Shown here piece by piece: positions 1 to 64,000 of a stretch of DNA of 64,000 bases. Within the stretch, counting starts at the first letter, position 1, and each line of letters starts with the position of its first letter. The notes under the pieces were generated by a model. The model was given only the letters and a program-made list of their open reading frames with translations, ran no database searches and was not told the DNA's origin. Location: contig NZ_QGMY01000008.1 of the NCBI RefSeq assembly GCF_003173355.1, forward strand, positions 186,001 through 250,000. The letters are read 5' to 3'. Both the position numbers and the translations under genes were made by a program. The DNA is from Methanospirillum lacunae (GTDB lineage Archaea > Halobacteriota > Methanomicrobia > Methanomicrobiales > Methanospirillaceae).

Positions 1-1
1 C

Positions 2-76
2 TACCGCATCTCTGATGCCAAACTTGAGGTGATAGATCCGGGAAAGCCTCTGAAACATGATGGAAAATCATCCTGA
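2..76 (+). CDS. C-terminal end of an unidentified protein (partial)
   Basis: The first 24 codons are open in frame 2 and end at a TGA at 74-76. The peptide reads YRISDAKLEVIDPGKPLKHD and then GKSS. It has a normal amino acid mix, so it is probably the tail of a gene that begins before the window. No family can be named from so short a piece. Its downstream neighbour on the same strand starts about 180 bases later, after an AT-rich promoter-like stretch (for example CTATAAATATATAAC near 131-145), so the two are probably separate transcription units. Confidence 0.4.
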   Translation, partial: YRISDAKLEVIDPGKPLKHDGKSS

Positions 77-253
77 TCCTTTTTTCTGACTTTTACTTTG
101 TTTGATTCAGTCAGTTGACTGCCCATACTTCTATAAATATATAACTCATCTGGCCTCCTATGAAACCGGATTCATATGCGATGATCTGCAACGTAGTTTG
201 TCGATCTGTGCAGCCGAAAAGGTCTGTCAAGCACAGATTAACGGAAAATTATC

Positions 254-664
254 ATGGCAAAATTAATCGTCTCCGGTATCCGGACCTGTAATAGAAAAGA
301 TGCAGTATTCGCAGAGATCAATAAGTTCATCGCTGAAATCGGGGTTGTCGACGAGATTATCGCCGGTGGGTCAACTGGTGTTGATATGATCGCAAAGATG
401 TTCGCAGAATCCAAGGGAATCAAATACAAAGAATTTGCTCCAAACTGGCAGGATGACCTCAATGCAGCAGGTATGGTTCGTGATTCCCGTATGGCAGAAT
501 ATGGAACCCATCTCCTGGTCCTCTCCAATGGTATCAGTAAGGAATCCCGGAATCTTATCAACGAAGCTAAACAGAACAATCTTGTCATTAAGACCGTCGG
601 TGTCTTTGAAGGTTTGACCGAGACCGAAATGCTTCACCCGACAGCATCTCCTTCCTTTAACTAA
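254..664 (+). CDS. DUF2493 / SLOG-fold nucleotide-binding protein
   Basis: A 136-residue protein with the typical pattern of the DUF2493 (YspA, cpYpsA-related) branch of the SLOG superfamily. A short N-terminal strand (LIVSGIRTC) is followed by a glycine-rich nucleotide-binding turn IIAGGSTGVDMIA, then FAPNWQDD, AAGMVRDSRMAEYGTHLLVL and a C-terminal strand VIKTVG. SLOG proteins bind nucleotides or nucleotide-derived signals; some act in defence or stress signalling, but no reaction can be assigned here. The ATG at 254 gives the usual family length. It stands alone between an upstream partial gene and a sensor protein and shows no operon partner. Confidence 0.8.
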   Translation: MAKLIVSGIRTCNRKDAVFAEINKFIAEIGVVDEIIAGGSTGVDMIAKMFAESKGIKYKEFAPNWQDDLNAAGMVRDSRMAEYGTHLLVLSNGISKESRNLINEAKQNNLVIKTVGVFEGLTETEMLHPTASPSFN

Positions 665-740
665 CTCCTGGATACCATATATCTTTGAATAGGGTTCCGA
701 GCTCCTCCTTTCTCTTTTTAGCCTTTGGTGATGACGTGAA

Positions 741-749
741 CTATATAGG
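741..749 (+). promoter_or_regulatory. probable TATA box of the receiver-kinase gene
   Basis: The sequence CTATATAGG lies 47 bases before the ATG at 796. An archaeal start site about 25 bases downstream would fall near 770, inside the open frame that continues upstream to 685. This supports the ATG at 796 rather than the TTG at 685 as the real start. Confidence 0.4.
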
Positions 750-795
750 ATTGAATTCACTACTCAGTGAACAATTTCCGAACTGGTTGTGTCTG

Positions 796-2106
796 ATGCC
801 GAGAACTTCTACTCAAAAGATACTGGTTGTGGAGGATAACCGCACCCAGGCAGAGTCACTTCGCTATATTCTCGAGAAAGGCGGACATGAGGTAATTATT
901 GCTGCCGATGGTCAGGAAGGACTTGCAAGTATAGAAAAGCAGCATCCCGACATTGTTCTAACTGACGTTATCATGTCCCCGATGGATGGGTATGAACTCT
1001 GCAGAAGAATTAAGGAAAATCCTGCTACGCGGTCCATCCCGGTAATTCTGGTTACATACCTGTATAATCCGGCAGATGTCATTAAGGCCCTCGAATATGG
1101 AGCAGACAATTTCATCATCAAGCCGTACGATGCAGACTGGATCTATTCACGCATCATCGGAACGCTCGAATCGGTAACGCAGGTTCAAAAAGAGGTTGTC
1201 ACTGATCCCCTCACTGTCTCATTTTCGAATCATAAGTATGAAATACGGTCAGGGAAGATGCAGATACTCAACATCCTTCTCTCAACCTATGAGACTGCCA
1301 TCAAGAACAATTGCGAACTTCAGGTAGCTGATGAACGTCTCCATTACCTCAACGCCCAGCTGCAGAAAGCGGTCTCTGATCTAAAACAGGCAAATGAGGA
1401 ACTCCACAACAAGAATATCGAGCGCGGTAGACTTGAAACAGCCCTTGTGAGATCCAACAAGAAGTTCCAGTACATGGGGAGCATCATCCATCATATCCTG
1501 CTCACCCAGCTGAGTTCTATTTATCACAATATGGAGAAGGCAAGTTTCGGGCAGAAAGAAGGGTTGGTTGAACCCGGGTACTTTAAAAAAGCATACGGCA
1601 TGGTTGAAAAAGCTCTCAACATTGTCCGGATCACCTGCGAGACCCTTGACCCGGTCGTCCAGAGCCCGGCATGGATTGACCTTCGGGATCTGATCCATAA
1701 TGCGCTGAGGGAGATTCCGGCCGGTTTAGTCAGGGTTGATTGCCGGATTCCCGAGAGTGTGAAAGTTAATGCATACCCTCTCATTGAGAAGGTCTTTGCC
1801 GAACTGATAGACAACTCGGTCAGGCACGGAAAAAAGACAACAACGATTCGGTTCAGTATTGAGAATCATGAGGACGTTCCGGTGTTGATCTATGAGGATG
1901 ACGGTGTAGGTATTCCGGTTCAGGATAAAAAGGAGATCTTTTCGCATGAGTATGGACTGTCTGCAAGTCACGGACTCTTTTTGTCAGAAGAGATCCTTTC
2001 AGTCACCGGTATAACCATATCAGAGACCGGGGTTCCAGGCGAAGGTGTTCGGTTTGAGATACAGTTCCCTCGCGGATCTATCAGAATCGGGTCAGATACA
2101 GCATAA
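796..2106 (+). CDS. receiver-histidine kinase hybrid sensor
   Basis: A 436-residue two-component protein. Residues 7-125 form a CheY-like receiver: acidic pocket VVEDN, phosphoacceptor Asp57 in LTDVIMSPMDG and the conserved Lys in FIIKPYDA. A coiled segment with two helices (about 175-230) leads to a DHp-like helix containing SIIHHILLTQLSS, where the first or second His could be the phosphosite. The C-terminus is a HATPase_c fold with N-box (ELIDNSVRHG), G1 (DDGVGIP) and G2 (SHGLFL) motifs. No membrane segment is seen, so it is probably cytosolic. A receiver before the kinase fits a sensor that takes its signal from another kinase. The frame is open to a TTG at 685, but no ribosome site is seen there and a TATA box lies between, so I chose the ATG at 796. 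Family is sure; target unknown. Confidence 0.85.
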   Translation: MPRTSTQKILVVEDNRTQAESLRYILEKGGHEVIIAADGQEGLASIEKQHPDIVLTDVIMSPMDGYELCRRIKENPATRSIPVILVTYLYNPADVIKALEYGADNFIIKPYDADWIYSRIIGTLESVTQVQKEVVTDPLTVSFSNHKYEIRSGKMQILNILLSTYETAIKNNCELQVADERLHYLNAQLQKAVSDLKQANEELHNKNIERGRLETALVRSNKKFQYMGSIIHHILLTQLSSIYHNMEKASFGQKEGLVEPGYFKKAYGMVEKALNIVRITCETLDPVVQSPAWIDLRDLIHNALREIPAGLVRVDCRIPESVKVNAYPLIEKVFAELIDNSVRHGKKTTTIRFSIENHEDVPVLIYEDDGVGIPVQDKKEIFSHEYGLSASHGLFLSEEILSVTGITISETGVPGEGVRFEIQFPRGSIRIGSDTA

Positions 2107-2361
2107 AAGTAGTGTCATCATGTATAGAGAAGGGATGCAGGGTGAGTATGAGGGATGTTATACAGCCCCGCCCTGCTTGTGTGATCCCATTCTATGTTTG
2201 AGTATTCAGGTAGGACTAGCCTGTCTTCCGAGGTATGATTCGTTAGCTCATCTGATCTGCAATGCCCGTTGCAGTGCAAATGAACATACAGTATTGTAAT
2301 ATATGGTGAGATATACTCCCATTTTCTGTTGTCCAAATAACTAAACATTATAACATCGAAA

Positions 2362-5034
2362 GTGATGCAGATGACGTCGCGGAATAATGCCATCTTTGAG
2401 GATATTATCTCGGCGTTTTCCCATGGGAAAAGATACCTCAGCATCTCTGAAGTGGCACAGTTATGTGGCCACCACAGACACACGGTTGCCAGGTACCTGG
2501 ACAGCCTGGTCTTATCCGGGCGTCTTGAGATGCGGGAACATGGACAGAAGAAGAAATACTATATCGCTGACGTAAAACCCGAGTCATCACTGCTCAATTT
2601 CTCTTCCCATATTTTGATCATTCTCAACACTGATCTGACAATCAGGTGGGTGAATGATACTTTTCTTCGCCTCTTTAACTCAACATCAGAGTCAGTAATT
2701 GGGCTCAGTATCGAATCTCTCCAACTTGAGCGAATCTTCGGACCTGCCTTTACGCAGGAGGTCAGGATCGTGAGTGCAGGAGAGACACGGTCGTTTGAGA
2801 CCACCATCGATCAGGATGAACATACCAGGACCTATCTTTTTACCATATCATCTGTCTCGTTTTTCCAGGAGCGGCCAGCCCTTGTCATCAACGGCGAGGA
2901 TATAACAGAAAAGCATACGTTACTTGAGGCTATCAGGGTCAACGAGTCAAACCTGCGGCTCATTACTGAAAGCGTCCGTGATATCATCATCAGGTGGGAT
3001 GTTGAAGGGATTATCTCCTATGTTTCACCAGCATGCGCAATGCTCACCGGTTTTGTTTCTCAGGAGATTAAAGGCAGCAATATTTCTGAATTCATTCACC
3101 CTGATGATTATGCTGCCCTGAGAAAAGAACTGCGGGATGTTTCGGGATTTGTTCACAAGCCTCCAGCCTCATTCAGGTTTAAAAATCTAAATGGGGAATG
3201 GATCTGGTTTGAGACTACTACCACTCCGCTCCTTTCAGAGAGCGGGGAGATTGAGGAATTTATCTCTGTCTGGCGTGATATCACCGAGCGGCTGGAAGCA
3301 GAAACCAGGCTGGCATTAAGCGAAGAAAAGTACCGCAGGCTTTTTCAGAGTGCCAAGGATGCCATCATTCTCATGAAACTGGAATCTAATCTTTCAGGCA
3401 TTGAATCACTTGAGATGAATAACAATGCCTCTCTGATGATTCAGTATTCGCAGAGTGAGTTTTCATCGCTTGGGATTTCTGACCTCGTACGGGAGGAAGA
3501 TTACCCTCTCATTGAGGATATCATCAGGACATTCATTGAGAACAGACAGGCATTCTTTGAAATAGATCTCATCCGTCGGGATGGTTCTATCCTTCCGGTT
3601 GAGGTGAATGTCCACCTCTTTTCATTACAGGAAAAACCGGTAGCACTTGCAATTGCCAGGGATATCACCGAGAGGAGGCGCATAGAAGCAGAGATTCAGG
3701 AAGCACTCCTGAGGCTCGAATATATCCTTGAGTTTCTTCCAGATCCGGTCTTTGTTCTTGACACAAACGGGGTTGTTACCGGATGGAACCGGGAGATCGA
3801 GGACCTCACTGGTGTTTCCAAACATGAGATCATCGGAAAAGCAGGGTATGCATATACAGAAGCCCTTTATGGAGAGAATGTCCCGATTCTTCCCGATTAC
3901 ATCCTGACGCGTGATTCTTCCATTCTTTCCCGGTATAAACACCCGGTGATCGAAGGTGATACCATCATGGTCGACATCCAGACCCGCAATCCGGTAACGG
4001 GTGTGCTTATGTGGTTCTGGATCAAAGCAGCACCGCTCTATGATATCCAGGGCAATGTCATCGGTGTTATCGAGACACTCCGGGATATTACAGCCAGAAA
4101 ACTGATGGAACTTGAGATCAAACGGCAAAATGAGATCTTTGAAGCGATCAGTCAGGCTGGTTCCAACATCCTGCAGTCAACCAACTTCCAGGACTGTGTC
4201 CAAAAAACCATCAGGCTCATCGGAGAAGCTGCAGACGTGAGTGGGATCTGCCTGTTTGAGAAAAAAAGAGATTCAAACCCGCTCACATCCATTCCGTTCA
4301 AAGGGTCGTGGTTTTCTGATCCGTATTCGTATGAGTTCTCACGATTTTACCGGGAATTTGAGAGTAGCAATGCTACGTCTTATCAGGTGATCAAAGAACT
4401 GGTTGCAGAAGGGAAGACTGTATTTCGTCTGGTGAAAAACCTGCCTGAATTGGATCAGGTCGTCTTTGATTTGGCAGGGATTGCATCAATTTTACTGGTT
4501 CCAGTAATTATTGATGGTGAGATCCGTGGTTCAGTTGGGTTTCTTGAGAGCAAGTTCGAGAGGGTCTGGAGCAAGAAGGAGATCTATGCAATGGAGATTG
4601 CATCCTCGCTTATCGGGAGCACAATCGTGCGGTTCCAGTCCCGTGAGGCTCTTGCCAGGAGCGAGCGACAATTCAGGACCCTGGCACAAAATATTCCAGG
4701 TATCGTCTTCAGAATCTCTCTTTCTGATTCAGATGTCGAGTTTTACAACGATCACTTCGAGACCCTAACCGGATACTCTGCAAAAGAGCTTGCCAGTGGC
4801 CAGATAAGTTCACTTATCCCCCTGATTCTTGCTGAAGAGAAGGACCAGGTGATTCAGACCAAGATGAACGCCATCATATCTGGTAAGCCATACGATCTGC
4901 AGTACCGGATCATTGACAAACAGGGAAGGGTTCGGATGCTGAGCGAGCGGGGCAGACCGGTCTCTGATGAATCAGGCAGAGTGGTCAGTATCGATGGGAT
5001 TATTCAGGATATAACTGATCAGCAGGATCTGTAA
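2362..5034 (+). CDS. HTH-PAS-GAF multi-domain sensory protein
   Basis: An 890-residue cytosolic sensory protein. Residues 1-65 look like a winged-helix or HTH domain (YLSISEVAQLCGHHRHTVAR, then LEMREHGQKKKYYIAD). Tandem PAS/PAC units follow at about 75-190, 195-315, 320-435 and 440-580, several ending in the usual DITER or DITARK linkers. A GAF-like domain spans about 590-750 and a last PAS unit 755-885 ends in DITDQQDL. There is no DHp/HATPase kinase core and no receiver, so output must come from the N-terminal DNA-binding-like domain or from partner proteins. Start codons GTG 2362, ATG 2365 and ATG 2371 are all possible and differ by at most three residues. TAATATATGG about 60 bases upstream is a plausible TATA box. 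The ligand cannot be told from sequence. Confidence 0.8.
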   Translation: MMQMTSRNNAIFEDIISAFSHGKRYLSISEVAQLCGHHRHTVARYLDSLVLSGRLEMREHGQKKKYYIADVKPESSLLNFSSHILIILNTDLTIRWVNDTFLRLFNSTSESVIGLSIESLQLERIFGPAFTQEVRIVSAGETRSFETTIDQDEHTRTYLFTISSVSFFQERPALVINGEDITEKHTLLEAIRVNESNLRLITESVRDIIIRWDVEGIISYVSPACAMLTGFVSQEIKGSNISEFIHPDDYAALRKELRDVSGFVHKPPASFRFKNLNGEWIWFETTTTPLLSESGEIEEFISVWRDITERLEAETRLALSEEKYRRLFQSAKDAIILMKLESNLSGIESLEMNNNASLMIQYSQSEFSSLGISDLVREEDYPLIEDIIRTFIENRQAFFEIDLIRRDGSILPVEVNVHLFSLQEKPVALAIARDITERRRIEAEIQEALLRLEYILEFLPDPVFVLDTNGVVTGWNREIEDLTGVSKHEIIGKAGYAYTEALYGENVPILPDYILTRDSSILSRYKHPVIEGDTIMVDIQTRNPVTGVLMWFWIKAAPLYDIQGNVIGVIETLRDITARKLMELEIKRQNEIFEAISQAGSNILQSTNFQDCVQKTIRLIGEAADVSGICLFEKKRDSNPLTSIPFKGSWFSDPYSYEFSRFYREFESSNATSYQVIKELVAEGKTVFRLVKNLPELDQVVFDLAGIASILLVPVIIDGEIRGSVGFLESKFERVWSKKEIYAMEIASSLIGSTIVRFQSREALARSERQFRTLAQNIPGIVFRISLSDSDVEFYNDHFETLTGYSAKELASGQISSLIPLILAEEKDQVIQTKMNAIISGKPYDLQYRIIDKQGRVRMLSERGRPVSDESGRVVSIDGIIQDITDQQDL

Positions 5035-5125
5035 CCCGGGATGAGTGTTCTCTCATCATAGGAAGGTTACGTTGAGTCGTTTTTTTCCTGACCGTCTCGC
5101 TATGAGAGCTCCATGAGTCCATTTT

Positions 5126-5515
5126 TTATAAAAGACGATTGAGAACAAATTGTTTTACAAATTTTGCTTTTTTGATAACGTCATATGCTTCTTCTTTCGA
5201 GGGGATATAGAAATTATCAGAATACCGGAGGTCTACCGCATAATCGGTAAGCATACAATTTCCTGTTCCAAGAGTTCTCTGAATGTATCATCTATATCAA
5301 TGCAATTTCGAATGAGCCGCATTAAAACGTGAGTTTTGGTTTTCGCAATCATGAAACAAGAGAAAAACTTTGAGGTATTTCTCTGCTGCCTGCTGAGCAT
5401 GGAAACAGACTGTATCAAGGGCTGGATCCTCGTGTTCTACCTCATGGCAGGCATTTTTAAGATCGTTCTCTGCTTTCAGACACCAGAGTTTGACAGATTC
5501 AGTCTGTCCTATCAT
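5126..5515 (-). pseudogene. HEPN-domain protein broken by two compensating frameshifts
   Basis: The N-terminus in one frame reads KLWCLKAENDLKNACHEVE and CFHAQQAAEKYLKVFLLFH, the hallmark of small HEPN proteins paired with minimal nucleotidyltransferases. The match then shifts one frame (THVLMRLIRNCIDIDDTFRE) and returns to the first frame for LTDYAVDLRYSDNFYIPSKE to a TAA at 5126-5128. One extra base in the A4 run (minus strand) opposite 5334-5337 and one missing base near 5258-5263 would explain this, so the total length of 130 codons is kept. As written, translation stops at 5297 after 72 residues. The ATG overlaps the stop of the upstream nucleotidyltransferase gene (ATGA), so the pair is translationally coupled. 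Sequencing error at two homopolymers is the main alternative to a true pseudogene. Confidence 0.75.
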
Positions 5516-5871
5516 ACTGCTATGCCGTCCCGAATAGCATAATATGAGATCCGACCTTTATCTTCAAGACTGATCGGTATGAGATCCTTTGGTATAACAA
5601 GAATATCTGCATCTATATCAAAATCGAAGATTAATCGTCGCCTTATTTCTGATATAATCCGTCTTTGTATCAGGCGTTCTATTTGAGTAGCAGTGACAAC
5701 AAGAAAATCGTAATCACTATCTGGTCTTGCATTTCCCCTGGCCCGACTACCGAAAAGATACAATTGATCTATTGGAATATTTTTTTTTGAGAACTCTTCC
5801 CTGATAATGCCTGTGAGATCATGAATGGTGACATCTTCTTTCTTTTTCACAATAGCAGCAAATTCACTCAT
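5512..5871 (-). CDS. minimal nucleotidyltransferase (MNT), partner of the HEPN gene
   Basis: A 119-residue protein of the minimal nucleotidyltransferase family (DNA polymerase beta fold). The signature is LYLFGSRARGNARPDSDYDF, with the GS motif and the paired acidic metal ligands D-x-D, followed by a third acidic position in DFDIDADILV. In characterised type VII toxin-antitoxin modules, the MNT protein modifies a HEPN RNase and silences it; here that role is inferred from gene order. The downstream HEPN gene overlaps by an ATGA and is frame-disrupted, so this antitoxin-like gene may now be an orphan. The ATG at 5871 gives a normal family length with about 30 residues before the catalytic loop. 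Confidence 0.85.
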   Translation of the reverse strand: MSEFAAIVKKKEDVTIHDLTGIIREEFSKKNIPIDQLYLFGSRARGNARPDSDYDFLVVTATQIERLIQRRIISEIRRRLIFDFDIDADILVIPKDLIPISLEDKGRISYYAIRDGIAV

Positions 5872-6135
5872 TCAGATCTCTCCTCAATTGGAATTAGAAT
5901 TTTATAGCATACAGTACATTGAAAGATTTATTTTTATCTGATCTAACAATGTATCCCTCTTTATTCTTAATCTCCACTAATTTCAGATCATATGGTACAC
6001 AGGTCAATATTTAGAAGTATCTCTATTGATCTCCAATTATTAATACAGATTTAAGAACCCAGTGATCTCTCAGGAGAACAAAATAGATTGATGGGTCTCA
6101 CAATGGAAGTTCGGTCAGTTCTCTTCCATTGATAT

Positions 6136-6660
6136 TCATACTTTCTTTTCTTTAGCACTACCTTTGGGTGCTACTACCCGTATTGAAACACCATTGATCA
6201 CCGGATCACCGGTTACGATATAACGGTGTATCACCTGCCCGAGCACCTCAACGAGGTCTCCTGCCCTGACATCCTCACGGGGGGTTGTAAACATCTTCAC
6301 CGTGGTTGTTCCGGTCCGATCGCTCACGACAAAATGCGGTCTGTTCAGGGATCTGAAGCGTACTTCATCGACAACTGCCTGGAATTTGACAGGTCGAGAT
6401 ATCATCTTGTCTGTGATCTCCCGTATTTTAAGAGTCTTTGCCTGGGTTTCATACACAGGAACAAGTCCCTCATACTCCTTCTGACTCATGTAATTGAGCA
6501 GCATTGGGATGATAAGCAGGAATATGAGCGTTGGAACAGCCCAGATCAGCGTTTTGTACTCCCCGGTTTCCAGGATATACCAGAGGAGAAAGAGAGCGAA
6601 GAAAACAAACACACCAAGGTGAAGAAGCGAAGGTTTTACAGGAAATGAACGAATTTGCAT
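6136..6660 (-). CDS. membrane-anchored OB-fold protein downstream of fdhC
   Basis: A 174-residue protein from the ATG at 6660. Two hydrophobic helices (HLGVFVFFALFLLWYIL, then TLIWAVPTLIFLLIIPMLL) are followed by a linker and a C-terminal domain of alternating strands: VKFQAVVDEVRFRS, HFVVSDRTGTTTVKMFT, DLVEVLGQVIHRYI. This resembles an OB-fold of the nucleic-acid-binding or NfeD/tRNA-anti-like type facing one side of the membrane. The frame is open to 6693, but that start would lie inside fdhC. The ATG at 6660 sits 16 bases after the fdhC stop, so the gene is probably co-transcribed with fdhC, although a T7 run (minus strand) lies in the gap and could reduce read-through. Function unknown; the pairing with a formate channel is the only clue. 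Confidence 0.7.
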   Translation of the reverse strand: MQIRSFPVKPSLLHLGVFVFFALFLLWYILETGEYKTLIWAVPTLIFLLIIPMLLNYMSQKEYEGLVPVYETQAKTLKIREITDKMISRPVKFQAVVDEVRFRSLNRPHFVVSDRTGTTTVKMFTTPREDVRAGDLVEVLGQVIHRYIVTGDPVINGVSIRVVAPKGSAKEKKV

Positions 6661-6676
6661 TCTAAAAAAAGGGGGG

Positions 6677-7549
6677 TTACTCAAGAGCTTCAATCTCTTT
6701 CTTGAATGCGATCCAGTAGATCACTCCAACAAAGAGAAGTCCGCCCACGATGTTTCCGATTGTGACTATGATGACGTTATTGGTCCACATAGTCACATAA
6801 TTCAGCGTTGCCAGTTTTGCAGGGGTAATATTTGCAATCTGGTCGGCATTCAGGTATCCTGAAGTCATAATGCCCGCAGGGATGAAGTACATGTTAGCAA
6901 CACAGTGTTCAAACCCGGTTGAAACGAAGGCCATGATCGGGAACCAGATACCAAAGAACTTACCTACTGCATCATCTGCACAGATACCAAGGAGAATTGC
7001 GAGGTTAACAAGCCAGTTGCAGCCGATTCCTTTCAGGAACGCAGACCACATACCTGCTATACCAAAGTAACTCACTTTGGCGATACCTATACTGACTGCC
7101 CTCAGACCGAAGGCGTTGACTGTTGCTACTCCAGCTGCGTTCCATGTGACAAACGGTCCGTTTGCCATGATGTATGCATAGAAGAGTGAACCAATCAGGT
7201 TTCCGATGTACACCCAGATCCAGAGGTTGATAACTGAACCCCAGCTGATCTTGTGGATGAATGCTGCCAGTGGTGCAAGCATTGCATCACCGGTAAAGAG
7301 TTCTGCACCGGTGAGAACGGTGATAATAAGCCCAACAGGGAACACTGCTCCCAGAATGAGTTGTCCGAAACCTGCACCGAGGTTATCGGCTACAGCGGTT
7401 GAACAGACAGTCGCCAAGGCTCCTCCCATGGCGATGTATGCACCGGACATAAAGCCCCGAAGGACCATGTTCCACCACTCCAGGCCAGTCTTGTACTTGC
7501 CTGCTCCTGCTCCTTTTGCAATTATTTGCACTGGTGGATGAAATACCAT
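6677..7549 (-). CDS. fdhC: formate transporter FdhC (FNT family)
   Basis: A 290-residue integral membrane protein of the formate-nitrite transporter family, which forms pentameric channels with six transmembrane helices per subunit. Family features include the N-terminal amphipathic stretch (GLEWWNMVLRGFMSGAYIAM), the half-helix region LTGAELFTGDAML, GIGCNWLVNLAILLG and GFEHCVANMYFIPAG with the conserved His of the pore. The name follows the methanogen fdhC genes that supply formate to formate dehydrogenase. The ATG at 7549 is preceded by GAAGGTGTGAC on the coding strand, a good ribosome site. A small membrane OB-fold gene follows 16 bases downstream. fdhAB lies about 32 kb away, so formate uptake and oxidation are separate units in this window. 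Confidence 0.95.
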   Translation of the reverse strand: MVFHPPVQIIAKGAGAGKYKTGLEWWNMVLRGFMSGAYIAMGGALATVCSTAVADNLGAGFGQLILGAVFPVGLIITVLTGAELFTGDAMLAPLAAFIHKISWGSVINLWIWVYIGNLIGSLFYAYIMANGPFVTWNAAGVATVNAFGLRAVSIGIAKVSYFGIAGMWSAFLKGIGCNWLVNLAILLGICADDAVGKFFGIWFPIMAFVSTGFEHCVANMYFIPAGIMTSGYLNADQIANITPAKLATLNYVTMWTNNVIIVTIGNIVGGLLFVGVIYWIAFKKEIEALE

Positions 7550-7574
7550 AGTTTAGTCACACCTTCACAGATGA

Positions 7575-7605
7575 CCTAACCAATACCACACAAAATCTGG
7601 TTAGG
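7575..7605 (-). promoter_or_regulatory. inverted repeat in the fdhC leader
   Basis: CCTAACCA (7575-7582) and TGGTTAGG (7598-7605) form a perfect 8-base stem with a 15-base loop. It lies wholly between the probable TATA box and the fdhC start, so it would be in the 5' untranslated RNA. It could be an RNA hairpin that controls translation or an operator in the DNA. Confidence 0.45.
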
Positions 7606-7631
7606 CGTAATAGAAAAATCACCTGTGATGG

Positions 7632-7640
7632 TATTAAATA
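7632..7640 (-). promoter_or_regulatory. probable TATA box of fdhC
   Basis: TATTTAATA on the minus strand, about 85 bases before the fdhC ATG. A transcript starting about 25 bases downstream (near 7607) would have a leader of roughly 58 bases that includes the inverted repeat at 7575-7605. The rest of 7550-7880 shows no convincing gene. Confidence 0.45.
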
Positions 7641-7880
7641 CTTTTTATTTGAGATTTTCAGTGGAAATCTTGATTGTAATTGGAATAATTGAGTAAACTC
7701 CACGAGACAAATCAATCTGGTATACTTATCTAAAGGTATCCCCGGTTCTTTATAGAAATGTTTTCTGTATCCCCGAAGGATATGATACAAGTATGTGATC
7801 CAAAATCTCCTGATGCAGAGGGGTAAATGGAAAAGAAGGATCTTATTATTGTCCCTTCTCTGACTTCCACTATTCAAAAA

Positions 7881-8120
7881 TCAGGTATGCGTGGTTCTGT
7901 GAAATAGCCATTTTATGGATGAATCGAGTCTGTTTATCTGATCAAACGATATCCCGGCGAGAGTTGTAGGGTTTACATGGAGCACTCCGCTATCATCCTC
8001 CCACAAGGACGCAGATATAATTCCTGCAAATTCAAGTGAAATATCTGCAAGATGTACATATTTCCTGTACATCAGATATGCAGCCCCGCCATTCAGAATT
8101 GCTACCCCTGAAGATACCAC
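7881..8120 (-). CDS. small hypothetical protein
   Basis: A 79-residue frame from a GTG at 8120, beginning VSSGVAILNGGAAYLMYRKY and running through LEFAGIISASLWEDDSG. It lies 18 bases after the secreted-protein gene at 8138-8719 on the same strand, so it may be the last gene of a three-gene unit. No family is recognised. The composition is protein-like rather than random, but the weak start and lack of a clear ribosome site leave it uncertain. It could also be the remains of a longer gene, since the frame stays open about 18 codons upstream of the GTG. Confidence 0.4.
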   Translation of the reverse strand: MVSSGVAILNGGAAYLMYRKYVHLADISLEFAGIISASLWEDDSGVLHVNPTTLAGISFDQINRLDSSIKWLFHRTTHT

Positions 8121-8137
8121 TGCAAGCAGTTCAGTAA

Positions 8138-8719
8138 TCAGATTTTCACCCCGTACGTCATCATGTCTTCAACCGACAAATTCCCCGATATAAACCCTCC
8201 TGTTTTAAAAGACCTGTTTCCTTGAGATTCAGATCCGAGAAAGATAAGCCCGGTCCCGTTGGCAGCAGTCCTTCCTGAAAGTCCCTGGCTGATAGTCCGT
8301 GACGAAGCGTATCCTCCGCCCTGAACAATTCCTGACGAATATGCAGCTGCATTCCCCTCATGTGTATCGGGGGTATCAAGGAATGCACAGATGGTCTTGA
8401 TCCCTCTCGTGCTCAGCAATGCATCTGCATACTCACTGAAGAGGGTCTGTCCAGATCCCCTTACTGCCAGATCCTCATAAAGCCCGTTGTCATCACCTGC
8501 AGTCCTGGTTACCTGGCTTTCATCCCTGGAAAGTATCCGTGATGTAAACGATCCGTTTTCATCAGATGCTGAAGTTTTCAGCATCACTGATCCGTCAGTA
8601 CTGATCGTTGTTGCAATCAGATCAGCACAGAGTGGACCGGCAAGCAGGAGACAGGCAACCGCAATAAGTGCCCATCTTCCTCTCCATTTAAAAAGGAGAG
8701 GATTATGCCAGGATGGCAA
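8138..8719 (-). CDS. secreted hypothetical protein
   Basis: The frame is open from 8872, but the upstream part overlaps the 8703-9212 gene and is not protein-like. A TTG at 8719 puts a signal peptide at the start: RGRWALIAVACLLLAGPLCA, with a likely cleavage after the last Ala. The mature part of about 160 residues is rich in Ser, Gly and Thr (SSGIVQGGGYASSRTISQGL) and looks exported. It overlaps the upstream gene by 17 bases, so the two are coupled. No domain is recognised. I infer a surface or secreted role from the signal peptide only. Confidence 0.5.
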   Translation of the reverse strand: MPSWHNPLLFKWRGRWALIAVACLLLAGPLCADLIATTISTDGSVMLKTSASDENGSFTSRILSRDESQVTRTAGDDNGLYEDLAVRGSGQTLFSEYADALLSTRGIKTICAFLDTPDTHEGNAAAYSSGIVQGGGYASSRTISQGLSGRTAANGTGLIFLGSESQGNRSFKTGGFISGNLSVEDMMTYGVKI

Positions 8720-9212
8720 CCGTATCAGCCCATGTCTCAAGTCCGGCCCTGATAGTATCACTCTCGTAACTGGAGAGCGAGATACTGTCCCGCTTGAAAG
8801 TGACTGTATAGAGTTCCCCGTTGCTGTTATGAGCCTTGATTGTGCAGCTGAATGAGTCCCCTGATGAGTCATGGGAAGCAGTCACTCCGGTCCCCATTCC
8901 GGTAGTGATTGCAGAATTTCCCGTGATCTGGGTGACAGCAGTGTTTACTGCAGCCATTGACGGTCCTCTCACCGGAATGGTTCCTACAGTCTTTGCCTCT
9001 GCATTCTCATAGACAATGGTTGCAGCATACGCTTCCTTTGATTTTTCAACTGCAGGTTTTGCAGCTCCTGCCGATTCATAGGCCGTACATCCCCACGGAT
9101 TGTTCTCCAGGATATCCTGGATTAGTGCACTGAATGTTGCATAATCTGCAATAGGAGCAGCAAGGCTCCGTGTTGCAGACTTGACAACACTTTTCTCTGT
9201 AAAATCTCCCAT
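8703..9212 (-). CDS. uncharacterised protein, first gene of a three-gene unit
   Basis: A 169-residue protein starting at the ATG at 9212, which has a GGGGA ribosome site; an upstream GTG at 9242 is possible. It reads ILENNPWGCTAYESAGAAKP, then a helical stretch (VEKSKEAYAATIVYENAEAK), a Gly/Thr-rich middle and strands ELYTVTFKRDSISLSSYESD. No signal peptide or membrane helix. The sequence is well behaved and probably conserved in related methanogens, but I cannot name a family. It is followed at once by a gene for a secreted protein and a small hypothetical gene. Confidence 0.6.
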   Translation of the reverse strand: MGDFTEKSVVKSATRSLAAPIADYATFSALIQDILENNPWGCTAYESAGAAKPAVEKSKEAYAATIVYENAEAKTVGTIPVRGPSMAAVNTAVTQITGNSAITTGMGTGVTASHDSSGDSFSCTIKAHNSNGELYTVTFKRDSISLSSYESDTIRAGLETWADTVAILA

Positions 9213-9242
9213 CGTTTCCCCATCGTCGCAATCCTGCGACAC

Positions 9243-9619
9243 TATTCCATTTGATCACTGATCTTAATATCTTCAGGGAGGGTTCATTTTCACGGACTAT
9301 TCATCGCTTATTTGTAGAACGTGCAGAGAAGAGGAGCACACTTAATGATCGGGGTGATTATTATCGGTAAAAATCCGTTCTATGAGTTAGTGTTCCATGT
9401 ATAGTATGGGTATCCATGCGTATCTGATGAGATCATGTTTCGGCAATAGTGATCTATAAAGAAATAAAGTTTGTGCTTTTTAGTTGACAAATTAGCCACA
9501 ATATTTTAAAAGATATTGAGATTACCATCATTTTACTACTGAATGATCACGGACCAACGGTGATAATATTGCGTGAATTCTGGTAGTTTCGGTGATCGCA
9601 TGAAGAGAAGAGGTGATTA
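9243..9619. other. intergenic region, no gene seen
   Basis: About 375 bases that separate the minus-strand hypothetical genes from the plus-strand accessory element. AT-rich tracts near 9470-9530 (TTTTAAAAGATATTG) could serve as promoters for the small gene at 9620. No repeats, RNA gene or coding frame are convincing. Confidence 0.4.
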
Positions 9620-9826
9620 ATGAATAGAGAAATCTCCCCGTCCAATCGAATCGCGTGGCTGCTGATCCAGGAGGGGAGTAATCATGGTTTCTCGTCTGGC
9701 TGTTTAAGTATATCCATTCTTCTGAATTGGAATTGGTCAGGGATGACTGAACGGATCTTCAAAATCGGTAATCTGACCTGTCAGGTTCCCGGCCTTGGTG
9801 GAGGTGTTGATGAAGTCGTGTGTTGA
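9620..9826 (+). CDS. small hypothetical protein at the head of the accessory element
   Basis: A 68-residue frame whose ATG at 9620 follows GAGGTGATTA, an almost perfect match to the archaeal anti-Shine-Dalgarno sequence; this is the main support. The peptide (MNREISPSNRIAWLLIQEGS and onward) has no recognised domain. Its 3' end overlaps the next gene by 17 bases, a sign of translational coupling. It could instead be a leader peptide for the downstream nuclease-like gene. Confidence 0.45.
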   Translation: MNREISPSNRIAWLLIQEGSNHGFSSGCLSISILLNWNWSGMTERIFKIGNLTCQVPGLGGGVDEVVC

Positions 9827-10160
9827 GTACCATACACGGCGGACTGCAACCCATGCAGCAAAATCAGTTCTGGAAGAGGAGGGATATGAGGTCAGGGTTC
9901 TTTCCCGTCCTGAAAAAAAGCCCGGGACAATCACTCTCATTGCCTGGAACAGGTTCGGACCGCTGTTTATCTGTGTCAGATCCTATCGGAGCCGGTATCA
10001 TCATTGTGAAGATATTGTAGTTCTCTCAAGTCTGCAAGGTTCTGGCAGATATCCAGGTTCTATTCAGTATTGGGTGAGATATCAGGGAGGCTGGATTAGG
10101 TACGCGATCTGTGAAGGCGGAGCGGTCAGAGTGGGGAGCCAGGATGATGTCAGGCTCTGA
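9810..10160 (+). CDS. small protein of possible PD-(D/E)XK-like fold
   Basis: A 116-residue protein beginning at the ATG at 9810, which is preceded by GGAGGTG four bases upstream; the open frame to 9795 is less likely. The layout is a basic helix (RRTATHAAKSVLEEEGYEVR), then strands TITLIAWNRFGPLFICVRSY. It recalls small archaeal Holliday-resolvase or restriction-like proteins with the pattern helix, acidic strand, and strand with a basic residue. The usual Asp before IAW is replaced (TLIAW), so a catalytic nuclease is not secure. It lies just before the primase-helicase gene on the same strand and is probably part of the same mobile or replicative element. Fold assignment is tentative. Confidence 0.55.
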   Translation: MKSCVEYHTRRTATHAAKSVLEEEGYEVRVLSRPEKKPGTITLIAWNRFGPLFICVRSYRSRYHHCEDIVVLSSLQGSGRYPGSIQYWVRYQGGWIRYAICEGGAVRVGSQDDVRL

Positions 10161-10222
10161 CATAATCAGGCTAATTGCCTGGATAGTGGCTGAACATGCA
10201 GATTTGATCGTCTGGGGCTGTT

Positions 10223-13200
10223 ATGATCGATGATGTCGGTCTTGCAGGCGTTTTAGCCGGGATACAACTCCTTATCTCTCCAGGATCGGTATTTGAGATC
10301 AGGAGTATTGGCTCTGATGGGATCGGATCAGGGTATTACAACGATCCTGAGAAGGCTGCCGGTGATGTACTCGCTCTTGAACAGGATCTCCATATATCAG
10401 GGATATATCTCACCCTGAACGAAGTCAATCCTGTTCTGCTTGCACGTCGGGCAAACAGGATCAAGACCAGGCTTGGCAGAACTGATGCAACGACTGCTGA
10501 TGCAGACATCATCAGAAGACGATGGCTGCCGGTTGACATCGATCCGGTCAGGATTTCCGGTGTATCCTCGTCTGACACTGAGCATAATGAGGCTCTCGCT
10601 CTTGCAGAGTCAGTAAAAGCATTTTTGTCAGAGCTGGGCTGGCCCGATCCTATCCTCGCAGATTCTGGAAACGGGGCTCATCTGCTCTATTCCATCGATC
10701 TCCAGAATGATGATACAAGCCGTGATCTGGTTAAATCAATCCTTGAACTTCTTGATTTCAAGTTTTCAACATCTACCTGTAGAATCGATACAGCCAACTT
10801 CAATGCAGGGCGTATCTGGAAGGTATACGGAACCTATGCCCGGAAAGGGGATAATATAGCAGAGAGACCCCACCGGAGATCGCGGATTATCACTGTTCCT
10901 GCTCAGTTGAGTTTTGTCACTCTTGATCAGATGCAGAGTCTTGCCGATATCCTGCCACATGCCGGAGAATCGGTTGATTTAGATGGCACAACTAATGGTC
11001 ATTCCACCGGGATGAGATCGCTGTTCAGTCTCGGTGCATGGCTTACGTCTCATAACCTTGCTGCCACTGCCAAACCATACAAAGGTGGCATCCTCTATTC
11101 GTTTGAGCAGTGTCCGTTCTCACATGCCCACAAAGACGGGGCATTTGCTATTCAGTTTGCGAACGGAGCCATATTTGCAGGTTGTCATCATGATTCATGT
11201 GGTGGTGGCAGACAGCGTTGGCCTGAACTTCGTGCCCTGTTTGGGGCATCAAAGCCTGATAGTGAGACACGCCTCGCACGCTTGCGTTCTGAGCGGATAC
11301 GGGCGAAATATGCAGCAGAACATGAAGATGATGAGAGTTCGTCGAACCGGGCATTGCTCAGGTGTTCACCCTCGAATAAACCCGTTTCTCCTGCTTCTTC
11401 TCATTCTGAAGTTGATGGAGATTCTGATGCTGCTAGAGATTCTGATGTCGATCATACAGATACGTGTTCAGGTGATGGTGATGAATCTTCATCTGATGAC
11501 CCGGTTCTGTATCGTTCCAGGGAGATTCTTGCTCATGGCGACCCCCTGAAGATGATGCTTGAGACATTTGCCCGGTTTCATGAAGGTGATCAGACTGTTG
11601 CCGAATGTTTTGTTCATTCTCTGGCTTCCCGCTCGGTAATCAACAGTAAAGGACTGCATGTCTCAATCACCGGTGAATCAGGGAAAGGAAAGTCCCATGC
11701 CGTTGAAACAATGAAGTCACTGATTCCCCAGGAATTTCGTCTTGATGGACGAATGAGTGATAAAGCCCTCTTTTACATGGATGATCTCGTCCCAGGCACC
11801 GTAATAACGCTTGATGATGTGAGTCTTTCTGATCAGATGCAGGAGATTCTCAAGGGAGTCACAACCTCGTTTCAAAAGCCGTTTCCATACCGGACAGTGA
11901 ACACCGAGAGGAAACCGCAAATTTGTACAATTCCTGAACGATGTGTATGGTGGCTTGCCAAAGTTGAAGGGGCTGGTGATGACCAGGTCTTTAACCGGAT
12001 GTTGACCTGCTGGATCGATGATTCAGAAGAGCAGGATCAGAAGGTACTTGACCGGACCCTTGCCGGTGCTGAAGAGATACCTGATTTATCAGTGAAAACT
12101 GATGAGGATGTCCTGGTCTGCAGGCAGATCTGGAATGATCTCAGTCAGGTGTTTGTGGTAATTCCATATGCACGCCGGATCCGGTTTCAGTCGGCAGAAA
12201 ACCGCCGTAATCCTGATATGCTTCTGGATCTGATTCGCACGAATGCAGCTCTCTGCCAGCAACAGCGTGAGACGATAACGTCAGGAGAAACCGTATGTGT
12301 TGTTGCGACGGTTGAGGATTTCAACGAGGCTGCACGTCTCTTCTATATTCTGAATGGTGAGACCGGTGGTCAGGCAACCAAACTGACCCGTCGTGAGTCT
12401 GCCCTCATTGATACCATTGCCTCGTTCAATCAGCCTGAAATTACGACCTGGGATCTCCAGCAGGCAACAGGCTGGGCAAACAGTTCGATAACCAAGCTGC
12501 TTCACGGGTACCGGTCTCATGGAAAGGCATACTCCGGTATTCTTGAGAAATGTCCGGCTATTTCATTTCTTGACCGGACTGTCTCGGTGGGTGATGAAGG
12601 GTATACGGTTCTCAGGCGATCCCGGGTGTATCAGTGGGAGGTGGCTCTTTACAAGGACTGGATGAAAGGAGGTTCTGTCTGGATTGTCGGGGGCGATTCT
12701 GACGATAACAATGAGGATCCGGGTCATGATGCAGGATCATCTGTTCAGACTGATTCCAATGATACACCATCTCTATCTGAAGAGAATCCGGCTGATTGTG
12801 CTGAAGAGAGTGAGGAGGGCAAAAAACCGGAGCGTACCGGTGTTTCCCTCTCAAGTATTCATCCGCATGATTTTGTCAGAGTGCCTGGTGGGCCTGAGCG
12901 GCGAAGGTGCTCAGTCTGCGGGAAGAAGAGGGCACGGTATCAGCAACAGAGGAAGAATTGCACGGGATCTGACTCTCATCAGACACCTCTGGTACTCTGT
13001 GATTCGTGTTATTCACGGGCAGTCTCAAAAGAGGTTGCATCCCATGTCCTGCTCCCTGGCATTCTTGAAAATGCTGTATTGGTGAAGAGGTCAGTGCCAT
13101 CAGGGAAGTGTCAGTTATGCTCTATTCATCCGGCTGTCTGGTCTGATACAGAGTCAAGGATTCATTTGTGTGACTCCTGTTATCGCAGATGCAGTAAATC

Positions 13201-13240
13201 TGACAAAACAGGGCCTCCTTCTGACGGTTCTCCACCCTGA
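10223..13240 (+). CDS. primase-helicase-zinc ribbon replication protein
   Basis: A 1005-residue multidomain protein. Residues 1-260 resemble an archaeo-eukaryotic primase-like domain: VDIDPVR with Asp105 and Asp107 as possible metal ligands, LADSGNGAHLLYSI, and a region TANFNAGRIWKVYGT typical of plasmid and virus primases. Around 285-330 is a PriCT-like zinc module (CPFSHAHKDG and CHHDSCGG). A disordered acidic Ser/Asp-rich linker (about 365-435) leads to a P-loop ATPase with Walker A SITGESGKGKS near 480 and Walker B VITLDDVSL near 530. A winged-helix stretch (ITTWDLQQATGWANSSITKL) follows, then a second acidic linker and two Cys4-type ribbons (CSVCGKK with CDSC; CQLC with CDSC). It has no signal or membrane segment. 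I infer replication initiation for an integrated plasmid or virus. Confidence 0.7.
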   Translation: MIDDVGLAGVLAGIQLLISPGSVFEIRSIGSDGIGSGYYNDPEKAAGDVLALEQDLHISGIYLTLNEVNPVLLARRANRIKTRLGRTDATTADADIIRRRWLPVDIDPVRISGVSSSDTEHNEALALAESVKAFLSELGWPDPILADSGNGAHLLYSIDLQNDDTSRDLVKSILELLDFKFSTSTCRIDTANFNAGRIWKVYGTYARKGDNIAERPHRRSRIITVPAQLSFVTLDQMQSLADILPHAGESVDLDGTTNGHSTGMRSLFSLGAWLTSHNLAATAKPYKGGILYSFEQCPFSHAHKDGAFAIQFANGAIFAGCHHDSCGGGRQRWPELRALFGASKPDSETRLARLRSERIRAKYAAEHEDDESSSNRALLRCSPSNKPVSPASSHSEVDGDSDAARDSDVDHTDTCSGDGDESSSDDPVLYRSREILAHGDPLKMMLETFARFHEGDQTVAECFVHSLASRSVINSKGLHVSITGESGKGKSHAVETMKSLIPQEFRLDGRMSDKALFYMDDLVPGTVITLDDVSLSDQMQEILKGVTTSFQKPFPYRTVNTERKPQICTIPERCVWWLAKVEGAGDDQVFNRMLTCWIDDSEEQDQKVLDRTLAGAEEIPDLSVKTDEDVLVCRQIWNDLSQVFVVIPYARRIRFQSAENRRNPDMLLDLIRTNAALCQQQRETITSGETVCVVATVEDFNEAARLFYILNGETGGQATKLTRRESALIDTIASFNQPEITTWDLQQATGWANSSITKLLHGYRSHGKAYSGILEKCPAISFLDRTVSVGDEGYTVLRRSRVYQWEVALYKDWMKGGSVWIVGGDSDDNNEDPGHDAGSSVQTDSNDTPSLSEENPADCAEESEEGKKPERTGVSLSSIHPHDFVRVPGGPERRRCSVCGKKRARYQQQRKNCTGSDSHQTPLVLCDSCYSRAVSKEVASHVLLPGILENAVLVKRSVPSGKCQLCSIHPAVWSDTESRIHLCDSCYRRCSKSDKTGPPSDGSPP

Positions 13241-13292
13241 TCTGTTTAGTGGGAGGAGGACGGGAGAAATGGGGGGACTCGTTGGAGATACT

Positions 13293-13481
13293 ATGACAAG
13301 ACCAAATACACAATGGTGTTCCCGGATGGCGTGTTCACATCTTGAGCGGCGGCGGTATACCATGTCAAATGTAGGAAAGGTTCGCAGACAAAGTATCTGC
13401 GGCCTTACCGGGAGACAACCCGGTAATATGTGCTATTGTCCGATGGAAAAAGAAGAGGATATTGAGAGAGAGAGGGTCTGA
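13293..13481 (+). CDS. small Cys-rich putative zinc protein
   Basis: A 62-residue protein from the ATG at 13293, with GGAGA about five bases upstream. It reads RPNTQWCSRMACSHLERRRY and later ICGLTGRQPGNMCYC, so Cys-x3-Cys-x-His followed by Cys and Cys-x-Cys could bind one zinc. The longer open frame back to 13170 overlaps the primase gene and is less protein-like. Its stop overlaps the ATG of the next gene (TGATGG), so the two are coupled. Function unknown; a small DNA-binding or regulatory role in the element is possible. Confidence 0.55.
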   Translation: MTRPNTQWCSRMACSHLERRRYTMSNVGKVRRQSICGLTGRQPGNMCYCPMEKEEDIERERV

Positions 13482-13801
13482 TGGCGGTTTTTGTTGAGAC
13501 TATGAAACCACGTGCAGGGTTTGAACTCTGTGGGCGGATACTCATGGATAATGGGTGTCTGCTTGTGTTTATCGATGGTGTCGGGAAGTTTTCAATTCCT
13601 GAAGGGGCATTGAAGTCAGTGCTTCTCGGGCTTGGGGATGAGAGTATTTCTGGTCCTCTTTCTGGTGTAGTCAGGCGATCAGAGAGTGGGAAGGGATTAT
13701 ACTTTGATATCGGGGGGATATCATACGCTACTCCGGTTGCCCGGGCTCGTGCTGTGATGGCAGGAGAGCAGCGGAAAGGTCCGGTGAGCCGGGTCGTGTA
13801 A
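13481..13801 (+). CDS. conserved-looking hypothetical protein of the accessory element
   Basis: A 106-residue protein starting MAVFVETMKPRAGFELCGRI and continuing LLVFIDGVGKFSIPEGALKS and YFDIGGISYATPVARA. Strand-rich, with no signal peptide, no membrane helix and no recognised domain. It starts on the stop codon of the small zinc protein and is the last gene of the plus-strand unit that begins near 9620. A GC-rich repeat region follows at 13948. Confidence 0.6.
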   Translation: MAVFVETMKPRAGFELCGRILMDNGCLLVFIDGVGKFSIPEGALKSVLLGLGDESISGPLSGVVRRSESGKGLYFDIGGISYATPVARARAVMAGEQRKGPVSRVV

Positions 13802-14411
13802 AGGTTATCATCTGGAGATGTGACGTCTCCAAAATTTTCATGAGATTGCCTGATGGCTATCATCATGACCTTTTTTGTTACGTGTTGTTGTCATGGTACG
13901 TTTGTGATTCGATCCTGTATGTCTCTGAGATCCCTGATTAGATCTCTGGGCGGCAGGGCGGCGAATGTGGAGATTGGGCGGGAGGATTCCTCGTGATATA
14001 CGCTGCTTAATTGACTTGTATGTCGCTCTATGCAGGGTATTGATGATCCGGGCGGCAAGGCGGAAAACACGGGCACATGGGATAGGGATGAGATGGGGAT
14101 AGAGGTGACTGTGCATCCGGGTTTTGCCGCCCTGAGATAGTAAATAGAATAAATTAATACTATTTTTAATTATTATGGGAGATATGGGGCTGAAATGTGG
14201 GCGGCGGGTTCCCGCCCGGTGGGCGAATTGGGGAGATCTCTCCCGCCCTGCCGCCCGGAGAGAGTGCTCATGAATACCTGAAGAATTTAGATTATTCGAT
14301 GTTTTGTATGTAGTCCTCTTTATCACTTAATTTTCGAAAATATTTCATGAGAGAAGTATTTTAAAAATTAAGGAGCAGGGAGCATTAGGTTAAAAACTGG
14401 AAAAAAATAAA
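13802..14411. other. GC-rich non-coding region with repeated motifs
   Basis: About 600 bases without a convincing gene between the accessory element and a methyltransferase gene. The motif GGGCGGCAGGGCGG occurs at 13948-13961, a near copy GGGCGGCAAGGCGG at 14050-14063, and the inverted form at 14243-14256. GC clusters alternate with very AT-rich stretches (AAATTAATACTATTTTTAAT near 14151-14170). A long minus-strand frame (13838-14326) crosses these repeats but reads like a repeat artefact (runs of Arg, Ala and Pro). The region could hold a replication origin, a structured RNA or a dispersed repeat. Confidence 0.6.
14174..14264 (+). repeat. GC-rich dispersed element, copy A
   Basis: This 91-base stretch aligns with 30819-30899. 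Shared blocks in order are TATGGGAGA, TGGGCGGC, CCCGGTG, an ATT-GGG block, CTCTC, CCCTGC-GCC and GAGA-GAG. The two ends (GGGCGGC and GCCGCCC) can pair into a strong outer stem, with inner stems around CCCGCCCGGTGGGC and GGGAGATCTCTCCC. Confidence 0.6.
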
Positions 14412-15344
14412 TCACGTCTCTGCCCATACGAAATTGAATGCCCCAGATACATTCCGGGACTTGTTTACTCCAGTAAAATATTGTGCAACATACTCTTCTT
14501 TTGTAACGACCTGAATTTTGTTGAAACCGAATGTTCTCATATATTTTTCCTCTTCTCCCTTTCGAATTCCAAACTTGAATGTCTCTCCCAATCGAGACAT
14601 CTGATCCCGGAGATTCATGGCATACGCTGATTGATCAGATCCATCAATTATGTCTCCATCTATAGAATCAAAGAGAACTGCACTTCCTTGTATTGATTGA
14701 GAAACAATTGAAGAGAACAATTCCTTAACTTGTTCAGGGGGGATGTATAGAATAAGTCCTTCTAAAAGATAGAGTGTTTTTTGACGAAAATCAAAGTCGC
14801 TTCCCGTGAGCGCTGTTTTCAGTGAGGTGATGCTTAAATCAACTGGGATATAGGTAACCTGAGGGGGAAGAGAGCCAAATATCTCTTGAATTTTTGATTT
14901 CTTTCTGTTTTGAATATCAGGAAGATCAAGTTCAAAGACTCTTACCTTTGATATCCCTTCGATTCTGTACGCACGGGTATCATATCCCGCACCAATAATT
15001 ACAATCTGGGTAAATCCTTTTGAAATACTGTCTTTTACAGAATCATCAAAAAATCTTACCCGTGCGATAAGAGCATTTTTATGACCGGGGAACTGATTCT
15101 CGTAAACATCCTGCATCTCTTTAGATTTTTCAGGAGGCATCCTGGCAAGAATCTGAAGCAGGTTTGGATTTACGAATCGTATTGCGTAGGGATCGAAGCA
15201 GATTCTCTCATCAGGCTTAAAAGTAGATTCTTTTGCTCGTATTAATGCCAGGGATTCTGCAGTAATACTACCATCCCGATTATCAATCATATATTGTTCA
15301 TATTCTGATACAGTCTCCATTTGTTCTGATGATTTTTGTTTCAT
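14412..15344 (-). CDS. class I SAM-dependent methyltransferase, LCM-like (TIGR00027-type)
   Basis: A 310-residue protein of the leucine-carboxyl-methyltransferase-like family. The SAM-binding motif I is QIVIIGAGYDTRAYRIEG, followed by the acidic strand VFELDLPDIQNRKK, VTYIPVDLSI and the motif LYLLEGLILYIPPEQVKELF. The N-terminus carries the usual DNRDGSITAESLALIRA and DPYAIRFV pattern. Members methylate carboxyl groups of metabolites or are of unknown substrate; no substrate can be inferred here. The gene is isolated on the minus strand between a GC-rich repeat region and a toxin-antitoxin-like pair. An internal ATG eight codons later is also possible. Confidence 0.85.
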   Translation of the reverse strand: MKQKSSEQMETVSEYEQYMIDNRDGSITAESLALIRAKESTFKPDERICFDPYAIRFVNPNLLQILARMPPEKSKEMQDVYENQFPGHKNALIARVRFFDDSVKDSISKGFTQIVIIGAGYDTRAYRIEGISKVRVFELDLPDIQNRKKSKIQEIFGSLPPQVTYIPVDLSITSLKTALTGSDFDFRQKTLYLLEGLILYIPPEQVKELFSSIVSQSIQGSAVLFDSIDGDIIDGSDQSAYAMNLRDQMSRLGETFKFGIRKGEEEKYMRTFGFNKIQVVTKEEYVAQYFTGVNKSRNVSGAFNFVWAET

Positions 15345-15678
15345 GTCGTTCTACCAATAATAATTTTGTTTCGATTCGGGGATATGAATGATCATTGATA
15401 TTTAAACAATTTTAGCGGATCAGTATTATCATATACTCAATTGTAAGTGACGAACGACAGGAGAGATCTGAAATACTGATGTTTTGAGATATTTCTTCCC
15501 GTTATTCAAGGAAAAAATGTAACAAAGAAAAAATTCATTCCCTCTCAACCAGATGTTAGGGAGCAAAAAATATTGAAATCGTTCGTTGCTATAATGGAGA
15601 TGGAAGTGTACGGAATACATTTCCTTAGGATAAATTCCTCATATAACGACAAGACGATAGAAGCATTAATTTTGACTT
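15345..15678. other. intergenic region, no gene seen
   Basis: An AT-rich stretch of about 330 bases. It contains an 8-base inverted pair, ACGAACGA at 15450-15457 and TCGTTCGT at 15579-15586, about 120 bases apart, which could be the ends of a small degraded insertion but is too short to be sure. The minus-strand frame 15429-15620 has no start signal and is not protein-like. Confidence 0.35.
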
Positions 15679-16011
15679 TTAGGTACTATCCCGGGTATAC
15701 AGAATTTTTCCAACCCGATGAATATGATCAATGAGATCAGGATTCTCGATTCGCTGGATTTGGATTAGATCTACTTTGAATGGCAAATTCAAATCATCGA
15801 TTAAGGCATTGAGATGAAGGAGATCATTTAAAGTTACATCAGCAGAATCCACTGCAATATCAATATCTGATCCATAACGATGTGAACCCATGGCACGTGA
15901 ACCAAACAAGATTACCTGATGTATATTAGGGTATGATTCGAATATTGATCTGATTCGCGATATCTGAACTTCTGATAGACCAGTTGTAGAAGAATCAGCC
16001 AACATCTGCAA
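15679..16011 (-). CDS. minimal nucleotidyltransferase, partner of HI0074-type HEPN protein
   Basis: A 110-residue MNT protein with the signature VILFGSRAMGSHRYGSDIDI, including the GS motif and the paired Asp residues, and a later acidic strand VDLIQIQRI. It overlaps the upstream HI0074-family gene by 17 bases, so both are made together. In such pairs the MNT protein modifies and neutralises the HEPN RNase; that role is inferred. Unlike the pair at 5126-5871, the HEPN gene comes first here. Confidence 0.85.
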   Translation of the reverse strand: MQMLADSSTTGLSEVQISRIRSIFESYPNIHQVILFGSRAMGSHRYGSDIDIAVDSADVTLNDLLHLNALIDDLNLPFKVDLIQIQRIENPDLIDHIHRVGKILYTRDST

Positions 16012-16411
16012 TACCTTTCATTTTACGCTCTAATGCCAATAGTGCAGGATAATAATCAGTAATAATTTTCTCTAAAATATCATCAGCGGTTTTCTCATCA
16101 TAAGTGTGTGCTGTCATATTTCTGCTTTCAATCATGTTCATCCAGGTTTCTCCATTAGATATCAGGTCCATGGAAATTGCCTGACGGATAGCATCACGAG
16201 ACCCTCTGATTTCGTGATATCCCTGATATATGGAATAATCTCTCATTAGATTCCATGAAAGTTCATACGTGAATTCAAATGATTTTATTAATCCTTGTTT
16301 CTCCATATTCGAAAGTGTCCGAGAAGAATAGAGATCAACTCCTTCCTTTAGAATTACCAGGGCTTTGTGATAATTTGTAAGTCGTTGAATATAGCGGATA
16401 TCTTTCGGCAT
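15995..16411 (-). CDS. HI0074-family HEPN protein (type VII toxin-like)
   Basis: A 138-residue all-helical protein of the HI0074 nucleotidyltransferase-partner family. Typical segments are LIKSFEFTYELSWNLMRDY, RGSRDAIRQAISMDLI and WMNMIESRNMTAHTYDE. The last contains the HEPN active-site motif R-x4-H (RNMTAH), so the RNase site is intact. An MNT gene follows with a 17-base overlap. The pair probably acts as a toxin-antitoxin or defence module. The ATG at 16411 gives the normal family length. Confidence 0.85.
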   Translation of the reverse strand: MPKDIRYIQRLTNYHKALVILKEGVDLYSSRTLSNMEKQGLIKSFEFTYELSWNLMRDYSIYQGYHEIRGSRDAIRQAISMDLISNGETWMNMIESRNMTAHTYDEKTADDILEKIITDYYPALLALERKMKGIADVG

Positions 16412-17026
16412 AATGCATCCTTTGTCTGTATGTAACTGGGTTCCGTTATTACAAAGGGTTATTCATTGTATGTTCTTTCCATTCGTTTGTTTGTGTAACA
16501 TGTGACTTAAGTCTGTGGATTTGTTCTCCAACGGATTTTATATGTGTGTGTTGAAATTTAATATCAGCTATGGTGAGTTATCTCTTTTTAGATATCGAGA
16601 CTACGGTCTTTCCGGGTGTTGTGTAGATACTCTTCGTGAACCTGAAGGAATGAGTCTAAAAAAAGTTTTGTGCAGATTTGTATAATGAAAAGTTTGAAGG
16701 TATTTATGATACTATTGTTGAATAAAGGGATTTGCTATAATTTTTAGATATGGCCACAGGATAACTTAATACTTGTTATCCATGATTGAATTGTACAATA
16801 ATCGCGACAGAAATTTTAAATATCACATTAATAAAATAATTTAAATTTAACGATATTTCTTAATATATATACCTATATTTTAGGGACAACTTTATAAATA
16901 TCTATTGAGTAATGATGTTATGTTTTTTATGTCCATAGGACATTATTACTAGAATAGACTAATCTTTGTATGATGAGTTTTCTAAATTATTATTAATTGT
17001 GTATATTCATAATGGGGCGAGTATCT
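16412..17026. other. AT-rich intergenic region
   Basis: About 600 bases that become strongly AT-rich from 16740 onward (runs such as TTAAATATCACATTAATAAAATAA). Apart from a possible exonuclease fragment at 16570-16626, I see no gene. The base change marks the left border of an AT-rich island that runs to about 19900. Confidence 0.5.
16570..16626 (+). pseudogene. possible N-terminal remnant of a DEDD exonuclease
   Basis: From the ATG at 16570 the frame reads MVSYLFLDIETTVFPGVV and stops. The core YLFLDIETT is the exonuclease I motif (DxE) of 3'-5' exonucleases of the DnaQ or PolB-like group. No downstream frame continues the match, so this is at most a remnant. Chance similarity cannot be excluded with 18 residues. 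Confidence 0.3.
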
Positions 17027-17563
17027 ATGGATTATTTTATTAAAGAAACCAAAAGTTGTCGTTGTGGGGCAATCAATGTCTTTTACGATGCGGATACTTT
17101 AAAATCTGGATATGAATGCCTTGAATGTGGCCAAAATATTGAAAATTCAAATCTGAATATTAATATTCAGGAATTTATTCAGAAAACTTTACCCAAAAAT
17201 ATTCAACCGAAGATTATAGATCATAAAATACTCCTTAATACTCATGATTGTGCAATTCTCCTTAATAGCAACTTACAGAATGAGTCCATTCCTAATTTAC
17301 AGAGAAAGGTGAGGAAATATATTAATGATGGATTAATAGACGGAGAAAAAATTAGAGCACGATACCTAGTTAATTGGCCCTCGCTTTTTAATTATATTAG
17401 ATTAAGTAAAAAAGAAAAACCTAAACTATCGACTAAGGAAGTTTCTTGTCTCCTTGGTATTTCTGTAGAAAAAATACGAAAAATGCTTTATAATGACACT
17501 CATCCACAATATTATGGTTACAAATTGAACCCAAAAGGAAAATGGATCATAGAGGAACGTTAA
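17027..17563 (+). CDS. zinc-ribbon/HTH-like hypothetical protein of the AT-rich island
   Basis: A 178-residue protein from the ATG at 17027 (GGGGCGAG about ten bases upstream); ATG 17012 is also possible. The N-terminus has a Cys4 ribbon (SCRCGAINVFYDADTLKSGY, then CLECGQ). The C-terminus has an HTH-like helix pair (STKEVSCLLGISVEKIRKML) and ends YKLNPKGKWIIEER. It is probably a DNA-binding protein. The gene is very AT-rich, like the GmrSD-type gene it faces; their 3' ends are only three bases apart. No family is recognised, and a regulatory link to the nuclease gene is only a guess. Confidence 0.6.
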   Translation: MDYFIKETKSCRCGAINVFYDADTLKSGYECLECGQNIENSNLNINIQEFIQKTLPKNIQPKIIDHKILLNTHDCAILLNSNLQNESIPNLQRKVRKYINDGLIDGEKIRARYLVNWPSLFNYIRLSKKEKPKLSTKEVSCLLGISVEKIRKMLYNDTHPQYYGYKLNPKGKWIIEER

Positions 17564-17566
17564 ATT

Positions 17567-19669
17567 TTATGCGAACTTGTAGTCTATAAAATTGTCCCCA
17601 TTTCTAAATTTCGCCATTCCATACCAGTCTTCATTAGGGTGCCAATCTGCATATTCAAGTAATCTGGTACAAAATTTATATGCAATTTCTACTGAATTGC
17701 ACTTTTTGCAATATATTTTACCATATTGGTCACAATCAATCAACTGATAAGATTTAAATTGTTCTTCTGATGTTGATAACTCATTTGCTTTATCCTTCTT
17801 GACGAAATACTCATTTGACCATTTTTTATCAAAAATAATCCCCTTTATTGTTAATTCGATGAGATCTGGCATGGTTTTAACCTCATGGTTTTTGCCTTTT
17901 ATGGTTAAAGAATAAATTTTTGCATACTTTTCTAAAGGACGGAAACTAACATCTGAATTATTAGACGTCGTTTTAAACGAAGGCCATATTTCTAACGCAA
18001 TTTTTAAAAATTCATTTGTTCTTTCTTCAATATCCTTAATTTTCCAGTGGTTCATTTTTGCTAAATTATTATTTATACATAGTCCAGTATCAGCCACTTT
18101 ATCAAATTTGCACAAAAAATTTTTATTATAAAATGAACTGTTCATTTGTTTTGTTAGTAATGTAAGATTACCTATAGTGTGTAAATAATAATCGTGATCT
18201 TTCCAATATCTTCCTAAATGATTCTTCCATTCTTTTGTAAGCGTTTGAGGCATTATATGTTCAAGAGTTAATTTACCTATGGGATCAAAATTTACCCCTA
18301 TTCCACCTTTACGCTCTTCTATGGAAAGTAAAATAAAACGAGTAAAATTGTTAAATTCATTAGATTTGTAAAAATCATTATTACTAAAATTTTTTTCAAA
18401 TGTATAATCATCGGGAAAATCAAATGACAAATTTTCCTTAACAATTTGTATTATTTGTTCCTCATTTTTATTGTTAATAGATGAGCACAAATCGAGAAAT
18501 ACTTGTTCTGTTGATTTAAAACTAATATTACAAACATTTTTTCTGACATAATAGGTTTCGATTATTTTTAAAATTTGAATGAGCGTTTCCTGCTTCATTG
18601 TTTTTAAATTTTTATATCTATTCATACATTTTAAAACAAAGTGCATGTATTGAGTACCTAACAAATATTTAAGCTTCTGAAAAACAATGATTAATTTTTC
18701 ATCAACAGTTCCTTGAAGCCGCTTTGGATTCGATAAGATAATTATATTGTAATAATCAGCATACAGTTTCATCTCTGCCAGAAAAGATTGAATATCATCA
18801 AATTGTTGATCTCCCTTCAACTCAATAGAAAGTCGATCCATTATTGCATGAGATAATTGTTCCTGCCTAAATATCCCTGATTTTAACTTGTCAGGATCTT
18901 TTAATAGAAAGTATCGTAAAAAAATGGGAAAATCAGCCATATTTTTAAACTGGTCTTCAATGCTTTTCCAAAATGTTTTGTAGAGATGGTTTATTGTATG
19001 AATATCATCGAATTTTCCTAAAATTGTATTTCGAATAATGTCTATCGGTTCTAATCGAATTCCTGTTAGGTTTAACGTTTCGAAAATGTAGCCCACGTTG
19101 TCCGAAAAATCTAATTTAATCAAGATGAATTGAAGACCATTTAATATTGAATCGGTTATTTTTTTAGGATCAAAGAAGTTGTAACTTTCTTTATATTTCT
19201 TTAAAAAGTAGTCATAACACTTATTTACATTATTAAATGATCCTTTAGAATATCCTGTTAATATTGATGAAAAATCAGGATTATCATAATCTGATAATTC
19301 TAATTTCGGAAGATTAATTTTTGTTTCATCAAATTGGAAAAAAATTAGTCTATTAATATTATTAACAATATCATTCTGATCTGAAAAAACTGATTTTATT
19401 GCAGAAAGGGCTAAATATGTTGTAGTCAATCGTTGTTGTCCATCAATAATCCAGTAAATTGGATTTGGAGTTTCAACGATTTTTTTGACTACAACGGTAC
19501 CTAAAAATTCACGATAATTTAAATCATTTGAATAATATTTTCTAAAAAGTGTATTAAAATAATCATCCCATTGTTCTTCTTTCCATTCAAACCGTCTTTG
19601 AAAAACGGGAATTTTATATTGAACTGATTCTGAAAAAATACTTGCAAAGGTTTCAGAAGACGGCTCCAT
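17567..19669 (-). CDS. GmrSD-like DUF262-DUF1524 protein (type IV restriction-like)
   Basis: A 700-residue single-chain protein of the GmrS-GmrD family. The DUF262 half begins with YKIPVFQRRFEWKEEQWDDY and carries the signature IIDGQQRLTTTYLAL at residues 75-89, which in this family binds and hydrolyses NTP. The DUF1524 half has an HNH-type site: LTLEHIMPQTLTKEW, then TIGNLTLLTKQMNSSFYNK. About 130 extra C-terminal residues include a zinc-like pair YCKKC and FCTRL. GmrSD enzymes cut DNA with modified cytosines; relatives act in phage defence. The strong AT bias compared with flanking genes points to recent transfer. No partner gene is seen. Confidence 0.85.
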   Translation of the reverse strand: MEPSSETFASIFSESVQYKIPVFQRRFEWKEEQWDDYFNTLFRKYYSNDLNYREFLGTVVVKKIVETPNPIYWIIDGQQRLTTTYLALSAIKSVFSDQNDIVNNINRLIFFQFDETKINLPKLELSDYDNPDFSSILTGYSKGSFNNVNKCYDYFLKKYKESYNFFDPKKITDSILNGLQFILIKLDFSDNVGYIFETLNLTGIRLEPIDIIRNTILGKFDDIHTINHLYKTFWKSIEDQFKNMADFPIFLRYFLLKDPDKLKSGIFRQEQLSHAIMDRLSIELKGDQQFDDIQSFLAEMKLYADYYNIIILSNPKRLQGTVDEKLIIVFQKLKYLLGTQYMHFVLKCMNRYKNLKTMKQETLIQILKIIETYYVRKNVCNISFKSTEQVFLDLCSSINNKNEEQIIQIVKENLSFDFPDDYTFEKNFSNNDFYKSNEFNNFTRFILLSIEERKGGIGVNFDPIGKLTLEHIMPQTLTKEWKNHLGRYWKDHDYYLHTIGNLTLLTKQMNSSFYNKNFLCKFDKVADTGLCINNNLAKMNHWKIKDIEERTNEFLKIALEIWPSFKTTSNNSDVSFRPLEKYAKIYSLTIKGKNHEVKTMPDLIELTIKGIIFDKKWSNEYFVKKDKANELSTSEEQFKSYQLIDCDQYGKIYCKKCNSVEIAYKFCTRLLEYADWHPNEDWYGMAKFRNGDNFIDYKFA

Positions 19670-19946
19670 GTGTCTATTGTATATTTTTAATCGGTATAAC
19701 TTTTATGATGTTGATTTTTTGAACACTTTGACAATAAAAATTATTTACTGTGTTAAAAACCAGAAAAACTATTACTTTATTGAGTATCTGGTGTTATCTC
19801 ATTTGTATTTATGTTTTTAAACAATTCTGAATTCTAACAAATACAAAGTATTGTATGATAAAGATTATCTCCTACAATCATCCCATCAGACCCTGGAAAA
19901 TTTATGGTTTAAACCGAATAGAGGACCCCGCCACCGGTTCACAATA

Positions 19947-19955
19947 TTTATATAT
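19947..19955 (+). promoter_or_regulatory. TATA box of the universal stress protein gene
   Basis: TTTATATAT lies about 55 bases before the ATG at 20007, so transcription would start near 19978. The remaining 19670-19946 is AT-rich with no gene and should also hold the divergent promoter of the GmrSD-like gene. Confidence 0.5.
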
Positions 19956-20006
19956 CAATCCAGTGTAATTCCCTTTCATCAACGCAACATTTGAGGCAAT
20001 TTATCT

Positions 20007-20438
20007 ATGGTCACCCAATTATATGAAAAAATTCTAGTTGCAATCGACGGTTCTGACCGAAATAAAACCGCAATTGAAGAGGCCCTGAGGATAGCCCGCG
20101 GAACTGGATCTATGGTATATGCGGTATTTGTAAAGGATATCCATCGGTACAATTCCACACCAACAGATGTCATAATGGTCGATCTTCAGGTTACTATCCA
20201 GAAACTAGCTGAAGATGCACTTGCGGTTGTCCGCGACCTTTCTGAAGGAGTAAACCTGGAGACCGTCGTTCTTGAGGGAAAACCGGATGTCGAAATTGTC
20301 AGGTTTGCAGAAGAAAAGGGTATTGACCTTATCGTTATCGGTACAAATGCAAAACGGGGATTTGAACGACTGCTCCTTGGCAGTGTTGCTGAGCAGGTCA
20401 TCAGGACGACATCCTGCAAGATACTTGTAGTAAAGTGA
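20007..20438 (+). CDS. universal stress protein, UspA family, ATP-binding type
   Basis: A 143-residue single-domain Usp. It opens with KILVAIDGSDRNKTAIEEAL and ends with the nucleotide-binding signature VIGTNAKRGFERLLLGSVAE followed by VIRTTSCKILVVK. The G-x2-G-x9-G-S type motif suggests ATP binding. Such proteins help cells survive starvation or oxidative stress, but their direct role is rarely known. A TATA box at 19947 and a weak GAGG ribosome site precede the ATG. It stands alone and its base use is normal for the genome, unlike the AT-rich island just upstream. Confidence 0.9.
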   Translation: MVTQLYEKILVAIDGSDRNKTAIEEALRIARGTGSMVYAVFVKDIHRYNSTPTDVIMVDLQVTIQKLAEDALAVVRDLSEGVNLETVVLEGKPDVEIVRFAEEKGIDLIVIGTNAKRGFERLLLGSVAEQVIRTTSCKILVVK

Positions 20439-20552
20439 TAAGACGGCTAGGAAGGCCGGATGAATAACTGAGTCGCAGAGAAGAGGAAGCAGTAGCCACA
20501 ACGGTTCCCGGTGTTTTATCTATATTGCTGGAGAAACACAACGGAATTCACC

Positions 20553-20925
20553 TTAATAGATACTCGAATCATTCACCCGGCTCTCAAGATCTGCCAGTTC
20601 CTGCTCGAGTTCGTGTAGTTTCTTTGATGTACTCGCAATCTCTTTTTTAATCCTTCGAATATTCATTCGGTTACAACTCACTGACAGATATTCTTTCCCC
20701 AGTTCTTCCGTGATATACTGTTCTAACTGACTACGGAGAACAACAAAATAGGGATTACCCCTGATTTATTTCTCCCGGAATTCCAGTTTTCCAATCGTAT
20801 TCCCTTTCGTATGAACTCCCTGTCCACCTCATATTCCATTACTGCCGTCTTTTCACTAAGGGTCGCCCCTTTCCGGTTCCATTCGCCATATTCTGCCATA
20901 TCTCATCAAAGGAAGACGAATTACC
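20553..20925 (-). pseudogene. decayed gene with frameshifts and a stop (coiled-coil C-terminus)
   Basis: The minus strand carries consecutive protein-like pieces in three frames: IRLSFDEIWQNMANGTGKGR, then MEYEVDREFIRK, then GNTIGKLEFREK followed by a TAA stop, then NPYFVVLRSQLEQYITEELG and a coiled coil KKLHELEQELADLESRV to a TAA at 20553-20555. Together they look like one former gene of about 115 codons. I do not recognise the family; the Ser/Lys-rich coiled-coil tail is reminiscent of accessory-element proteins. The remaining stretch to 21149 holds no clear gene. Confidence 0.5.
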
Positions 20926-21149
20926 GGAGGTTAATAATTATATTAGGAGGGACACCGGTATCATACCTTGTCTGCCTCGCCCATTTAGAGAGAACGGGGA
21001 AACATGATGCGTTTCTTCCGTATCAGATAAGTGAATCATTAGATAACGATTAATGTCAATATCATCATTAGACCGTTTTTGTATCATGAAGCCGTTATAC
21101 AACACCCATAATAGTCAGTCATAATCCTTGAAATTCCCATAATCAACTT

Positions 21150-21554
21150 CTAATTATTTGTTTCCTGGTCTTTTTTTTGTTTAAGTGAGATTTCTAATCG
21201 AATCAACTTTAACAATTCATTGTATGGATTCTCTCCTTTTTTTGGTAAAAATAAATGTGGGCTTACAACTGAAATACAACCATTCTTTCCCTTCATATCT
21301 GATTGCTTGGTGCTAAACAGAATTACCGGGATATTGTTGCATTCTGATTGAACTATTCCAAAAAGAGAAATAGCAGAATTGAGAGGAAGGAAATATTCTG
21401 CAATTATGATATCATATCTGACTTTTGATATCCGTTCTATTGCTTCTTCCAATGAACGACAGATATCAACCTGAATATCCAGATTTTCTTCAAGTACTTT
21501 TTTTACTTTTAAACGTGCTTTTTCATTTTTGTCTATATATAAACAGAGAATCAT
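21150..21554 (-). CDS. receiver-like protein with altered phosphorylation site
   Basis: A 134-residue protein with the CheY fold: LCLYIDKNEKARLKVKKVLE at the start, YDIIIAEYFLPLNSAISLFG in the middle, IPVILFSTKQ, and LFLPKKGENP with the conserved Lys. The position of the phosphoacceptor Asp is Glu (IIIAEYFLP), and the N-terminal acidic pair is reduced to one Asp. It may therefore be a pseudo-receiver locked in one state. The gene starts 15 bases after the RND exporter stop, as the last gene of a MarR-controlled efflux unit. No output domain is present. Confidence 0.75.
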   Translation of the reverse strand: MILCLYIDKNEKARLKVKKVLEENLDIQVDICRSLEEAIERISKVRYDIIIAEYFLPLNSAISLFGIVQSECNNIPVILFSTKQSDMKGKNGCISVVSPHLFLPKKGENPYNELLKLIRLEISLKQKKDQETNN

Positions 21555-21569
21555 GAATACCCCAAAAAA

Positions 21570-23819
21570 TTATTTTTGTGGGTGGAGGTGATGAGGCACT
21601 ATCCCCTCTTCGATCTCTTCAACTCCATGAATTACTTGATCAATAAATGCCAGAATTGCTGGCATAACTACGATAGCCCCAATTAAAGAGAATAACACTG
21701 CAATGATGGTCGTAAGCCCGAAATTACTGATAATCGGAAATGTGGAAAGAATTAAGGCTGAAAACCCGAAAAAGGTTGCGAATCCTGATACCATAATTGC
21801 AGATCCTATTCTACTGACACTGCTTTGTAATGCTTCAATAACATTATCTGTCTTTTCCCTTTCTTCGATGTACCGCTCCATTACTAAAATGGTATATTCA
21901 GCAGCAACACCGATAGTCATCGAGCCAAGACAGGCAGTCATAGGGTTATACGTGATACCCATAACATACATGGCAACAGCGTTCCATCCGACAATCGCGA
22001 AAATTGGAACGATAGGCGTAATTGCGTAGATATTCCGGTAGACAAGTGCAAGAAACAGTACTACAAGGATAAATCCTGCATATGTAATAGGCTCCTTACT
22101 TTCAATAATGTAATCTACTAACAATGTAAATAAACCAAAGTCGCCAGTAATGTTGGCCTGAATTCCTGGTGGTGGTGGATATAACCTGAGATCTCCTTCG
22201 ATGTTTTTCTTGAGATCACTCTTCGATTGAGTCTCAAGTTTTACGGTATAAAACTCAAAGAGAGCCTCATTATTGCCCCTTACATAAGTTTCCTTGATGT
22301 TTTCAGGAATTCTATCCAGGACTTGTTCCAGCTCACTTTGTGTTTTAGGCAGAACTCCATTATTATATGCAACAAGATAATCAAGTATACTTGAAGAGCG
22401 AATAATTTTGGTTTTGCTTTTTTGCTCGAAATCAATGAACTCCTTCATCCATTTCATCGTATTAATTGTCATAACATCCGATCCGCGGATCAGAATCGGC
22501 ACAGAATCAGTAGAGCCTATGTTCCGGGTTACTTTATCGAGATTAGCCTTTGCTGGCATATCTGGGGGAACAAATGCTTTCTCATTTGTGTCAACCGGGA
22601 TCATGGGATCTAGTTGGAGCCCTATTATTGCAAGCAGGAGAACGATGAGCAGAATGGGAACTGGACGTTTTGCAATAAATATTGCCGTTTTCGAGAGAGA
22701 ATGATCGACAACAGTTCCAAATTTGGAAACGCCATGACCTTTTGCCTTATAATTAATTAAAATCGCTATCAGTGGAATACCTATTAACGAAGTAATGTAG
22801 CAGGTAACTACACCGATAATACTTACAAGTCCAAATCCCTGCATCATAGGAATTGGAGAAAGAAACATTGCAATAAATCCCATGCAGGTTGCAAGCATGG
22901 CGTATAATACAGCGGGTCCGGTTTTTGTAATGGTAGTTTTGATTGCCTCTGGAAGGGGATTGTTTCGTGCTTCTTCTTCAAGACGTGAGTGAAACTGAAT
23001 GGCATAATCTATCCCAAGTCCAATTATCACAGGAAATGCCGAAATTACAGCCAAACTTATTTTCATCCCTGATAGCCCGATGAACCCGAAAGAGAACAGC
23101 AAGCCTGCAGCGACAATAAAGACCGGAATAAACCGATGGTTTACATACCCGAAGAGAAGTCCCATAATAATGACCATGAGAATCATGGCTGCCATAATGA
23201 GAACACCCAGGGATTTGCCCATCTCTACTTCCATTTGTTGTTTAAATGCTGCCGTTCCGGTGATCTTAATTGACACTCCCGGTGGAGTGTTCGTGCTATC
23301 CAGGAAATTTTGAAGGTTTGATATCGCAGCTTTTCGTTTTTCAAGTGCTAATCCAGATTCAAGATTTATCTGAACCAAGTTTAGCATTCCGGTGGGTGTA
23401 TATAATTGAATCGCCGATTCCGGAACTTTACTCATCACATTCTTCATCTCACCTGATGATGCAGGAATTACCTGATTATTCAGGGATTTGACTACATCTG
23501 AAATACTGGATATTGATGAGATATACTGAAGGTTTAAGATCGGTTTTTCAATGGAGTCGATATATTGCAGAAGAGAGGGACTCGTAGAATCTCCTGATTC
23601 TATGAGTAGGATTACTGAATCCTTTTGAAATTTGTCAGAATAATGATTATTAAGTATTCCTTCAGGAGATGAAGCACGTAGATAATTTTCATTTCCTGTT
23701 GACATTGATACCATGGATAATCCAAAGAGAGAGATTACCATGAGTACCAGAATAATTTTTGATAGTGTTCCTGGCTTTGCCAGTATCAGATCCGCAATAT
23801 GAGAAAAAATTGAAGGCAT
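21570..23819 (-). CDS. RND-family exporter (HAE3/MMPL-like)
   Basis: A 749-residue membrane protein of the archaeal RND group. Each half has one N-terminal helix, a large extracytoplasmic loop and five more helices, about twelve in total. Helical blocks include ILVLMVISLFGLSMVSM at the start, VLIMAAMILMVIIMGLLFGY, the motif FPVIIGLGIDYAIQFHSRLE in the first half and its counterpart MTIGVAAEYTILVMERYIEE in the second. The acidic residue in each motif is expected to carry protons. Archaeal relatives are annotated as hydrophobe/amphiphile exporters, and some move lipids or hopanoids. It sits between a membrane-anchored surface protein and a receiver-like gene, in a unit headed by MarR. Substrate unknown. 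Confidence 0.85.
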   Translation of the reverse strand: MPSIFSHIADLILAKPGTLSKIILVLMVISLFGLSMVSMSTGNENYLRASSPEGILNNHYSDKFQKDSVILLIESGDSTSPSLLQYIDSIEKPILNLQYISSISSISDVVKSLNNQVIPASSGEMKNVMSKVPESAIQLYTPTGMLNLVQINLESGLALEKRKAAISNLQNFLDSTNTPPGVSIKITGTAAFKQQMEVEMGKSLGVLIMAAMILMVIIMGLLFGYVNHRFIPVFIVAAGLLFSFGFIGLSGMKISLAVISAFPVIIGLGIDYAIQFHSRLEEEARNNPLPEAIKTTITKTGPAVLYAMLATCMGFIAMFLSPIPMMQGFGLVSIIGVVTCYITSLIGIPLIAILINYKAKGHGVSKFGTVVDHSLSKTAIFIAKRPVPILLIVLLLAIIGLQLDPMIPVDTNEKAFVPPDMPAKANLDKVTRNIGSTDSVPILIRGSDVMTINTMKWMKEFIDFEQKSKTKIIRSSSILDYLVAYNNGVLPKTQSELEQVLDRIPENIKETYVRGNNEALFEFYTVKLETQSKSDLKKNIEGDLRLYPPPPGIQANITGDFGLFTLLVDYIIESKEPITYAGFILVVLFLALVYRNIYAITPIVPIFAIVGWNAVAMYVMGITYNPMTACLGSMTIGVAAEYTILVMERYIEEREKTDNVIEALQSSVSRIGSAIMVSGFATFFGFSALILSTFPIISNFGLTTIIAVLFSLIGAIVVMPAILAFIDQVIHGVEEIEEGIVPHHLHPQK

Positions 23820-23833
23820 TATCTCTGCCTCAT

Positions 23834-25222
23834 TTACTTCTGTCGTTGCTTTCGTTGTTTTTCACGGATAGTATATACTCCTCCGAGAATCAGTACCAGA
23901 ATTATTCCAATGACTCCGGGGTTTGATAAAAATGCTGCAGGACCTTCAGGTTTAACAACATTAATTGGAACTTTGATGGTATCTGATACATGACTGTCAT
24001 CCAGGGAATCGCGGTATTTGATCTCTGAATCAAGACCATAGACTTTGGTGTCTGCATCTGATGTCAGGGTCAGCCCAAAGCGTGCATTAGCGCTCTCTCC
24101 TGGTTTTAAATCTCCAAGGTATGCAAGATCATCGCTGCTTGAAAATGGATCTACTGCACTTATTCTCGCTTCTGCACTGTATACTGTGACTGAACCATCG
24201 TTTTTATACGTAACTTCTACCGGTTTTTTATTACCTGGATTAATTTTTGGGGCATCACTGGTAACGGTAAAATGAACCTTGGATCCTACAGGGATTCCGA
24301 CTCGTTTAAACGGTGACATCAGTGTCTTCCCATCTCCATTGTCATACACCATACCAACACTGATTGGATATTCCTGTGGATGGGCATCTTCGGATACACT
24401 CACTTTGTATGTCACTGTTGTGGTGTCGTTTGGAGCGATTGTTCCAACGTATACTCCATTTGAAACAGGAACAATTGGAGAGTCAACGGATCTGTTTAGG
24501 TATGCAATCGCACCTGTTCCCGCGTCATTTCCTATGTTTTTCAACGTAAGGGTAACATTACCGGAACCTCCTGCATTGATGTTATCGGTTTTTACATCAA
24601 CAACTGCCAGGTTGATTGCTGACTGGACGATAAATGGAAGATTATCCTCGAATTTTTTGTTCAGGTACCTGTATGAAATGGTATCAGTTCCATCCTGATC
24701 AGCACTGTTCAGGTACGTGTAATCAAGGGTGATTGGAAGATCATATTTCCCTGCTTTGGCATCATCAGGTAAGTATACTTCAAATGTCGCGACTGTGCTA
24801 TCAGATCCCTTAATATCTCCAATCATTTGGGAATCTGATTTTATCAATGCCTGACTATTCCCGGGAGATAATGAAACCGTAACCATCTTGGCGGTGTTTG
24901 GACTGTCATCCCGGTCAATAATTCCAGATTCAACAAATTTAAGTTTATTTAATCCTGAATTTTGTACTTTTATCTGAAATGGAATTGTTGTACCTGGTGT
25001 GAATTCATTATTCCCGACAATACTGACCGAAAGATTAGGAGACCCGGTCATATATTTTGTTCCTGCAAGAACTGGGGTTGCAGTACCAGCCACGAGGACA
25101 CATATCAAAATGAGCAATAATGAGATATTTGTCATAGTAATTGGTGTAGACTTTTCTCGTATGGTATGTGTTAACCCATGTCCTTTTTGCCATTGTATTA
25201 ATCCATTTTTAAATAATTTCAT
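23834..25222 (-). CDS. membrane-anchored CARDB-like surface protein (COG1361 type)
   Basis: A 462-residue exported protein from the ATG at 25222, preceded by GGAGAT; the frame is open to 25270. An N-terminal hydrophobic segment (ISLLLILICVLVAGTATPVL) is followed by about four immunoglobulin-like repeats of the CARDB/NEW3 type, each with a pattern such as NLSVSIVGNNEF, FKIQVQNSGLNK-like strands and VTLTLKNIGNDAG. A C-terminal helix (GVIGIILVLILGGVYTI) and a basic tail (REKQRKQRQK) anchor it. COG1361 proteins often lie beside RND exporters in archaea, so this could be an extracytoplasmic partner of the exporter. It ends 14 bases before the exporter start. Confidence 0.8.
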   Translation of the reverse strand: MKLFKNGLIQWQKGHGLTHTIREKSTPITMTNISLLLILICVLVAGTATPVLAGTKYMTGSPNLSVSIVGNNEFTPGTTIPFQIKVQNSGLNKLKFVESGIIDRDDSPNTAKMVTVSLSPGNSQALIKSDSQMIGDIKGSDSTVATFEVYLPDDAKAGKYDLPITLDYTYLNSADQDGTDTISYRYLNKKFEDNLPFIVQSAINLAVVDVKTDNINAGGSGNVTLTLKNIGNDAGTGAIAYLNRSVDSPIVPVSNGVYVGTIAPNDTTTVTYKVSVSEDAHPQEYPISVGMVYDNGDGKTLMSPFKRVGIPVGSKVHFTVTSDAPKINPGNKKPVEVTYKNDGSVTVYSAEARISAVDPFSSSDDLAYLGDLKPGESANARFGLTLTSDADTKVYGLDSEIKYRDSLDDSHVSDTIKVPINVVKPEGPAAFLSNPGVIGIILVLILGGVYTIREKQRKQRQK

Positions 25223-25350
25223 TTCATTATCTCCAAAATTTGAATTGTAATTAAAACCATGATGTATCAATTAATCTCTTGATTCTCAAGATTCGGAGAT
25301 TATCCTATGAATCTGAATAATTGAATCAAGGGTATACGTGTAGACGAACA

Positions 25351-25791
25351 TTAGTGAACCTTAGAGACGATTTCTATGAACTTTTCACCAGAGCGACAGA
25401 GGGCTCTCAGATCTCCTTCTGGGAGGGATGAAATACGATTTTGAATCATATTTCGCATCTGTTCTTTAAATAATTCCAACTGCTTTCTTCCTTTTTGGGT
25501 GATACTGATGTTGATTACCCTTCTGTCATTCTGATCATTATGACGTTCTATCAATCCCTCAATGACGAGTGAATCCACTAAAGTGGTCATATGAGGTTTT
25601 GAAATGTAGAGTAATTTTCCAAGCTGGGACATTGATAGCATCGGAATCTCATAAAGTTGGATTAGAAGGCGTAACTTCAGTTCCTGTATTCCTGTGTTCG
25701 TTTTTCTTTCAGCTAAAAAGAGAACATTATGATACAATTCAATGATCTCCATTAAGCAGTCCACGGCCTTAGATTCTACCGTCTTGTCCAT
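25351..25791 (-). CDS. MarR-family transcription regulator of the efflux unit
   Basis: A 146-residue winged-helix protein. The recognition region reads MLSMSQLGKLLYISKPHMTT and LVDSLVIEGLIERHNDQNDR, followed by RRVINISITQKGRKQLE, the wing and the start of the dimer helix. MarR proteins usually repress their own operon and release DNA on binding a small aromatic or lipophilic compound. It is the first gene of the four-gene minus-strand unit with the surface protein, exporter and receiver-like protein. About 130 bases separate it from the next gene, so a second promoter is possible. The AT-rich upstream region should hold the operator, but no clear dyad was picked out. Confidence 0.85.
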   Translation of the reverse strand: MDKTVESKAVDCLMEIIELYHNVLFLAERKTNTGIQELKLRLLIQLYEIPMLSMSQLGKLLYISKPHMTTLVDSLVIEGLIERHNDQNDRRVINISITQKGRKQLELFKEQMRNMIQNRISSLPEGDLRALCRSGEKFIEIVSKVH

Positions 25792-26663
25792 AACTCGTTC
25801 TACACTATATTGATTGTTTCATAAGTTGATAATTGTATTGGTTTATTGTAATCATAATATACTGTGTGGTCACATCTCTTTGTTTGCAATTTTAACCTAT
25901 GAGATACCGAACAAAAAACAATATAAAAAATTTACAAAATATCCATATTCCTCATGAAAAATGAGATCTGGGGAATTATCGACGTGGTTTCTCTTTTTAG
26001 AAAAGATGCTAATTATTCTCTGTCAGTTTATAGTAAACATATATTATTATAAACTTTAGAGACGATCATGTTCTGTAGAAGTGTTGGGGTCGATCTGGAT
26101 GATTCTGTAACTGAAAAAATTGGAATAATGATGGTGTCCTTATTTCAAAACAGACCGGGAATTATTTCATCGGCAGTATTTCTTTGATTCGCACGAGTCG
26201 TCCTCTTACGATTAAAAAATGCTCTACTGGTGAAATAATCACGTGTATGTATCGTTTAGCGATTGTTGTACATAATATGTCTGCTGACCAGGGAAGAACA
26301 ATCCTAGAGAACATATTGTAAATTTCCCGCGTTCTAACCCCTTTCATATATATCCACATTCTACCCAAAACCTTCTACGCTCCTTTTTTCCATCGCATAT
26401 CCTGATTAATTATTTAATATACTTTTATTATCATCATCAAATTTGTATCATTTATCCAAAAATTTAATTTACTATATAAATTATAAACTATGTAATCTAA
26501 TAGTTTTTAAAATCGCTTAAATACTGCTTAAAATCAAAATTAGTTCGCATTTTTTACTATATTGCGATATTGATTTATCTTACAAAGTTAAAACTCGATT
26601 CGCCTTGTGGAAGTTAGTTATCATGTGTGATAACACAACCATCTGGTAATGTGAGGTTATCTC
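25792..26663. other. AT-rich intergenic region before the S-layer gene
   Basis: About 870 bases with divergent promoters for the MarR gene and the S-layer gene. The stretch 26400-26600 is very AT-rich and holds several TATA-like sequences, such as TATATAAATTATAAAC near 26475. A 39-codon frame at 26068-26187 (MFCRSVGVDLDDSVTEKIGI) may be a tiny protein or chance. The minus-strand frame at 26162-26368 is not convincing. The long, AT-rich leader suits a strongly expressed surface-protein gene. Confidence 0.45.
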
Positions 26664-29318
26664 ATGAACGCACGAATAGTAGTGGCTTTGATGGTATTTG
26701 TCGCATGTGCATGTGTTGTACTTCCGGCATCTGCATCAATCAACAAGGTTAGCCAAGGAGGAGATGTCTTCATTGGTGAAAAAAACCTTGATGTATCTGC
26801 AGGGATGGGAGGAGCCAAGCAAATTGCATGGTGGCAGCCAGGAAGCAACTCAGATACAGAACAGCCAGCTGACATTCAGTCAGTCGCAAATTCTAATGCA
26901 TTTTATGTATCCCCTGATATCTATGTCGGTAAAACGGGAATATGGTATCAGTGGAATGGAACTGTAAAGGGATCTCCGGCAATTAATGTCAAAGAACCAT
27001 CAGTTTCAATTAAAATCTGGGATGTTACTGCTAATGAAGATGTAACTGGCAAGGCGGTGCCGGTTGGCAATTATGCTGACTTTGCAATAGAAACTAACAT
27101 GCAGAGTTTTTCAACCCGTCCTGGTTATCAGGCAGCTGATGGTCCATTTAAGATCAAGGTTAAGACCTCTGATGGCGGGGTTTATGAGCAACTCGTTGGA
27201 AACAACGGGAAGACGTACCCTCTGACTGGTTTAACCGTGAGCCAACAACTCTGGTACTGGGTTGGAGAAGGTAATGATCATTCCAAGTTCCCTAAAAATG
27301 ATGGTTGGAACACTGCAGCAGAAGATAAAAACAACAACCGCCTGTATAAAGCCGGTGTTTACACCTTCTGGGCAGAGTGCAATGCCAACGCTATGAAGGA
27401 CCAGTATAAAGCACCAGATGGATCAGATTACACTGGAAAGACTGTTTCCTCAGTAAAAAGTGTTCAGATAGCTACTGATCAGGTTAAGATAGAAGCTAAC
27501 AAGGATACTGTCGTGCGTGGCAATCCATTCTCTGTTACTGTTACCGGTGTACCAAATGCAGAATACTTCATTTGGGTTAAAGATACCAACTCTATGACTG
27601 GAGCATCTACCGATCAGCCACCAATGATCCTGACGACTCAGGATAACCTCAAACAGGATGATCCGGCAGGTCCGTATGAGATAGGTAAATATCAGTATGA
27701 AGGTGGTGCAGGAAAAACTATCAAACAGGATGTTCCTGATGACCCGGATTACCACGGAACCAAGTGTTATGCTCAGGTAAAACTGAATTCCAGTGGTACC
27801 CGTACTGTTGAGTTTAAAACAACCAAAGATACAAAAGACAAGAAGTACACGGTTCGTGTAGAACGCAAAGTAGGAAACCAGTTCAAGTCTGATGAAGTTG
27901 ATATCAAAGTAGAGAAAGGCGATGTAACAATTGTCGCTGCAGGTGACCAAAGTTACTACCTTGGTGAAGAAGTCAAGCTTTCTGGTACTAATTCAGAAAC
28001 TGATATGACCTATCTGTTCGTGACTGGTCCAAACCTTCCAACACTAGGGGCGAGCCTAAAGAATCCAAAACAGGAAATTAACAATAATCAGCCTCAGTCA
28101 TTCGATGAAGCGGATGTACAGGATGATGATACCTGGGAGAAGAAATGGCAGACTCAAAACCTTGAGCTTGATGCAGGGACTTACACGATCTATGCGGTAA
28201 GTGCTCCTAATGACAAGGACCACCTCAACGATGCTGAGTATGATACAGTCTCTCTTGTTATCAAGAAACCATACATCCAGGCAACTGCATCAACCAGTGT
28301 CATCGCAAAGGGTGACAAACTCTACATCAGAGGTACAGCAGAAGGCGATCCCTCAAAGGGTGTTGCACTCTGGGTTCTTGGTAAGAACAAAGTCATGTAC
28401 GATACTGAATCAGTCAATGATGACATGACATTCGAAAAGGAATACAAAGAAGGAGTCACGAAAGAGCTCTATGCTGGTCAGTACTTTGTCATTATCCAGC
28501 ACCCGATGTACAATGACGAATTTGATGTATATCCTGACAATCCATTGAACCCCCAGAATGTTCTCGGTACCTACCCGACCCGTGGTTCTCAACTCTTTAA
28601 GATCGGAGGACAGGGTGCATTACAGGGTACTGATGCTGCAGAAGCACTCGTTCAGGCAATCAACAACGCTATGGTTGATGATACCTACACAAAACTTGCA
28701 TTCCTTGTAGAGGAGCCAAAAGTTACTATTAATCCAATTGGTGAACAGAAGGTAGGAGCCAAGTTTGACGTTAGTGGTACCACCAATCTGGCATACGACG
28801 ACAATGATCTCCTTGTTGAGATTACGTCCTCATCATTCAAACCCACAGACAAGTCACAAAGTGGTGAATTCAGTGGTGCAACTGGAACTGTAAAAGTTCA
28901 GCAGGGCACGGATGGTCTGAACAAGTGGAGTTTCAATGTTGATGCATCCACATTTAAGCCAGATGAGTACATCGTTCGTGTGTCCGGTGTTACAACCGAT
29001 GTCGTTGAAACTTCATTGTTTAATGTAGTAGAAGCAGGCAGTACTCAGGTTAAAGCATCAGGATCCCCAGCAGCAAATGTTACTCCGGTTTCATCCGCTG
29101 TGAAGAATGTAACTTCGAATGCAACATCTAATGTAACTGAGAAAGCAACGGTCTTAACAGAGAAACCGACAACTGTTGTAACAACCGTTCCGCCGACTCA
29201 AAAACCAACAACCGTTCCAACAACTCCTGAACCAACCAAAAAGTCTCCAGGATTTGGTATACTTGCTACACTGGCAGGTCTTGGAGCAGTTGCATTCATT
29301 ATGTTGCGTAGAAACTAA
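26664..29318 (+). CDS. S-layer-type surface protein with DUF3821 and PGF-CTERM
   Basis: An 884-residue secreted protein. Residues 1-25 are a signal peptide (VALMVFVACACVVLPASAS). The N-terminal region has the DUF3821 features of Methanomicrobiales surface proteins: GGDVFIGEKNLDVSAGMG, the WWQPGSNS segment and FYVSPDIYVGKTGIWYQW. Several strand-rich repeats follow (VKIEANKDTVVRGNPFSVTV, VTIVAAGDQSYYLGEEVKLS, IQATASTSVIAKGDKLYIRG), probably Ig-like domains. A Thr/Pro-rich linker (about 800-860) leads to the PGF-CTERM tail: SPGFGILATLAGLGAVAFIM followed by RRN. That signal is known to be cut by archaeosortase and joined to a lipid anchor. GAGGT precedes the ATG. It is probably a main or major cell-envelope protein, though the family includes several paralogs per genome. 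Confidence 0.85.
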   Translation: MNARIVVALMVFVACACVVLPASASINKVSQGGDVFIGEKNLDVSAGMGGAKQIAWWQPGSNSDTEQPADIQSVANSNAFYVSPDIYVGKTGIWYQWNGTVKGSPAINVKEPSVSIKIWDVTANEDVTGKAVPVGNYADFAIETNMQSFSTRPGYQAADGPFKIKVKTSDGGVYEQLVGNNGKTYPLTGLTVSQQLWYWVGEGNDHSKFPKNDGWNTAAEDKNNNRLYKAGVYTFWAECNANAMKDQYKAPDGSDYTGKTVSSVKSVQIATDQVKIEANKDTVVRGNPFSVTVTGVPNAEYFIWVKDTNSMTGASTDQPPMILTTQDNLKQDDPAGPYEIGKYQYEGGAGKTIKQDVPDDPDYHGTKCYAQVKLNSSGTRTVEFKTTKDTKDKKYTVRVERKVGNQFKSDEVDIKVEKGDVTIVAAGDQSYYLGEEVKLSGTNSETDMTYLFVTGPNLPTLGASLKNPKQEINNNQPQSFDEADVQDDDTWEKKWQTQNLELDAGTYTIYAVSAPNDKDHLNDAEYDTVSLVIKKPYIQATASTSVIAKGDKLYIRGTAEGDPSKGVALWVLGKNKVMYDTESVNDDMTFEKEYKEGVTKELYAGQYFVIIQHPMYNDEFDVYPDNPLNPQNVLGTYPTRGSQLFKIGGQGALQGTDAAEALVQAINNAMVDDTYTKLAFLVEEPKVTINPIGEQKVGAKFDVSGTTNLAYDDNDLLVEITSSSFKPTDKSQSGEFSGATGTVKVQQGTDGLNKWSFNVDASTFKPDEYIVRVSGVTTDVVETSLFNVVEAGSTQVKASGSPAANVTPVSSAVKNVTSNATSNVTEKATVLTEKPTTVVTTVPPTQKPTTVPTTPEPTKKSPGFGILATLAGLGAVAFIMLRRN

Positions 29319-29342
29319 GGAATTCCTTAGTAATCTTTTTTT
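29315..29342 (+). terminator. palindrome plus T-run after the S-layer gene
   Basis: CTAAGGAATTCCTTAG (29315-29330) is perfectly self-complementary and overlaps the stop codon. A run of seven T follows at 29336-29342. Hairpin and T tract together look like a strong terminator. Confidence 0.7.
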
Positions 29343-29963
29343 AGACGACTCTGGTGACTATTATCATCTGATATCGAAAAGAGTATTGTCGTGTTTCCCC
29401 ATTATTTTAGTTAATTTTAACTAATATATTGCCCATATCTGGATGGAATAACCTGTACATGGCTCTCGCATGTATAAAAAACAATTTTAAAAGCAGTATA
29501 TACAATACTGCAAATTTTGGGCTCTATATTAATTTAGATGATTATATCATCCAATTAATTAGTGTAGAAATAGTTGAAGTAGTGGTATTAGAATTAGAAA
29601 ATTCAAAGAAACCAGATTTGGATATCTTTATTGGTTGGAGAAAGATTGAGTAGATTTTGTTGATTATCGGCAGGACAACCAGGTTGTACTCTCTCTTGGT
29701 TTCAATGAATTTGAGGTTCTGATTTTTTTAAAAATCTGTTCTCCTTTCTAATGCTAAATACTCATCTACCTATACCAATTAGTTTACTAAGGTTATAATC
29801 ATACTGGTGTAATATACTCATTCAGAAATATTTACTAATTTTATGAGATGAAATAATATTATGGATTTGTGATGGTCTCAATAAAGGAGTTCGTGAATAT
29901 TTCCAATATCTAACAAGATCCTTATAGAATGATTCTCACAGAAAGAGTGAGTTTAAAAAAATA
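29343..29963. other. AT-rich intergenic region, no gene seen
   Basis: About 620 bases between the S-layer terminator and the convergent MarR gene. The plus-strand frame 29429-29653 is low in charged and motif-like content and lacks a ribosome site. Nothing else stands out. Confidence 0.4.
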
Positions 29964-30422
29964 TTAGTGTAGTTTATCAATAAAATTAGGGTATTTCTTT
30001 CGAATATTCATGATTTTTGTTACACATTCAGCAAGAGTTTCCAGATCTTCAGGAGATATAACTTCTAACTTCCTTCTTACTTCAACACGAAGAAGTTCAC
30101 GAACATCTTTGAATTTTTTCTGCCCTTCTTTGGTCAATTGAATATTTATTATCCTTCTGTCCCCTGGATCAGGAAGACGCTCAACCAACCCTTCTGCACT
30201 GAGTGCATCTACAATTTTGGTAATATATGTCTTGGAGACTGACAAAAGATCTCCAAGTTCTTTCATTGACAGTGATTTTGACAAAAAGAGATGATATAAT
30301 AACCGGTAATGTGCATCCGGAATCCCGGTTAATGATGGGCGCATTGAAATGAGATCTTCAACTTGAAATTCGATAAAATCAGAAAATTTATCGATATCCT
30401 TTTTGTTATTTTTATTAACCAT
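29964..30422 (-). CDS. MarR-family transcription regulator
   Basis: A 152-residue MarR protein related to the one at 25351-25791. The DNA-binding part reads LSMKELGDLLSVSKTYITKI and VDALSAEGLVERLPDPGDRR, followed by INIQLTKEGQKKFKDV. No adjacent target gene lies on the same strand, so its targets are probably divergent or distant. A long AT-rich region upstream, shared with the small secreted protein at 31017, could hold operator sites. The effector cannot be told from sequence. Confidence 0.85.
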   Translation of the reverse strand: MVNKNNKKDIDKFSDFIEFQVEDLISMRPSLTGIPDAHYRLLYHLFLSKSLSMKELGDLLSVSKTYITKIVDALSAEGLVERLPDPGDRRIINIQLTKEGQKKFKDVRELLRVEVRRKLEVISPEDLETLAECVTKIMNIRKKYPNFIDKLH

Positions 30423-31016
30423 AATCCTGTTTTTTTATCTTGTTCAAATACTTTGTATAAGATTTTTATTGGAATAATCTACTTATATTAGTATCAATTT
30501 TTCGGATTTATAAAACCTCCAGGAAAACGAGGTTTCAAAGTTATTCTTGGATTTGAAAACATAAATATTAATATTCACTAAAATAGTTCCTGAATTTTCG
30601 GATTCCATTTATTTGGGATGTAATGAGGAGAGTCCGCACTTGTTTCAGGTCTTGAGAAGATCTTGGCTGACACTATCCGGTGATTTGTATTCAGAAGATT
30701 TTCGACGTTTAATCCCTTTCTTCCTGAACTATTAACCGAAAATTGTCCTCCCAGATATTAGTGGTTCTAGATGCTATATATATACCTGTATGATTATTAT
30801 CTGAATCTGGGTCTCCGGTATGGGAGAATATGATTTCTGGGCGGCAGGTTTCTACCCGGTGAATGGATTAGGGCTCTCTACCCTGCTGCCAGAGAAGAGA
30901 TACGATATCGGTGCTGATGCTTCAATTGTAAGAATTATTACAGGATATGTTCAGTTATTAGGTTTTTCTTGTAGTCGATAGAGAGATCCTTTATTGTATC
31001 TGGTTAAAAATCTCCT
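30423..31016. other. intergenic region containing the second GC-rich element
   Basis: About 590 bases between the divergent MarR gene and a small secreted protein. It holds repeat copy B (30819-30899) and TATA-like sequences (GCTATATATATACC near 30773-30786). A stretch near 30590-30738 is open without a start codon (ESPHLFQVLRRSWLTLSGDL) and could be a remnant, but is not assigned. Confidence 0.4.
30819..30899 (+). repeat. GC-rich dispersed element, copy B
   Basis: An 81-base stretch homologous to 14174-14264. GGGCGGCAGG pairs with CCCTGCTGCC across the element. Changes relative to copy A (GGGCGGCGGG with CCTGCCGCCC) keep most of the stem, which hints at selection for structure. Both copies lie in non-coding DNA on the plus strand. 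Confidence 0.6.
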
Positions 31017-31397
31017 ATGCAAAAGTTATCTCTTATCGGTGTATTACCTTTCATTATCATCATATTTATGGCAATATGTCCGGTACATGCTGCAACACTT
31101 TCGAATTCATTTGTACAAGAGACTCCTACACCGCAGCCTACACCATATCCCTATCAGACATACTCACCGTCATATTGGACTGTATTTCCTACTCCCACTG
31201 AAACGGATGTAGATACTCGGCAACGGATACTTGATAAAGCGAATTCGTGGTTTGGGATGGGATTGGAACAGTTACAGAAAAATAACTATGATGCCGCTGT
31301 AGGGGATTTTAAACTCGCCTTATTAATTGATCCGGGAAATAGTACTATTCAAAATGGGTTGACTACAGCACAGAATCATGGAAATACTACAACTTAA
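31017..31397 (+). CDS. small secreted protein with TPR-like C-terminus
   Basis: A 126-residue exported protein. The signal peptide is LIGVLPFIIIIFMAICPVHA, followed by a Pro/Thr/Tyr-rich spacer (TPTPQPTPYPYQTYSPSYWT). The C-terminus reads ANSWFGMGLEQLQKNNYDAA and VGDFKLALLIDPGN, which fits one and a half TPR helical repeats. It is probably tethered or released outside the cell. The upstream region is AT-rich and contains GC-rich repeat copy B. No operon partner. Confidence 0.7.
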   Translation: MQKLSLIGVLPFIIIIFMAICPVHAATLSNSFVQETPTPQPTPYPYQTYSPSYWTVFPTPTETDVDTRQRILDKANSWFGMGLEQLQKNNYDAAVGDFKLALLIDPGNSTIQNGLTTAQNHGNTTT

Positions 31398-31483
31398 TTT
31401 TTTAGAGATTAATTACAATGAATCAGGTTGATGAAAATTTTTGTTTCTTTGCTTACATCTTAAAACCAGATGAATCTGTAGTA

Positions 31484-31639
31484 TAGGATCGGTCGTTGGC
31501 AAACCCGGGATCTTATTCTTGAAGGCACAGAATCCGAACAATGTGTTGAATTGTTATATGACAAGATGAGTATCAGTATTCGCTTGTGATTCCTGCAGAT
31601 CAGAAATCTACTCTGCTGATAGAACTTAACTATATTTAG
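31484..31639 (+). pseudogene. short decayed coding remnant
   Basis: Two protein-like pieces in different frames follow each other: RWQTRDLILEGTESEQCVEL with LYDKM, then YQYSLVIPADQKSTLLIELN to a TAG at 31637. One frameshift would join them. The family is not recognised. The fragment overlaps the end of the convergent sensor gene by a few bases. Confidence 0.25.
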
Positions 31640-33990
31640 TAATTATGATGTTTTTGCAGATAGGTAAGGACCTTATCAGATTCCAACCACCGGGTGTCTA
31701 ATTGTTTGATTAAATCATCAATCTGGTTGATATAATAAAAAATATTATTGGATGTAACCGGATCACAGGATTCAGCTAAAATTGCGAGAATTGTTAATGG
31801 ATTTCTAATACCGTCATTTAGAATTGAAAACTCAGCAAAATTCTTTTTGAGTTGATTGAGAGAAATCTCGTTTTCTGACTCTACTTTTTTTCTTCTTGTG
31901 ATATCATCAATAGTACCTTCCAGGAAATGGATCTTTCCGTCTTCTTTTCTAATGACTTTCTCATTTATTGATATCCAGATAATTGATCCATCTTTACGAT
32001 ATTTCTCTGTTTCAAATCCTCTTACCTCTCCATTTACTTCAAGAAGGTGAAATAGTTTGTCAAAATCTTCAGGATGAACATACATCTGGTTTTTAACATC
32101 TGTTATAGTTGCTTTCAACTCTTCCGGAGTGTCAAATCCATGTATTCGTGCAAATGCAGGATTCACATCTATTATGGAGCCATCTTTTGTTTCTTTAAAT
32201 ATTCCCAGGATAGCATCCTGAAATATCGAACGGTATTTATGTTCGCTTTCCTGAAGGGCTTCTTTCGTTTTTGCAAGTTGGAAATATTGATCTTTTAAGG
32301 ATTCTTCAGATGAAAGAAGTTCTTCATAGGCAGATGCCAGTTCCTCCCTGCTTTTTAAAACCTGATTAAGGTATTTCTCTTCTTTTGTTCTATCATTGAT
32401 AATACCACAGAAAATACCTTCATCGCCAAATTGACCATAACTTATACTAATCTGGAGGTTTTTTTGATCATCCTGAGTACCATTCAGTAAAGCTATCTCA
32501 GACGTAGAACCTGTTGTCTTTGCCAGATTCATTAATTCATCCCATGTATTTGATTGGAGGATAAAGGGAAGAGTGCTCACATGAGATTGAATAACTTTTT
32601 CTTTTGATTGAAATGAAAATTCAGAGAACGTAATATTTGTGTCATAGATAATGCCCTCATTATTAAACCAGAATATTCCTTCCTTTAGATGTTCTATAGA
32701 ATGGGCTAATTTTTTTAGTGCATTTTGTGCAATAGTTTCCGGGGTAATATCTGCTATGTACCCTTCAATTGCAACCAACACGTCTTCTTGGAATACTCCC
32801 CTGCCTTGCTCCCAAACCCATTTAATAGATCCGTCTTTACAGATAATCCGATAATTTAATTGAAAAGGTCGATTTTTAATTATTCCGTCTTCCACAAAAT
32901 CCCAGACCTTTTGTTGATCTTCTGGATGAATTACCGATCCATACGAAATATCCCGGTTAAATAGCATTTCTTCCTTTTGATATCCTGTTAATGAGAAGAC
33001 CCCATCACTGATTACCATCATTGTCCAATCGGCATCGTTCTTACAGCGATATACCATTCCGGGAAGATTGTCTGTTAATGTTTGAAGAACACGGCTTTTT
33101 TCTTCCAACTTTTCTTCAATCTCTTTCCTTGCCGTAATATCTGTATGTGTACCTACGATTCGAGCAGCGATTCCATCTGGATTCCACTCTACAACCTTCC
33201 CTCTCGCTAAAATCCAAAAATAGGTATTATCACGTTGTTTTACACGGTATTCAATGGCGAAATTATCACCATGTTCAAGAGTTTTAATAAAATGTGATCG
33301 AACACGTTCTTGATCGTTTGGATGAATGAGCGAAATCCAGTGTTCGAAGTCTGGAGCAAAGGCACCTGGTTCATATCCACACATCCTGTAAAACTGAGGA
33401 GAGAGAAAGAGGACACCTGAAGAAATATTGTAATCCCACAATCCATCATTGATTGATTCTAACGTGAGAGCATATCTCTTTTCGCTAACTTCAAGAGCCT
33501 GTTTACTTAAAGTAAGTTCATTATAATTGGTGCGAAGTTCCTCTTCAACTGAAACAATTTCTTCATATGCAGCCTGAAGTTCTTCGTTTTTCCTAAATAG
33601 TTCTTCTTCTGCTTTTCTTTTTGCTACAGCCTGTTTGACCTGATGTCTGAGATCAGCAAATTGCGACCTAGGATCACCACCCTTTTGGACGTAAAAGTCA
33701 ACTCCGTTATTAATTGCAGCAATGGCCACATCTTCTCGTCCTCTGCCCGTAAACAGAATAAAAGGAATATTTCCAATTGTAGACCTGACTTTTTTTAGTA
33801 ATTCTATTCCATTCATTCCCGGCATTTCATAATCAGAAATAATAATATCATACCGGTTTGAATTGATTACATCAAGAGCACCAATTGGTGAAGAGATAGT
33901 GTCAACGGAAAAATCTCCATCTTTTTCAAGATAGATTTTCGATATCTCTAAAAAAAGTTTTTCATCATCAATATGGAGTATAGAGATCAT
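31636..33990 (-). CDS. receiver-PAS sensory protein with degenerate kinase helix
   Basis: A 784-residue cytosolic protein. The receiver at residues 1-120 has intact sites: ILHIDDEK, the phosphoacceptor in IIISDYEMPGMNGIELLKKV, and FYVQKGGDP. A coiled linker leads to four PAS/PAC units at about 170-295, 300-420, 425-540 and 590-715, with PAC endings such as HTDITARKEIEEKLEEKS and TIDDITRRKK. The last 60 residues resemble a DHp helix (FAEFSILNDGIRNPLTILAI), but the expected His is Asp, and no HATPase domain follows before the stop. It is therefore probably not a kinase. The frame also allows a GTG at 33999, three codons earlier. Confidence 0.75.
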   Translation of the reverse strand: MISILHIDDEKLFLEISKIYLEKDGDFSVDTISSPIGALDVINSNRYDIIISDYEMPGMNGIELLKKVRSTIGNIPFILFTGRGREDVAIAAINNGVDFYVQKGGDPRSQFADLRHQVKQAVAKRKAEEELFRKNEELQAAYEEIVSVEEELRTNYNELTLSKQALEVSEKRYALTLESINDGLWDYNISSGVLFLSPQFYRMCGYEPGAFAPDFEHWISLIHPNDQERVRSHFIKTLEHGDNFAIEYRVKQRDNTYFWILARGKVVEWNPDGIAARIVGTHTDITARKEIEEKLEEKSRVLQTLTDNLPGMVYRCKNDADWTMMVISDGVFSLTGYQKEEMLFNRDISYGSVIHPEDQQKVWDFVEDGIIKNRPFQLNYRIICKDGSIKWVWEQGRGVFQEDVLVAIEGYIADITPETIAQNALKKLAHSIEHLKEGIFWFNNEGIIYDTNITFSEFSFQSKEKVIQSHVSTLPFILQSNTWDELMNLAKTTGSTSEIALLNGTQDDQKNLQISISYGQFGDEGIFCGIINDRTKEEKYLNQVLKSREELASAYEELLSSEESLKDQYFQLAKTKEALQESEHKYRSIFQDAILGIFKETKDGSIIDVNPAFARIHGFDTPEELKATITDVKNQMYVHPEDFDKLFHLLEVNGEVRGFETEKYRKDGSIIWISINEKVIRKEDGKIHFLEGTIDDITRRKKVESENEISLNQLKKNFAEFSILNDGIRNPLTILAILAESCDPVTSNNIFYYINQIDDLIKQLDTRWLESDKVLTYLQKHHNY

Positions 33991-34757
33991 CGAATTCACA
34001 TTGAATAAGATGGATCTAACTTTATTTGACTCATAGTGATGTTTATATGTATCATTCTAAAAATCAGGTCCTATTGTATGGTTTAGTTCTTGTTCAATAT
34101 TGCTTAATAATGGATTATGGGATCTTATCGTATATGAGGTTAGTGATGAGTTCCTGATGATTGATCCACCCATATAATCTAAAAAACGTGAAGGAGAGAT
34201 TCTTTTCCAACCTCTAGAGCCTATTTACAAACTGGAGGGTGTTTATCTGGATAAAAATTTATTATTTTTATCCTATCGAGGTGATTCCAATATTTCAGGA
34301 TATTTTTATTGAAGTAGCAAAGAATTGGACTGGATCACTATCAATTCACTTTCCCGGTTTGATTCATTCAACAATAGCAAGAATACTGCAATATTCGTCC
34401 TTTATCATAAATGATAAACGATTAGACTCGCTATATAAGATTCAGGCAATAATTCTATCAGATCATATGTAGTGACTATCTCATATGAGTAATCGTTTTT
34501 CGACAATTATGAGAGATTACTTCTTGTATTGAATTTGATTATAACAAGAGATAACGAGAATATTGATATAGAGCACTTTCACTCGTAAACAGGATCCTGA
34601 ACAACGTGTATGATTTGTAAATGCTTGTAATCGGGCCCTAATGGGTAGCTGAGTGATCTCAACAACCGTTATCATTTTCTGATATGCGACAGGGTGTCTT
34701 TTATCATTTCCTTATACGAAAAAAGGGTTTATGCTTTTTCAAAGCACTTCATTTTAT
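33991..34757. other. AT-rich intergenic region, no gene seen
   Basis: About 765 bases between the 5' end of the sensor gene and the 3' end of the propeller protein. It contains AT-rich promoter-like tracts near 34020-34070 for the sensor gene. The plus-strand frame at 34239-34472 has no start signal. A GGGCCC segment near 34634 is reminiscent of a tRNA start but does not fold into one. Confidence 0.4.
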
Positions 34758-36710
34758 TTATACAGTACCAGGTGCCTGGTATTTTTTAGCAAAAATTCTG
34801 CCATCAGTCACGGTGATTGAGTCAGGAAGAACCCCTATTGCTCCGGAGTTTGCATTCATCGCCTTAAGGGTTACTGAATAGGTTCCAGGAACTGTATAGG
34901 TATGAGTTGGATTTATCTCCCCTGATGTTTTTCCGTCTCCAAAATTCCAGATGTACGAGGTTGGATTGCCCTGACAGGCACTGGTAAATGCAACAGTCAG
35001 AGGAGCTGGACCTGTGAGAGTATTGGCGGTAAATGAGACCTGAACCGCATCAGAAGATCCTGAAGTAGAATTTGTCTGGATTGTAGGTACTGCGTTTAAA
35101 GACCAATTATTGACCGACCCGAGCATGCTGGTTCCACCATTGGGTCCTGGCTGGGAAAGGAGGGACTCCATATCAACGGTCTGTGTTGTCGTTGCAGAAT
35201 CAGAGTTCTGGATCTCAACAATCCAGGCATCATAATCCCCATGATTGCCTGATACGTCGCCATCATCAGATGCAGTATAACCAGCTACCAGGTACCTGTC
35301 GCTGGAAACTTGAATAATCGATCTTGCATCATCTTCTCCAGTTCCTCCAAGACATTTCTGCCATAGGAGATTGCCATCAGCATCAAGTTTCACTATCCAG
35401 GCATCGTAATTACCGTGGTTACCAGACACATCACCGTCATCTGATGCGGTATACCCGGCAATCAGATACCCATTGTCAGAATCCTGTATGACAGATTCAG
35501 TACCATCATCGCCTGAACCGCCAAGACATTTCTGCCATAGGAGATTGCCATCAGCGTCAAGTTTCACTACCCAGGCATCGTAATTACCGTGGTTACCTGA
35601 AACATTCCCATCCGTGGAGTTGGTATATCCCCCAATTAGATAACCGCCATCAGTGGTTCTGATAAGTGATAATGCTTCATCATCACCGCTGCCACCGAGA
35701 CAATTCTGCCAGGCAATCCCCCCGGTGGTATTGAGACTGACTACCCATGCATCATAATCGCCATGATTACCCTTAACATCTCCATTCGTGGATTTAGTTA
35801 TTCCTGCTACCAGGTATCCTCCTTCAGAAGACTCTAATGCCGAATTGATCTGGTCAAAACTACTTCCCCCAAGACAGTTTTGCCACTGGAGTGTCCCGTT
35901 TGCATTGAGTTTCTGAATCCAGCCGTCGTATCCTCCATGGTTTCCTGACACATTTCCATCCTCAGAGCCTGCACCTCCAGCAATGAGATACCCTGCATCA
36001 GCAGTCTGGATTCCTGACCATCCCCAGTCATATTTACTTCCTCCAAGACTGTTTGCCCATTCAGTTGTACCGTTAGAAGAGAGTTTCAGTACCCATGAGT
36101 CATCAGCACCATGGTTGCCGGTTACATTCCCGTCTGTAGAGTATGAATACCCGGTAATCAGGTACCCCTTATCAGCAGTCTGGTTTACAGACATACCGAT
36201 ATCAATATCTGATCCTCCAAGACTCTTTTGCCATTCAATGGATCTATTAGCAGCGAATTTCACAACCCAGTAGTCATAGTAACCGTGAAATCCAGACACA
36301 TTTCCATCGGTAGAATTGGTGTAACCGCAAAAGATGTACCCTCCGTCAGTAGTATTAGCCATTGAGAAGGCACCATCATCACTGCTTCCACCATAGCACT
36401 TCTGCCAGGTTACATTACTGCCAGTGGTGTCTTTCGCTGCAGATAATGCTGATGTTATTGAAGTACTACCCGCCTTCACTTCCTGAGCCGAAAGGGTCAT
36501 GAGTTGAGGTTTTTCTGCTGGCTGAAGCAGTGGTGTTGTATTGTTTCCAGAAGTGATATTAGATCCATGAAGTATTCCCGGGCCTGAAAACTCTGGTGCC
36601 GGCCCTGGGATAGCAGATACATTCAATGTCAGAAGACTGATACAAACCAGCCCGGTGAGAAGTATAAAAAAGCATCTCGCCGGATATTTAAAATAAGAAT
36701 CAATTCTCAT
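34758..36710 (-). CDS. secreted seven-repeat beta-propeller with PKD domain
   Basis: A 650-residue exported protein from the ATG at 36710 (the frame is open to 36746). The signal peptide is FILLTGLVCISLLTLNVSA. Residues 102-507 are seven tandem repeats of 58 residues, each opening W-Q-x-C/S-L-G-G-S and containing a GGYLIAGYT-like strand, D-G-x-V-S-G-N-H-G-x-Y-D and W-V-V-K-L. Seven copies fit a closed seven-bladed beta-propeller. A PKD domain follows (APLTVAFTSACQGNPTSYIW, NFGDGKTSGEINPTHTYTVP) and the protein ends soon after without a clear anchor. Such proteins are usually surface adhesins or matrix parts in archaea. The function is not known. Confidence 0.8.
   Translation of the reverse strand: MRIDSYFKYPARCFFILLTGLVCISLLTLNVSAIPGPAPEFSGPGILHGSNITSGNNTTPLLQPAEKPQLMTLSAQEVKAGSTSITSALSAAKDTTGSNVTWQKCYGGSSDDGAFSMANTTDGGYIFCGYTNSTDGNVSGFHGYYDYWVVKFAANRSIEWQKSLGGSDIDIGMSVNQTADKGYLITGYSYSTDGNVTGNHGADDSWVLKLSSNGTTEWANSLGGSKYDWGWSGIQTADAGYLIAGGAGSEDGNVSGNHGGYDGWIQKLNANGTLQWQNCLGGSSFDQINSALESSEGGYLVAGITKSTNGDVKGNHGDYDAWVVSLNTTGGIAWQNCLGGSGDDEALSLIRTTDGGYLIGGYTNSTDGNVSGNHGNYDAWVVKLDADGNLLWQKCLGGSGDDGTESVIQDSDNGYLIAGYTASDDGDVSGNHGNYDAWIVKLDADGNLLWQKCLGGTGEDDARSIIQVSSDRYLVAGYTASDDGDVSGNHGDYDAWIVEIQNSDSATTTQTVDMESLLSQPGPNGGTSMLGSVNNWSLNAVPTIQTNSTSGSSDAVQVSFTANTLTGPAPLTVAFTSACQGNPTSYIWNFGDGKTSGEINPTHTYTVPGTYSVTLKAMNANSGAIGVLPDSITVTDGRIFAKKYQAPGTV
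35190..36407 (-). repeat. seven tandem 174-base coding repeats
   Basis: Seven repeats of 58 codons encode the propeller blades. Repeats 5, 6 and 7 (the ones nearest 35190) share long near-identical DNA, for example around TTTCTGCCATAGGAGATTGC at 35353 and 35528, so they arose by recent duplication. Repeats 1-4 are more diverged. Confidence 0.85.
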
Positions 36711-37115
36711 ATTTCCCCATTTATCTCCCGTACGCGGCAAAACCATCCACCATACAGTAGTTCTTCGTACTATTTGAAAAGCAATATAATTATCGATATA
36801 TGTTAGGGTATCGAGTTTGAAGATCAGAACCAGGTATCGGAATTAATCCTATAATGGATAACATTATTGGGTCTGGCAGAAAGAGTTGTGTTCCGTTGGT
36901 TGGTACGTCTACATATTACCCTCGCATCTCATGATTATTCGGTGAAAAAGGAATGATTGGATAGAATAATCAGATAAAACCGGGTATTGAAGAAAAAACT
37001 GAATTTGTTACCTTTCATGGTTTGATGGAGTAATACACAACCAGGACCCTGATATTCGATATTATCCTCCTCTGCCAATCCTGATTTTGTTTCCTTCTCT
37101 TGTTCTCTTTTTAAT
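36711..37115. other. intergenic region, no secure gene
   Basis: About 400 bases between the propeller gene start and the MFS transporter stop. It should hold the propeller promoter. A 70-codon minus-strand frame at 36935-37147 overlaps the transporter end and starts LIQEFLDRLKREQEKETKSG; it may be chance or a read-through tail. Confidence 0.4.
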
Positions 37116-38543
37116 CTATCCAAAAACTCCTGGATCAATATCGTCAAGTGATTGTCCTTTTGTTTCTATTCTAAAGATCACTGTCACAAGAAGTCCTGCG
37201 AGTGATACAATCCCTATTACCACAAGAACACCTCCAATACCTGCAATATTCTGGACAATGGGGATAAGGAAAATTCCCACGGCAGCACCGGCTTTTGCAA
37301 CTGCTGAAGCTAGTCCATGAGCTGATCCGCGAACTCTTGTTGGAAAGAGTTCAACCGGCAGGATGAACGTGGTTGCATTAGGCCCGAGATTTAAAAGCAG
37401 ATTGAAGAAAATGAATCCGCTGAAGATGAGATAGATGTTGCTCCCAGACATCCACGCCATCAGGATAAGGAGCATGCCAAGGGTCATACCAATAAAACCA
37501 TAGATCTGAAGTTTGATTCTCCCTATCTTGTCAACATACCGCATATTGAGCAGAAAACCCGCGAGCAGGAAGATATCAAGGAATGCAGATCCGGCTATTG
37601 ACTGGTATATCTCATCAAGACCGGTTCCTCCTTTATTTGTGAAGAGAAGTCCTGCAAGCAGTATCGGGAGAAATATCCCGACACCATACATTGCTATATC
37701 CATTAAAAACCAGGGAATGGTGGCCAGGATTGTTCTCTTCCGATATTCTTTCGAAAAGAGAATTGAAAATTCAGAGTGCTCTTGTATGGTATTGATTGGC
37801 TCTTTATCCTGTCTTTCAACGCAGTCCCTGATTTTATCCTCTTTATGTGGGATAATACGACAGATAACACTCGCTGCCTGCCTGAAAAGTCCCTGTCCGA
37901 GATACCACCGGGGACTCTCCGGGACAGTTGCCCTTGCTATTAAAACGATTATAGCCGGAATTGCTCCTGATATCAGCATCCATCTCCAGGATGACGGATC
38001 AGGGTATATAAAGAGGGTAACAAGCCCAACGATTGCAGCGGCAAACATTCCGACTGCCTGAAATGCAAATGCTCCAATAAGCATTCTGCCTCTGAGCGCT
38101 ACAGGCATAAACTCAGAGATATATGAAGCACATATCGGGTAATCAGCACCAACACCCACACCAAGGAGCAGGCGGAAGATGATGAGAGAGGATATGTCCC
38201 ACGCAATACCGCAACAAAATGAAAAAATGATGAACAGGAAGAGATCGACGATATAGATTGATTTTCTCCCAAACCTGTCTGTGAGAATACCACCAATTGC
38301 TGCACCAAATATTGCCCCTATAACGGCAGCAGATCCAATAGCTCCCAAAAGAAGAGGAGTTGGTGAGAGGTCCCTGATGATCAACGGGAGGGCAATTGAG
38401 ATAATAAAAAGATCATATCCATCGAGAAAAATTCCCATTGCGGATAGGATCCAAATTCTCCAGTGAGTCGGCGTAAGATGTGAACAATCAAGAAGATGAC
38501 ACAACGCAGCATCTCTCTTCGCAATTGCAGCAGCTTCAGACAA
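37116..38543 (-). CDS. major facilitator superfamily transporter
   Basis: A 475-residue twelve-helix transporter. It shows the MFS signatures GGILTDRFGRKSIYIVDLFL between helices 2 and 3, RLLLGVGVGADYPICASYIS, TVPESPRWYLGQGLFRQA after helix 6 and VELFPTRVRGSAHGLASAVA in the second half. These are closest to the sugar porter and aromatic acid/phosphate symporter groups. The start is a TTG at 38543 with GAAGGTGTGAC upstream, the same leader block as before fdhC; a TATA box is at 38631. The substrate cannot be assigned, but the shared leader raises the idea of co-expression with formate uptake. Confidence 0.85.
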   Translation of the reverse strand: MSEAAAIAKRDAALCHLLDCSHLTPTHWRIWILSAMGIFLDGYDLFIISIALPLIIRDLSPTPLLLGAIGSAAVIGAIFGAAIGGILTDRFGRKSIYIVDLFLFIIFSFCCGIAWDISSLIIFRLLLGVGVGADYPICASYISEFMPVALRGRMLIGAFAFQAVGMFAAAIVGLVTLFIYPDPSSWRWMLISGAIPAIIVLIARATVPESPRWYLGQGLFRQAASVICRIIPHKEDKIRDCVERQDKEPINTIQEHSEFSILFSKEYRKRTILATIPWFLMDIAMYGVGIFLPILLAGLLFTNKGGTGLDEIYQSIAGSAFLDIFLLAGFLLNMRYVDKIGRIKLQIYGFIGMTLGMLLILMAWMSGSNIYLIFSGFIFFNLLLNLGPNATTFILPVELFPTRVRGSAHGLASAVAKAGAAVGIFLIPIVQNIAGIGGVLVVIGIVSLAGLLVTVIFRIETKGQSLDDIDPGVFG

Positions 38544-38630
38544 ACTGTCACACCTTCAGACTATGGTACCGACAACAAGTCATGCAAAATTTGTTTCGCA
38601 AAGTCATGAGGGTTAAGAGTCAACATGTTC

Positions 38631-38639
38631 CTATATAAT
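38631..38639 (-). promoter_or_regulatory. probable TATA box of the MFS gene
   Basis: ATTATATAG on the minus strand lies about 90 bases before the TTG start at 38543. Transcription would start near 38610 and give a leader of about 65 bases that ends with GAAGGTGTGAC. Confidence 0.45.
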
Positions 38640-38909
38640 GGTAATTCAGCCTCGAAAATCAAATTTTCAGGCTTAAATATCAGTAATCAGGATAGATCTC
38701 ATATATCCAAGTGCCATACATGTATGCCTGAAAATTATCAATCGGATTCTCACCTCACGAGTGGAAATACGGGTGTATGGAAAAAATGAGAGAGCTGATC
38801 GTGTATCCCGGATGTAAACATGCAGATTACTTTAAAAATGCGGATGCTATTCTGAGTTTCCTGACAATTGCATGAGGCTATAAACTATCCAGACGAACGG
38901 ATCAGGAGC

Positions 38910-39257
38910 ATGAATATCGATCTTCAGGTCCTGAAATCACTCTCTCGTAAAGAGAAGATATTATCGGCAGCAGTTCTGGCACTTGTATGGGGAGGAATTG
39001 TGGTCGCCTTGATTCTGTCAGAACTCAGGATCATCGAAGATCCAGGAACCTTCTTCTGGGGCTGTATTGCAGGATCCATTGTACTTGCTTACCTGGCGGT
39101 GAAGAAAAAGAAACTCGACCTTGTTTCTCTGCTCACCCCTGTGTATGCAGTCATCATCTTTACCGCTCTTGGCATTACTCCAAATCTTCTGCTCCAGGTA
39201 TTATATGCAGCCTCTATCACTTTTCTGCTGTTCAGGATTCATCAGCGGTATTCCTAA
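38910..39257 (+). CDS. small four-helix membrane protein
   Basis: A 115-residue protein from the ATG at 38910 (a TTG at 38868 is possible). After a basic N-terminus (LKSLSRKEKILSA) come four hydrophobic helices: AVLALVWGGIVVALILSEL, TFFWGCIAGSIVLAYLAV, LVSLLTPVYAVIIFTAL and LLLQVLYAASITFLLF. It is an inner-membrane protein of unknown role. It lies between the divergent MFS transporter and the convergent fdhB gene, without an operon partner. Confidence 0.65.
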   Translation: MNIDLQVLKSLSRKEKILSAAVLALVWGGIVVALILSELRIIEDPGTFFWGCIAGSIVLAYLAVKKKKLDLVSLLTPVYAVIIFTALGITPNLLLQVLYAASITFLLFRIHQRYS

Positions 39258-39369
39258 ATCCTATAATCCGGACTATATCCATTTTAGATTTCTTTTCTGG
39301 TAAAACTGATAAAAAGTATCCAGAGAATTGGAGGTCTATACCTGGATGAACCGTTTAAAAAAGGATGGT

Positions 39370-40611
39370 TTATTCGGAAAAGACATTATCATAGATCATG
39401 TCTGAACCGGTTGCCTCAAGACGTGCACGTTCTGCCCTCTCTTCTGCGAGTGCATGGATTGGCGGGGTCATGTCACGGCCTGGAACATGCTTGAACATCT
39501 TCTCGATCTCAACCTGTTGTGCATGCATGAAGAGTGCATTTGGAATGTCCACTGCACAGAGTTCTTCACACTGTCCACAGTTGATACAGGAGTCAGAGAT
39601 GTGTGCGAATCTGATCAAGTGGAACATGAAGCCTGGTGGCACTGTACCTTCCGGAATGTACCATGGTTTCTTGGTAGAGCACTCGATACAGTAACAGATC
39701 GGACAGTTGTCGATACACTGGTAGCATCTGATGCACCGTGAGCTCTCGGTCATGATCTTCTGGAGCCGGTCTTTTCCAGCACCAAGGCCTTCAAAGTCGC
39801 GATGACGCCACTCTTCACCGAGTTTAAGCATTGCTTTCTCGACTTTGCCCCTGATATCAATACCCTTTGGATCTGGTGCACAGGTCTCGACAGCTCCGCT
39901 CGACTGGGCACCGTTCAGGAGATTTGCTCCCTTCTCAGAGCAGATTTCAATGAAGGTTGCCTTTCCTGCCTTCTCACCAAAGACTCCCCAGTTACCACAG
40001 GCAAGATCAGCCTGACGTGGAACTTTCATCTTGCAGCGGCGACAGTTAGACCTGCGTCCGTATCCTTCTTCTTCAAGTTCCTCAATCTTGATTCCCTTGT
40101 GACCGCCCTCGAACTCGATGATGAACTGACCCTTGTCGATCTCTTCCTTGTGAACAACATCAGGGTCAACCTCGAACTTCTCTGAGATCATCCGGCGTGC
40201 ATCGACCGGACTTACAGATCCTCCACAGTTGACACCGATCAGGATAACGTTGTCAAGGTTGATCTGGTTCCGCTTTGCCATCTCGTAAAAGGCCATTGCG
40301 TCGCAACCCTTACAGGTAACCGCGAGTTTACTGTCCTTAGCACCGTTCAGGTACTTCTTGATGATCTTTGGAAGCAGAAGGGTACCACAGTGGAGTGATC
40401 CGGCAGTTGTGAGAATCTCTGCAGGGTCGGTAATGACGGCAGGTACTGCATCGTACAGGTCTTTACCCTTCTTGATTGCGACAACTGCATCAACAGTCTT
40501 GCTCTCAAGTGCGTACTTCAGCAGGGCAGTGATTGCTCCTCCACACTCTCCTTTCTTGAGTGTCTCAGCATCTTTAGCCCATGCATATACCATTTCGCCT
40601 TTCGCTGCCAT
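39370..40611 (-). CDS. fdhB: formate dehydrogenase beta subunit (F420-reducing) FdhB
   Basis: A 413-residue iron-sulfur flavoprotein of the FrhB/FdhB family, which passes electrons from formate to coenzyme F420 through FAD. It has KGECGGAITALLKYALE at the N-terminus, CKGCDAMAFYEMA, RRSNCRRCKMKVPRQADLAC and two ferredoxin-like clusters near the C-terminus (CIRCYQCIDNCPICYC and CINCGQCEELC). The gene begins two bases after the fdhA stop, so the two subunits are made as a unit. The length is normal for the family. It is confidently an F420-linked subunit; the substrate depends on the unusual partner FdhA. Confidence 0.9.
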   Translation of the reverse strand: MAAKGEMVYAWAKDAETLKKGECGGAITALLKYALESKTVDAVVAIKKGKDLYDAVPAVITDPAEILTTAGSLHCGTLLLPKIIKKYLNGAKDSKLAVTCKGCDAMAFYEMAKRNQINLDNVILIGVNCGGSVSPVDARRMISEKFEVDPDVVHKEEIDKGQFIIEFEGGHKGIKIEELEEEGYGRRSNCRRCKMKVPRQADLACGNWGVFGEKAGKATFIEICSEKGANLLNGAQSSGAVETCAPDPKGIDIRGKVEKAMLKLGEEWRHRDFEGLGAGKDRLQKIMTESSRCIRCYQCIDNCPICYCIECSTKKPWYIPEGTVPPGFMFHLIRFAHISDSCINCGQCEELCAVDIPNALFMHAQQVEIEKMFKHVPGRDMTPPIHALAEERAERARLEATGSDMIYDNVFSE

Positions 40612-40613
40612 GT

Positions 40614-42080
40614 TCAGGCCTCCTTGTCAACTGCAACAGTAAAGGCCGGCTTGGCTGACTCTTTAATCATTACTGCTTCTGGTTTGTCGGTCTGTTCCAG
40701 GCTGATACCTTTGTATGCCGGAACTGATGCGATCATTTCTGCAAATACATCTTCACAGGACTTCCATCCAAAGTCCTTGCCCATTGCTGCTGCAATGTCT
40801 GCTGTGATCTTCCAGTCGGCAGTTGCCAGTTCCGGAGCATCTGCAGCCTTGTGGACACGCTGGATTCTGCGTTCTGTGTTGGTCTGGGTCCCATCCTTTT
40901 CTGGAAGAGCTGCAGCTGGAAGTACGACATGGGCAACATCCATGAATGGTCCTGCAAGGCTATCCTGTAAGATGACAAGGCTTGCCTTCTTGAGTGCTTC
41001 AATGGTTACCGGGTATCCGCATTCGCAGACCTTCGGGTTGTCTCCGCCCATATAGACTGCTTTAGCCTTGCCTGCAAGGACTGCTGCAAATCCGCTTCCT
41101 TCTGCCGGAACTGCTCCGACATCAACAGCTCCCTGGCCGTTGTTGCGGCTGCGGAGAACTAATATTCCATCAGCGTTACCGGTGAGGATTGCAAGGTTTG
41201 CCATTGCCCGTGACCCGGCTTCAGTAAGAGCAGTTGGTGAGAATGCAAAGACGCCCTTGCCTGATGTGATAAGTTCAGCCGCTGATTTGATAGACTCCTC
41301 AGAGACACCGGCTGCATCTGCAGTTGCTGATGCTACTGACTTTTTGAAGTCAGCAAATCCTGCAATCTTCTCAGCAGCCTTGTCGTACTTGCCTGATTTA
41401 ATGACTTCAGCTGCAAGAGCGTTGATGAATGCAGTTCCGGCTGATTCCTTGTAGGTTACAACTTCATCAGCAAGGTTTCCGGTTGGATTTGCTACTGAAG
41501 ATGCATACAGAATCTTTGCACCGGATTTCTGTGCTGATGTTATCTGGCTGATAAGAATTGGATTCTGAACGTACAGGTTAGCACCGACAACTACGATCAC
41601 TTTTGCTGAAAGGATAGAGTCGATTGAGCAGGTGGATGCATCAAATCCTACTGATTTTGCAATTCCTGTCCCAATGGCAGAGTTGAGACAACTCTGGGTA
41701 TTGTCAATGTTCCCGGTTTTAATTACATCTTTTGCAAGTTTGACCATTGCATAGATGTCTTCATTTGTGGTTCTGGCTGATGCAATACATGCCACTTCAT
41801 CGGGTTTGAATTCTTTGAGTTTTTGTGCTGTGAAAGAAATTGCCTCTTCCCAGGAAACTTCCTGAAGACGCCCGTCTTTTCTAATCAATGGCTTCTTGAT
41901 GCGGTCGGGGCTGCTTAGGTACTCTTCACAAAACCCACCCTTAATGCAGAGTCTTCCCTCATTTACAGGTGAGCGGTGGTATGGCTGAGTTCCTGATACT
42001 ACCCCATCCACAACCGCAAGGTTCATAGAACAACCAGTTCCGCAGAACGGACAGGTTGTCTGGACGTATTTAAGGTTCAT
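40614..42080 (-). CDS. fdhA: formate dehydrogenase alpha-like molybdopterin protein, short form
   Basis: A 488-residue molybdopterin-family protein. The N-terminus carries the [4Fe-4S] motif TTCPFCGTGCSMNL and NEGRLCIKGGFCEEYL. The molybdopterin core continues with VACIASARTTNEDIYAM and MGGDNPKVCECGYP, ending in LPAAALPEKDGTQTNTERRI. It differs from FdhA (about 680 residues) in two ways. The C-terminal dinucleotide-binding domain is missing, and where FdhA has Arg-x-Cys/Sec-His this protein has NIDNTQSCLNSAIG. It may be a scaffold or electron-relay subunit, or use formate differently. The true start is the ATG at 42080 with GGAGCGA upstream. fdhB follows. Confidence 0.8.
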   Translation of the reverse strand: MNLKYVQTTCPFCGTGCSMNLAVVDGVVSGTQPYHRSPVNEGRLCIKGGFCEEYLSSPDRIKKPLIRKDGRLQEVSWEEAISFTAQKLKEFKPDEVACIASARTTNEDIYAMVKLAKDVIKTGNIDNTQSCLNSAIGTGIAKSVGFDASTCSIDSILSAKVIVVVGANLYVQNPILISQITSAQKSGAKILYASSVANPTGNLADEVVTYKESAGTAFINALAAEVIKSGKYDKAAEKIAGFADFKKSVASATADAAGVSEESIKSAAELITSGKGVFAFSPTALTEAGSRAMANLAILTGNADGILVLRSRNNGQGAVDVGAVPAEGSGFAAVLAGKAKAVYMGGDNPKVCECGYPVTIEALKKASLVILQDSLAGPFMDVAHVVLPAAALPEKDGTQTNTERRIQRVHKAADAPELATADWKITADIAAAMGKDFGWKSCEDVFAEMIASVPAYKGISLEQTDKPEAVMIKESAKPAFTVAVDKEA

Positions 42081-42122
42081 TACATCGCTCCGTTGCAATA
42101 ACAGGTTTCATTAGGAATTATA

Positions 42123-42143
42123 TGAACTTATGATATAAGTTCA
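42123..42143. promoter_or_regulatory. perfect palindrome over the fdhA TATA box
   Basis: TGAACTTAT (42123-42131) and ATAAGTTCA (42135-42143) are exact inverted repeats with a 3-base spacer. On the minus strand the centre reads CTTATATCA, a fair TATA box 54 bases before the fdhA ATG at 42080. A dimeric regulator bound here would block TBP. It lies in the divergent region between fdhA and the zinc-ribbon gene, so it may control both. Confidence 0.6.
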
Positions 42144-42282
42144 ACAAACTTGGTGATTATTGATGGGTAACTTCAAAAATTTTGAGTGATTCAAAAAAGC
42201 GAGTCGGTTTTTCAGAGATGAAGATAATGAGATGTCCGATCTCATATATTTGCCTTCATGACCTATATATCTTGTATGAATT

Positions 42283-42831
42283 ATGAATAAAGATCTTCTC
42301 ATTCCTCCAATAATTGCTGATTGTATCTATTATGCTGTGTCAGGAGTCTCGGAAGTCCAGTTTTTGCACACTTCCGGATGCCCGATTTGCTCTGGTCAAT
42401 TAATATCTCACGATCTCAAAAAACGGCGCTTCTCGACTATAAAAACAAAAGATGGAATCTCTCATATTAATGTATACGTTAAGAGATTCCATTGCAGGGA
42501 TTGTGGGCATCTCTGTTATGCTGATGCTCCCTTTTATGAAAGCAGCAGGTTTGGCTCTCCTATCATAGACTTATGTCTGGTGCTCTCCCATACCTACTCA
42601 TACTCGTACACTTCACATATTCTTGACCAACTCGGAATTATCATTGACCGAGGTACAGTCAGAAAAATAGTACAAAAATATGATCACCCGGTCAAGGTTG
42701 TTGACCTGTACGGGATTCAACTTCCAAGTTCCATTCTGGCACTATCAGCTCTTGGTATGAAATCTGCCCAGTCAGTTCCATTATCAGGCACTGAGGTCTT
42801 ACAGGCCTGTGGTTTTCCAGAACCTTTATAA
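42283..42831 (+). CDS. zinc-ribbon, transposase-like DNA-binding protein
   Basis: A 182-residue protein with an N-terminal Cys2-Cys2 ribbon: SGCPICSGQLISHDLKKRRF and VKRFHCRDCGHLCYADAPFY. An HTH-like region follows (LSHTYSYSYTSHILDQLGII and DRGTVRKIVQKYDHP). This layout is like the N-terminal part of zinc-ribbon transposases, but no DDE domain follows. It lies divergently next to fdhA and 79 bases before ftr, so it could be a domesticated regulator of C1 genes or a transposon remnant. TATA-like sequence CATATATTTG about 40 bases upstream suggests a near-leaderless transcript. Confidence 0.6.
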   Translation: MNKDLLIPPIIADCIYYAVSGVSEVQFLHTSGCPICSGQLISHDLKKRRFSTIKTKDGISHINVYVKRFHCRDCGHLCYADAPFYESSRFGSPIIDLCLVLSHTYSYSYTSHILDQLGIIIDRGTVRKIVQKYDHPVKVVDLYGIQLPSSILALSALGMKSAQSVPLSGTEVLQACGFPEPL

Positions 42832-42910
42832 AATGTCTTTTGACTTTACCTGGATCCAATAAGAAACCATTATTGGGATATCCGGCTGACCTCAGAACAG
42901 AGGATCCGTA

Positions 42911-43801
42911 ATGGAACTGAACGGTGTAACGATTGACAACACATTTGCAGAAGGATTCCCCATCTGGGTTTCCCGCGTAATTATTACCGCTGTAACCCGG
43001 GAATACGCTATGAAGGCTGCTACTGAGGCAACCGGCTTTGCAACCTCAGCTATCGGCTGTCCCTGTGAGGCAGGCATTGAGGGATACCTCAGCGGTGACG
43101 AGACTCCGGACGGACGCCCGGGCGTCTCAATTATGATCTGTGCCTCAAAGAAGAAACTTCCAGAGCAGGTTATGGAACGTATCGCAGAGTGCGTTCTTAC
43201 TGCAGCAACCACCTCTGTCTTCAATGGCCTTCCGGAGGCTGAAGAGAAGTTCGATATCAAGATTCACTTCTTTGGTGACAAGTTCGAGTCCAAGGTTGAG
43301 ATCGGCGGGCGTGCCTGCTGGAAGATCCCAATCATGGAAGGCGACTATGTTGGAGAAGAGGTCTTCGGTATGGTCAAGGGTGTTGCAGGTGGCAACTTCT
43401 TTGTCATGGCAGAGAACCAGATGGCTGCACTTCTTGGTGCACAGGCTGCATCTGATGCAATCCTCGAAGTCAAGGGAACTATCACCAGCTTCCCAGGCGG
43501 AATTGTTGCATCAGGATCCAAGGTCGGGTCCAAGAACTACAAGTTCCCAATCCCGGCAACAACCAACGAGCAGTACTGCCCAAGCATCAGAGACAAGGTT
43601 CCAGACACCAAGGTTCCAGAAGGCGTCAAGTCTATCTACGAACTCGTTATCAACGGTGTTGACGAAGCAGCAGTAAAGAAGGCAATGGCTGCCGGTATCA
43701 AGGCTGCAGTAAAAGTTCCGGGTGTAACCTTTATCAGCGCAGGCAACTACGAAGGAAAACTCGGACCCTTCCAGCTCAAACTCCACGAAATCCTTGCATA
43801 A
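42911..43801 (+). CDS. ftr: formylmethanofuran:tetrahydromethanopterin formyltransferase
   Basis: A 296-residue enzyme that moves the formyl group from formylmethanofuran to N5 of tetrahydromethanopterin, the second step of CO2 reduction to methane; it is cytosolic and usually a homotetramer. Family motifs are clear: MELNGVTIDNTFAEGFPIWV, TGFATSAIGCPCEAGIEGYL, RACWKIPIMEGDYVGEEVFG, GTITSFPGGIVASGSKVGSK and the C-terminal FISAGNYEGKLGPFQLKLHE. Acidic surface residues are common in methanogen Ftr. The ATG has GAGGATCC upstream. A strong hairpin terminator follows at 43859. The zinc-ribbon gene just upstream may be co-transcribed. Confidence 0.97.
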   Translation: MELNGVTIDNTFAEGFPIWVSRVIITAVTREYAMKAATEATGFATSAIGCPCEAGIEGYLSGDETPDGRPGVSIMICASKKKLPEQVMERIAECVLTAATTSVFNGLPEAEEKFDIKIHFFGDKFESKVEIGGRACWKIPIMEGDYVGEEVFGMVKGVAGGNFFVMAENQMAALLGAQAASDAILEVKGTITSFPGGIVASGSKVGSKNYKFPIPATTNEQYCPSIRDKVPDTKVPEGVKSIYELVINGVDEAAVKKAMAAGIKAAVKVPGVTFISAGNYEGKLGPFQLKLHEILA

Positions 43802-43858
43802 GAGAATTTTTAGGAGTATATACTATCGGCATGACTGGTGAGATATCAGTCATGAGGC

Positions 43859-43895
43859 AAATATCCGGATAAATCCGGATATTTCTTTTTTTTTT
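43859..43895 (+). terminator. terminator after ftr
   Basis: AAATATCCGGAT and its exact complement ATCCGGATATTT (43873-43884) form a 12-base stem with a loop of about two bases, followed by C and a run of ten T. This is a textbook intrinsic-type terminator placed 57 bases after the ftr stop. Confidence 0.8.
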
Positions 43896-44032
43896 CGCTA
43901 AAATATCAGTAGATTCATCCCAAAACGCTTAAAAGATACCTCGAACAAACAAGATCCTGTGGAAAGCTTGGGAGATCTGTGTGGTTGATCTACCTAAGCC
44001 TGTCTGATACGTTATCTCGAGGATGATAACAC

Positions 44033-44488
44033 ATGAAACATGACGAATTCAAAAAGGTCCTGCTGGATGCAATCGACAAGGAAGTTGAGTCATACACCTT
44101 TTACAAGACCGTTTCAGAACGGGTAACTGATGCAGCTCTCAAAGGTACATTCCTTGAACTTGCAGAGCAGGAAACCTATCACCGCAAGACCCTTCAGGAG
44201 TACCTCAGTGGCGCAAAGAAGGAGCTTAAGTTTGATGAGGTCAAGGATTACCACCTTTCAGACATTATTGAGGCACCTGCCCTGACAACCGAGTTAAAGC
44301 CTCTTGACGGCCTCAAGATTGCAATCAAGAAGGAAGAGGATGCAATGCACATGTACCAGAAACTCTCTGATGCAAGTACTGATGCAGAACAGAAAAAACT
44401 CTTTGCCGAACTCTCCAAGATGGAACTTGGACACAAGGCACGGCTTGAAGATATTTATACCAATTCGGCCTTTGTAGAGGCCTGGTAA
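44033..44488 (+). CDS. rubrerythrin-like ferritin-family protein
   Basis: A 151-residue diiron four-helix-bundle protein. Ligand-bearing motifs are DAIDKEVESYTFYK, LAEQETYHRKTLQEY, KKEEDAMHMYQKL and SKMELGHKARLED, which match the E...E-x2-H pattern repeated in both halves. It lacks the C-terminal rubredoxin domain of classical rubrerythrins. Members reduce peroxide and protect anaerobes from oxygen. GAGGATGA stands before the ATG, and a TTTCTTTTTTTT run right after the stop probably terminates transcription. Single gene. Confidence 0.85.
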   Translation: MKHDEFKKVLLDAIDKEVESYTFYKTVSERVTDAALKGTFLELAEQETYHRKTLQEYLSGAKKELKFDEVKDYHLSDIIEAPALTTELKPLDGLKIAIKKEEDAMHMYQKLSDASTDAEQKKLFAELSKMELGHKARLEDIYTNSAFVEAW

Positions 44489-44617
44489 TTTCTTTTTTTT
44501 CTGTAATCTCTTTACACAGGCTCTATTTCCGGTGGCACACGATACTCCTGAATCAGTATTACTCTCAGATCCATTCCGGTGAGACTATGGGATCAGAATA
44601 CGATATGATCTTGGGGG

Positions 44618-46735
44618 ATGTGTACGATGAAGGCGGCGAAGTCTTCAGTCTGGGATCTATATAACGGTGCGAAACAGTATGTGGTGCCGCTTTTTCAGCG
44701 GCCGTATGTATGGTCACGAGCTCAATGGGATCAGCTCTGGTCAGACATCACCGAACAATACTCATTGAAAGTGGGAAGTCCGCGGGATAAGATACCTGAC
44801 AGGTTTCTCGGATCCATCGTTGTGGTCAGGGAGTACGAGAAAAATCTTGACAAATATACTATTATCGACGGTCAGCAGCGGATAACCACCATCAGTATCA
44901 TCCTCGCGGTGATTCGTGCGTTTGCGAAAGAACGTGGTGTCAACGAACTATACGAACAGATCTCTGACTTCCTTAAAAATAGTCCGCGAAGTGGAGAAGG
45001 ACAATATGTGGTCATTCCCACCCGGGTAGATAAGGCATCCCTGTATCACATCTTTGATGAGGACTATAACTTCGAGCACGACTCCCGGATTGTTGAGTGT
45101 TTTGATTTCTTCTGGCGCAAGATAGACGAATCACATGATCTTGACATCACATCTCTGCAGCAGGTGATCACTGAGGATCTCTGTGTTGTTTACATTGAAC
45201 TTGACCAGGGAGAAAATCCCAATCAGGTGTTTGAGGCCCTCAACTACCGTGGCGTTCCGCTTGAAGAGTCAGATCTCATCAGAAACTTCTTTTTCGCAAG
45301 TCTGGAGTCACCTGAGGTTGCTGAGAGCCAGTATGATCAGTTCTGGAAACCAATGGAAGAGAGGTTTGGGAACCATCAGGATCTCATCTCACGCTTTCTT
45401 CGATACTTTTGCATGAGGGCTGGTGATACTATCCGTTCAGGAGAGATCTTTGAATCGATCAGGAGAACGTTTCTTGGTGCACCTCCTGATGAGATTAAAG
45501 GCCTTCTGCAGGATATCAACCGGTTCTCTGATTACTATCTCCGTCTGCTTCAACCTGAACTTCTCCCGCTTGAGAAGGTTATATCAGAAGAGATCAGGCG
45601 ACATCTTGGCAGGATCAAACTGCTCGGATCAGATGTTACCGCCCCATTCCTGATGGACTGTTTTGGATGGAATGATCCTGAGTACAAAAACGGGATTGAA
45701 CTTGCTGATGACCAGTTTTCTGCCGTCTTAAAACAGGTTGAGACATACCTGGTCAGACGCGCAGTGTGCGGGAGATCTGATGTCGGGTATGAAGAGGTCT
45801 TCTCGCTTCTGTGCAGAACGATTAACAAGGATGGAGGACCGGTTCAGGATCAGGTTTCCTCGTTCTTTATACGGCTTGAAGAGCCGTACCGGATGCCTGA
45901 TGATGATGAGTTTGATGATCACCTGAGATACAGCGATCTCTACCATCCTGATACTGAGAATACCAATGCCTGGGTAGTAATGACGGCCCTTGAAACGTAC
46001 TTCTCTGATCAGTCACCGGCATCAGAGGCATCAGCAGGTATCGATCTCTTCGATGATACGCCATCTGAGCAGATGATTGATCATATCATGCCTATTGCAC
46101 TGACTGCATGGTGGCAGGATCACCTGGGATCAGACTGGCAGACCGTTCACCAGGATTACCTCCATCGTCTTGGCAACCTGACTCTCACGATGGAAAATTC
46201 TTCCATTTTAAACGCTGATTTTGATACAAAGAAGGCATGGTATGCCCTTGATACGCACCTTCTTAATTCATCAATGAAAGGGATCAAACTCTGGCGTAAA
46301 TTCCAGATTGATCAACGGTCCGGTGTCCTAGCTGCGTTTTGTAAAAAAATCTGGCCGTACCAGGCTAAAATCGCCCCCCCTGTTGTGATACAGGAAGAGT
46401 CTGTTCCCGGGCTTCGGTTTGGGGATATCCCAAAGACAGCAAAACCTGTAATGGTCACCGTGCAGGGAACAGCCCATGCAGTTAAATTCTGGTACCAGGT
46501 TCTTGAGGTTACCGTCCGGGCAATCTACGAAGCAGAACCACAGAAGTTTGAGCGTATTGTACGTGAATGGCCGGGGTACTTTTCAGATGATTCGTCCCGT
46601 TATAAATCATCGGTAGGTCCGTACACATTCAAGTCCCGGTTTGGAAGATACCAAATCCGTGATATGTGTATGGGAATGATTCGTCTGGTTGGCTGGAATG
46701 ATGATTCCTGGTCATTAGAAGTAACATATCATTAA
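44618..46735 (+). CDS. GmrSD-like DUF262-DUF1524 protein, second copy
   Basis: A 705-residue protein distantly related to the one at 17567-19669. The DUF262 half starts YVVPLFQRPYVWSRAQWDQL and has the signature IIDGQQRITTISIILAVIRA at residues 82-101. The HNH-like half reads QMIDHIMPIALTAWWQDHLG and YLHRLGNLTLTMENSSILNA. An extra C-terminal domain of about 100 residues includes FWYQVLEVTVRAIYEAEPQK. Family members cleave foreign, often modified DNA. Base use is like the surrounding genes, in contrast to the AT-rich first copy, so it has been resident longer. The start may be ATG 44618 or ATG 44627. Confidence 0.8.
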   Translation: MCTMKAAKSSVWDLYNGAKQYVVPLFQRPYVWSRAQWDQLWSDITEQYSLKVGSPRDKIPDRFLGSIVVVREYEKNLDKYTIIDGQQRITTISIILAVIRAFAKERGVNELYEQISDFLKNSPRSGEGQYVVIPTRVDKASLYHIFDEDYNFEHDSRIVECFDFFWRKIDESHDLDITSLQQVITEDLCVVYIELDQGENPNQVFEALNYRGVPLEESDLIRNFFFASLESPEVAESQYDQFWKPMEERFGNHQDLISRFLRYFCMRAGDTIRSGEIFESIRRTFLGAPPDEIKGLLQDINRFSDYYLRLLQPELLPLEKVISEEIRRHLGRIKLLGSDVTAPFLMDCFGWNDPEYKNGIELADDQFSAVLKQVETYLVRRAVCGRSDVGYEEVFSLLCRTINKDGGPVQDQVSSFFIRLEEPYRMPDDDEFDDHLRYSDLYHPDTENTNAWVVMTALETYFSDQSPASEASAGIDLFDDTPSEQMIDHIMPIALTAWWQDHLGSDWQTVHQDYLHRLGNLTLTMENSSILNADFDTKKAWYALDTHLLNSSMKGIKLWRKFQIDQRSGVLAAFCKKIWPYQAKIAPPVVIQEESVPGLRFGDIPKTAKPVMVTVQGTAHAVKFWYQVLEVTVRAIYEAEPQKFERIVREWPGYFSDDSSRYKSSVGPYTFKSRFGRYQIRDMCMGMIRLVGWNDDSWSLEVTYH

Positions 46736-46772
46736 TCCTTTTTTCCAGGGAGAGAGTTTATTTAGTTTGATA

Positions 46773-46800
46773 CCGAAAATTCTGGTAACGAAATTTTCGG
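46773..46800 (+). promoter_or_regulatory. inverted repeat just upstream of the mmp11-aks operon
   Basis: CCGAAAATT (46773-46781) and AATTTTCGG (46792-46800) form a perfect 9-base stem with a 10-base loop and end nine bases before the ATG of mmp11. It could be an operator, or a leader hairpin that controls the whole coenzyme B operon. The upstream TTTATTTAG near 46758 may be part of the promoter. Confidence 0.5.
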
Positions 46801-46809
46801 CGACAAAAA

Positions 46810-47769
46810 ATGAACCCTTCTATTCAGACAACTACTGAAGAACTTTCATCCAAAGCCAGATCTACTGAAGTGAACCTGGTAGATCCATATATTATTCATT
46901 ATCCCTGGATTACCGCTCTGGCGTCTGAAGATGGTAGTCAGGTTGAACTCATCGAATGTTTTGACTGTATCGGTGGTGCGATGTGGGTGAAGAAGCATTA
47001 TGCCAAGAGCCCGCTTGTCACCTCAGTCAGGACTGTCGGTTCGACGAACCGGTATATCCTGAAGACCGGTGCTGTTGATCTCAATCTTGAAGGCTCACGG
47101 TTTCCGGCAGGCATCTGTGCAGTCAGTCTCTCTGATTCAACAATCCAGATCTCGTACCGGGGTATGGGCGGTGGAGGGGTTGGTGCCACCATCTGTCGTG
47201 CTACAGCTGCAGGTGTCATTTCTTCAGAATGCGAGGAATCAGGGGGAGGGAAGGTTGCAGGATCTACACTGACCTTTGCCAGAAATACGAGAGTGCTTAT
47301 CGGGGTTGATGACACCGATACTCCAGAACAGGGTGCAACCTGGACCCTGGTCCACAATATCGCCCGTGCTGTGACCGGCGATCCAAAGAATGCGGGTCCC
47401 CACCGCTATCTCTCACATACCATAGTTCAACTCTTCCCGGTGCCATTCAGAACCAAGAACTGTGTCGGAGTTGTCGCCGAGTTTGCATCTACAAACCCGC
47501 AGGACCTCATTGACCGTTTTGCCGGGCTACTCAAAAAGTACACACTATCAGAAAAAACAGGCATGGCTGTGTATACCGGCTTTTCTCCAGATACTCTTCT
47601 TGCATTCGGTGAGAAGGTCAAGCGTGGTCAGGTGGAACCGGATGAGGCAGGCCGGCTGGAAGGTGGAAATCTCCGGATTATCATGAATGGCCGTGGAATT
47701 ACGGGAGCATTAGCCGCTATCCCGTTCTACACCCGGTATGATGAGGCACTGGAACTCTATGGACCTTAA
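46810..47769 (+). CDS. mmp11: methanogenesis marker protein 11
   Basis: A 319-residue protein with the features of methanogenesis marker 11, a family found in methanogens and of unknown role. Typical motifs are LIECFDCIGGAMWVKKHYA, GMGGGGVGATICRA and the core LIGVDDTDTPEQGATWTLVH, which is also found in archaeal tRNA agmatine synthetase-like proteins. It ends with NGRGITGALAAIPF. It is the first gene of an eight-gene operon with coenzyme B genes and overlaps the next gene by 11 bases. This placement suggests a role tied to coenzyme B or methyl-CoM reductase. Confidence 0.85.
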   Translation: MNPSIQTTTEELSSKARSTEVNLVDPYIIHYPWITALASEDGSQVELIECFDCIGGAMWVKKHYAKSPLVTSVRTVGSTNRYILKTGAVDLNLEGSRFPAGICAVSLSDSTIQISYRGMGGGGVGATICRATAAGVISSECEESGGGKVAGSTLTFARNTRVLIGVDDTDTPEQGATWTLVHNIARAVTGDPKNAGPHRYLSHTIVQLFPVPFRTKNCVGVVAEFASTNPQDLIDRFAGLLKKYTLSEKTGMAVYTGFSPDTLLAFGEKVKRGQVEPDEAGRLEGGNLRIIMNGRGITGALAAIPFYTRYDEALELYGP

Positions 47770-48733
47770 CCAGTGGGTAGATCTAAAAGCGCGATTACTC
47801 GCAATCGGAACGGCACAGGTCACCGGTGAACCAATAGATGAGTATGTTACCCGTTCAACTGCCGGTCCGGGAGCAGGGGGCAGAGGCTCCCTCTTCTTCT
47901 CAAATGGGAGTCATCGTGTCAGACTCTCACTGGCTGATGCATCTCCGGTTCAGATAAAACATCTCGGCGAAGGAAGGGTAGAACTCACCATTGACGGAGA
48001 GAAATTTTCCGGAGTGCTTGAGCATCCTGCCCTTCACTGCCCGAGACAGGCATACATCACCATCACACCGAGCTGCATCTTCTCCTGCCGGTATTGTAAT
48101 GTCCCGGTGCTGAAGGGAAGCCGGAAGACTCTAGAAGAGATCGAGAGCCTTGTTGAATCTGTATATGGAAAAATTGATGCGATCTCCCTGACCTCCGGTG
48201 TTCTGGAGAGCATAGAAGAAGAAGAAGCATACGCTGTGAAGGTTGTCTCGCGTCTCACCAGGTTTAACGTCCCCATCGGTGTCTCAATCTATCCTACCCT
48301 GCAGACTCCGGCAAGACTCAAGCAAGCAGGGGCAGCTGAGGTAAAATTCAACCTTGAGGCTGCAACACCGGACCTCTTTACTGCAATGTGTCCGGGACTC
48401 TCATTTGGCTCTATCAGAGATATCCTCCGGGAATCCGTCAGGCTCTTTGGAAGAGGGCATGTCTTCTCAAACATTATCCTCGGGCTTGGAGAGAGTGATG
48501 CCGAGATGCAGGATTGCATCGACTCGCTCTGTCAGGATGGAGTGATTCCGGTTATCAGGCCGCTCAACCCTATTGCAGAACTCAGTGAGTTCACAAGGCC
48601 GGATGCAGCTCGAATCGAACTCATATTCAGGTACCTTGAGGCTGCTCTGAAAAAATCAGGGCTTGACCCCTCGATGGCCCTGACGATGTGTCCGGCATGT
48701 ATGGGATGCGATATGATCCCGGGGAGGGAATGA
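47759..48733 (+). CDS. radical SAM protein of the coenzyme B operon
   Basis: A 324-residue radical SAM enzyme. The cluster motif is SCIFSCRYCNVP, with Cys106, Cys110 and Cys113. The barrel resembles biotin- and lipoyl-synthase-like enzymes in VKFNLEAATPDLFTAMCPGL and VFSNIILGLGESDAEM. A second Cys group near the C-terminus, MCPACMGCDM, may bind an auxiliary iron-sulfur cluster. The start is the ATG at 47759, which overlaps the mmp11 stop; the next gene overlaps its stop by ATGA. Substrate unknown. It lies between mmp11 and a TPP enzyme, and a carbon-sulfur or methylation reaction in cofactor assembly is possible but unproved. Confidence 0.8.
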   Translation: MDLNQWVDLKARLLAIGTAQVTGEPIDEYVTRSTAGPGAGGRGSLFFSNGSHRVRLSLADASPVQIKHLGEGRVELTIDGEKFSGVLEHPALHCPRQAYITITPSCIFSCRYCNVPVLKGSRKTLEEIESLVESVYGKIDAISLTSGVLESIEEEEAYAVKVVSRLTRFNVPIGVSIYPTLQTPARLKQAGAAEVKFNLEAATPDLFTAMCPGLSFGSIRDILRESVRLFGRGHVFSNIILGLGESDAEMQDCIDSLCQDGVIPVIRPLNPIAELSEFTRPDAARIELIFRYLEAALKKSGLDPSMALTMCPACMGCDMIPGRE

Positions 48734-49875
48734 TGTCTCCCGGTGAATCAGGTGAAGATCTGCTTGTTCGCACCATCAGGTCGTGTACTGACCGAATCTA
48801 TGCGGTTCCCGGCTATCCGGTATCTTCTCTGGCAGACCGGTCTGGTGCAAAGCTTGTCATCAACGAAAAAGTTGCCCTTGAACTGGCAATTGGTGATTCC
48901 CTGGCTGGCAGACGTGCCTGTGTTATCGTGAAACATGTAGGTATGAATGCCCTTGTCGATCCCCTGGTACATGCGACATTTCAGGGTATCAGAGCCGGTG
49001 TTATCATCATTTGCGGTGATGACCCGACCGCGAAAAACACCATGACCGTACAGGACTCCCGGTACTTTGGCCTGGTTGCTTCCATTCCTGTTCTTTCAGG
49101 TATTTCAGAGTCAGGAGTCAGCGATGCCTTATGTGCCTCCGAGCAGTATTCACGGGTTGCTCTTTTGCGGGTCAGTGCAGAAGAGATAAGTCAGCCTGCC
49201 AATACCTCACCTTCTGGATTAGTTTGTCCGGAAAACAACCCGGCCACAGGTCTTGCTGATCCTGCCCTGACGATGTACGGCAGAGCAGTCCGTGCAGCTG
49301 CAGGTTCTACCCTCATACAGAAAGCGGGTCTTGCACCACATCCTCTTCCTCCGGTTCAGTCATCATCAGCACCGCAGAACCGGAAAGAGCGTGGCAGCAC
49401 TCTAGGTCTTTGTGCTGACTGTCCGTTCAGATCGATGTTTGAACTGATGGCAAAGAAAGGAATGTCAGCAGTCTGCGATACCGGTTGCAGTCTTATTGCA
49501 ATGAACCCACCCTACTCGTTTGGGGTCGCTTGCTACGGCATGGGCTCGGCTGTCGCAGTTGCTGCATCTTCCGGTAATGCTGCACTGATTGGGGATTACG
49601 CTCTTTTACATTCTGGGCTGCAGGGACTGATGGAAGTATACCAGGAAGGGTTGCCTCTCCTCTGCATTGTGATGGTAAACCAGTGTATGGGAATGACTGG
49701 TGGTCAGCCGGTCCCTGATCCCCTGCCATACCTGGGCTTTGCTCATCCGCAGGTCTGTGATGTAAAAGACCTGAAACATCTCGAAGAATTGTTAACCATC
49801 CCAAAACGGCCGATGACAGTACTTGTCTATGGCTCTTGTCCTGAGGAGATTGATCATGAAACCGTGGCATGTTGA
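48730..49875 (+). CDS. TPP-dependent enzyme, IorA-like, possible 2-oxoacid decarboxylase
   Basis: A 381-residue protein that looks like the two TPP-enzyme halves in one chain. The N-terminal half has the pyrimidine-binding features IYAVPGYPVSSLAD and LVINEKVALELAIGDSL, where the Glu can activate TPP. The C-terminal half has IGDYALLHSGLQGLMEVYQE and MVNQCMGMTGGQPVPDPL, which match IorA and the sulfopyruvate decarboxylase group. Unlike IorA it lacks the two C-terminal ferredoxin clusters, so non-oxidative decarboxylation is more likely than ferredoxin reduction. The ATG at 48730 has GGGGAGGGA upstream. The operon is otherwise coenzyme B synthesis, where 2-oxosuberate must be decarboxylated; this gene is my best candidate for that step. 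Confidence 0.75.
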   Translation: MMSPGESGEDLLVRTIRSCTDRIYAVPGYPVSSLADRSGAKLVINEKVALELAIGDSLAGRRACVIVKHVGMNALVDPLVHATFQGIRAGVIIICGDDPTAKNTMTVQDSRYFGLVASIPVLSGISESGVSDALCASEQYSRVALLRVSAEEISQPANTSPSGLVCPENNPATGLADPALTMYGRAVRAAAGSTLIQKAGLAPHPLPPVQSSSAPQNRKERGSTLGLCADCPFRSMFELMAKKGMSAVCDTGCSLIAMNPPYSFGVACYGMGSAVAVAASSGNAALIGDYALLHSGLQGLMEVYQEGLPLLCIVMVNQCMGMTGGQPVPDPLPYLGFAHPQVCDVKDLKHLEELLTIPKRPMTVLVYGSCPEEIDHETVAC

Positions 49876-51034
49876 GATCTGTGACGTAACACTCCGCGAC
49901 GGTGAACAGACCCCCGGAGTCTCGTTCACACTTGAAGAAAAGCAGGATATCGCTCAGCGCCTTGACGCAACCGGTGTCGAGGTGATAGAGGCCGGATTTC
50001 CAATCGTTTCGGTCCATGAAAAGGAGATTGTGCGATCTGTCTCCCGAATGGGCCTTGATGCAAAGATATGCGGACTTTCACGAGCTTGTCGTGAGGATGT
50101 TGATGCAGCCCTTGATGCCGAAGTTGACATGATCGGTCTGTTTGTAGCCACATCAGACCTCCATATCAAACATAAATACAAAAAGTCTCGGGAAGAGGTT
50201 GTTGCAAATGCCCTCACGCAATGTGATTACGCCATTGATCACGGACTCATTGTCAGGTTCGGTGCCGAGGATGCTTCCCGGACACCACTTCCGGTTCTCA
50301 TAGACATCTACAGGCAGGCTGCAGAGCATAAGGCTAGTTATGTCACCTTTGCAGACACCACCGGACGACTTACCCCACTTGAGGTAGCCACAATCATCCC
50401 TGAACTCGTCAGGAATGTACCGGTTCCGATAGCGATGCATAGTCATAATGACCTTGGATGTGCCACGGCAAACACAATCATCGCAGCCGAGCTTGGTGCC
50501 TACCAGTTGCACACAACGGTGAACGGGCTTGGTGAGCGGGCTGGAAACGCCAGCCTCGAAGAGGTGCTTGTTACACTCGCTCTGAAAGGAGGAATCAGCC
50601 GGTATGATATGACCCAGATTCCTGCTCTTTCTAAGAAGATCCAGCAGTATACCGGGATCATGATGCCTGCGACCAAGCCGGTGGTCGGGTCAAATGCATT
50701 TGCACATGAGAGTGGGATTCACATCGCTGCTATTCTAGAAAATCCTGAAACGTACGAGTTTGTTCCGCCGCAGCTCCTTGGACTGGATCGGCAGTTCATT
50801 CTTGGAAAACACACCGGAAAACGAGCCCTCACTCACATTCTCACGACATTCGGGTATCAACTCCCTGATGATGAGATCATGAAAGTTCTTGAAGAGATCA
50901 AGAAACAGAGCGAAGGCAAGTGTGTCATATCCCCACAGATTCTGCAGGATATCATTCGAAACGAAACCGGAAAGGAGATTATCAATGGAAACTCTGTCAG
51001 AGAAGATACTGGGTGCTCAGGCCGGAAGTTTTAG
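49856..51034 (+). CDS. aksA: homocitrate synthase AksA (trans-homoaconitate synthase)
   Basis: A 392-residue enzyme of the LeuA/homocitrate synthase family. It condenses 2-oxoglutarate and its longer homologs with acetyl-CoA, starting the chain extension toward 2-oxosuberate for coenzyme B. Motifs: ICDVTLRDGEQTPGVSF, metal-binding IAMHSHNDLGCATANTI, VNGLGERAGNASLEEV and SNAFAHESGIHIAAIL. The ATG at 49856 follows GGAGATTGATC; it overlaps the upstream gene by 20 bases and the downstream aksD by 50. Assignment to AksA rather than LeuA rests mainly on the linked aksD, aksE and aksF genes. Confidence 0.9.
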   Translation: MKPWHVEICDVTLRDGEQTPGVSFTLEEKQDIAQRLDATGVEVIEAGFPIVSVHEKEIVRSVSRMGLDAKICGLSRACREDVDAALDAEVDMIGLFVATSDLHIKHKYKKSREEVVANALTQCDYAIDHGLIVRFGAEDASRTPLPVLIDIYRQAAEHKASYVTFADTTGRLTPLEVATIIPELVRNVPVPIAMHSHNDLGCATANTIIAAELGAYQLHTTVNGLGERAGNASLEEVLVTLALKGGISRYDMTQIPALSKKIQQYTGIMMPATKPVVGSNAFAHESGIHIAAILENPETYEFVPPQLLGLDRQFILGKHTGKRALTHILTTFGYQLPDDEIMKVLEEIKKQSEGKCVISPQILQDIIRNETGKEIINGNSVREDTGCSGRKF

Positions 51035-52202
51035 TGACAAACAGATTGACAAAGCATTCTGTCATGACGGTACCGGTATTCAGGCCAAGATAATTTATGA
51101 TGAAATGGGAGCTCCGGGGATTGTAAACCCTGAAGCCTGCTATGTGATTTATGATCACATCGCCCCTGCCAATACCAGCCAGACTGCTGATCTTCACCGT
51201 GAACTCCGGGATTTTGCAACAAAGTCCGGTATGCACTTCTCTGACATCGGTGGTGGTATCTGTCACCAGTACATGGCTGAAGGACGTGTTCTTCCCGGTG
51301 AAGTTGTCATTGGTGCTGATTCACATTCCTGTACACTTGGGGCCCTTGGTGCATTTGCGACCGGAGTCGGGGCTAGTGATATGGCAGGAATCTGGGTATC
51401 AGGAGAGACATGGCTCCGGGTTCCTGAAAGCATTGCACTCTACATCTCCGGGACTTTGGGAAAAGGTGTTGAGTACAAGGATCTTGCACTCTGTTATGTT
51501 GCAAATCTGGGGATGGATGGTGCTACGTACAAGAGCCTTGAGTTTCGTGTTGATTCGACATCAGAAATCCCAATGGAAGGCAGGCTCACGCTTAGTAACA
51601 TGGCTGTTGAAGCCGGGGCAAAGACCGGTCTCTGGTATGCAGACAGAATTACCCGGGAATACCTTGCCAGATACGGGCAGACCTGCCAGGATCAAAAACC
51701 TCACGATGAACCGTTTTATACTCAAGAGATTTGGTGGGAGCTTGATGACTTAGAACCGTGTCTTGCTGTTCCCCACCGGGTTGATACCGTAAAATCCGTA
51801 TCTGAACTTGCAGGAACCCCTCTCGATCAGGTCTTTATCGGGACCTGTACGAATGGGAGGTTTGAAGACCTGGCCCGTGCAGCAGCAATTCTGGATGGGA
51901 AATCTGTGGCAGTCAGAACCATTGTTGTTCCTGCATCACAAGCTGATTACCTGCAGGCTGCCACATCGGGTGTTTTGGCAACCCTTGTTGCTGCCGGTTG
52001 CACGGTGTGTTCTCCCGGGTGTGGGCCATGTCTTGGTGCTCATATGGGAGTGCTTGGCGATGGAGAGGTCGGGCTCTCAACTGCGAACCGGAACTTTAGA
52101 AATCGGATGGGTGTTGGTGCATCCTATTACCTCTCTTCGCCATCAACTGCAGCAGCCAGTGCAATAGCAGGGGAGATTGCTGATCCCAGGGAGGCTGTAT
52201 GA
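50985..52202 (+). CDS. aksD: homoaconitase large subunit AksD
   Basis: A 405-residue [4Fe-4S] dehydratase subunit. Cluster-binding residues lie in FIGTCTNGRFEDLA and CSPGCGPCLGAHMGV. Other motifs are FSDIGGGICHQYM, GADSHSCTLGALGAFATGVG and CTVCSPGCGPCLG. It hydrates cis-homoaconitate and longer homologs in each round of 2-oxoacid elongation. The start is the ATG at 50985 with GGAGATTATCA upstream, not the earlier frame that overlaps aksA more. It overlaps aksE by four bases (ATGA). Confidence 0.9.
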   Translation: METLSEKILGAQAGSFSDKQIDKAFCHDGTGIQAKIIYDEMGAPGIVNPEACYVIYDHIAPANTSQTADLHRELRDFATKSGMHFSDIGGGICHQYMAEGRVLPGEVVIGADSHSCTLGALGAFATGVGASDMAGIWVSGETWLRVPESIALYISGTLGKGVEYKDLALCYVANLGMDGATYKSLEFRVDSTSEIPMEGRLTLSNMAVEAGAKTGLWYADRITREYLARYGQTCQDQKPHDEPFYTQEIWWELDDLEPCLAVPHRVDTVKSVSELAGTPLDQVFIGTCTNGRFEDLARAAAILDGKSVAVRTIVVPASQADYLQAATSGVLATLVAAGCTVCSPGCGPCLGAHMGVLGDGEVGLSTANRNFRNRMGVGASYYLSSPSTAAASAIAGEIADPREAV

Positions 52203-52687
52203 CCCTCATTGCAGGTTCTGGTCCGGCTGTCTGCATCGGGGAGGATATTGATACAGACCTTGTCATTGCAGGCAGGTATCTCAGAACCAAAGATCGAAGC
52301 GTCTGGGCTGAACATGCCTTTGAAGATCTGGATCCCACCATTGCACCCCGTCTGAAAGGATGTGTGCTTGTTGCAGGCAAGAATATGGGGTGTGGGTCCT
52401 CTCGTGAGCAGGCGGTTATGGCCCTGCGTGAGGCTGGAGTTCTTGCTGTTGTTGCCCCTTCGTTTGCACGGATATTTTTCAGGAATTGTATTAACGTAGG
52501 CATTCCGGTGCTTGAATGTGAAGAATTCCCCTGTACAAACGGAGAGATGGTTACGTATGACTGTAGGACCGGGATGATGAGAACAGACAGGGTAACACGT
52601 GAATGTCTCTCACTCTCACCCAGGATGCAGGAGATCCTGGAGGCCGGTGGTCTTGTAGAGTACTGGAAAAGGAGACTTTCCAGATGA
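52199..52687 (+). CDS. aksE: homoaconitase small subunit AksE
   Basis: A 162-residue small subunit. The substrate-specificity loop reads AGRYLRTKD; YLRT is the version known from the broad-range homoaconitase of methanogens, whereas isopropylmalate isomerases have other residues at this place. Other motifs are NMGCGSSREQAVMALREAGV and FARIFFRNCINVGIPVLE. It closes the active site formed with AksD. Its start overlaps the aksD stop and its stop overlaps the next start by ATGA. Confidence 0.9.
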   Translation: MTLIAGSGPAVCIGEDIDTDLVIAGRYLRTKDRSVWAEHAFEDLDPTIAPRLKGCVLVAGKNMGCGSSREQAVMALREAGVLAVVAPSFARIFFRNCINVGIPVLECEEFPCTNGEMVTYDCRTGMMRTDRVTRECLSLSPRMQEILEAGGLVEYWKRRLSR

Positions 52688-53481
52688 TCTTTCCACCGCA
52701 TTGCAAATGTGTCGGGTATGCAGGTGAAAAACCGGTAGGTGATCAGGTCTATTTTCTCTCACAGTACCTCCTTCACGAGGTCCCGGAAGGTTTTGAGATC
52801 CTCTCTGTCGAGGCAGGGGAAGGGTCCGGTATGATGAGGCCGGTTAAATCGGTGAGTCTGATTGCATCTGCTGATGAGGTCTATCAGTACCCGGAGCGGG
52901 TGATTTTGCATAACCGGGGTGACCTGATTCGCCGGGCTGCAGAGACCGGAAAACGATGTACCATTTTTACCGGCATTGACGAGCACAAGACCTTCGTCTG
53001 TGATCCTGATCCTGGAGCCCTCTCTACAGTCCATGTGTATGATGTGACACCACCGAGAGCCCATCTTGCAGAGACCATCAGGGCACTTGAGGCAACCGGA
53101 CTCTTTGGTGAATTAGAGATCCAGTTTGAGTATCATGTCCGGGATATCAGGGAGACCGGAGCAGATGTCTTTCCCTGCCGGGCTGGAGGTTTTTCCAGGA
53201 CAATTGATTCAGATCACCTCACCGGTAGTGAACAGGTTGCAGGATGTATGACTGCACGGCAGGTCCTTTCTGATTGTTATGGCAAAGACTTCCCGGTTAT
53301 TGATATATGTCCGGCAAATGCCGCTCACGAAGAACTGTTCATTGCCCGGTGCTGCAGGGCTGAACGGACGGGAGTTCAGACAATAAACGGGAAGTATGGC
53401 GTGGTTGTACACTGGGGAGCCTCTCCGAAACAGATTGCAGATGCGGTGTATGAATTGATGAATGAGAGGAAAAACAGATGA
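52684..53481 (+). CDS. unknown conserved-looking protein inside the aks operon
   Basis: A 265-residue cytosolic protein that I do not recognise. It starts MIFPPHCKCVGYAGEKPVGD at the ATG at 52684. Its middle reads IFTGIDEHKTFVCDPDPGAL, HVYDVTPPRAHLAETIRALE and FQFEYHVRD-like strands, and its end is YGVVVHWGASPKQIADAVYE. Cys and His residues are frequent (CKC, RCC, VCDPD), so metal binding is possible. No membrane segment. ATGA overlaps link it to aksE before and aksF after, which argues for a role in coenzyme B synthesis or its control. No reaction can be given. Confidence 0.7.
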   Translation: MIFPPHCKCVGYAGEKPVGDQVYFLSQYLLHEVPEGFEILSVEAGEGSGMMRPVKSVSLIASADEVYQYPERVILHNRGDLIRRAAETGKRCTIFTGIDEHKTFVCDPDPGALSTVHVYDVTPPRAHLAETIRALEATGLFGELEIQFEYHVRDIRETGADVFPCRAGGFSRTIDSDHLTGSEQVAGCMTARQVLSDCYGKDFPVIDICPANAAHEELFIARCCRAERTGVQTINGKYGVVVHWGASPKQIADAVYELMNERKNR

Positions 53482-54464
53482 AAGTAGTGGTTGCACCTGG
53501 TGATGGTATCGGTCCTGAAGTGATCGCACCGGCAGTTGATGTCCTCAAGATTTTTCATCCTGAATGGGAGTACAGTCAGGTATATCTCGGATATGAGTGC
53601 TGGAAGCGGACCGGTGATCCACTCTCACAGACAACCCGATCTGCCCTAAAGGAAGCAGACCTGATCCTTTTCGGAGCTATCACTACACCGCCTGATCCGG
53701 CATATAAAAGTGTCATTCTCACCATCAGAAAGGAACTTGACCTCTATGCAAATTTACGGCCGGTTTTTGGGTCAGGCTTTGATATCCTGATTGTTCGTGA
53801 GAATACTGAAGGCCTCTATTCCGGGATTGAATGGGAGGAGAAGGACCGGGCCTGCACAATCCGTCTGGTGACCGAGGAAGGTTCACGAAGAATAGCACGG
53901 TTTGCAAGTTCATGTGCCCGCAGAAGAAGACGTCATCTGACAATTGGTAACAAGGCAAACATCTTAAAGTCAGATGTCTTTTTCGTTCGGATCTGCCAGG
54001 AAGAAGCAGAAAAAATCGATGTCTCGGTTGACAAAAAATACATTGATGCCCTGGTTCTTGATGTGCTCCAGCATCCGGAGCGGTATGATGTAATAGTCAC
54101 CACTAATATTTTTGGTGACATTCTTTCTGATGCTGCTGCCTACCTTGAGGGAGGGCTTGGGATGCTTCCAAGTGCAAACATCGGAAAAGACCATGCTCTT
54201 TTTGAGCCTGTACACGGCAGTGCTCCAGATATTGCAGGAAAAGGCATTGCGAACCCCATTGCAGCTATCAGGTGTATCTCATTGCTCCTGAAGTATGCTC
54301 AGGAGAGGGAGAATGCAAAGATTGTAGAGGCTGCAATCCAGAAGGTGCTTGCAGACGGGATAAAAACTCCTGACCTTGGCGGGAAAGCTGGGACGAAAGA
54401 GGTTGGTGAGGCTGTGATAAAAGAGATCATCAGGATGCGAGAAATACCGGGGCCTGACCTCTGA
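53478..54464 (+). CDS. aksF: homoisocitrate dehydrogenase AksF
   Basis: A 328-residue enzyme of the isocitrate/isopropylmalate dehydrogenase family. It oxidises and decarboxylates threo-homoisocitrate and its homologs to the next 2-oxo acid with NAD. Motifs: VVAPGDGIGPEVIAPAVDV, LDLYANLRPVFGSGFDIL, IVRENTEGLYSGIEW, LTIGNKANILKSDV, IVTTNIFGDILSDAAAYLEG and EPVHGSAPDIAGKGIANPI. Metal-binding Asp residues in NIFGDILSDAA are present. It is the last gene of the eight-gene operon and overlaps the previous gene by ATGA. Confidence 0.9.
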   Translation: MKVVVAPGDGIGPEVIAPAVDVLKIFHPEWEYSQVYLGYECWKRTGDPLSQTTRSALKEADLILFGAITTPPDPAYKSVILTIRKELDLYANLRPVFGSGFDILIVRENTEGLYSGIEWEEKDRACTIRLVTEEGSRRIARFASSCARRRRRHLTIGNKANILKSDVFFVRICQEEAEKIDVSVDKKYIDALVLDVLQHPERYDVIVTTNIFGDILSDAAAYLEGGLGMLPSANIGKDHALFEPVHGSAPDIAGKGIANPIAAIRCISLLLKYAQERENAKIVEAAIQKVLADGIKTPDLGGKAGTKEVGEAVIKEIIRMREIPGPDL

Positions 54465-54657
54465 TCCGGTTATTATAAGACACTCTGTGTTATGTGTGAT
54501 TGTTCCATCACAAAGATACTACAATTCTTTACCACTATTTTTGACTCTGAAAGTAAGGAGGTTCTTATTTTTGATTGAATCTAAAAAAACCATCAGACTT
54601 TCACGCAAGGTCCTCATTCAGGGAAAAAAGTAAGTGCTAATGCTGGTATTTCCTACG

Positions 54658-54681
54658 TATCCGGGATTTTAAAACCGGATA
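54658..54681. terminator. hairpin between convergent aksF and ATPase genes
   Basis: TATCCGG (54658-54664) and CCGGATA (54675-54681) form a 7-base stem with an AT-rich loop (GATTTTAAAA). It lies just after the end of the convergent ATPase gene, so it may end transcription from one or both sides. It has no long T run. Confidence 0.4.
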
Positions 54682-54690
54682 TCTCTGAAA

Positions 54691-56730
54691 TTATTCTGCC
54701 CTTGTTGCTTTGTTGATCTCTTCAAACAATCGTACAAACCGCTGAACAGTCTCATCGTCAACCATGCCCGGTGCTTCGCATATCCGGTCAGACAGGGTCT
54801 CCGCGACCTTCCATCGTTCAAACTTCTCTCCCTGTCTCCGGTCGATAGCTTCACTCACTGCATGCAAAATTCCCTGGTTACCATCTCTCTCTCCAGAATT
54901 CTCCCCAGATCCCGATGTGACCACCATGTTTGGATACACATCCTTGACACAGCGGGTATAGTAGTCGTGGTTGAAAACATCCTCAATCGTAGAGCCTGGC
55001 GTCCCTGTAATCTGACTATACAAAAGAAGGAACTTTTCCCGTTCAGTATTCATTCCTGATAATCTTGTTAGAGCATCTGCAGGGATATGTTGCCCTGAAA
55101 GGAGTACTGACACCGGGTTTTTATGGGACCGGATGAGACTTGCAAGCGGGATAAGGTTTGCAGCACCACCGGCAGGTGTGATGGTGATGCCAGGTTCAAG
55201 TCCTGATTTTCCGATCTTTTCGACAGCGTAGTTCATTGCCTGAAGCAGCCAGAGATCCACAATATCTTCGACCAGAAGCTGCCTGCCTCCTATATACGTA
55301 CGTGATGCAATCCGGTATGCCAGGGCCGCCTCTAGTGGGAAGAGAGACTCATGATCAGTCGGCCATTCAGTGGCCGAGACTCTGGTTGTGCCATCCTCAC
55401 TCTCATGCACTGTTCTGATCCTTTCGAGGTGATCCAGATCGATCATAAACGGTGAATGAGTTGAGTACATGATCTGGTTCTCTTGTGAAAGTCTCTCAAA
55501 GAATTTCACCGAATGTTGTTGTGCTGTTGGATGGAGCTGCAAACCAGGTTCATCCAGGAGAAGAATACTGTCCTGGTATACATCTCCTGATTCGACAAGG
55601 AAGATCAGGTAGAATGAGAAGAAGTATTGAAGACCGGCGCTCCGCTGCTCAAGCTCTATCTCTGAAGTGTCAAGGTCATCTGATACCCACACCCTGAAGT
55701 AATCCCCATCGATATCATACCTGAACCTGATACGACGTTGGTCCCACCAGTTTTCAAATCTCCTGCTCATCTGGTTGGATGCGGTGGAGAGGAGAATTGA
55801 CCGTTCATCCACCTGTCTGCGGATGATGGGGTTTTCATCAGTAGCATTCTTATGGGTTCCGAGTTTGTCAAGGATGTCAAGGTCCAGGTTGACATGCCTG
55901 AAGAGACAGTTTGTTGCCCGAAGGCTGGGGCTGTCTGGGTGACTTTTCAGGGTTGCAATAAAAGTGGGAATATGGATTGCACTCTCAATGACGCTGTATT
56001 GATCAAAGTATACGAATTTGGGGATGTGATCGATGATATACCGGTTTGCAGCCATCAGACTTTCGTATACTTCTATCTGCCTGACAAGACTGTATATGGG
56101 CTCACAAATTGGGTTTATAAGTTCAAGTTGCCACTGCTCATTTCCCCTGGTCTTGACCATATTGATAAGATCAGTGATATGCCGTTTCTGCACCTGTCCA
56201 GCGTTTGATGCTACTTCTTTTTGTTCTTCCAGGATCGAGAGCAGTTCACCTTTGATCCTTCCAAGGACTTCACCCCTGCCTTCAGGTGCTATTAGATTCC
56301 TGAACTGCTCTATGGCCACATCAATGACGTATGTAAGATCTTTCGCAGTGACTAGTTCAACACCGATATCTGGGTTATATGTAATACTGTATTTTCCGGT
56401 GTAATGCCGGGTTACCTCTACCCCATGTACATCATTACAGAGATCTGAAAGTGCCCTGATCTCTTCCTGTTCGCGGGGAGAGAGGCTGAACCTGCCTGAT
56501 GCAGCAGGCCAGTCTGTCTTTGTTATCTCTTCTGCATACCGCTGGCGTGGAAATTCTTTCAGTCCGTCATATCCTTCACCATCAGAAGGGTTTAGTTTTG
56601 AGAGTGCTCGAAAAATAGCTGACTTTCCTGATTCATTCTTCCCCACAAAGATGGTGAGATCCTCGACCGGGATCCAGCCGGTGTCATTAATAATCTTATA
56701 GTTCTGGACCCTGAACTCGGTGAGCTGCAT
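54691..56730 (-). CDS. OLD-family-like ATPase with degenerate TOPRIM domain
   Basis: A 679-residue protein. The SMC/ABC-like ATPase has Walker A in IFVGKNESGKSAIFRALSKL, a signature ELEQRSAGLQYFFSFYLIFL, Walker B SILLLDEPGLQLHP and the H-loop YSTHSPFMIDL. A C-terminal region resembles the TOPRIM domain of OLD nucleases: RQLLVEDIVDLWLLQAMN, ITPAGGAANLIPLASLI and PVSVLLSGQHIPADAL. The last motif normally holds the catalytic D-x-D but here reads L-S-G-Q, so the metal site is broken. OLD proteins act in phage defence and DNA repair. Alone on the minus strand, facing the aks operon. I place it as a possibly non-nuclease OLD relative. Confidence 0.75.
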   Translation of the reverse strand: MQLTEFRVQNYKIINDTGWIPVEDLTIFVGKNESGKSAIFRALSKLNPSDGEGYDGLKEFPRQRYAEEITKTDWPAASGRFSLSPREQEEIRALSDLCNDVHGVEVTRHYTGKYSITYNPDIGVELVTAKDLTYVIDVAIEQFRNLIAPEGRGEVLGRIKGELLSILEEQKEVASNAGQVQKRHITDLINMVKTRGNEQWQLELINPICEPIYSLVRQIEVYESLMAANRYIIDHIPKFVYFDQYSVIESAIHIPTFIATLKSHPDSPSLRATNCLFRHVNLDLDILDKLGTHKNATDENPIIRRQVDERSILLSTASNQMSRRFENWWDQRRIRFRYDIDGDYFRVWVSDDLDTSEIELEQRSAGLQYFFSFYLIFLVESGDVYQDSILLLDEPGLQLHPTAQQHSVKFFERLSQENQIMYSTHSPFMIDLDHLERIRTVHESEDGTTRVSATEWPTDHESLFPLEAALAYRIASRTYIGGRQLLVEDIVDLWLLQAMNYAVEKIGKSGLEPGITITPAGGAANLIPLASLIRSHKNPVSVLLSGQHIPADALTRLSGMNTEREKFLLLYSQITGTPGSTIEDVFNHDYYTRCVKDVYPNMVVTSGSGENSGERDGNQGILHAVSEAIDRRQGEKFERWKVAETLSDRICEAPGMVDDETVQRFVRLFEEINKATRAE

Positions 56731-56832
56731 ACGATATCTGTTATCTTGAACAATAAAAGAGATTATGTTCTGTAGTCAGGAAACAGGAAGGGATCAGGGT
56801 GCATGGCCTGTGCACCAATTGAAATTATAACC

Positions 56833-58389
56833 TTAACTGGTACACCTGATCGATGCCCCGGTGTTCTTTCCCCTGACAACTCTGACCTCTCCACCGCACT
56901 GGTCATCCAGGTAGGACTGGATATCGCCGGCGAGATCGGTACTATTTGTATCGGTTATTGCATACAGGGCCGGACCAAACGAACTCATTCCCGCTCCGGC
57001 CGCACCGCATGAAGTCATGTAATCGAGCATGTTGTGAAGTGCGGGGGTCTGCAGGGCTAGTTCGTCACGTTTGAACCCGTAACTTCTGAGCGCGGTTATT
57101 GACCTGCCAAACTGGTCAAGATCTTCTTCGATAAGGGCAGGAATCATCTGCATCAACACCAAGTGTGATATCTTCTCAACCTCGGGAAGTGGAACCGGGC
57201 AGGACTTTCTGAAGATCTCCTTTTCTGCATGACCGCTTGCCCCGGGCCTTGCCTCTGGGAGACAGAGGATGATCCTCCAGTCTCTTGGGAATTCGTATCT
57301 GCCAATAATCGGGGCCTTGCGTACACCTTTTGATGCCGAGGACGGGAGGAAGGATTCTTTCTCTTTTCCAGGACCAAACCGGTGTCCTCCATCAACAATT
57401 ACCCCTCCATCGGCAAATGCCCTGACCCCTATCCCTGAAGTTCCGCCCCTTCCGGTAATTCTTGCCGTGTCATCGCCTTTCTTTCCTGATATCAGGGCCA
57501 TGGCCGTGGCAACCGAAAGAGCAAGCTGGGTCCCGCTTCCAAGGCCGCTGTGGGAAGGTATGACCTCACTGATTCTGATGGCAACATCAGGATCATAGCC
57601 TTGCTCTTCAGCAAGGGTATTCACGATTCCGAGTGTTCTTGTTTTCAATTCCTCATCATCAGTGATGATCCTGGTTTCAAGAGCGGGTTCTGCCGTGATT
57701 ACATATCCTGGTCTGTCAAGGGTGATGCCAACACCGCCGTCCACCCTGCCAAGAGATCCGTTCATATCGATGAGGCAGAGATGGAGTCGTGATGGAGTCC
57801 GAATCGTTACTCTCTTGGTACCTGAAAAGAGGTGGTCAGGAACGAACTCATCAATCCTGAAAAGAGGCTGGTTCTGATGAATAATCCGGTACCGGCGTGC
57901 AAACACTCTTCCTGATGCCACTGATACCGGGAGTGAAGGTGGAGCATCTGAACCTGAAAAGGTCCTGATGCTGGTTATCTCCCTGCGGGATTCTATCTTT
58001 TCATCACGGAGGATATGCCCTATTGGAATATCGGCCTTCATCAGGCTCGCTCTGGCATGTTCAGGGAGCCGGTTGACCGGGCAGTATGAGACTGCATGGA
58101 CAAGCGGGATATCCATACTCTGATCGCAGATCTCAACGACGCGATAATTTACCGGATCGCCTGTTCTGATCTCCATCTCCTCGGCGATCTCCTCACCTGC
58201 AGGAATGACCTGTTGTGTCACTGTCCGGATTGAGATCGGTGATTCGTTGTAACATTCGAGAAGTCTTGTAACTGACCCGTCAGTGATGAGCAACGCTTTG
58301 ATTGCGTCAGATATTGGCCCGGTCTTCTCCTCGATTGAGCGGAGCATGGCAGCATAATCCGGAGTTTTTGGATCTGTCGGGGTGGTCAT
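56833..58389 (-). CDS. mptG: fusion of chorismate lyase-like domain and RFAP synthase
   Basis: A 518-residue bifunctional-looking protein. Residues 30-165 match the DUF98 chorismate lyase family (LLITDGSVTRLLECYNESPI, GDPVNYRVVEICDQ and IGHILRDEKIESRREI), which makes 4-hydroxybenzoate. From about 193 on is a GHMP-type enzyme like beta-ribofuranosylaminobenzene 5'-phosphate synthase: IRTPSRLHLCLIDMNGSLGR, VDGGVGITLDRPG, IPSHSGLGSGTQLALSVATA and GVIVDGGHRFGPGKEKES. In methanopterin synthesis the hydroxybenzoate is joined with phosphoribosyl pyrophosphate in that reaction, so two consecutive steps are in one chain. It starts eight bases after cofH on the same strand. Confidence 0.85.
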   Translation of the reverse strand: MTTPTDPKTPDYAAMLRSIEEKTGPISDAIKALLITDGSVTRLLECYNESPISIRTVTQQVIPAGEEIAEEMEIRTGDPVNYRVVEICDQSMDIPLVHAVSYCPVNRLPEHARASLMKADIPIGHILRDEKIESRREITSIRTFSGSDAPPSLPVSVASGRVFARRYRIIHQNQPLFRIDEFVPDHLFSGTKRVTIRTPSRLHLCLIDMNGSLGRVDGGVGITLDRPGYVITAEPALETRIITDDEELKTRTLGIVNTLAEEQGYDPDVAIRISEVIPSHSGLGSGTQLALSVATAMALISGKKGDDTARITGRGGTSGIGVRAFADGGVIVDGGHRFGPGKEKESFLPSSASKGVRKAPIIGRYEFPRDWRIILCLPEARPGASGHAEKEIFRKSCPVPLPEVEKISHLVLMQMIPALIEEDLDQFGRSITALRSYGFKRDELALQTPALHNMLDYMTSCGAAGAGMSSFGPALYAITDTNSTDLAGDIQSYLDDQCGGEVRVVRGKNTGASIRCTS

Positions 58390-58397
58390 GATGGAGG

Positions 58398-59492
58398 TTA
58401 TATCAGGGTATAGTCTGTTCGACGTTCCTTCAGGGTTCTGCCGAGATCTGTTGCTATGTATTCCATCTCTGAGGGATCCATGTATGAGCCTGAAACGGCT
58501 CCTGCTTCCCGTGATATGCTCTCTTCATAGAGTGTTCCTCCGAGATCATTTGCTCCTGCTATGAGCCCGATCTGTGCCATCTTCATCCCGTATTTTACCC
58601 ACGACACCTGAATGTTTCGAAAATTGTCTAGGAACAATCGTGACACTGCCAGCATCAACATGTCTTCTCTCCCGGTAGCGCCGGGTCGCGCAGTTCCATT
58701 TTTATAGATCGCAGTTTTCTGGTGAACAAATGAGAGGGGAACAAACTCGGTAAACCCATGCGTTTCATCCTGTATGGTTCTGAGGATGGAGAGGTGTTCT
58801 GCCCGGTCCTCTTCGCTCTCGCAGTGGCCGTACATGATGGTGGCTGTGGATTTCATCCCGAGACTATGAGCCTCCCTGATGATCCGTATCCATTCATTAG
58901 TGGAGATTTTTCCAGGACAGATGATTGCCCTTATCGGATCAGACAAGATCTCTGCAGCAGTTCCACAGATTGTTTCAACACCAGCTTCTTTAAATGCAGT
59001 CAGGACCTCATGGGTGGAACACATGCTCTTTCGTGCAGCATATGCAACCTCCATCGGGTTGCTGGCATGGAGATGAATGTGTGGTGCTGCAGCTTTGATT
59101 ACCTTATAATTATCCAGGTAAGAATCGAGCATAAATGCTGGATGAAGCCCGCTGACAGTACAAATTTCGGTGACATGTCTTTCTGTTGCAAGACGTGCCT
59201 GGGCTGACAGTTCCCCTGCTGATAACATGTAGGCGCCATTCTCACCTTGCTGCCTTGCAAACCCACAGAATCCACACTGGTTGGAACAGATGTTTGTGCA
59301 GTTGATGTTCTGGTTCCTGACAAAAGTGATGGGATCGCCTGCTAACAGGTGACGCTTTTCATCAGCTGCCCTGGCAACCTGAAAGACCTCACTCCCCTTT
59401 ACCTTGAATAGCATTGATGCTTCTTCAGGAGTAAGCCGGTAGCCTGCCACACAGTCAGAGAGGAGAAGATCAAGAGGTTTCATCCTTCTCAT
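58398..59492 (-). CDS. cofH: FO synthase subunit CofH (radical SAM)
   Basis: A 364-residue radical SAM enzyme. The motif NQNINCTNICSNQCGFCGFA holds the Cys-x3-Cys-x2-Cys cluster site. TVSGLHPAFMLDSYLDNYKV, IHLHASNPMEVAYAARKSM, ETICGTAAEILSDPIRAII and CPGKISTNEWIRII match CofH, which joins tyrosine-derived 4-hydroxybenzyl to 5-amino-6-ribitylaminouracil, an early step of coenzyme F420. Related menaquinone enzymes MqnC/MqnE are less likely in a methanogen. ATG 59492 has GGAG just upstream; ATG 59483 is an alternative. It shares an operon with the mptG fusion, so two cofactor pathways are linked. Confidence 0.9.
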   Translation of the reverse strand: MRRMKPLDLLLSDCVAGYRLTPEEASMLFKVKGSEVFQVARAADEKRHLLAGDPITFVRNQNINCTNICSNQCGFCGFARQQGENGAYMLSAGELSAQARLATERHVTEICTVSGLHPAFMLDSYLDNYKVIKAAAPHIHLHASNPMEVAYAARKSMCSTHEVLTAFKEAGVETICGTAAEILSDPIRAIICPGKISTNEWIRIIREAHSLGMKSTATIMYGHCESEEDRAEHLSILRTIQDETHGFTEFVPLSFVHQKTAIYKNGTARPGATGREDMLMLAVSRLFLDNFRNIQVSWVKYGMKMAQIGLIAGANDLGGTLYEESISREAGAVSGSYMDPSEMEYIATDLGRTLKERRTDYTLI

Positions 59493-59561
59493 AGTCTCCT
59501 GTTCTCCTTATGAGGTTGACGTAGGGGAAAAGGATGTTTTTATGGTGGTGCAGGGGTATGA

Positions 59562-60422
59562 TCAGGTCTTGTGAAAAGATTTGAATGACTCTTTTGCCTG
59601 CTCTTTCTGGAAAAATTTCATCAGTTCTAGCTGATCACGGGTGAAATACATATGTGCAGAGACACTTACCGTCTCCAGCCATCCCTGTGTGAGAAGGGGG
59701 AGTTTTTTCTTTTCTCTGCTCTGGTTGATTTGTTCAAGGATAAACTTCTGCATATGGGCCAGCCCGAATGCATTCTGACCCCACGCAGAGAGCATGTCAT
59801 TGCTCCTGAAAAGACATATCAGGTTGAGATGATCTGTTTTGTCTATCTGGCACTGGACAAGTTGCAGGCAGGGGGGTTCATCACGGGTTATGTCCATCAC
59901 CGGAGACCAGGTGATTGCAACAGCCCGGCGGCTGCTCGGATTTTCAATGAGACGGTTAATAATACTGGTCTGAATTTGATCGATTCCACCGAGGTTTCCG
60001 TCACCGATGTATTCTATCTCTCCTGTAGATCCTGCAGGCACATACCCGCATTTCTCCATGAAACTGTCAAGGATCTTTCCCAGGAATGAACGTTCTGTTT
60101 TTTTCAGTGCTAGCGATGCGACCGGGTAGTCCCTGAGCCGGTTTCCATATGTATAGGTCGCGTCTGTTCCGTCATTTTTCTTGCGGGTTATGGTATACAA
60201 AGAACTCTGGTACTGCTCTGAAAACCGATCCCCGAAGAGAGATGCACTTGACTTCATCGGAGAGCTGAACGGCGATTCGATGTGGATGCAGACCGGCTCC
60301 TCAGGATCATACGTAACCTCTCCGTCCTCTGTCATCCGGGTCTCTCCCTGGCATCGTTCTGCTATCGTTCTGACAACTTCCTCGTGTGCCTCCCCGATTG
60401 TCTGTTTCCGGATCAGGATCAT
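59562..60422 (-). CDS. thyA: methanogen-type thymidylate synthase
   Basis: A 286-residue protein with the methanogen thymidylate synthase pattern: YTYGNRLRDYPV, IENPSSRRAVAITWSPVMDI, the active-site region EPPCLQLVQCQI with its catalytic Cys, and FRSNDMLSAWGQNAFGLAHM. It methylates dUMP to dTMP; in methanogens the donor is expected to be a tetrahydromethanopterin derivative. It is longer than the roughly 220 residues of some methanogen forms. The ATG at 60422 overlaps ATAT-rich leader sequence. It lies upstream of cofH on the same strand, with about 70 bases between. Confidence 0.85.
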   Translation of the reverse strand: MILIRKQTIGEAHEEVVRTIAERCQGETRMTEDGEVTYDPEEPVCIHIESPFSSPMKSSASLFGDRFSEQYQSSLYTITRKKNDGTDATYTYGNRLRDYPVASLALKKTERSFLGKILDSFMEKCGYVPAGSTGEIEYIGDGNLGGIDQIQTSIINRLIENPSSRRAVAITWSPVMDITRDEPPCLQLVQCQIDKTDHLNLICLFRSNDMLSAWGQNAFGLAHMQKFILEQINQSREKKKLPLLTQGWLETVSVSAHMYFTRDQLELMKFFQKEQAKESFKSFHKT

Positions 60423-60503
60423 ATATGTGAGTGTATTAGCCCTTATTCCACAATAATCGTACAGGTTCAGGATTCTGATTTGAAGATGGGCAAAAAAATG
60501 TAT

Positions 60504-60980
60504 CTATGAATTTCCTGATGTTGCCACAATCCACCAGCCGCCATCAATGTCAGTAGCATAATACGTGAGCCCTTTGGTGTCAGTCATTTCAGGAGTAAGG
60601 ATTCCTCCTCCAGACTGAGCGAGGTCTTTTAGTTGCCTGACAATGCCTGTGTCGTGTTCCTCGGTGATGAATGAGGTTCCGATCTTGTCTGCACGGTAGG
60701 GATCAGAAAGGAGGACGCCACTCTGGTTATACGCTGATATATACATCCCGTTTCTAACAAAAGTTGCTTTATCTGAAAACGCAGAAAGAGCAGTTGTTTT
60801 CCCGTTTTCCAGAGCATATGCTTTGGCATCAAGAGCGAGGTTCATCAGTGCCTCTTGTGCACCTGTTGTTACAGCTGAGGATATATTTGATGAAGTTGCT
60901 GCGGAATCTTCTGCAAGTATAGATCCAGGAATAAAAAGGAGAATCAATAGAAATGAAAAAACCAGGAATCTAGTATCCAT
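60504..60980 (-). CDS. secreted single cache-domain protein
   Basis: A 158-residue protein with a signal peptide (FLVFSFLLILLFIPGSILA) and a domain like the small Cache/PAS-type extracellular sensors: FVRNGMYISAYNQSGVLLSD, PYRADKIGTSFITEEHD, VRQLKDLAQSGGGILTPEM and TYYATDIDGGWWIVATSG. Free-standing cache proteins are thought to bind small ligands outside the cell; no transmembrane or signalling domain follows. It is the upstream neighbour of thyA on the minus strand, but no functional link is evident. Confidence 0.7.
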   Translation of the reverse strand: MDTRFLVFSFLLILLFIPGSILAEDSAATSSNISSAVTTGAQEALMNLALDAKAYALENGKTTALSAFSDKATFVRNGMYISAYNQSGVLLSDPYRADKIGTSFITEEHDTGIVRQLKDLAQSGGGILTPEMTDTKGLTYYATDIDGGWWIVATSGNS

Positions 60981-61081
60981 ATGTTATTGAGGCAGGCTTA
61001 TCATTTCAGCCTTTTTATTGGTTGGAATCTCCATCATTCTTGTAACAAAGATTATTGGTGCAGTGCGGATGAGATCTGTGC

Positions 61082-61677
61082 ATGAAGGTTATTGATTTGT
61101 CGGAAGTCCCCGTCTGGCTGGGAATACGGCAATTCTCGTTTCACAGGCTCTTGTAGAGGCAAAAGATGCAGGAACTAGTGTTGAGCAGGTTCATATTCCA
61201 TCACTTGTGATCAGCGAATGCAAGGGATGAAAGTACTGCAAGTCACATGAGGGTTGCAGGATTGATGATGATATGCAGTCGCTGTATGCCATGATTCGTG
61301 AAGCAGATGTTCTCATATTCGGAACTCCTGTTTACTTTGCACAGATGACCTTCCAGATGAAGCAGTTTGTCGATCGGTTTTACGCCCTTATTAATGCTGA
61401 ATACAAATCGTGACTAACTCCCGGAAAAAAGGCTGCAGTGCTCCTTACGCAGGGTGATGATAACTTAACTGCTTTCACAGGAATTGTGGACACCTTCAAC
61501 TTAACGATGTCATTTCTCCAGATTCCGGTGTCTAAACCGATTATTGCTGGTGGTCTTGACGCCCCCAAGGATGTTGAAAAGAATGGTTCAGTAATGGACA
61601 GATCATATCAGTTAGGAAAAAACAGGCCTCCCTGTAATAATAATCTGCAATCTAAAGAGTTCCACTCCTTTTTGTGA
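61082..61677 (+). pseudogene. NADPH-dependent FMN reductase-like flavoprotein, broken
   Basis: After one missing base near codon 5, a long frame reads GSPRLAGNTAILVSQALVEA, then ECKG, a TGA (61228-61230), KYCKSHEGCRIDDDMQSLYA and ADVLIFGTPVYFAQMTFQMK. It continues to a second TGA (61411-61413) before LTPGKKAAVLLTQGDDN. The fold is the flavodoxin-like iron-sulfur flavoprotein or FMN reductase group with a Cys-x2-Cys pair. The first TGA stands where Cys is expected and the second where Trp is expected. With the frameshift this argues for a pseudogene. The ATG is at 61082, and the last part (61438-61677) is still open. Confidence 0.75.
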
Positions 61678-61762
61678 TCAGATTGTCTGATATGCCTGAA
61701 TCGATAGTGTACTTCATATCATCTGTTGTTCAATCACTCACTCTGTATAAAGGGGTCTAAAT

Positions 61763-64000
61763 ATGTCTGAAGATGGAGATGAAAGGGGGGGTCCTCATCA
61801 GTATGTGGCAGAAAAGGGCCTTGAGATCTCCTCTCCCTCAAAACCCATCACTGTATTATACGTGGATGATGACCCTGAATTCATCCGGTTTTTCAAGACT
61901 TTTCTAGAGTCTAAAAGTTCACTTCATGTCATCACCGCTACAAGCGGTCCTGAAGTGCTCGATATGGTCTCCCGGGGTGCATGTGATATCATTGTATCAG
62001 ATTATCAGATGCCTGGAATGAATGGTATTCAACTCCTCCAGAATATAAGAGTATCTTCCACACTTCCATTTATTCTCTTCACCGGGAAGGGACGGGAAGA
62101 GGTTGTCATGGAGGCTATAAACAACGGTGCCACGTTTTATCTCCAGAAAAGTGGAGATCCACAGACACTCTTTGCTGAATTGGTCCATAAAATAAAGGCA
62201 GCAGTTGGAAACTGGAGGGCTGAACTGGCTCTGCGGGAGAGAGAAGAGGAACTTTCACGAAAAAACTCCGAGTTGAGCGCTGCATATGAGGAATTGCTTG
62301 CTACCGAAGAGGAACGTTGTGTATATCTGAAAGAACTGGAATCTAACCAGAAGAAGATCAGGGAGAGTGAACAACGGTATCGGGAACTTGCAGACCTGCT
62401 TCCTCTGATTGTGTATGAATGCGATTTGAAAGGTTTCATGACCTATGTAAATCGTCAGGGCTTTCTGACCTTCGGGTATCCTGAAGGCACGTTGCCACCG
62501 GGTTTCAACGTTTTTGATCTTATCGTCCCAGAAGATCGACCCCGGGCACTTGAAAACTTGACAAATATACCCCTTTCAGGCACTGCTGCTCCACATGAGT
62601 ACCGTGCCTACAGGAAGGATGGAAGTATCATCCCAGTGTTCGTCTACTCGTCACCGATACTCAAAGAGGGAAACATTGTCGGGTTTAGAGGTATTGTACT
62701 TGATATTTCAGAGCAAAAACGTTCTGAAAAGGAAATCCGGGAGTCTGAACGTCGGCTTGCCAATGTCATAGATTTTCTCCCTGATGCAACTTTTGTCATT
62801 GATCGTGAAGGCACGGTTATTGCCTGGAATCGTGCGATGGAACAGTTTACCGGTTATCCTGCAAGCGATTTTCTTGGGAAAGGGGATTACGCCTATGCAA
62901 TTCCATTCTATGGAACTCCAAGGCCTATTCTCATAGACCTTGCTCTCAAAAATGATGAGGAGGCCGAAAAAAATTACTCCTCTATTTTCAGGAATGGAGA
63001 AATAGTTGTGGGTGAGGCCTGTATGTTTACTCCAGATGGAGATAGCCGGTATCTCTGGGCTGCATCTTCTCCACTCCGTGATTCACAGGGAGAAATTGTT
63101 GGTGCTATAGAGAGTATCAGGGATATCACTGCCTGGAAACTCACTGAAGAAGAACTGGTCCGGTCACGCGAGGAACTTGAACATCGGGTTGATGAACGGA
63201 CCGCAGAGTTAACCCGGGTAAATTCAGTTTTGCGATTAGAGATAGAAGATCGCACATTTGCTGAAAATGCCCTTCGCGAAAGCCAGGACCGGTATAAGCG
63301 TCTTGTTGATCTCTCACCTGATGCGATCTTTGTCCATGATGGGAAAGATGTTTTATTCATCAACCCTGCCGGTACAAGACTGCTTGGAATTGGGCAAACA
63401 TTGAATGAAGCGGGTATGGATATGTCTGAGTTTATTCACCAGGACCTTCTGGAAAAATTCCGTTCTCTCATTCAGGAGCCAGAAAATCAGGCTAACTTTC
63501 CACTCAATGTTGAAGAAGAATTTTTCAGATTAGATCGTTCCAAAGTTACGGTTGAGGTCTCTTCTGCACCCATTTTTTTTCAGGGCAGTCCTGCAGCACT
63601 TATAGTTGCAAGGGATATCACCGGGCGGAAAAAGGTAGAAGAACAACTCAAGCGGTATGCAACTGAGATGGCTGACAAAAACAAAGAACTGGATTATCTT
63701 GCCAATCAGATGATTGAGATAAACCAGGATCTGGACAAGCGGGTGAAGGAGCGGACAGAACAGGTTTTAAAATTGATGAAGCAGAAGGATGATTTCATCA
63801 ACCAGTTGGGTCATGACCTGAAAACCCCGCTCACCCCGCTTTGTGCTCTTCTTCCTGCACTTATCGAAGAAGAAGAAAACCCGAAAACGAAAGAGGCACT
63901 GGCGGTTTTGCTCAGATCTGTCTATTCCATACAGGATCAGACTGAGAAGATCCTAACTATTGCACGACTTAGTAAGGAAGATATTGAGGTAAAACCTGAA
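61763..64000 (+). CDS. receiver-PAS-histidine kinase (partial, runs off the window)
   Basis: At least 746 codons from the ATG at 61763, with AGGGG upstream. A receiver comes first (VLYVDDDPEFIRFFKTFLES; phosphoacceptor in IIVSDYQMPGMNGIQLLQNI; FYLQKSGDPQ), then a coiled segment and three PAS/PAC units at about 200-325, 335-455 and 500-620. A coiled linker leads to a DHp helix with the H-box QLGHDLKTPLTPLCALL. The ATPase part lies beyond 64000. Unlike the receiver-PAS protein at 31636-33990, the phosphorylatable His is present. It is cytosolic; its signal and target are unknown. Confidence 0.85.
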   Translation, partial: MSEDGDERGGPHQYVAEKGLEISSPSKPITVLYVDDDPEFIRFFKTFLESKSSLHVITATSGPEVLDMVSRGACDIIVSDYQMPGMNGIQLLQNIRVSSTLPFILFTGKGREEVVMEAINNGATFYLQKSGDPQTLFAELVHKIKAAVGNWRAELALREREEELSRKNSELSAAYEELLATEEERCVYLKELESNQKKIRESEQRYRELADLLPLIVYECDLKGFMTYVNRQGFLTFGYPEGTLPPGFNVFDLIVPEDRPRALENLTNIPLSGTAAPHEYRAYRKDGSIIPVFVYSSPILKEGNIVGFRGIVLDISEQKRSEKEIRESERRLANVIDFLPDATFVIDREGTVIAWNRAMEQFTGYPASDFLGKGDYAYAIPFYGTPRPILIDLALKNDEEAEKNYSSIFRNGEIVVGEACMFTPDGDSRYLWAASSPLRDSQGEIVGAIESIRDITAWKLTEEELVRSREELEHRVDERTAELTRVNSVLRLEIEDRTFAENALRESQDRYKRLVDLSPDAIFVHDGKDVLFINPAGTRLLGIGQTLNEAGMDMSEFIHQDLLEKFRSLIQEPENQANFPLNVEEEFFRLDRSKVTVEVSSAPIFFQGSPAALIVARDITGRKKVEEQLKRYATEMADKNKELDYLANQMIEINQDLDKRVKERTEQVLKLMKQKDDFINQLGHDLKTPLTPLCALLPALIEEEENPKTKEALAVLLRSVYSIQDQTEKILTIARLSKEDIEVKPE

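What the first reader, a model, noticed from the sequence alone, without database searches (positions are those of the whole stretch)
48730..49875. Candidate 2-oxosuberate decarboxylase
Coenzyme B synthesis needs decarboxylation of 2-oxosuberate to 7-oxoheptanoate, and to my knowledge that enzyme is not assigned. This gene encodes a TPP enzyme like IorA but without ferredoxin clusters, directly before aksA. The missing clusters favour simple decarboxylation, as in sulfopyruvate decarboxylase of coenzyme M synthesis.
Basis: inference. Interest (0 to 1): 0.8.

Follow-up and report, generated by a model that had tools for sequence, protein, structure and literature searches.

The report
Candidate decarboxylase of coenzyme B synthesis
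In the coenzyme B operon of a methane-producing archaeon sits a small thiamine-dependent enzyme, carved out of a larger redox enzyme, that is the best candidate yet for a missing step in making coenzyme B, the thiol that releases methane; the reaction itself has not been measured.

Summary
The gene is real (48730-49875, +, 381 aa). It is the third of eight overlapping genes: MMP11, radical SAM, TPP enzyme, AksA, AksD, AksE, XcbA-family, AksF. It belongs to a methanogen-specific clade split off from IorA. It keeps the TPP site but has no ferredoxin domain, no IorA domain II and no gamma-subunit gene in its neighbourhood. Its active-site loop differs: IorA YPGTPS is VPGYPV here, and GDS is GDY.

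Context supports a coenzyme B role beyond one operon. The gene lies beside aks genes in Methanomicrobiales, Methanocella-like archaea, ANME-2-like Methanosarcinales and some Methanomassiliicoccales, in at least four gene orders. Elsewhere in Methanosarcinales it follows MMP11. Genomes with it carry a homoaconitase-type small subunit (YLRT, as in M. jannaschii homoaconitase); none of 27 MCR-bearing genomes without it does in its best-scoring small subunit. ComDE and IorAB are separate genes here.

The established pathway has one thiamine-type step, decarboxylation of 2-oxosuberate, so that is the best assignment, by inference. Methanococcales and Methanobacteriales could not be searched. No activity is shown.

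The parts
46810..47769 (+). Methanogenesis marker protein 11 (MMP11), TiaS-like kinase domain
   Evidence: TIGR03280 333 bits, above its cut-off; PF22641 TiaS_TCKD 36 bits; overlaps next gene
47738..48733 (+). Radical SAM protein of unassigned function
   Evidence: PF04055 46 bits; only weak matches to MSMEG_0568 and LipS2 models
48730..49875 (+). IorA-derived TPP enzyme (PYR domain plus PP domain), candidate 2-oxosuberate decarboxylase
48865..48867 (+). Codon of Glu46, predicted TPP-activating glutamate of the PYR domain (invariant with Lys47 and Glu51)
   Evidence: invariant in the 40-row alignment; role inferred from position in TPP enzymes
48805..48822 (+). Codons of V26-V31 (VPGYPV), remodelled substrate loop (YPGTPS in IorA)
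49411..49413 (+). Codon of Cys228, first of four near-invariant cysteines (C228, C231, C253, C370) matching proximal 4Fe-4S ligands
49591..49680 (+). Mg-TPP motif G288-D289 ... N317 (GDY...N)
   Evidence: PF02775 match residues 253-329
49856..51034 (+). AksA-type isopropylmalate/homocitrate synthase family
   Evidence: PF00682 and HCS_D2; NCBIfam subfamily scores below equivalog cut-offs
50985..52202 (+). AksD, homoaconitase-family large subunit
   Evidence: hacA_fam TIGR01343 461 bits, above cut-off
52199..52687 (+). AksE, small subunit with the YLRT loop of M. jannaschii homoaconitase
   Evidence: LEUD_arch 156 bits; YLRT aligned with 2PKP
52684..53481 (+). XcbA-family / DUF7714 protein, possible aldehyde-to-thiol enzyme
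   Evidence: PF24830 308 bits; NF052538 XcbA 61 bits, below its cut-off of 150
53478..54464 (+). AksF-type isohomocitrate dehydrogenase family
   Evidence: LEU3_arch 389 bits, PF00180 321 bits

Best explanation
The protein is a thiamine-diphosphate 2-oxoacid decarboxylase of coenzyme B synthesis. After AksA, AksDE and AksF have lengthened 2-oxoglutarate three times to 2-oxosuberate, the protein's PYR and PP domains, probably as a dimer with TPP and Mg at the interface, attack the 2-keto carbon, release CO2 and protonate the enamine to give 7-oxoheptanoate. Another protein, perhaps the XcbA-family product of the same operon, then turns this aldehyde into 7-mercaptoheptanoate. The enzyme arose from an indolepyruvate oxidoreductase alpha subunit by loss of the ferredoxin domain, of the gamma partner and, in Methanomicrobiales, of domain II, with replacement of the substrate loop. 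Shown here: gene, family, domain losses, residue changes, linkage and co-occurrence. Inferred: substrate, non-oxidative outcome, dimer, and the presence of a retained 4Fe-4S cluster.
For: Operon position and overlaps. Eight-gene order kept in 27 Methanomicrobiales loci not cut by contig ends. TPP-AksA-AksD-AksE-AksF in Methanomassiliicoccales, and other orders beside aks in Methanocella-like, f7, f24, f28 and ANME-2-like genomes. Clade of 43 rows, SH-aLRT 100, apart from IorA of the same genomes. No gamma subunit in 77 family loci, against 15 of 17 bacterial and 13 of 15 archaeal IorA loci that have one; all five gamma genes of the window's genome lie beside other oxidoreductases. VPGYPV and GDY replace YPGTPS and GDS. 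Family versus MCR in 197 genomes: 78 both, 5 family only, 32 MCR only, 82 neither. YLRT-type AksE in 41 of 41 linked loci and 21 of 22 family-bearing genomes elsewhere, against 0 of 27 MCR-bearing genomes without the family, best-scoring small subunit; YLRT is in the solved M. jannaschii homoaconitase 2PKP. ComDE is a separate gene. The model (pLDDT 92) aligns over its whole length with acetolactate synthases and benzoylformate decarboxylase, Z 26-28. PMC3087415 lists the pathway with 2 unknown proteins; PMC12068725 (2025) calls it still unknown.
Against: Four cysteines matching the proximal 4Fe-4S ligands are conserved in 75 of 76 members, unexpected for a purely non-redox decarboxylase. No substrate evidence exists: solved TPP enzymes match only weakly by sequence. 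The family is absent from ANME-1-like, Archaeoglobi-like and other MCR-bearing groups and from most Methanomassiliicoccales, and could not be sought in Methanococcales or Methanobacteriales, so the step must have another solution there or these lack the pathway. In Methanosarcinaceae the gene is next to MMP11, not aks. The co-occurrence tests are not corrected for phylogeny.
Confidence: 0.72

Rival explanations
1. It is a coenzyme B pathway TPP enzyme but a redox one: it oxidatively decarboxylates 2-oxosuberate to a pimeloyl thioester or similar, passing electrons through the retained 4Fe-4S cluster to a separate acceptor, and a later reductase makes the aldehyde or thiol.
For: Four near-invariant cysteines in the proximal-cluster pattern; single-cluster 2-oxoacid oxidoreductases without a ferredoxin domain exist (own knowledge, Sulfolobus OFOR); some bacterial IorA lack the ferredoxin domain.
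Against: No gamma subunit, the CoA-binding part of these enzymes, in any of 77 family loci or unpaired in the window's genome; the Thr of the oxidoreductase loop YPGTPS is replaced by Tyr/Phe; no acyl-CoA reductase in the operon.
Confidence: 0.13
2. It is an aryl-pyruvate (indolepyruvate-like) oxidoreductase or decarboxylase that lies beside aks for other reasons.
For: Best named model is IOR_alpha; IorA is the sister group.
Against: Score far below the IOR_alpha cut-off (124 of 651); true IorAB is present separately in the same genome; family near-restricted to MCR-bearing archaea and linked to aks and MMP11 in several arrangements.
Confidence: 0.05
3. It is a decarboxylase for another acid of the same pathway or for coenzyme M (2-oxoadipate, 2-oxopimelate, sulfopyruvate), or a carboligase.
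For: TPP decarboxylase-like fold; the same operon makes C6 to C8 2-oxodiacids.
Against: ComDE is present separately; decarboxylating C6 or C7 acids would drain the pathway; no carboligation step is known in coenzyme B synthesis (own knowledge).
Confidence: 0.1

Closest known systems
Indolepyruvate ferredoxin oxidoreductase alpha subunit (IorA, TIGR03336)
   Same: Sequence ancestry, PYR and PP domains, NEKVALE and GD...N motifs, four proximal-cluster cysteines
   Different: No ferredoxin domain, no IorB gamma partner, no domain II in Methanomicrobiales/Methanomassiliicoccales, changed loop (VPGYPV, GDY), separate clade, beside aks
Sulfopyruvate decarboxylase ComDE (coenzyme M synthesis)
   Same: Works like it by hypothesis: small PYR+PP TPP enzyme decarboxylating an acidic 2-oxoacid to an aldehyde that then becomes a thiol
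   Different: Not the same family: ComDE is a separate 370-aa gene in this genome found by TIGR03846, and the target is not listed under that model
Benzoylformate decarboxylase / acetolactate synthase superfamily
   Same: Overall PYR/PP fold, Z 26-28 over about 330 residues
   Different: 13-17% identity; target lacks their central domain; different origin
XcbA and MMP16/ComF aldehyde-to-thiol enzymes
   Same: Chemically the next step; an XcbA-family gene lies in the operon
   Different: Different proteins; XcbA and MMP16 act in coenzyme M synthesis (PMC11507031; PMC12068725)

Membership tests
IorA (TIGR03336 equivalog) | Score above the curated cut-off of 651 bits | tested here: not met
   124 bits for the window protein; 115 to 283 for relatives
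IorA (TIGR03336 equivalog) | C-terminal two-cluster ferredoxin domain | tested here: not met
   No CxxCxxCxxxC motif in any of 77 family loci; present in 14 of 15 archaeal IorA loci. Weak criterion: some bacterial IorA also lack it.
IorA (TIGR03336 equivalog) | IorB (gamma) partner gene adjacent | tested here: not met
   0 of 77 family loci; five gamma genes of the genome all paired elsewhere
2-oxoacid:ferredoxin oxidoreductase superfamily | YPxTPS loop with conserved Thr | tested here: not met
   Thr in 32 of 32 IorA, Tyr/Phe in 73 of 76 family members
2-oxoacid:ferredoxin oxidoreductase superfamily | Four cysteine ligands of the proximal 4Fe-4S cluster | tested here: met
   C228, C231, C253, C370 in 75 of 76 members; the cluster itself is not shown
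TPP-dependent enzyme | Mg-TPP motif GD...N and PYR glutamate | tested here: met
   G288, D289, N317, E46 invariant in the 40-row alignment; PF02775 above cut-off
ComDE sulfopyruvate decarboxylase | Match to TIGR03846 (ComE) | tested here: not met
   Genome-wide search finds ComDE at C2 with 242 bits; the target is not among the listed matches
Coenzyme B synthesis gene | Linkage to homoaconitase-type aks genes | tested here: met
2-oxosuberate decarboxylase | Converts 2-oxosuberate to 7-oxoheptanoate and CO2 | not testable with these tools
   Needs an enzyme assay

The most novel reading that the evidence does not exclude
The operon may encode nearly all of coenzyme B synthesis: AksA/DE/F for chain growth, this IorA-derived TPP enzyme as a 2-oxosuberate decarboxylase that keeps one 4Fe-4S cluster beside TPP, the XcbA-family protein for aldehyde-to-thiol conversion, and MMP11, with its TiaS-type kinase domain, as kinase of the threonine moiety. 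That would fill several unassigned steps at once and include an iron-sulfur TPP decarboxylase.
Probability: 0.3. Interest if true: 0.9.

Novelty: new variant of a known kind. Interest (0 to 1): 0.77.

Why it matters
Coenzyme B is the thiol that methyl-coenzyme M reductase uses to release methane. Its synthesis has been known as chemistry for decades, but the enzymes after 2-oxosuberate are listed as unknown in the papers held here. A named gene with a clear assay and a knock-out route in Methanosarcina makes the step directly testable. It would also correct the annotation of many archaeal proteins whose best named match is indolepyruvate oxidoreductase, point to a possible new use of an iron-sulfur TPP enzyme, and offer a target close to the methane-forming step.

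Tried and rejected
Rejected: that it is the ordinary IorA of the genome (true IorA lies at C17 with IorB and forms another clade). Rejected: that it is ComDE (separate gene). Rejected as an argument: a missing ferredoxin domain proves a decarboxylase (Bacteroidales IorA also lack it yet have gamma). Considered: that the operon is leucine synthesis; a separate LeuD with FLTI instead of YLRT lies at C17, and AksE matches M. jannaschii homoaconitase. Led nowhere: direct sequence search of the PDB; the profile search gave only weak TPP-enzyme matches. OFOR structures were not among the top 50 of the structure comparison, which shows nothing about membership. Paper searches for 2-oxosuberate decarboxylase, MMP11 and ComDE oxygen sensitivity found no assignment. 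Class I methanogens could not be reached with the search handles. G162 (L199) scores like a family member but has IorA-like residues (GSP, GDS) and no YLRT AksE; I do not count it as a clear member.

Full report
The finding. The window lies in a methanogen of the Methanomicrobiales (G000:C8:186001-250000); its nearest named relatives by tree are Methanospirillaceae. The named gene is real: ATG at 48730, stop at 49875, 381 codons, no internal stop. It overlaps the radical SAM gene before it (ATGA) and aksA after it (20 bases). All seven junctions of the eight-gene run overlap: MMP11 46810-47769, radical SAM 47738-48733, TPP enzyme 48730-49875, AksA 49856-51034, AksD 50985-52202, AksE 52199-52687, XcbA family 52684-53481, AksF 53478-54464. 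So one translationally coupled operon is likely (inference from overlaps).

What the protein is. Pfam finds the TPP-binding C-terminal domain above its cut-off and the N-terminal TPP domain just below. The closest NCBIfam model is IOR_alpha at 124 bits against a cut-off of 651. A 24-row alignment of relatives from the same order shows invariant E46, K47, E51, G288, D289, N317 and four cysteines; all stay invariant in a 40-row alignment that includes members of other orders. AlphaFold2 gives a confident single-chain model, pLDDT 91.7, pTM 0.92, which aligns along its whole length with acetolactate synthase, pyruvate oxidase and benzoylformate decarboxylase structures at Z 26 to 28. This shows a shared PYR/PP fold, not a function.

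Not the ordinary IorA. A tree of 75 proteins puts the methanogen family in one clade of 43 rows (SH-aLRT 100), apart from IorA proteins of the same genomes (quick search, no bootstrap). None of 77 family loci encodes a gamma subunit in the DNA fetched (up to 10 kb a side, less in some), whereas 15 of 17 bacterial and 13 of 15 archaeal IorA loci do. In the window's genome the five gamma genes all lie beside other oxidoreductase subunits. The ferredoxin motif is absent from all family loci. The versions in Methanosarcinales (about 500 aa) keep a domain between PYR and PP that the 360-450 aa versions of Methanomicrobiales and Methanomassiliicoccales lack. The IorA loop YPGTPS, with Tyr26, Thr29 and Ser31 in 32, 32 and 31 of 32 IorA sequences, reads V-P-G-Y/F-P-V/I in the family (V26 in 74 of 76, Y/F29 in 73, V/I31 in 75), and GDS becomes GDY or GDF in 74 of 76. 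That the Thr contacts substrate in this enzyme class is my own knowledge, not tested.

A correction. That is true only for the C-terminal ferredoxin domain. C228, C231, C253 and C370 align with invariant IorA cysteines and persist in 75 of 76 family members; the one exception, L200, has lost all four yet still sits in an aks operon. The pattern CxxC-C-C is that of the proximal cluster in pyruvate-type oxidoreductases (own knowledge). The enzyme thus probably binds one 4Fe-4S cluster. Loss of the ferredoxin domain is also a poor argument by itself, because some bacterial IorA proteins without it are still encoded beside a gamma subunit (L110, L113, L122, L123).

Why coenzyme B. First, linkage: 27 Methanomicrobiales loci keep the eight-gene order and six more, cut by contig ends, agree with it. 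In Methanomassiliicoccales, another phylum, the order is TPP-AksA-AksD-AksE-AksF without the other three genes (L080, L082, L084, L189-L192); these proteins branch inside the Methanomicrobiales, which suggests transfer of the block. Methanocella-like (f14) and f7 genomes have TPP(+) AksA(-) AksD, AksE, AksF, XcbA(+); ANME-2-like and f28 genomes have TPP(+) AksA(-) AksD(+); L200 has AksA-AksD-AksE-AksF-TPP. So the association survived rearrangement. In Methanosarcina, Methanothrix, Methanoperedens and Methanohalophilus the gene directly follows MMP11 instead, the same marker gene that opens the window's operon. Lineage names for unnamed G genomes are my guesses from size and tree; L-numbered loci carry record titles.

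Second, co-occurrence. In 197 genomes of the phylum, 78 have both the family and MCR, 5 the family only, 32 MCR only, 82 neither (Fisher p 2e-22, not corrected for phylogeny; I split family from IorA by a score of at least 118 bits). Of the five, three are Methanomicrobiales where MCR may be missing from the assembly, one is L200's genome, and one (G162) is a doubtful member. In the phylum of Methanomassiliicoccales, 5 of 26 MCR genomes and 0 of 168 others have it. Third, the pathway marker: the small subunit AksE of the operon reads YLRT in the substrate loop, as does the solved M. jannaschii homoaconitase small subunit 2PKP, while the isopropylmalate/citramalate isomerase 3VBA reads YLVY. 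That this region sets specificity is reported in PMC7308503, citing Jeyakanthan 2010. All 41 small subunits linked to the family have YLRT, YLRS or YLRR; 21 of 22 family-bearing genomes elsewhere have YLRT or YLRS; among 27 MCR genomes without the family that returned a small subunit, the best-scoring one never has it. The window's own LeuD, at C17, has FLTI.

Mechanism. The known pathway makes 2-oxosuberate by three rounds of AksA, AksDE and AksF and then needs its decarboxylation to the semialdehyde (PMC3087415). This is the only step in that list that calls for TPP chemistry. Without gamma subunit and distal clusters, the TPP enamine would be protonated and released as aldehyde rather than oxidised to a thioester. 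I put this at 0.72; membership in coenzyme B synthesis of some kind I would put at about 0.9. The retained cluster is the main unexplained feature; it may be structural, may keep the enzyme inactive under oxygen, or may signal a redox reaction (rival 1).

Known or new. PMC3087415 counts two unknown coenzyme B proteins; PMC12068725 (2025) says the pathway is still unknown and suspects COG1900 proteins for the thiol step in Methanosarcina. I found no paper naming a 2-oxosuberate decarboxylase, but subscription journals and preprints are not in the library, so an earlier assignment cannot be excluded. Gaps: Methanococcales and Methanobacteriales were out of reach of the searches; ANME-1-like, Archaeoglobi-like and most Methanomassiliicoccales lack both the family and the YLRT subunit, so they either take up coenzyme B or use other genes.

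Noticed in passing
52684-53481: XcbA-family/DUF7714 gene inside the aks operon of Methanomicrobiales and also beside aks in Methanocella-like and f7 genomes (L196, L197, L198). XcbA is treated as the enzyme acting on sulfoacetaldehyde in bacterial coenzyme M synthesis (PMC11507031), so this is a candidate for the aldehyde-to-thiol step of coenzyme B.
   Followed up: partly
46810-47769: MMP11, a methanogenesis marker of unknown function with a TiaS-type threonine/cytidine kinase domain, is the first gene of the operon and directly precedes the TPP gene in Methanosarcinales; a candidate kinase for the phosphothreonine part of coenzyme B.
   Followed up: partly
47738-48733: Radical SAM protein conserved between MMP11 and the TPP gene in Methanomicrobiales and near both in L196; only weak matches to lipoyl synthase-like models; function unknown.
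   Followed up: no
L200:3995-5524: A family member that has lost all four cluster cysteines but lies at the end of an AksA-AksD-AksE-AksF operon in a genome where no MCR was found; its AksE reads YLRR.
   Followed up: partly
L205-L234: MCR-bearing genomes without the TPP family (ANME-1-like, Archaeoglobi-like, most Methanomassiliicoccales) show no YLRT-type homoaconitase small subunit among their best matches: possible coenzyme B auxotrophs or users of another route.
   Followed up: partly
42911-43801: Formylmethanofuran:H4MPT formyltransferase (ftr) lies about 3 kb upstream of the operon; relatives of it lie upstream in several Methanomicrobiales, and in several genomes mcrA lies 15-20 kb away.
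   Followed up: no
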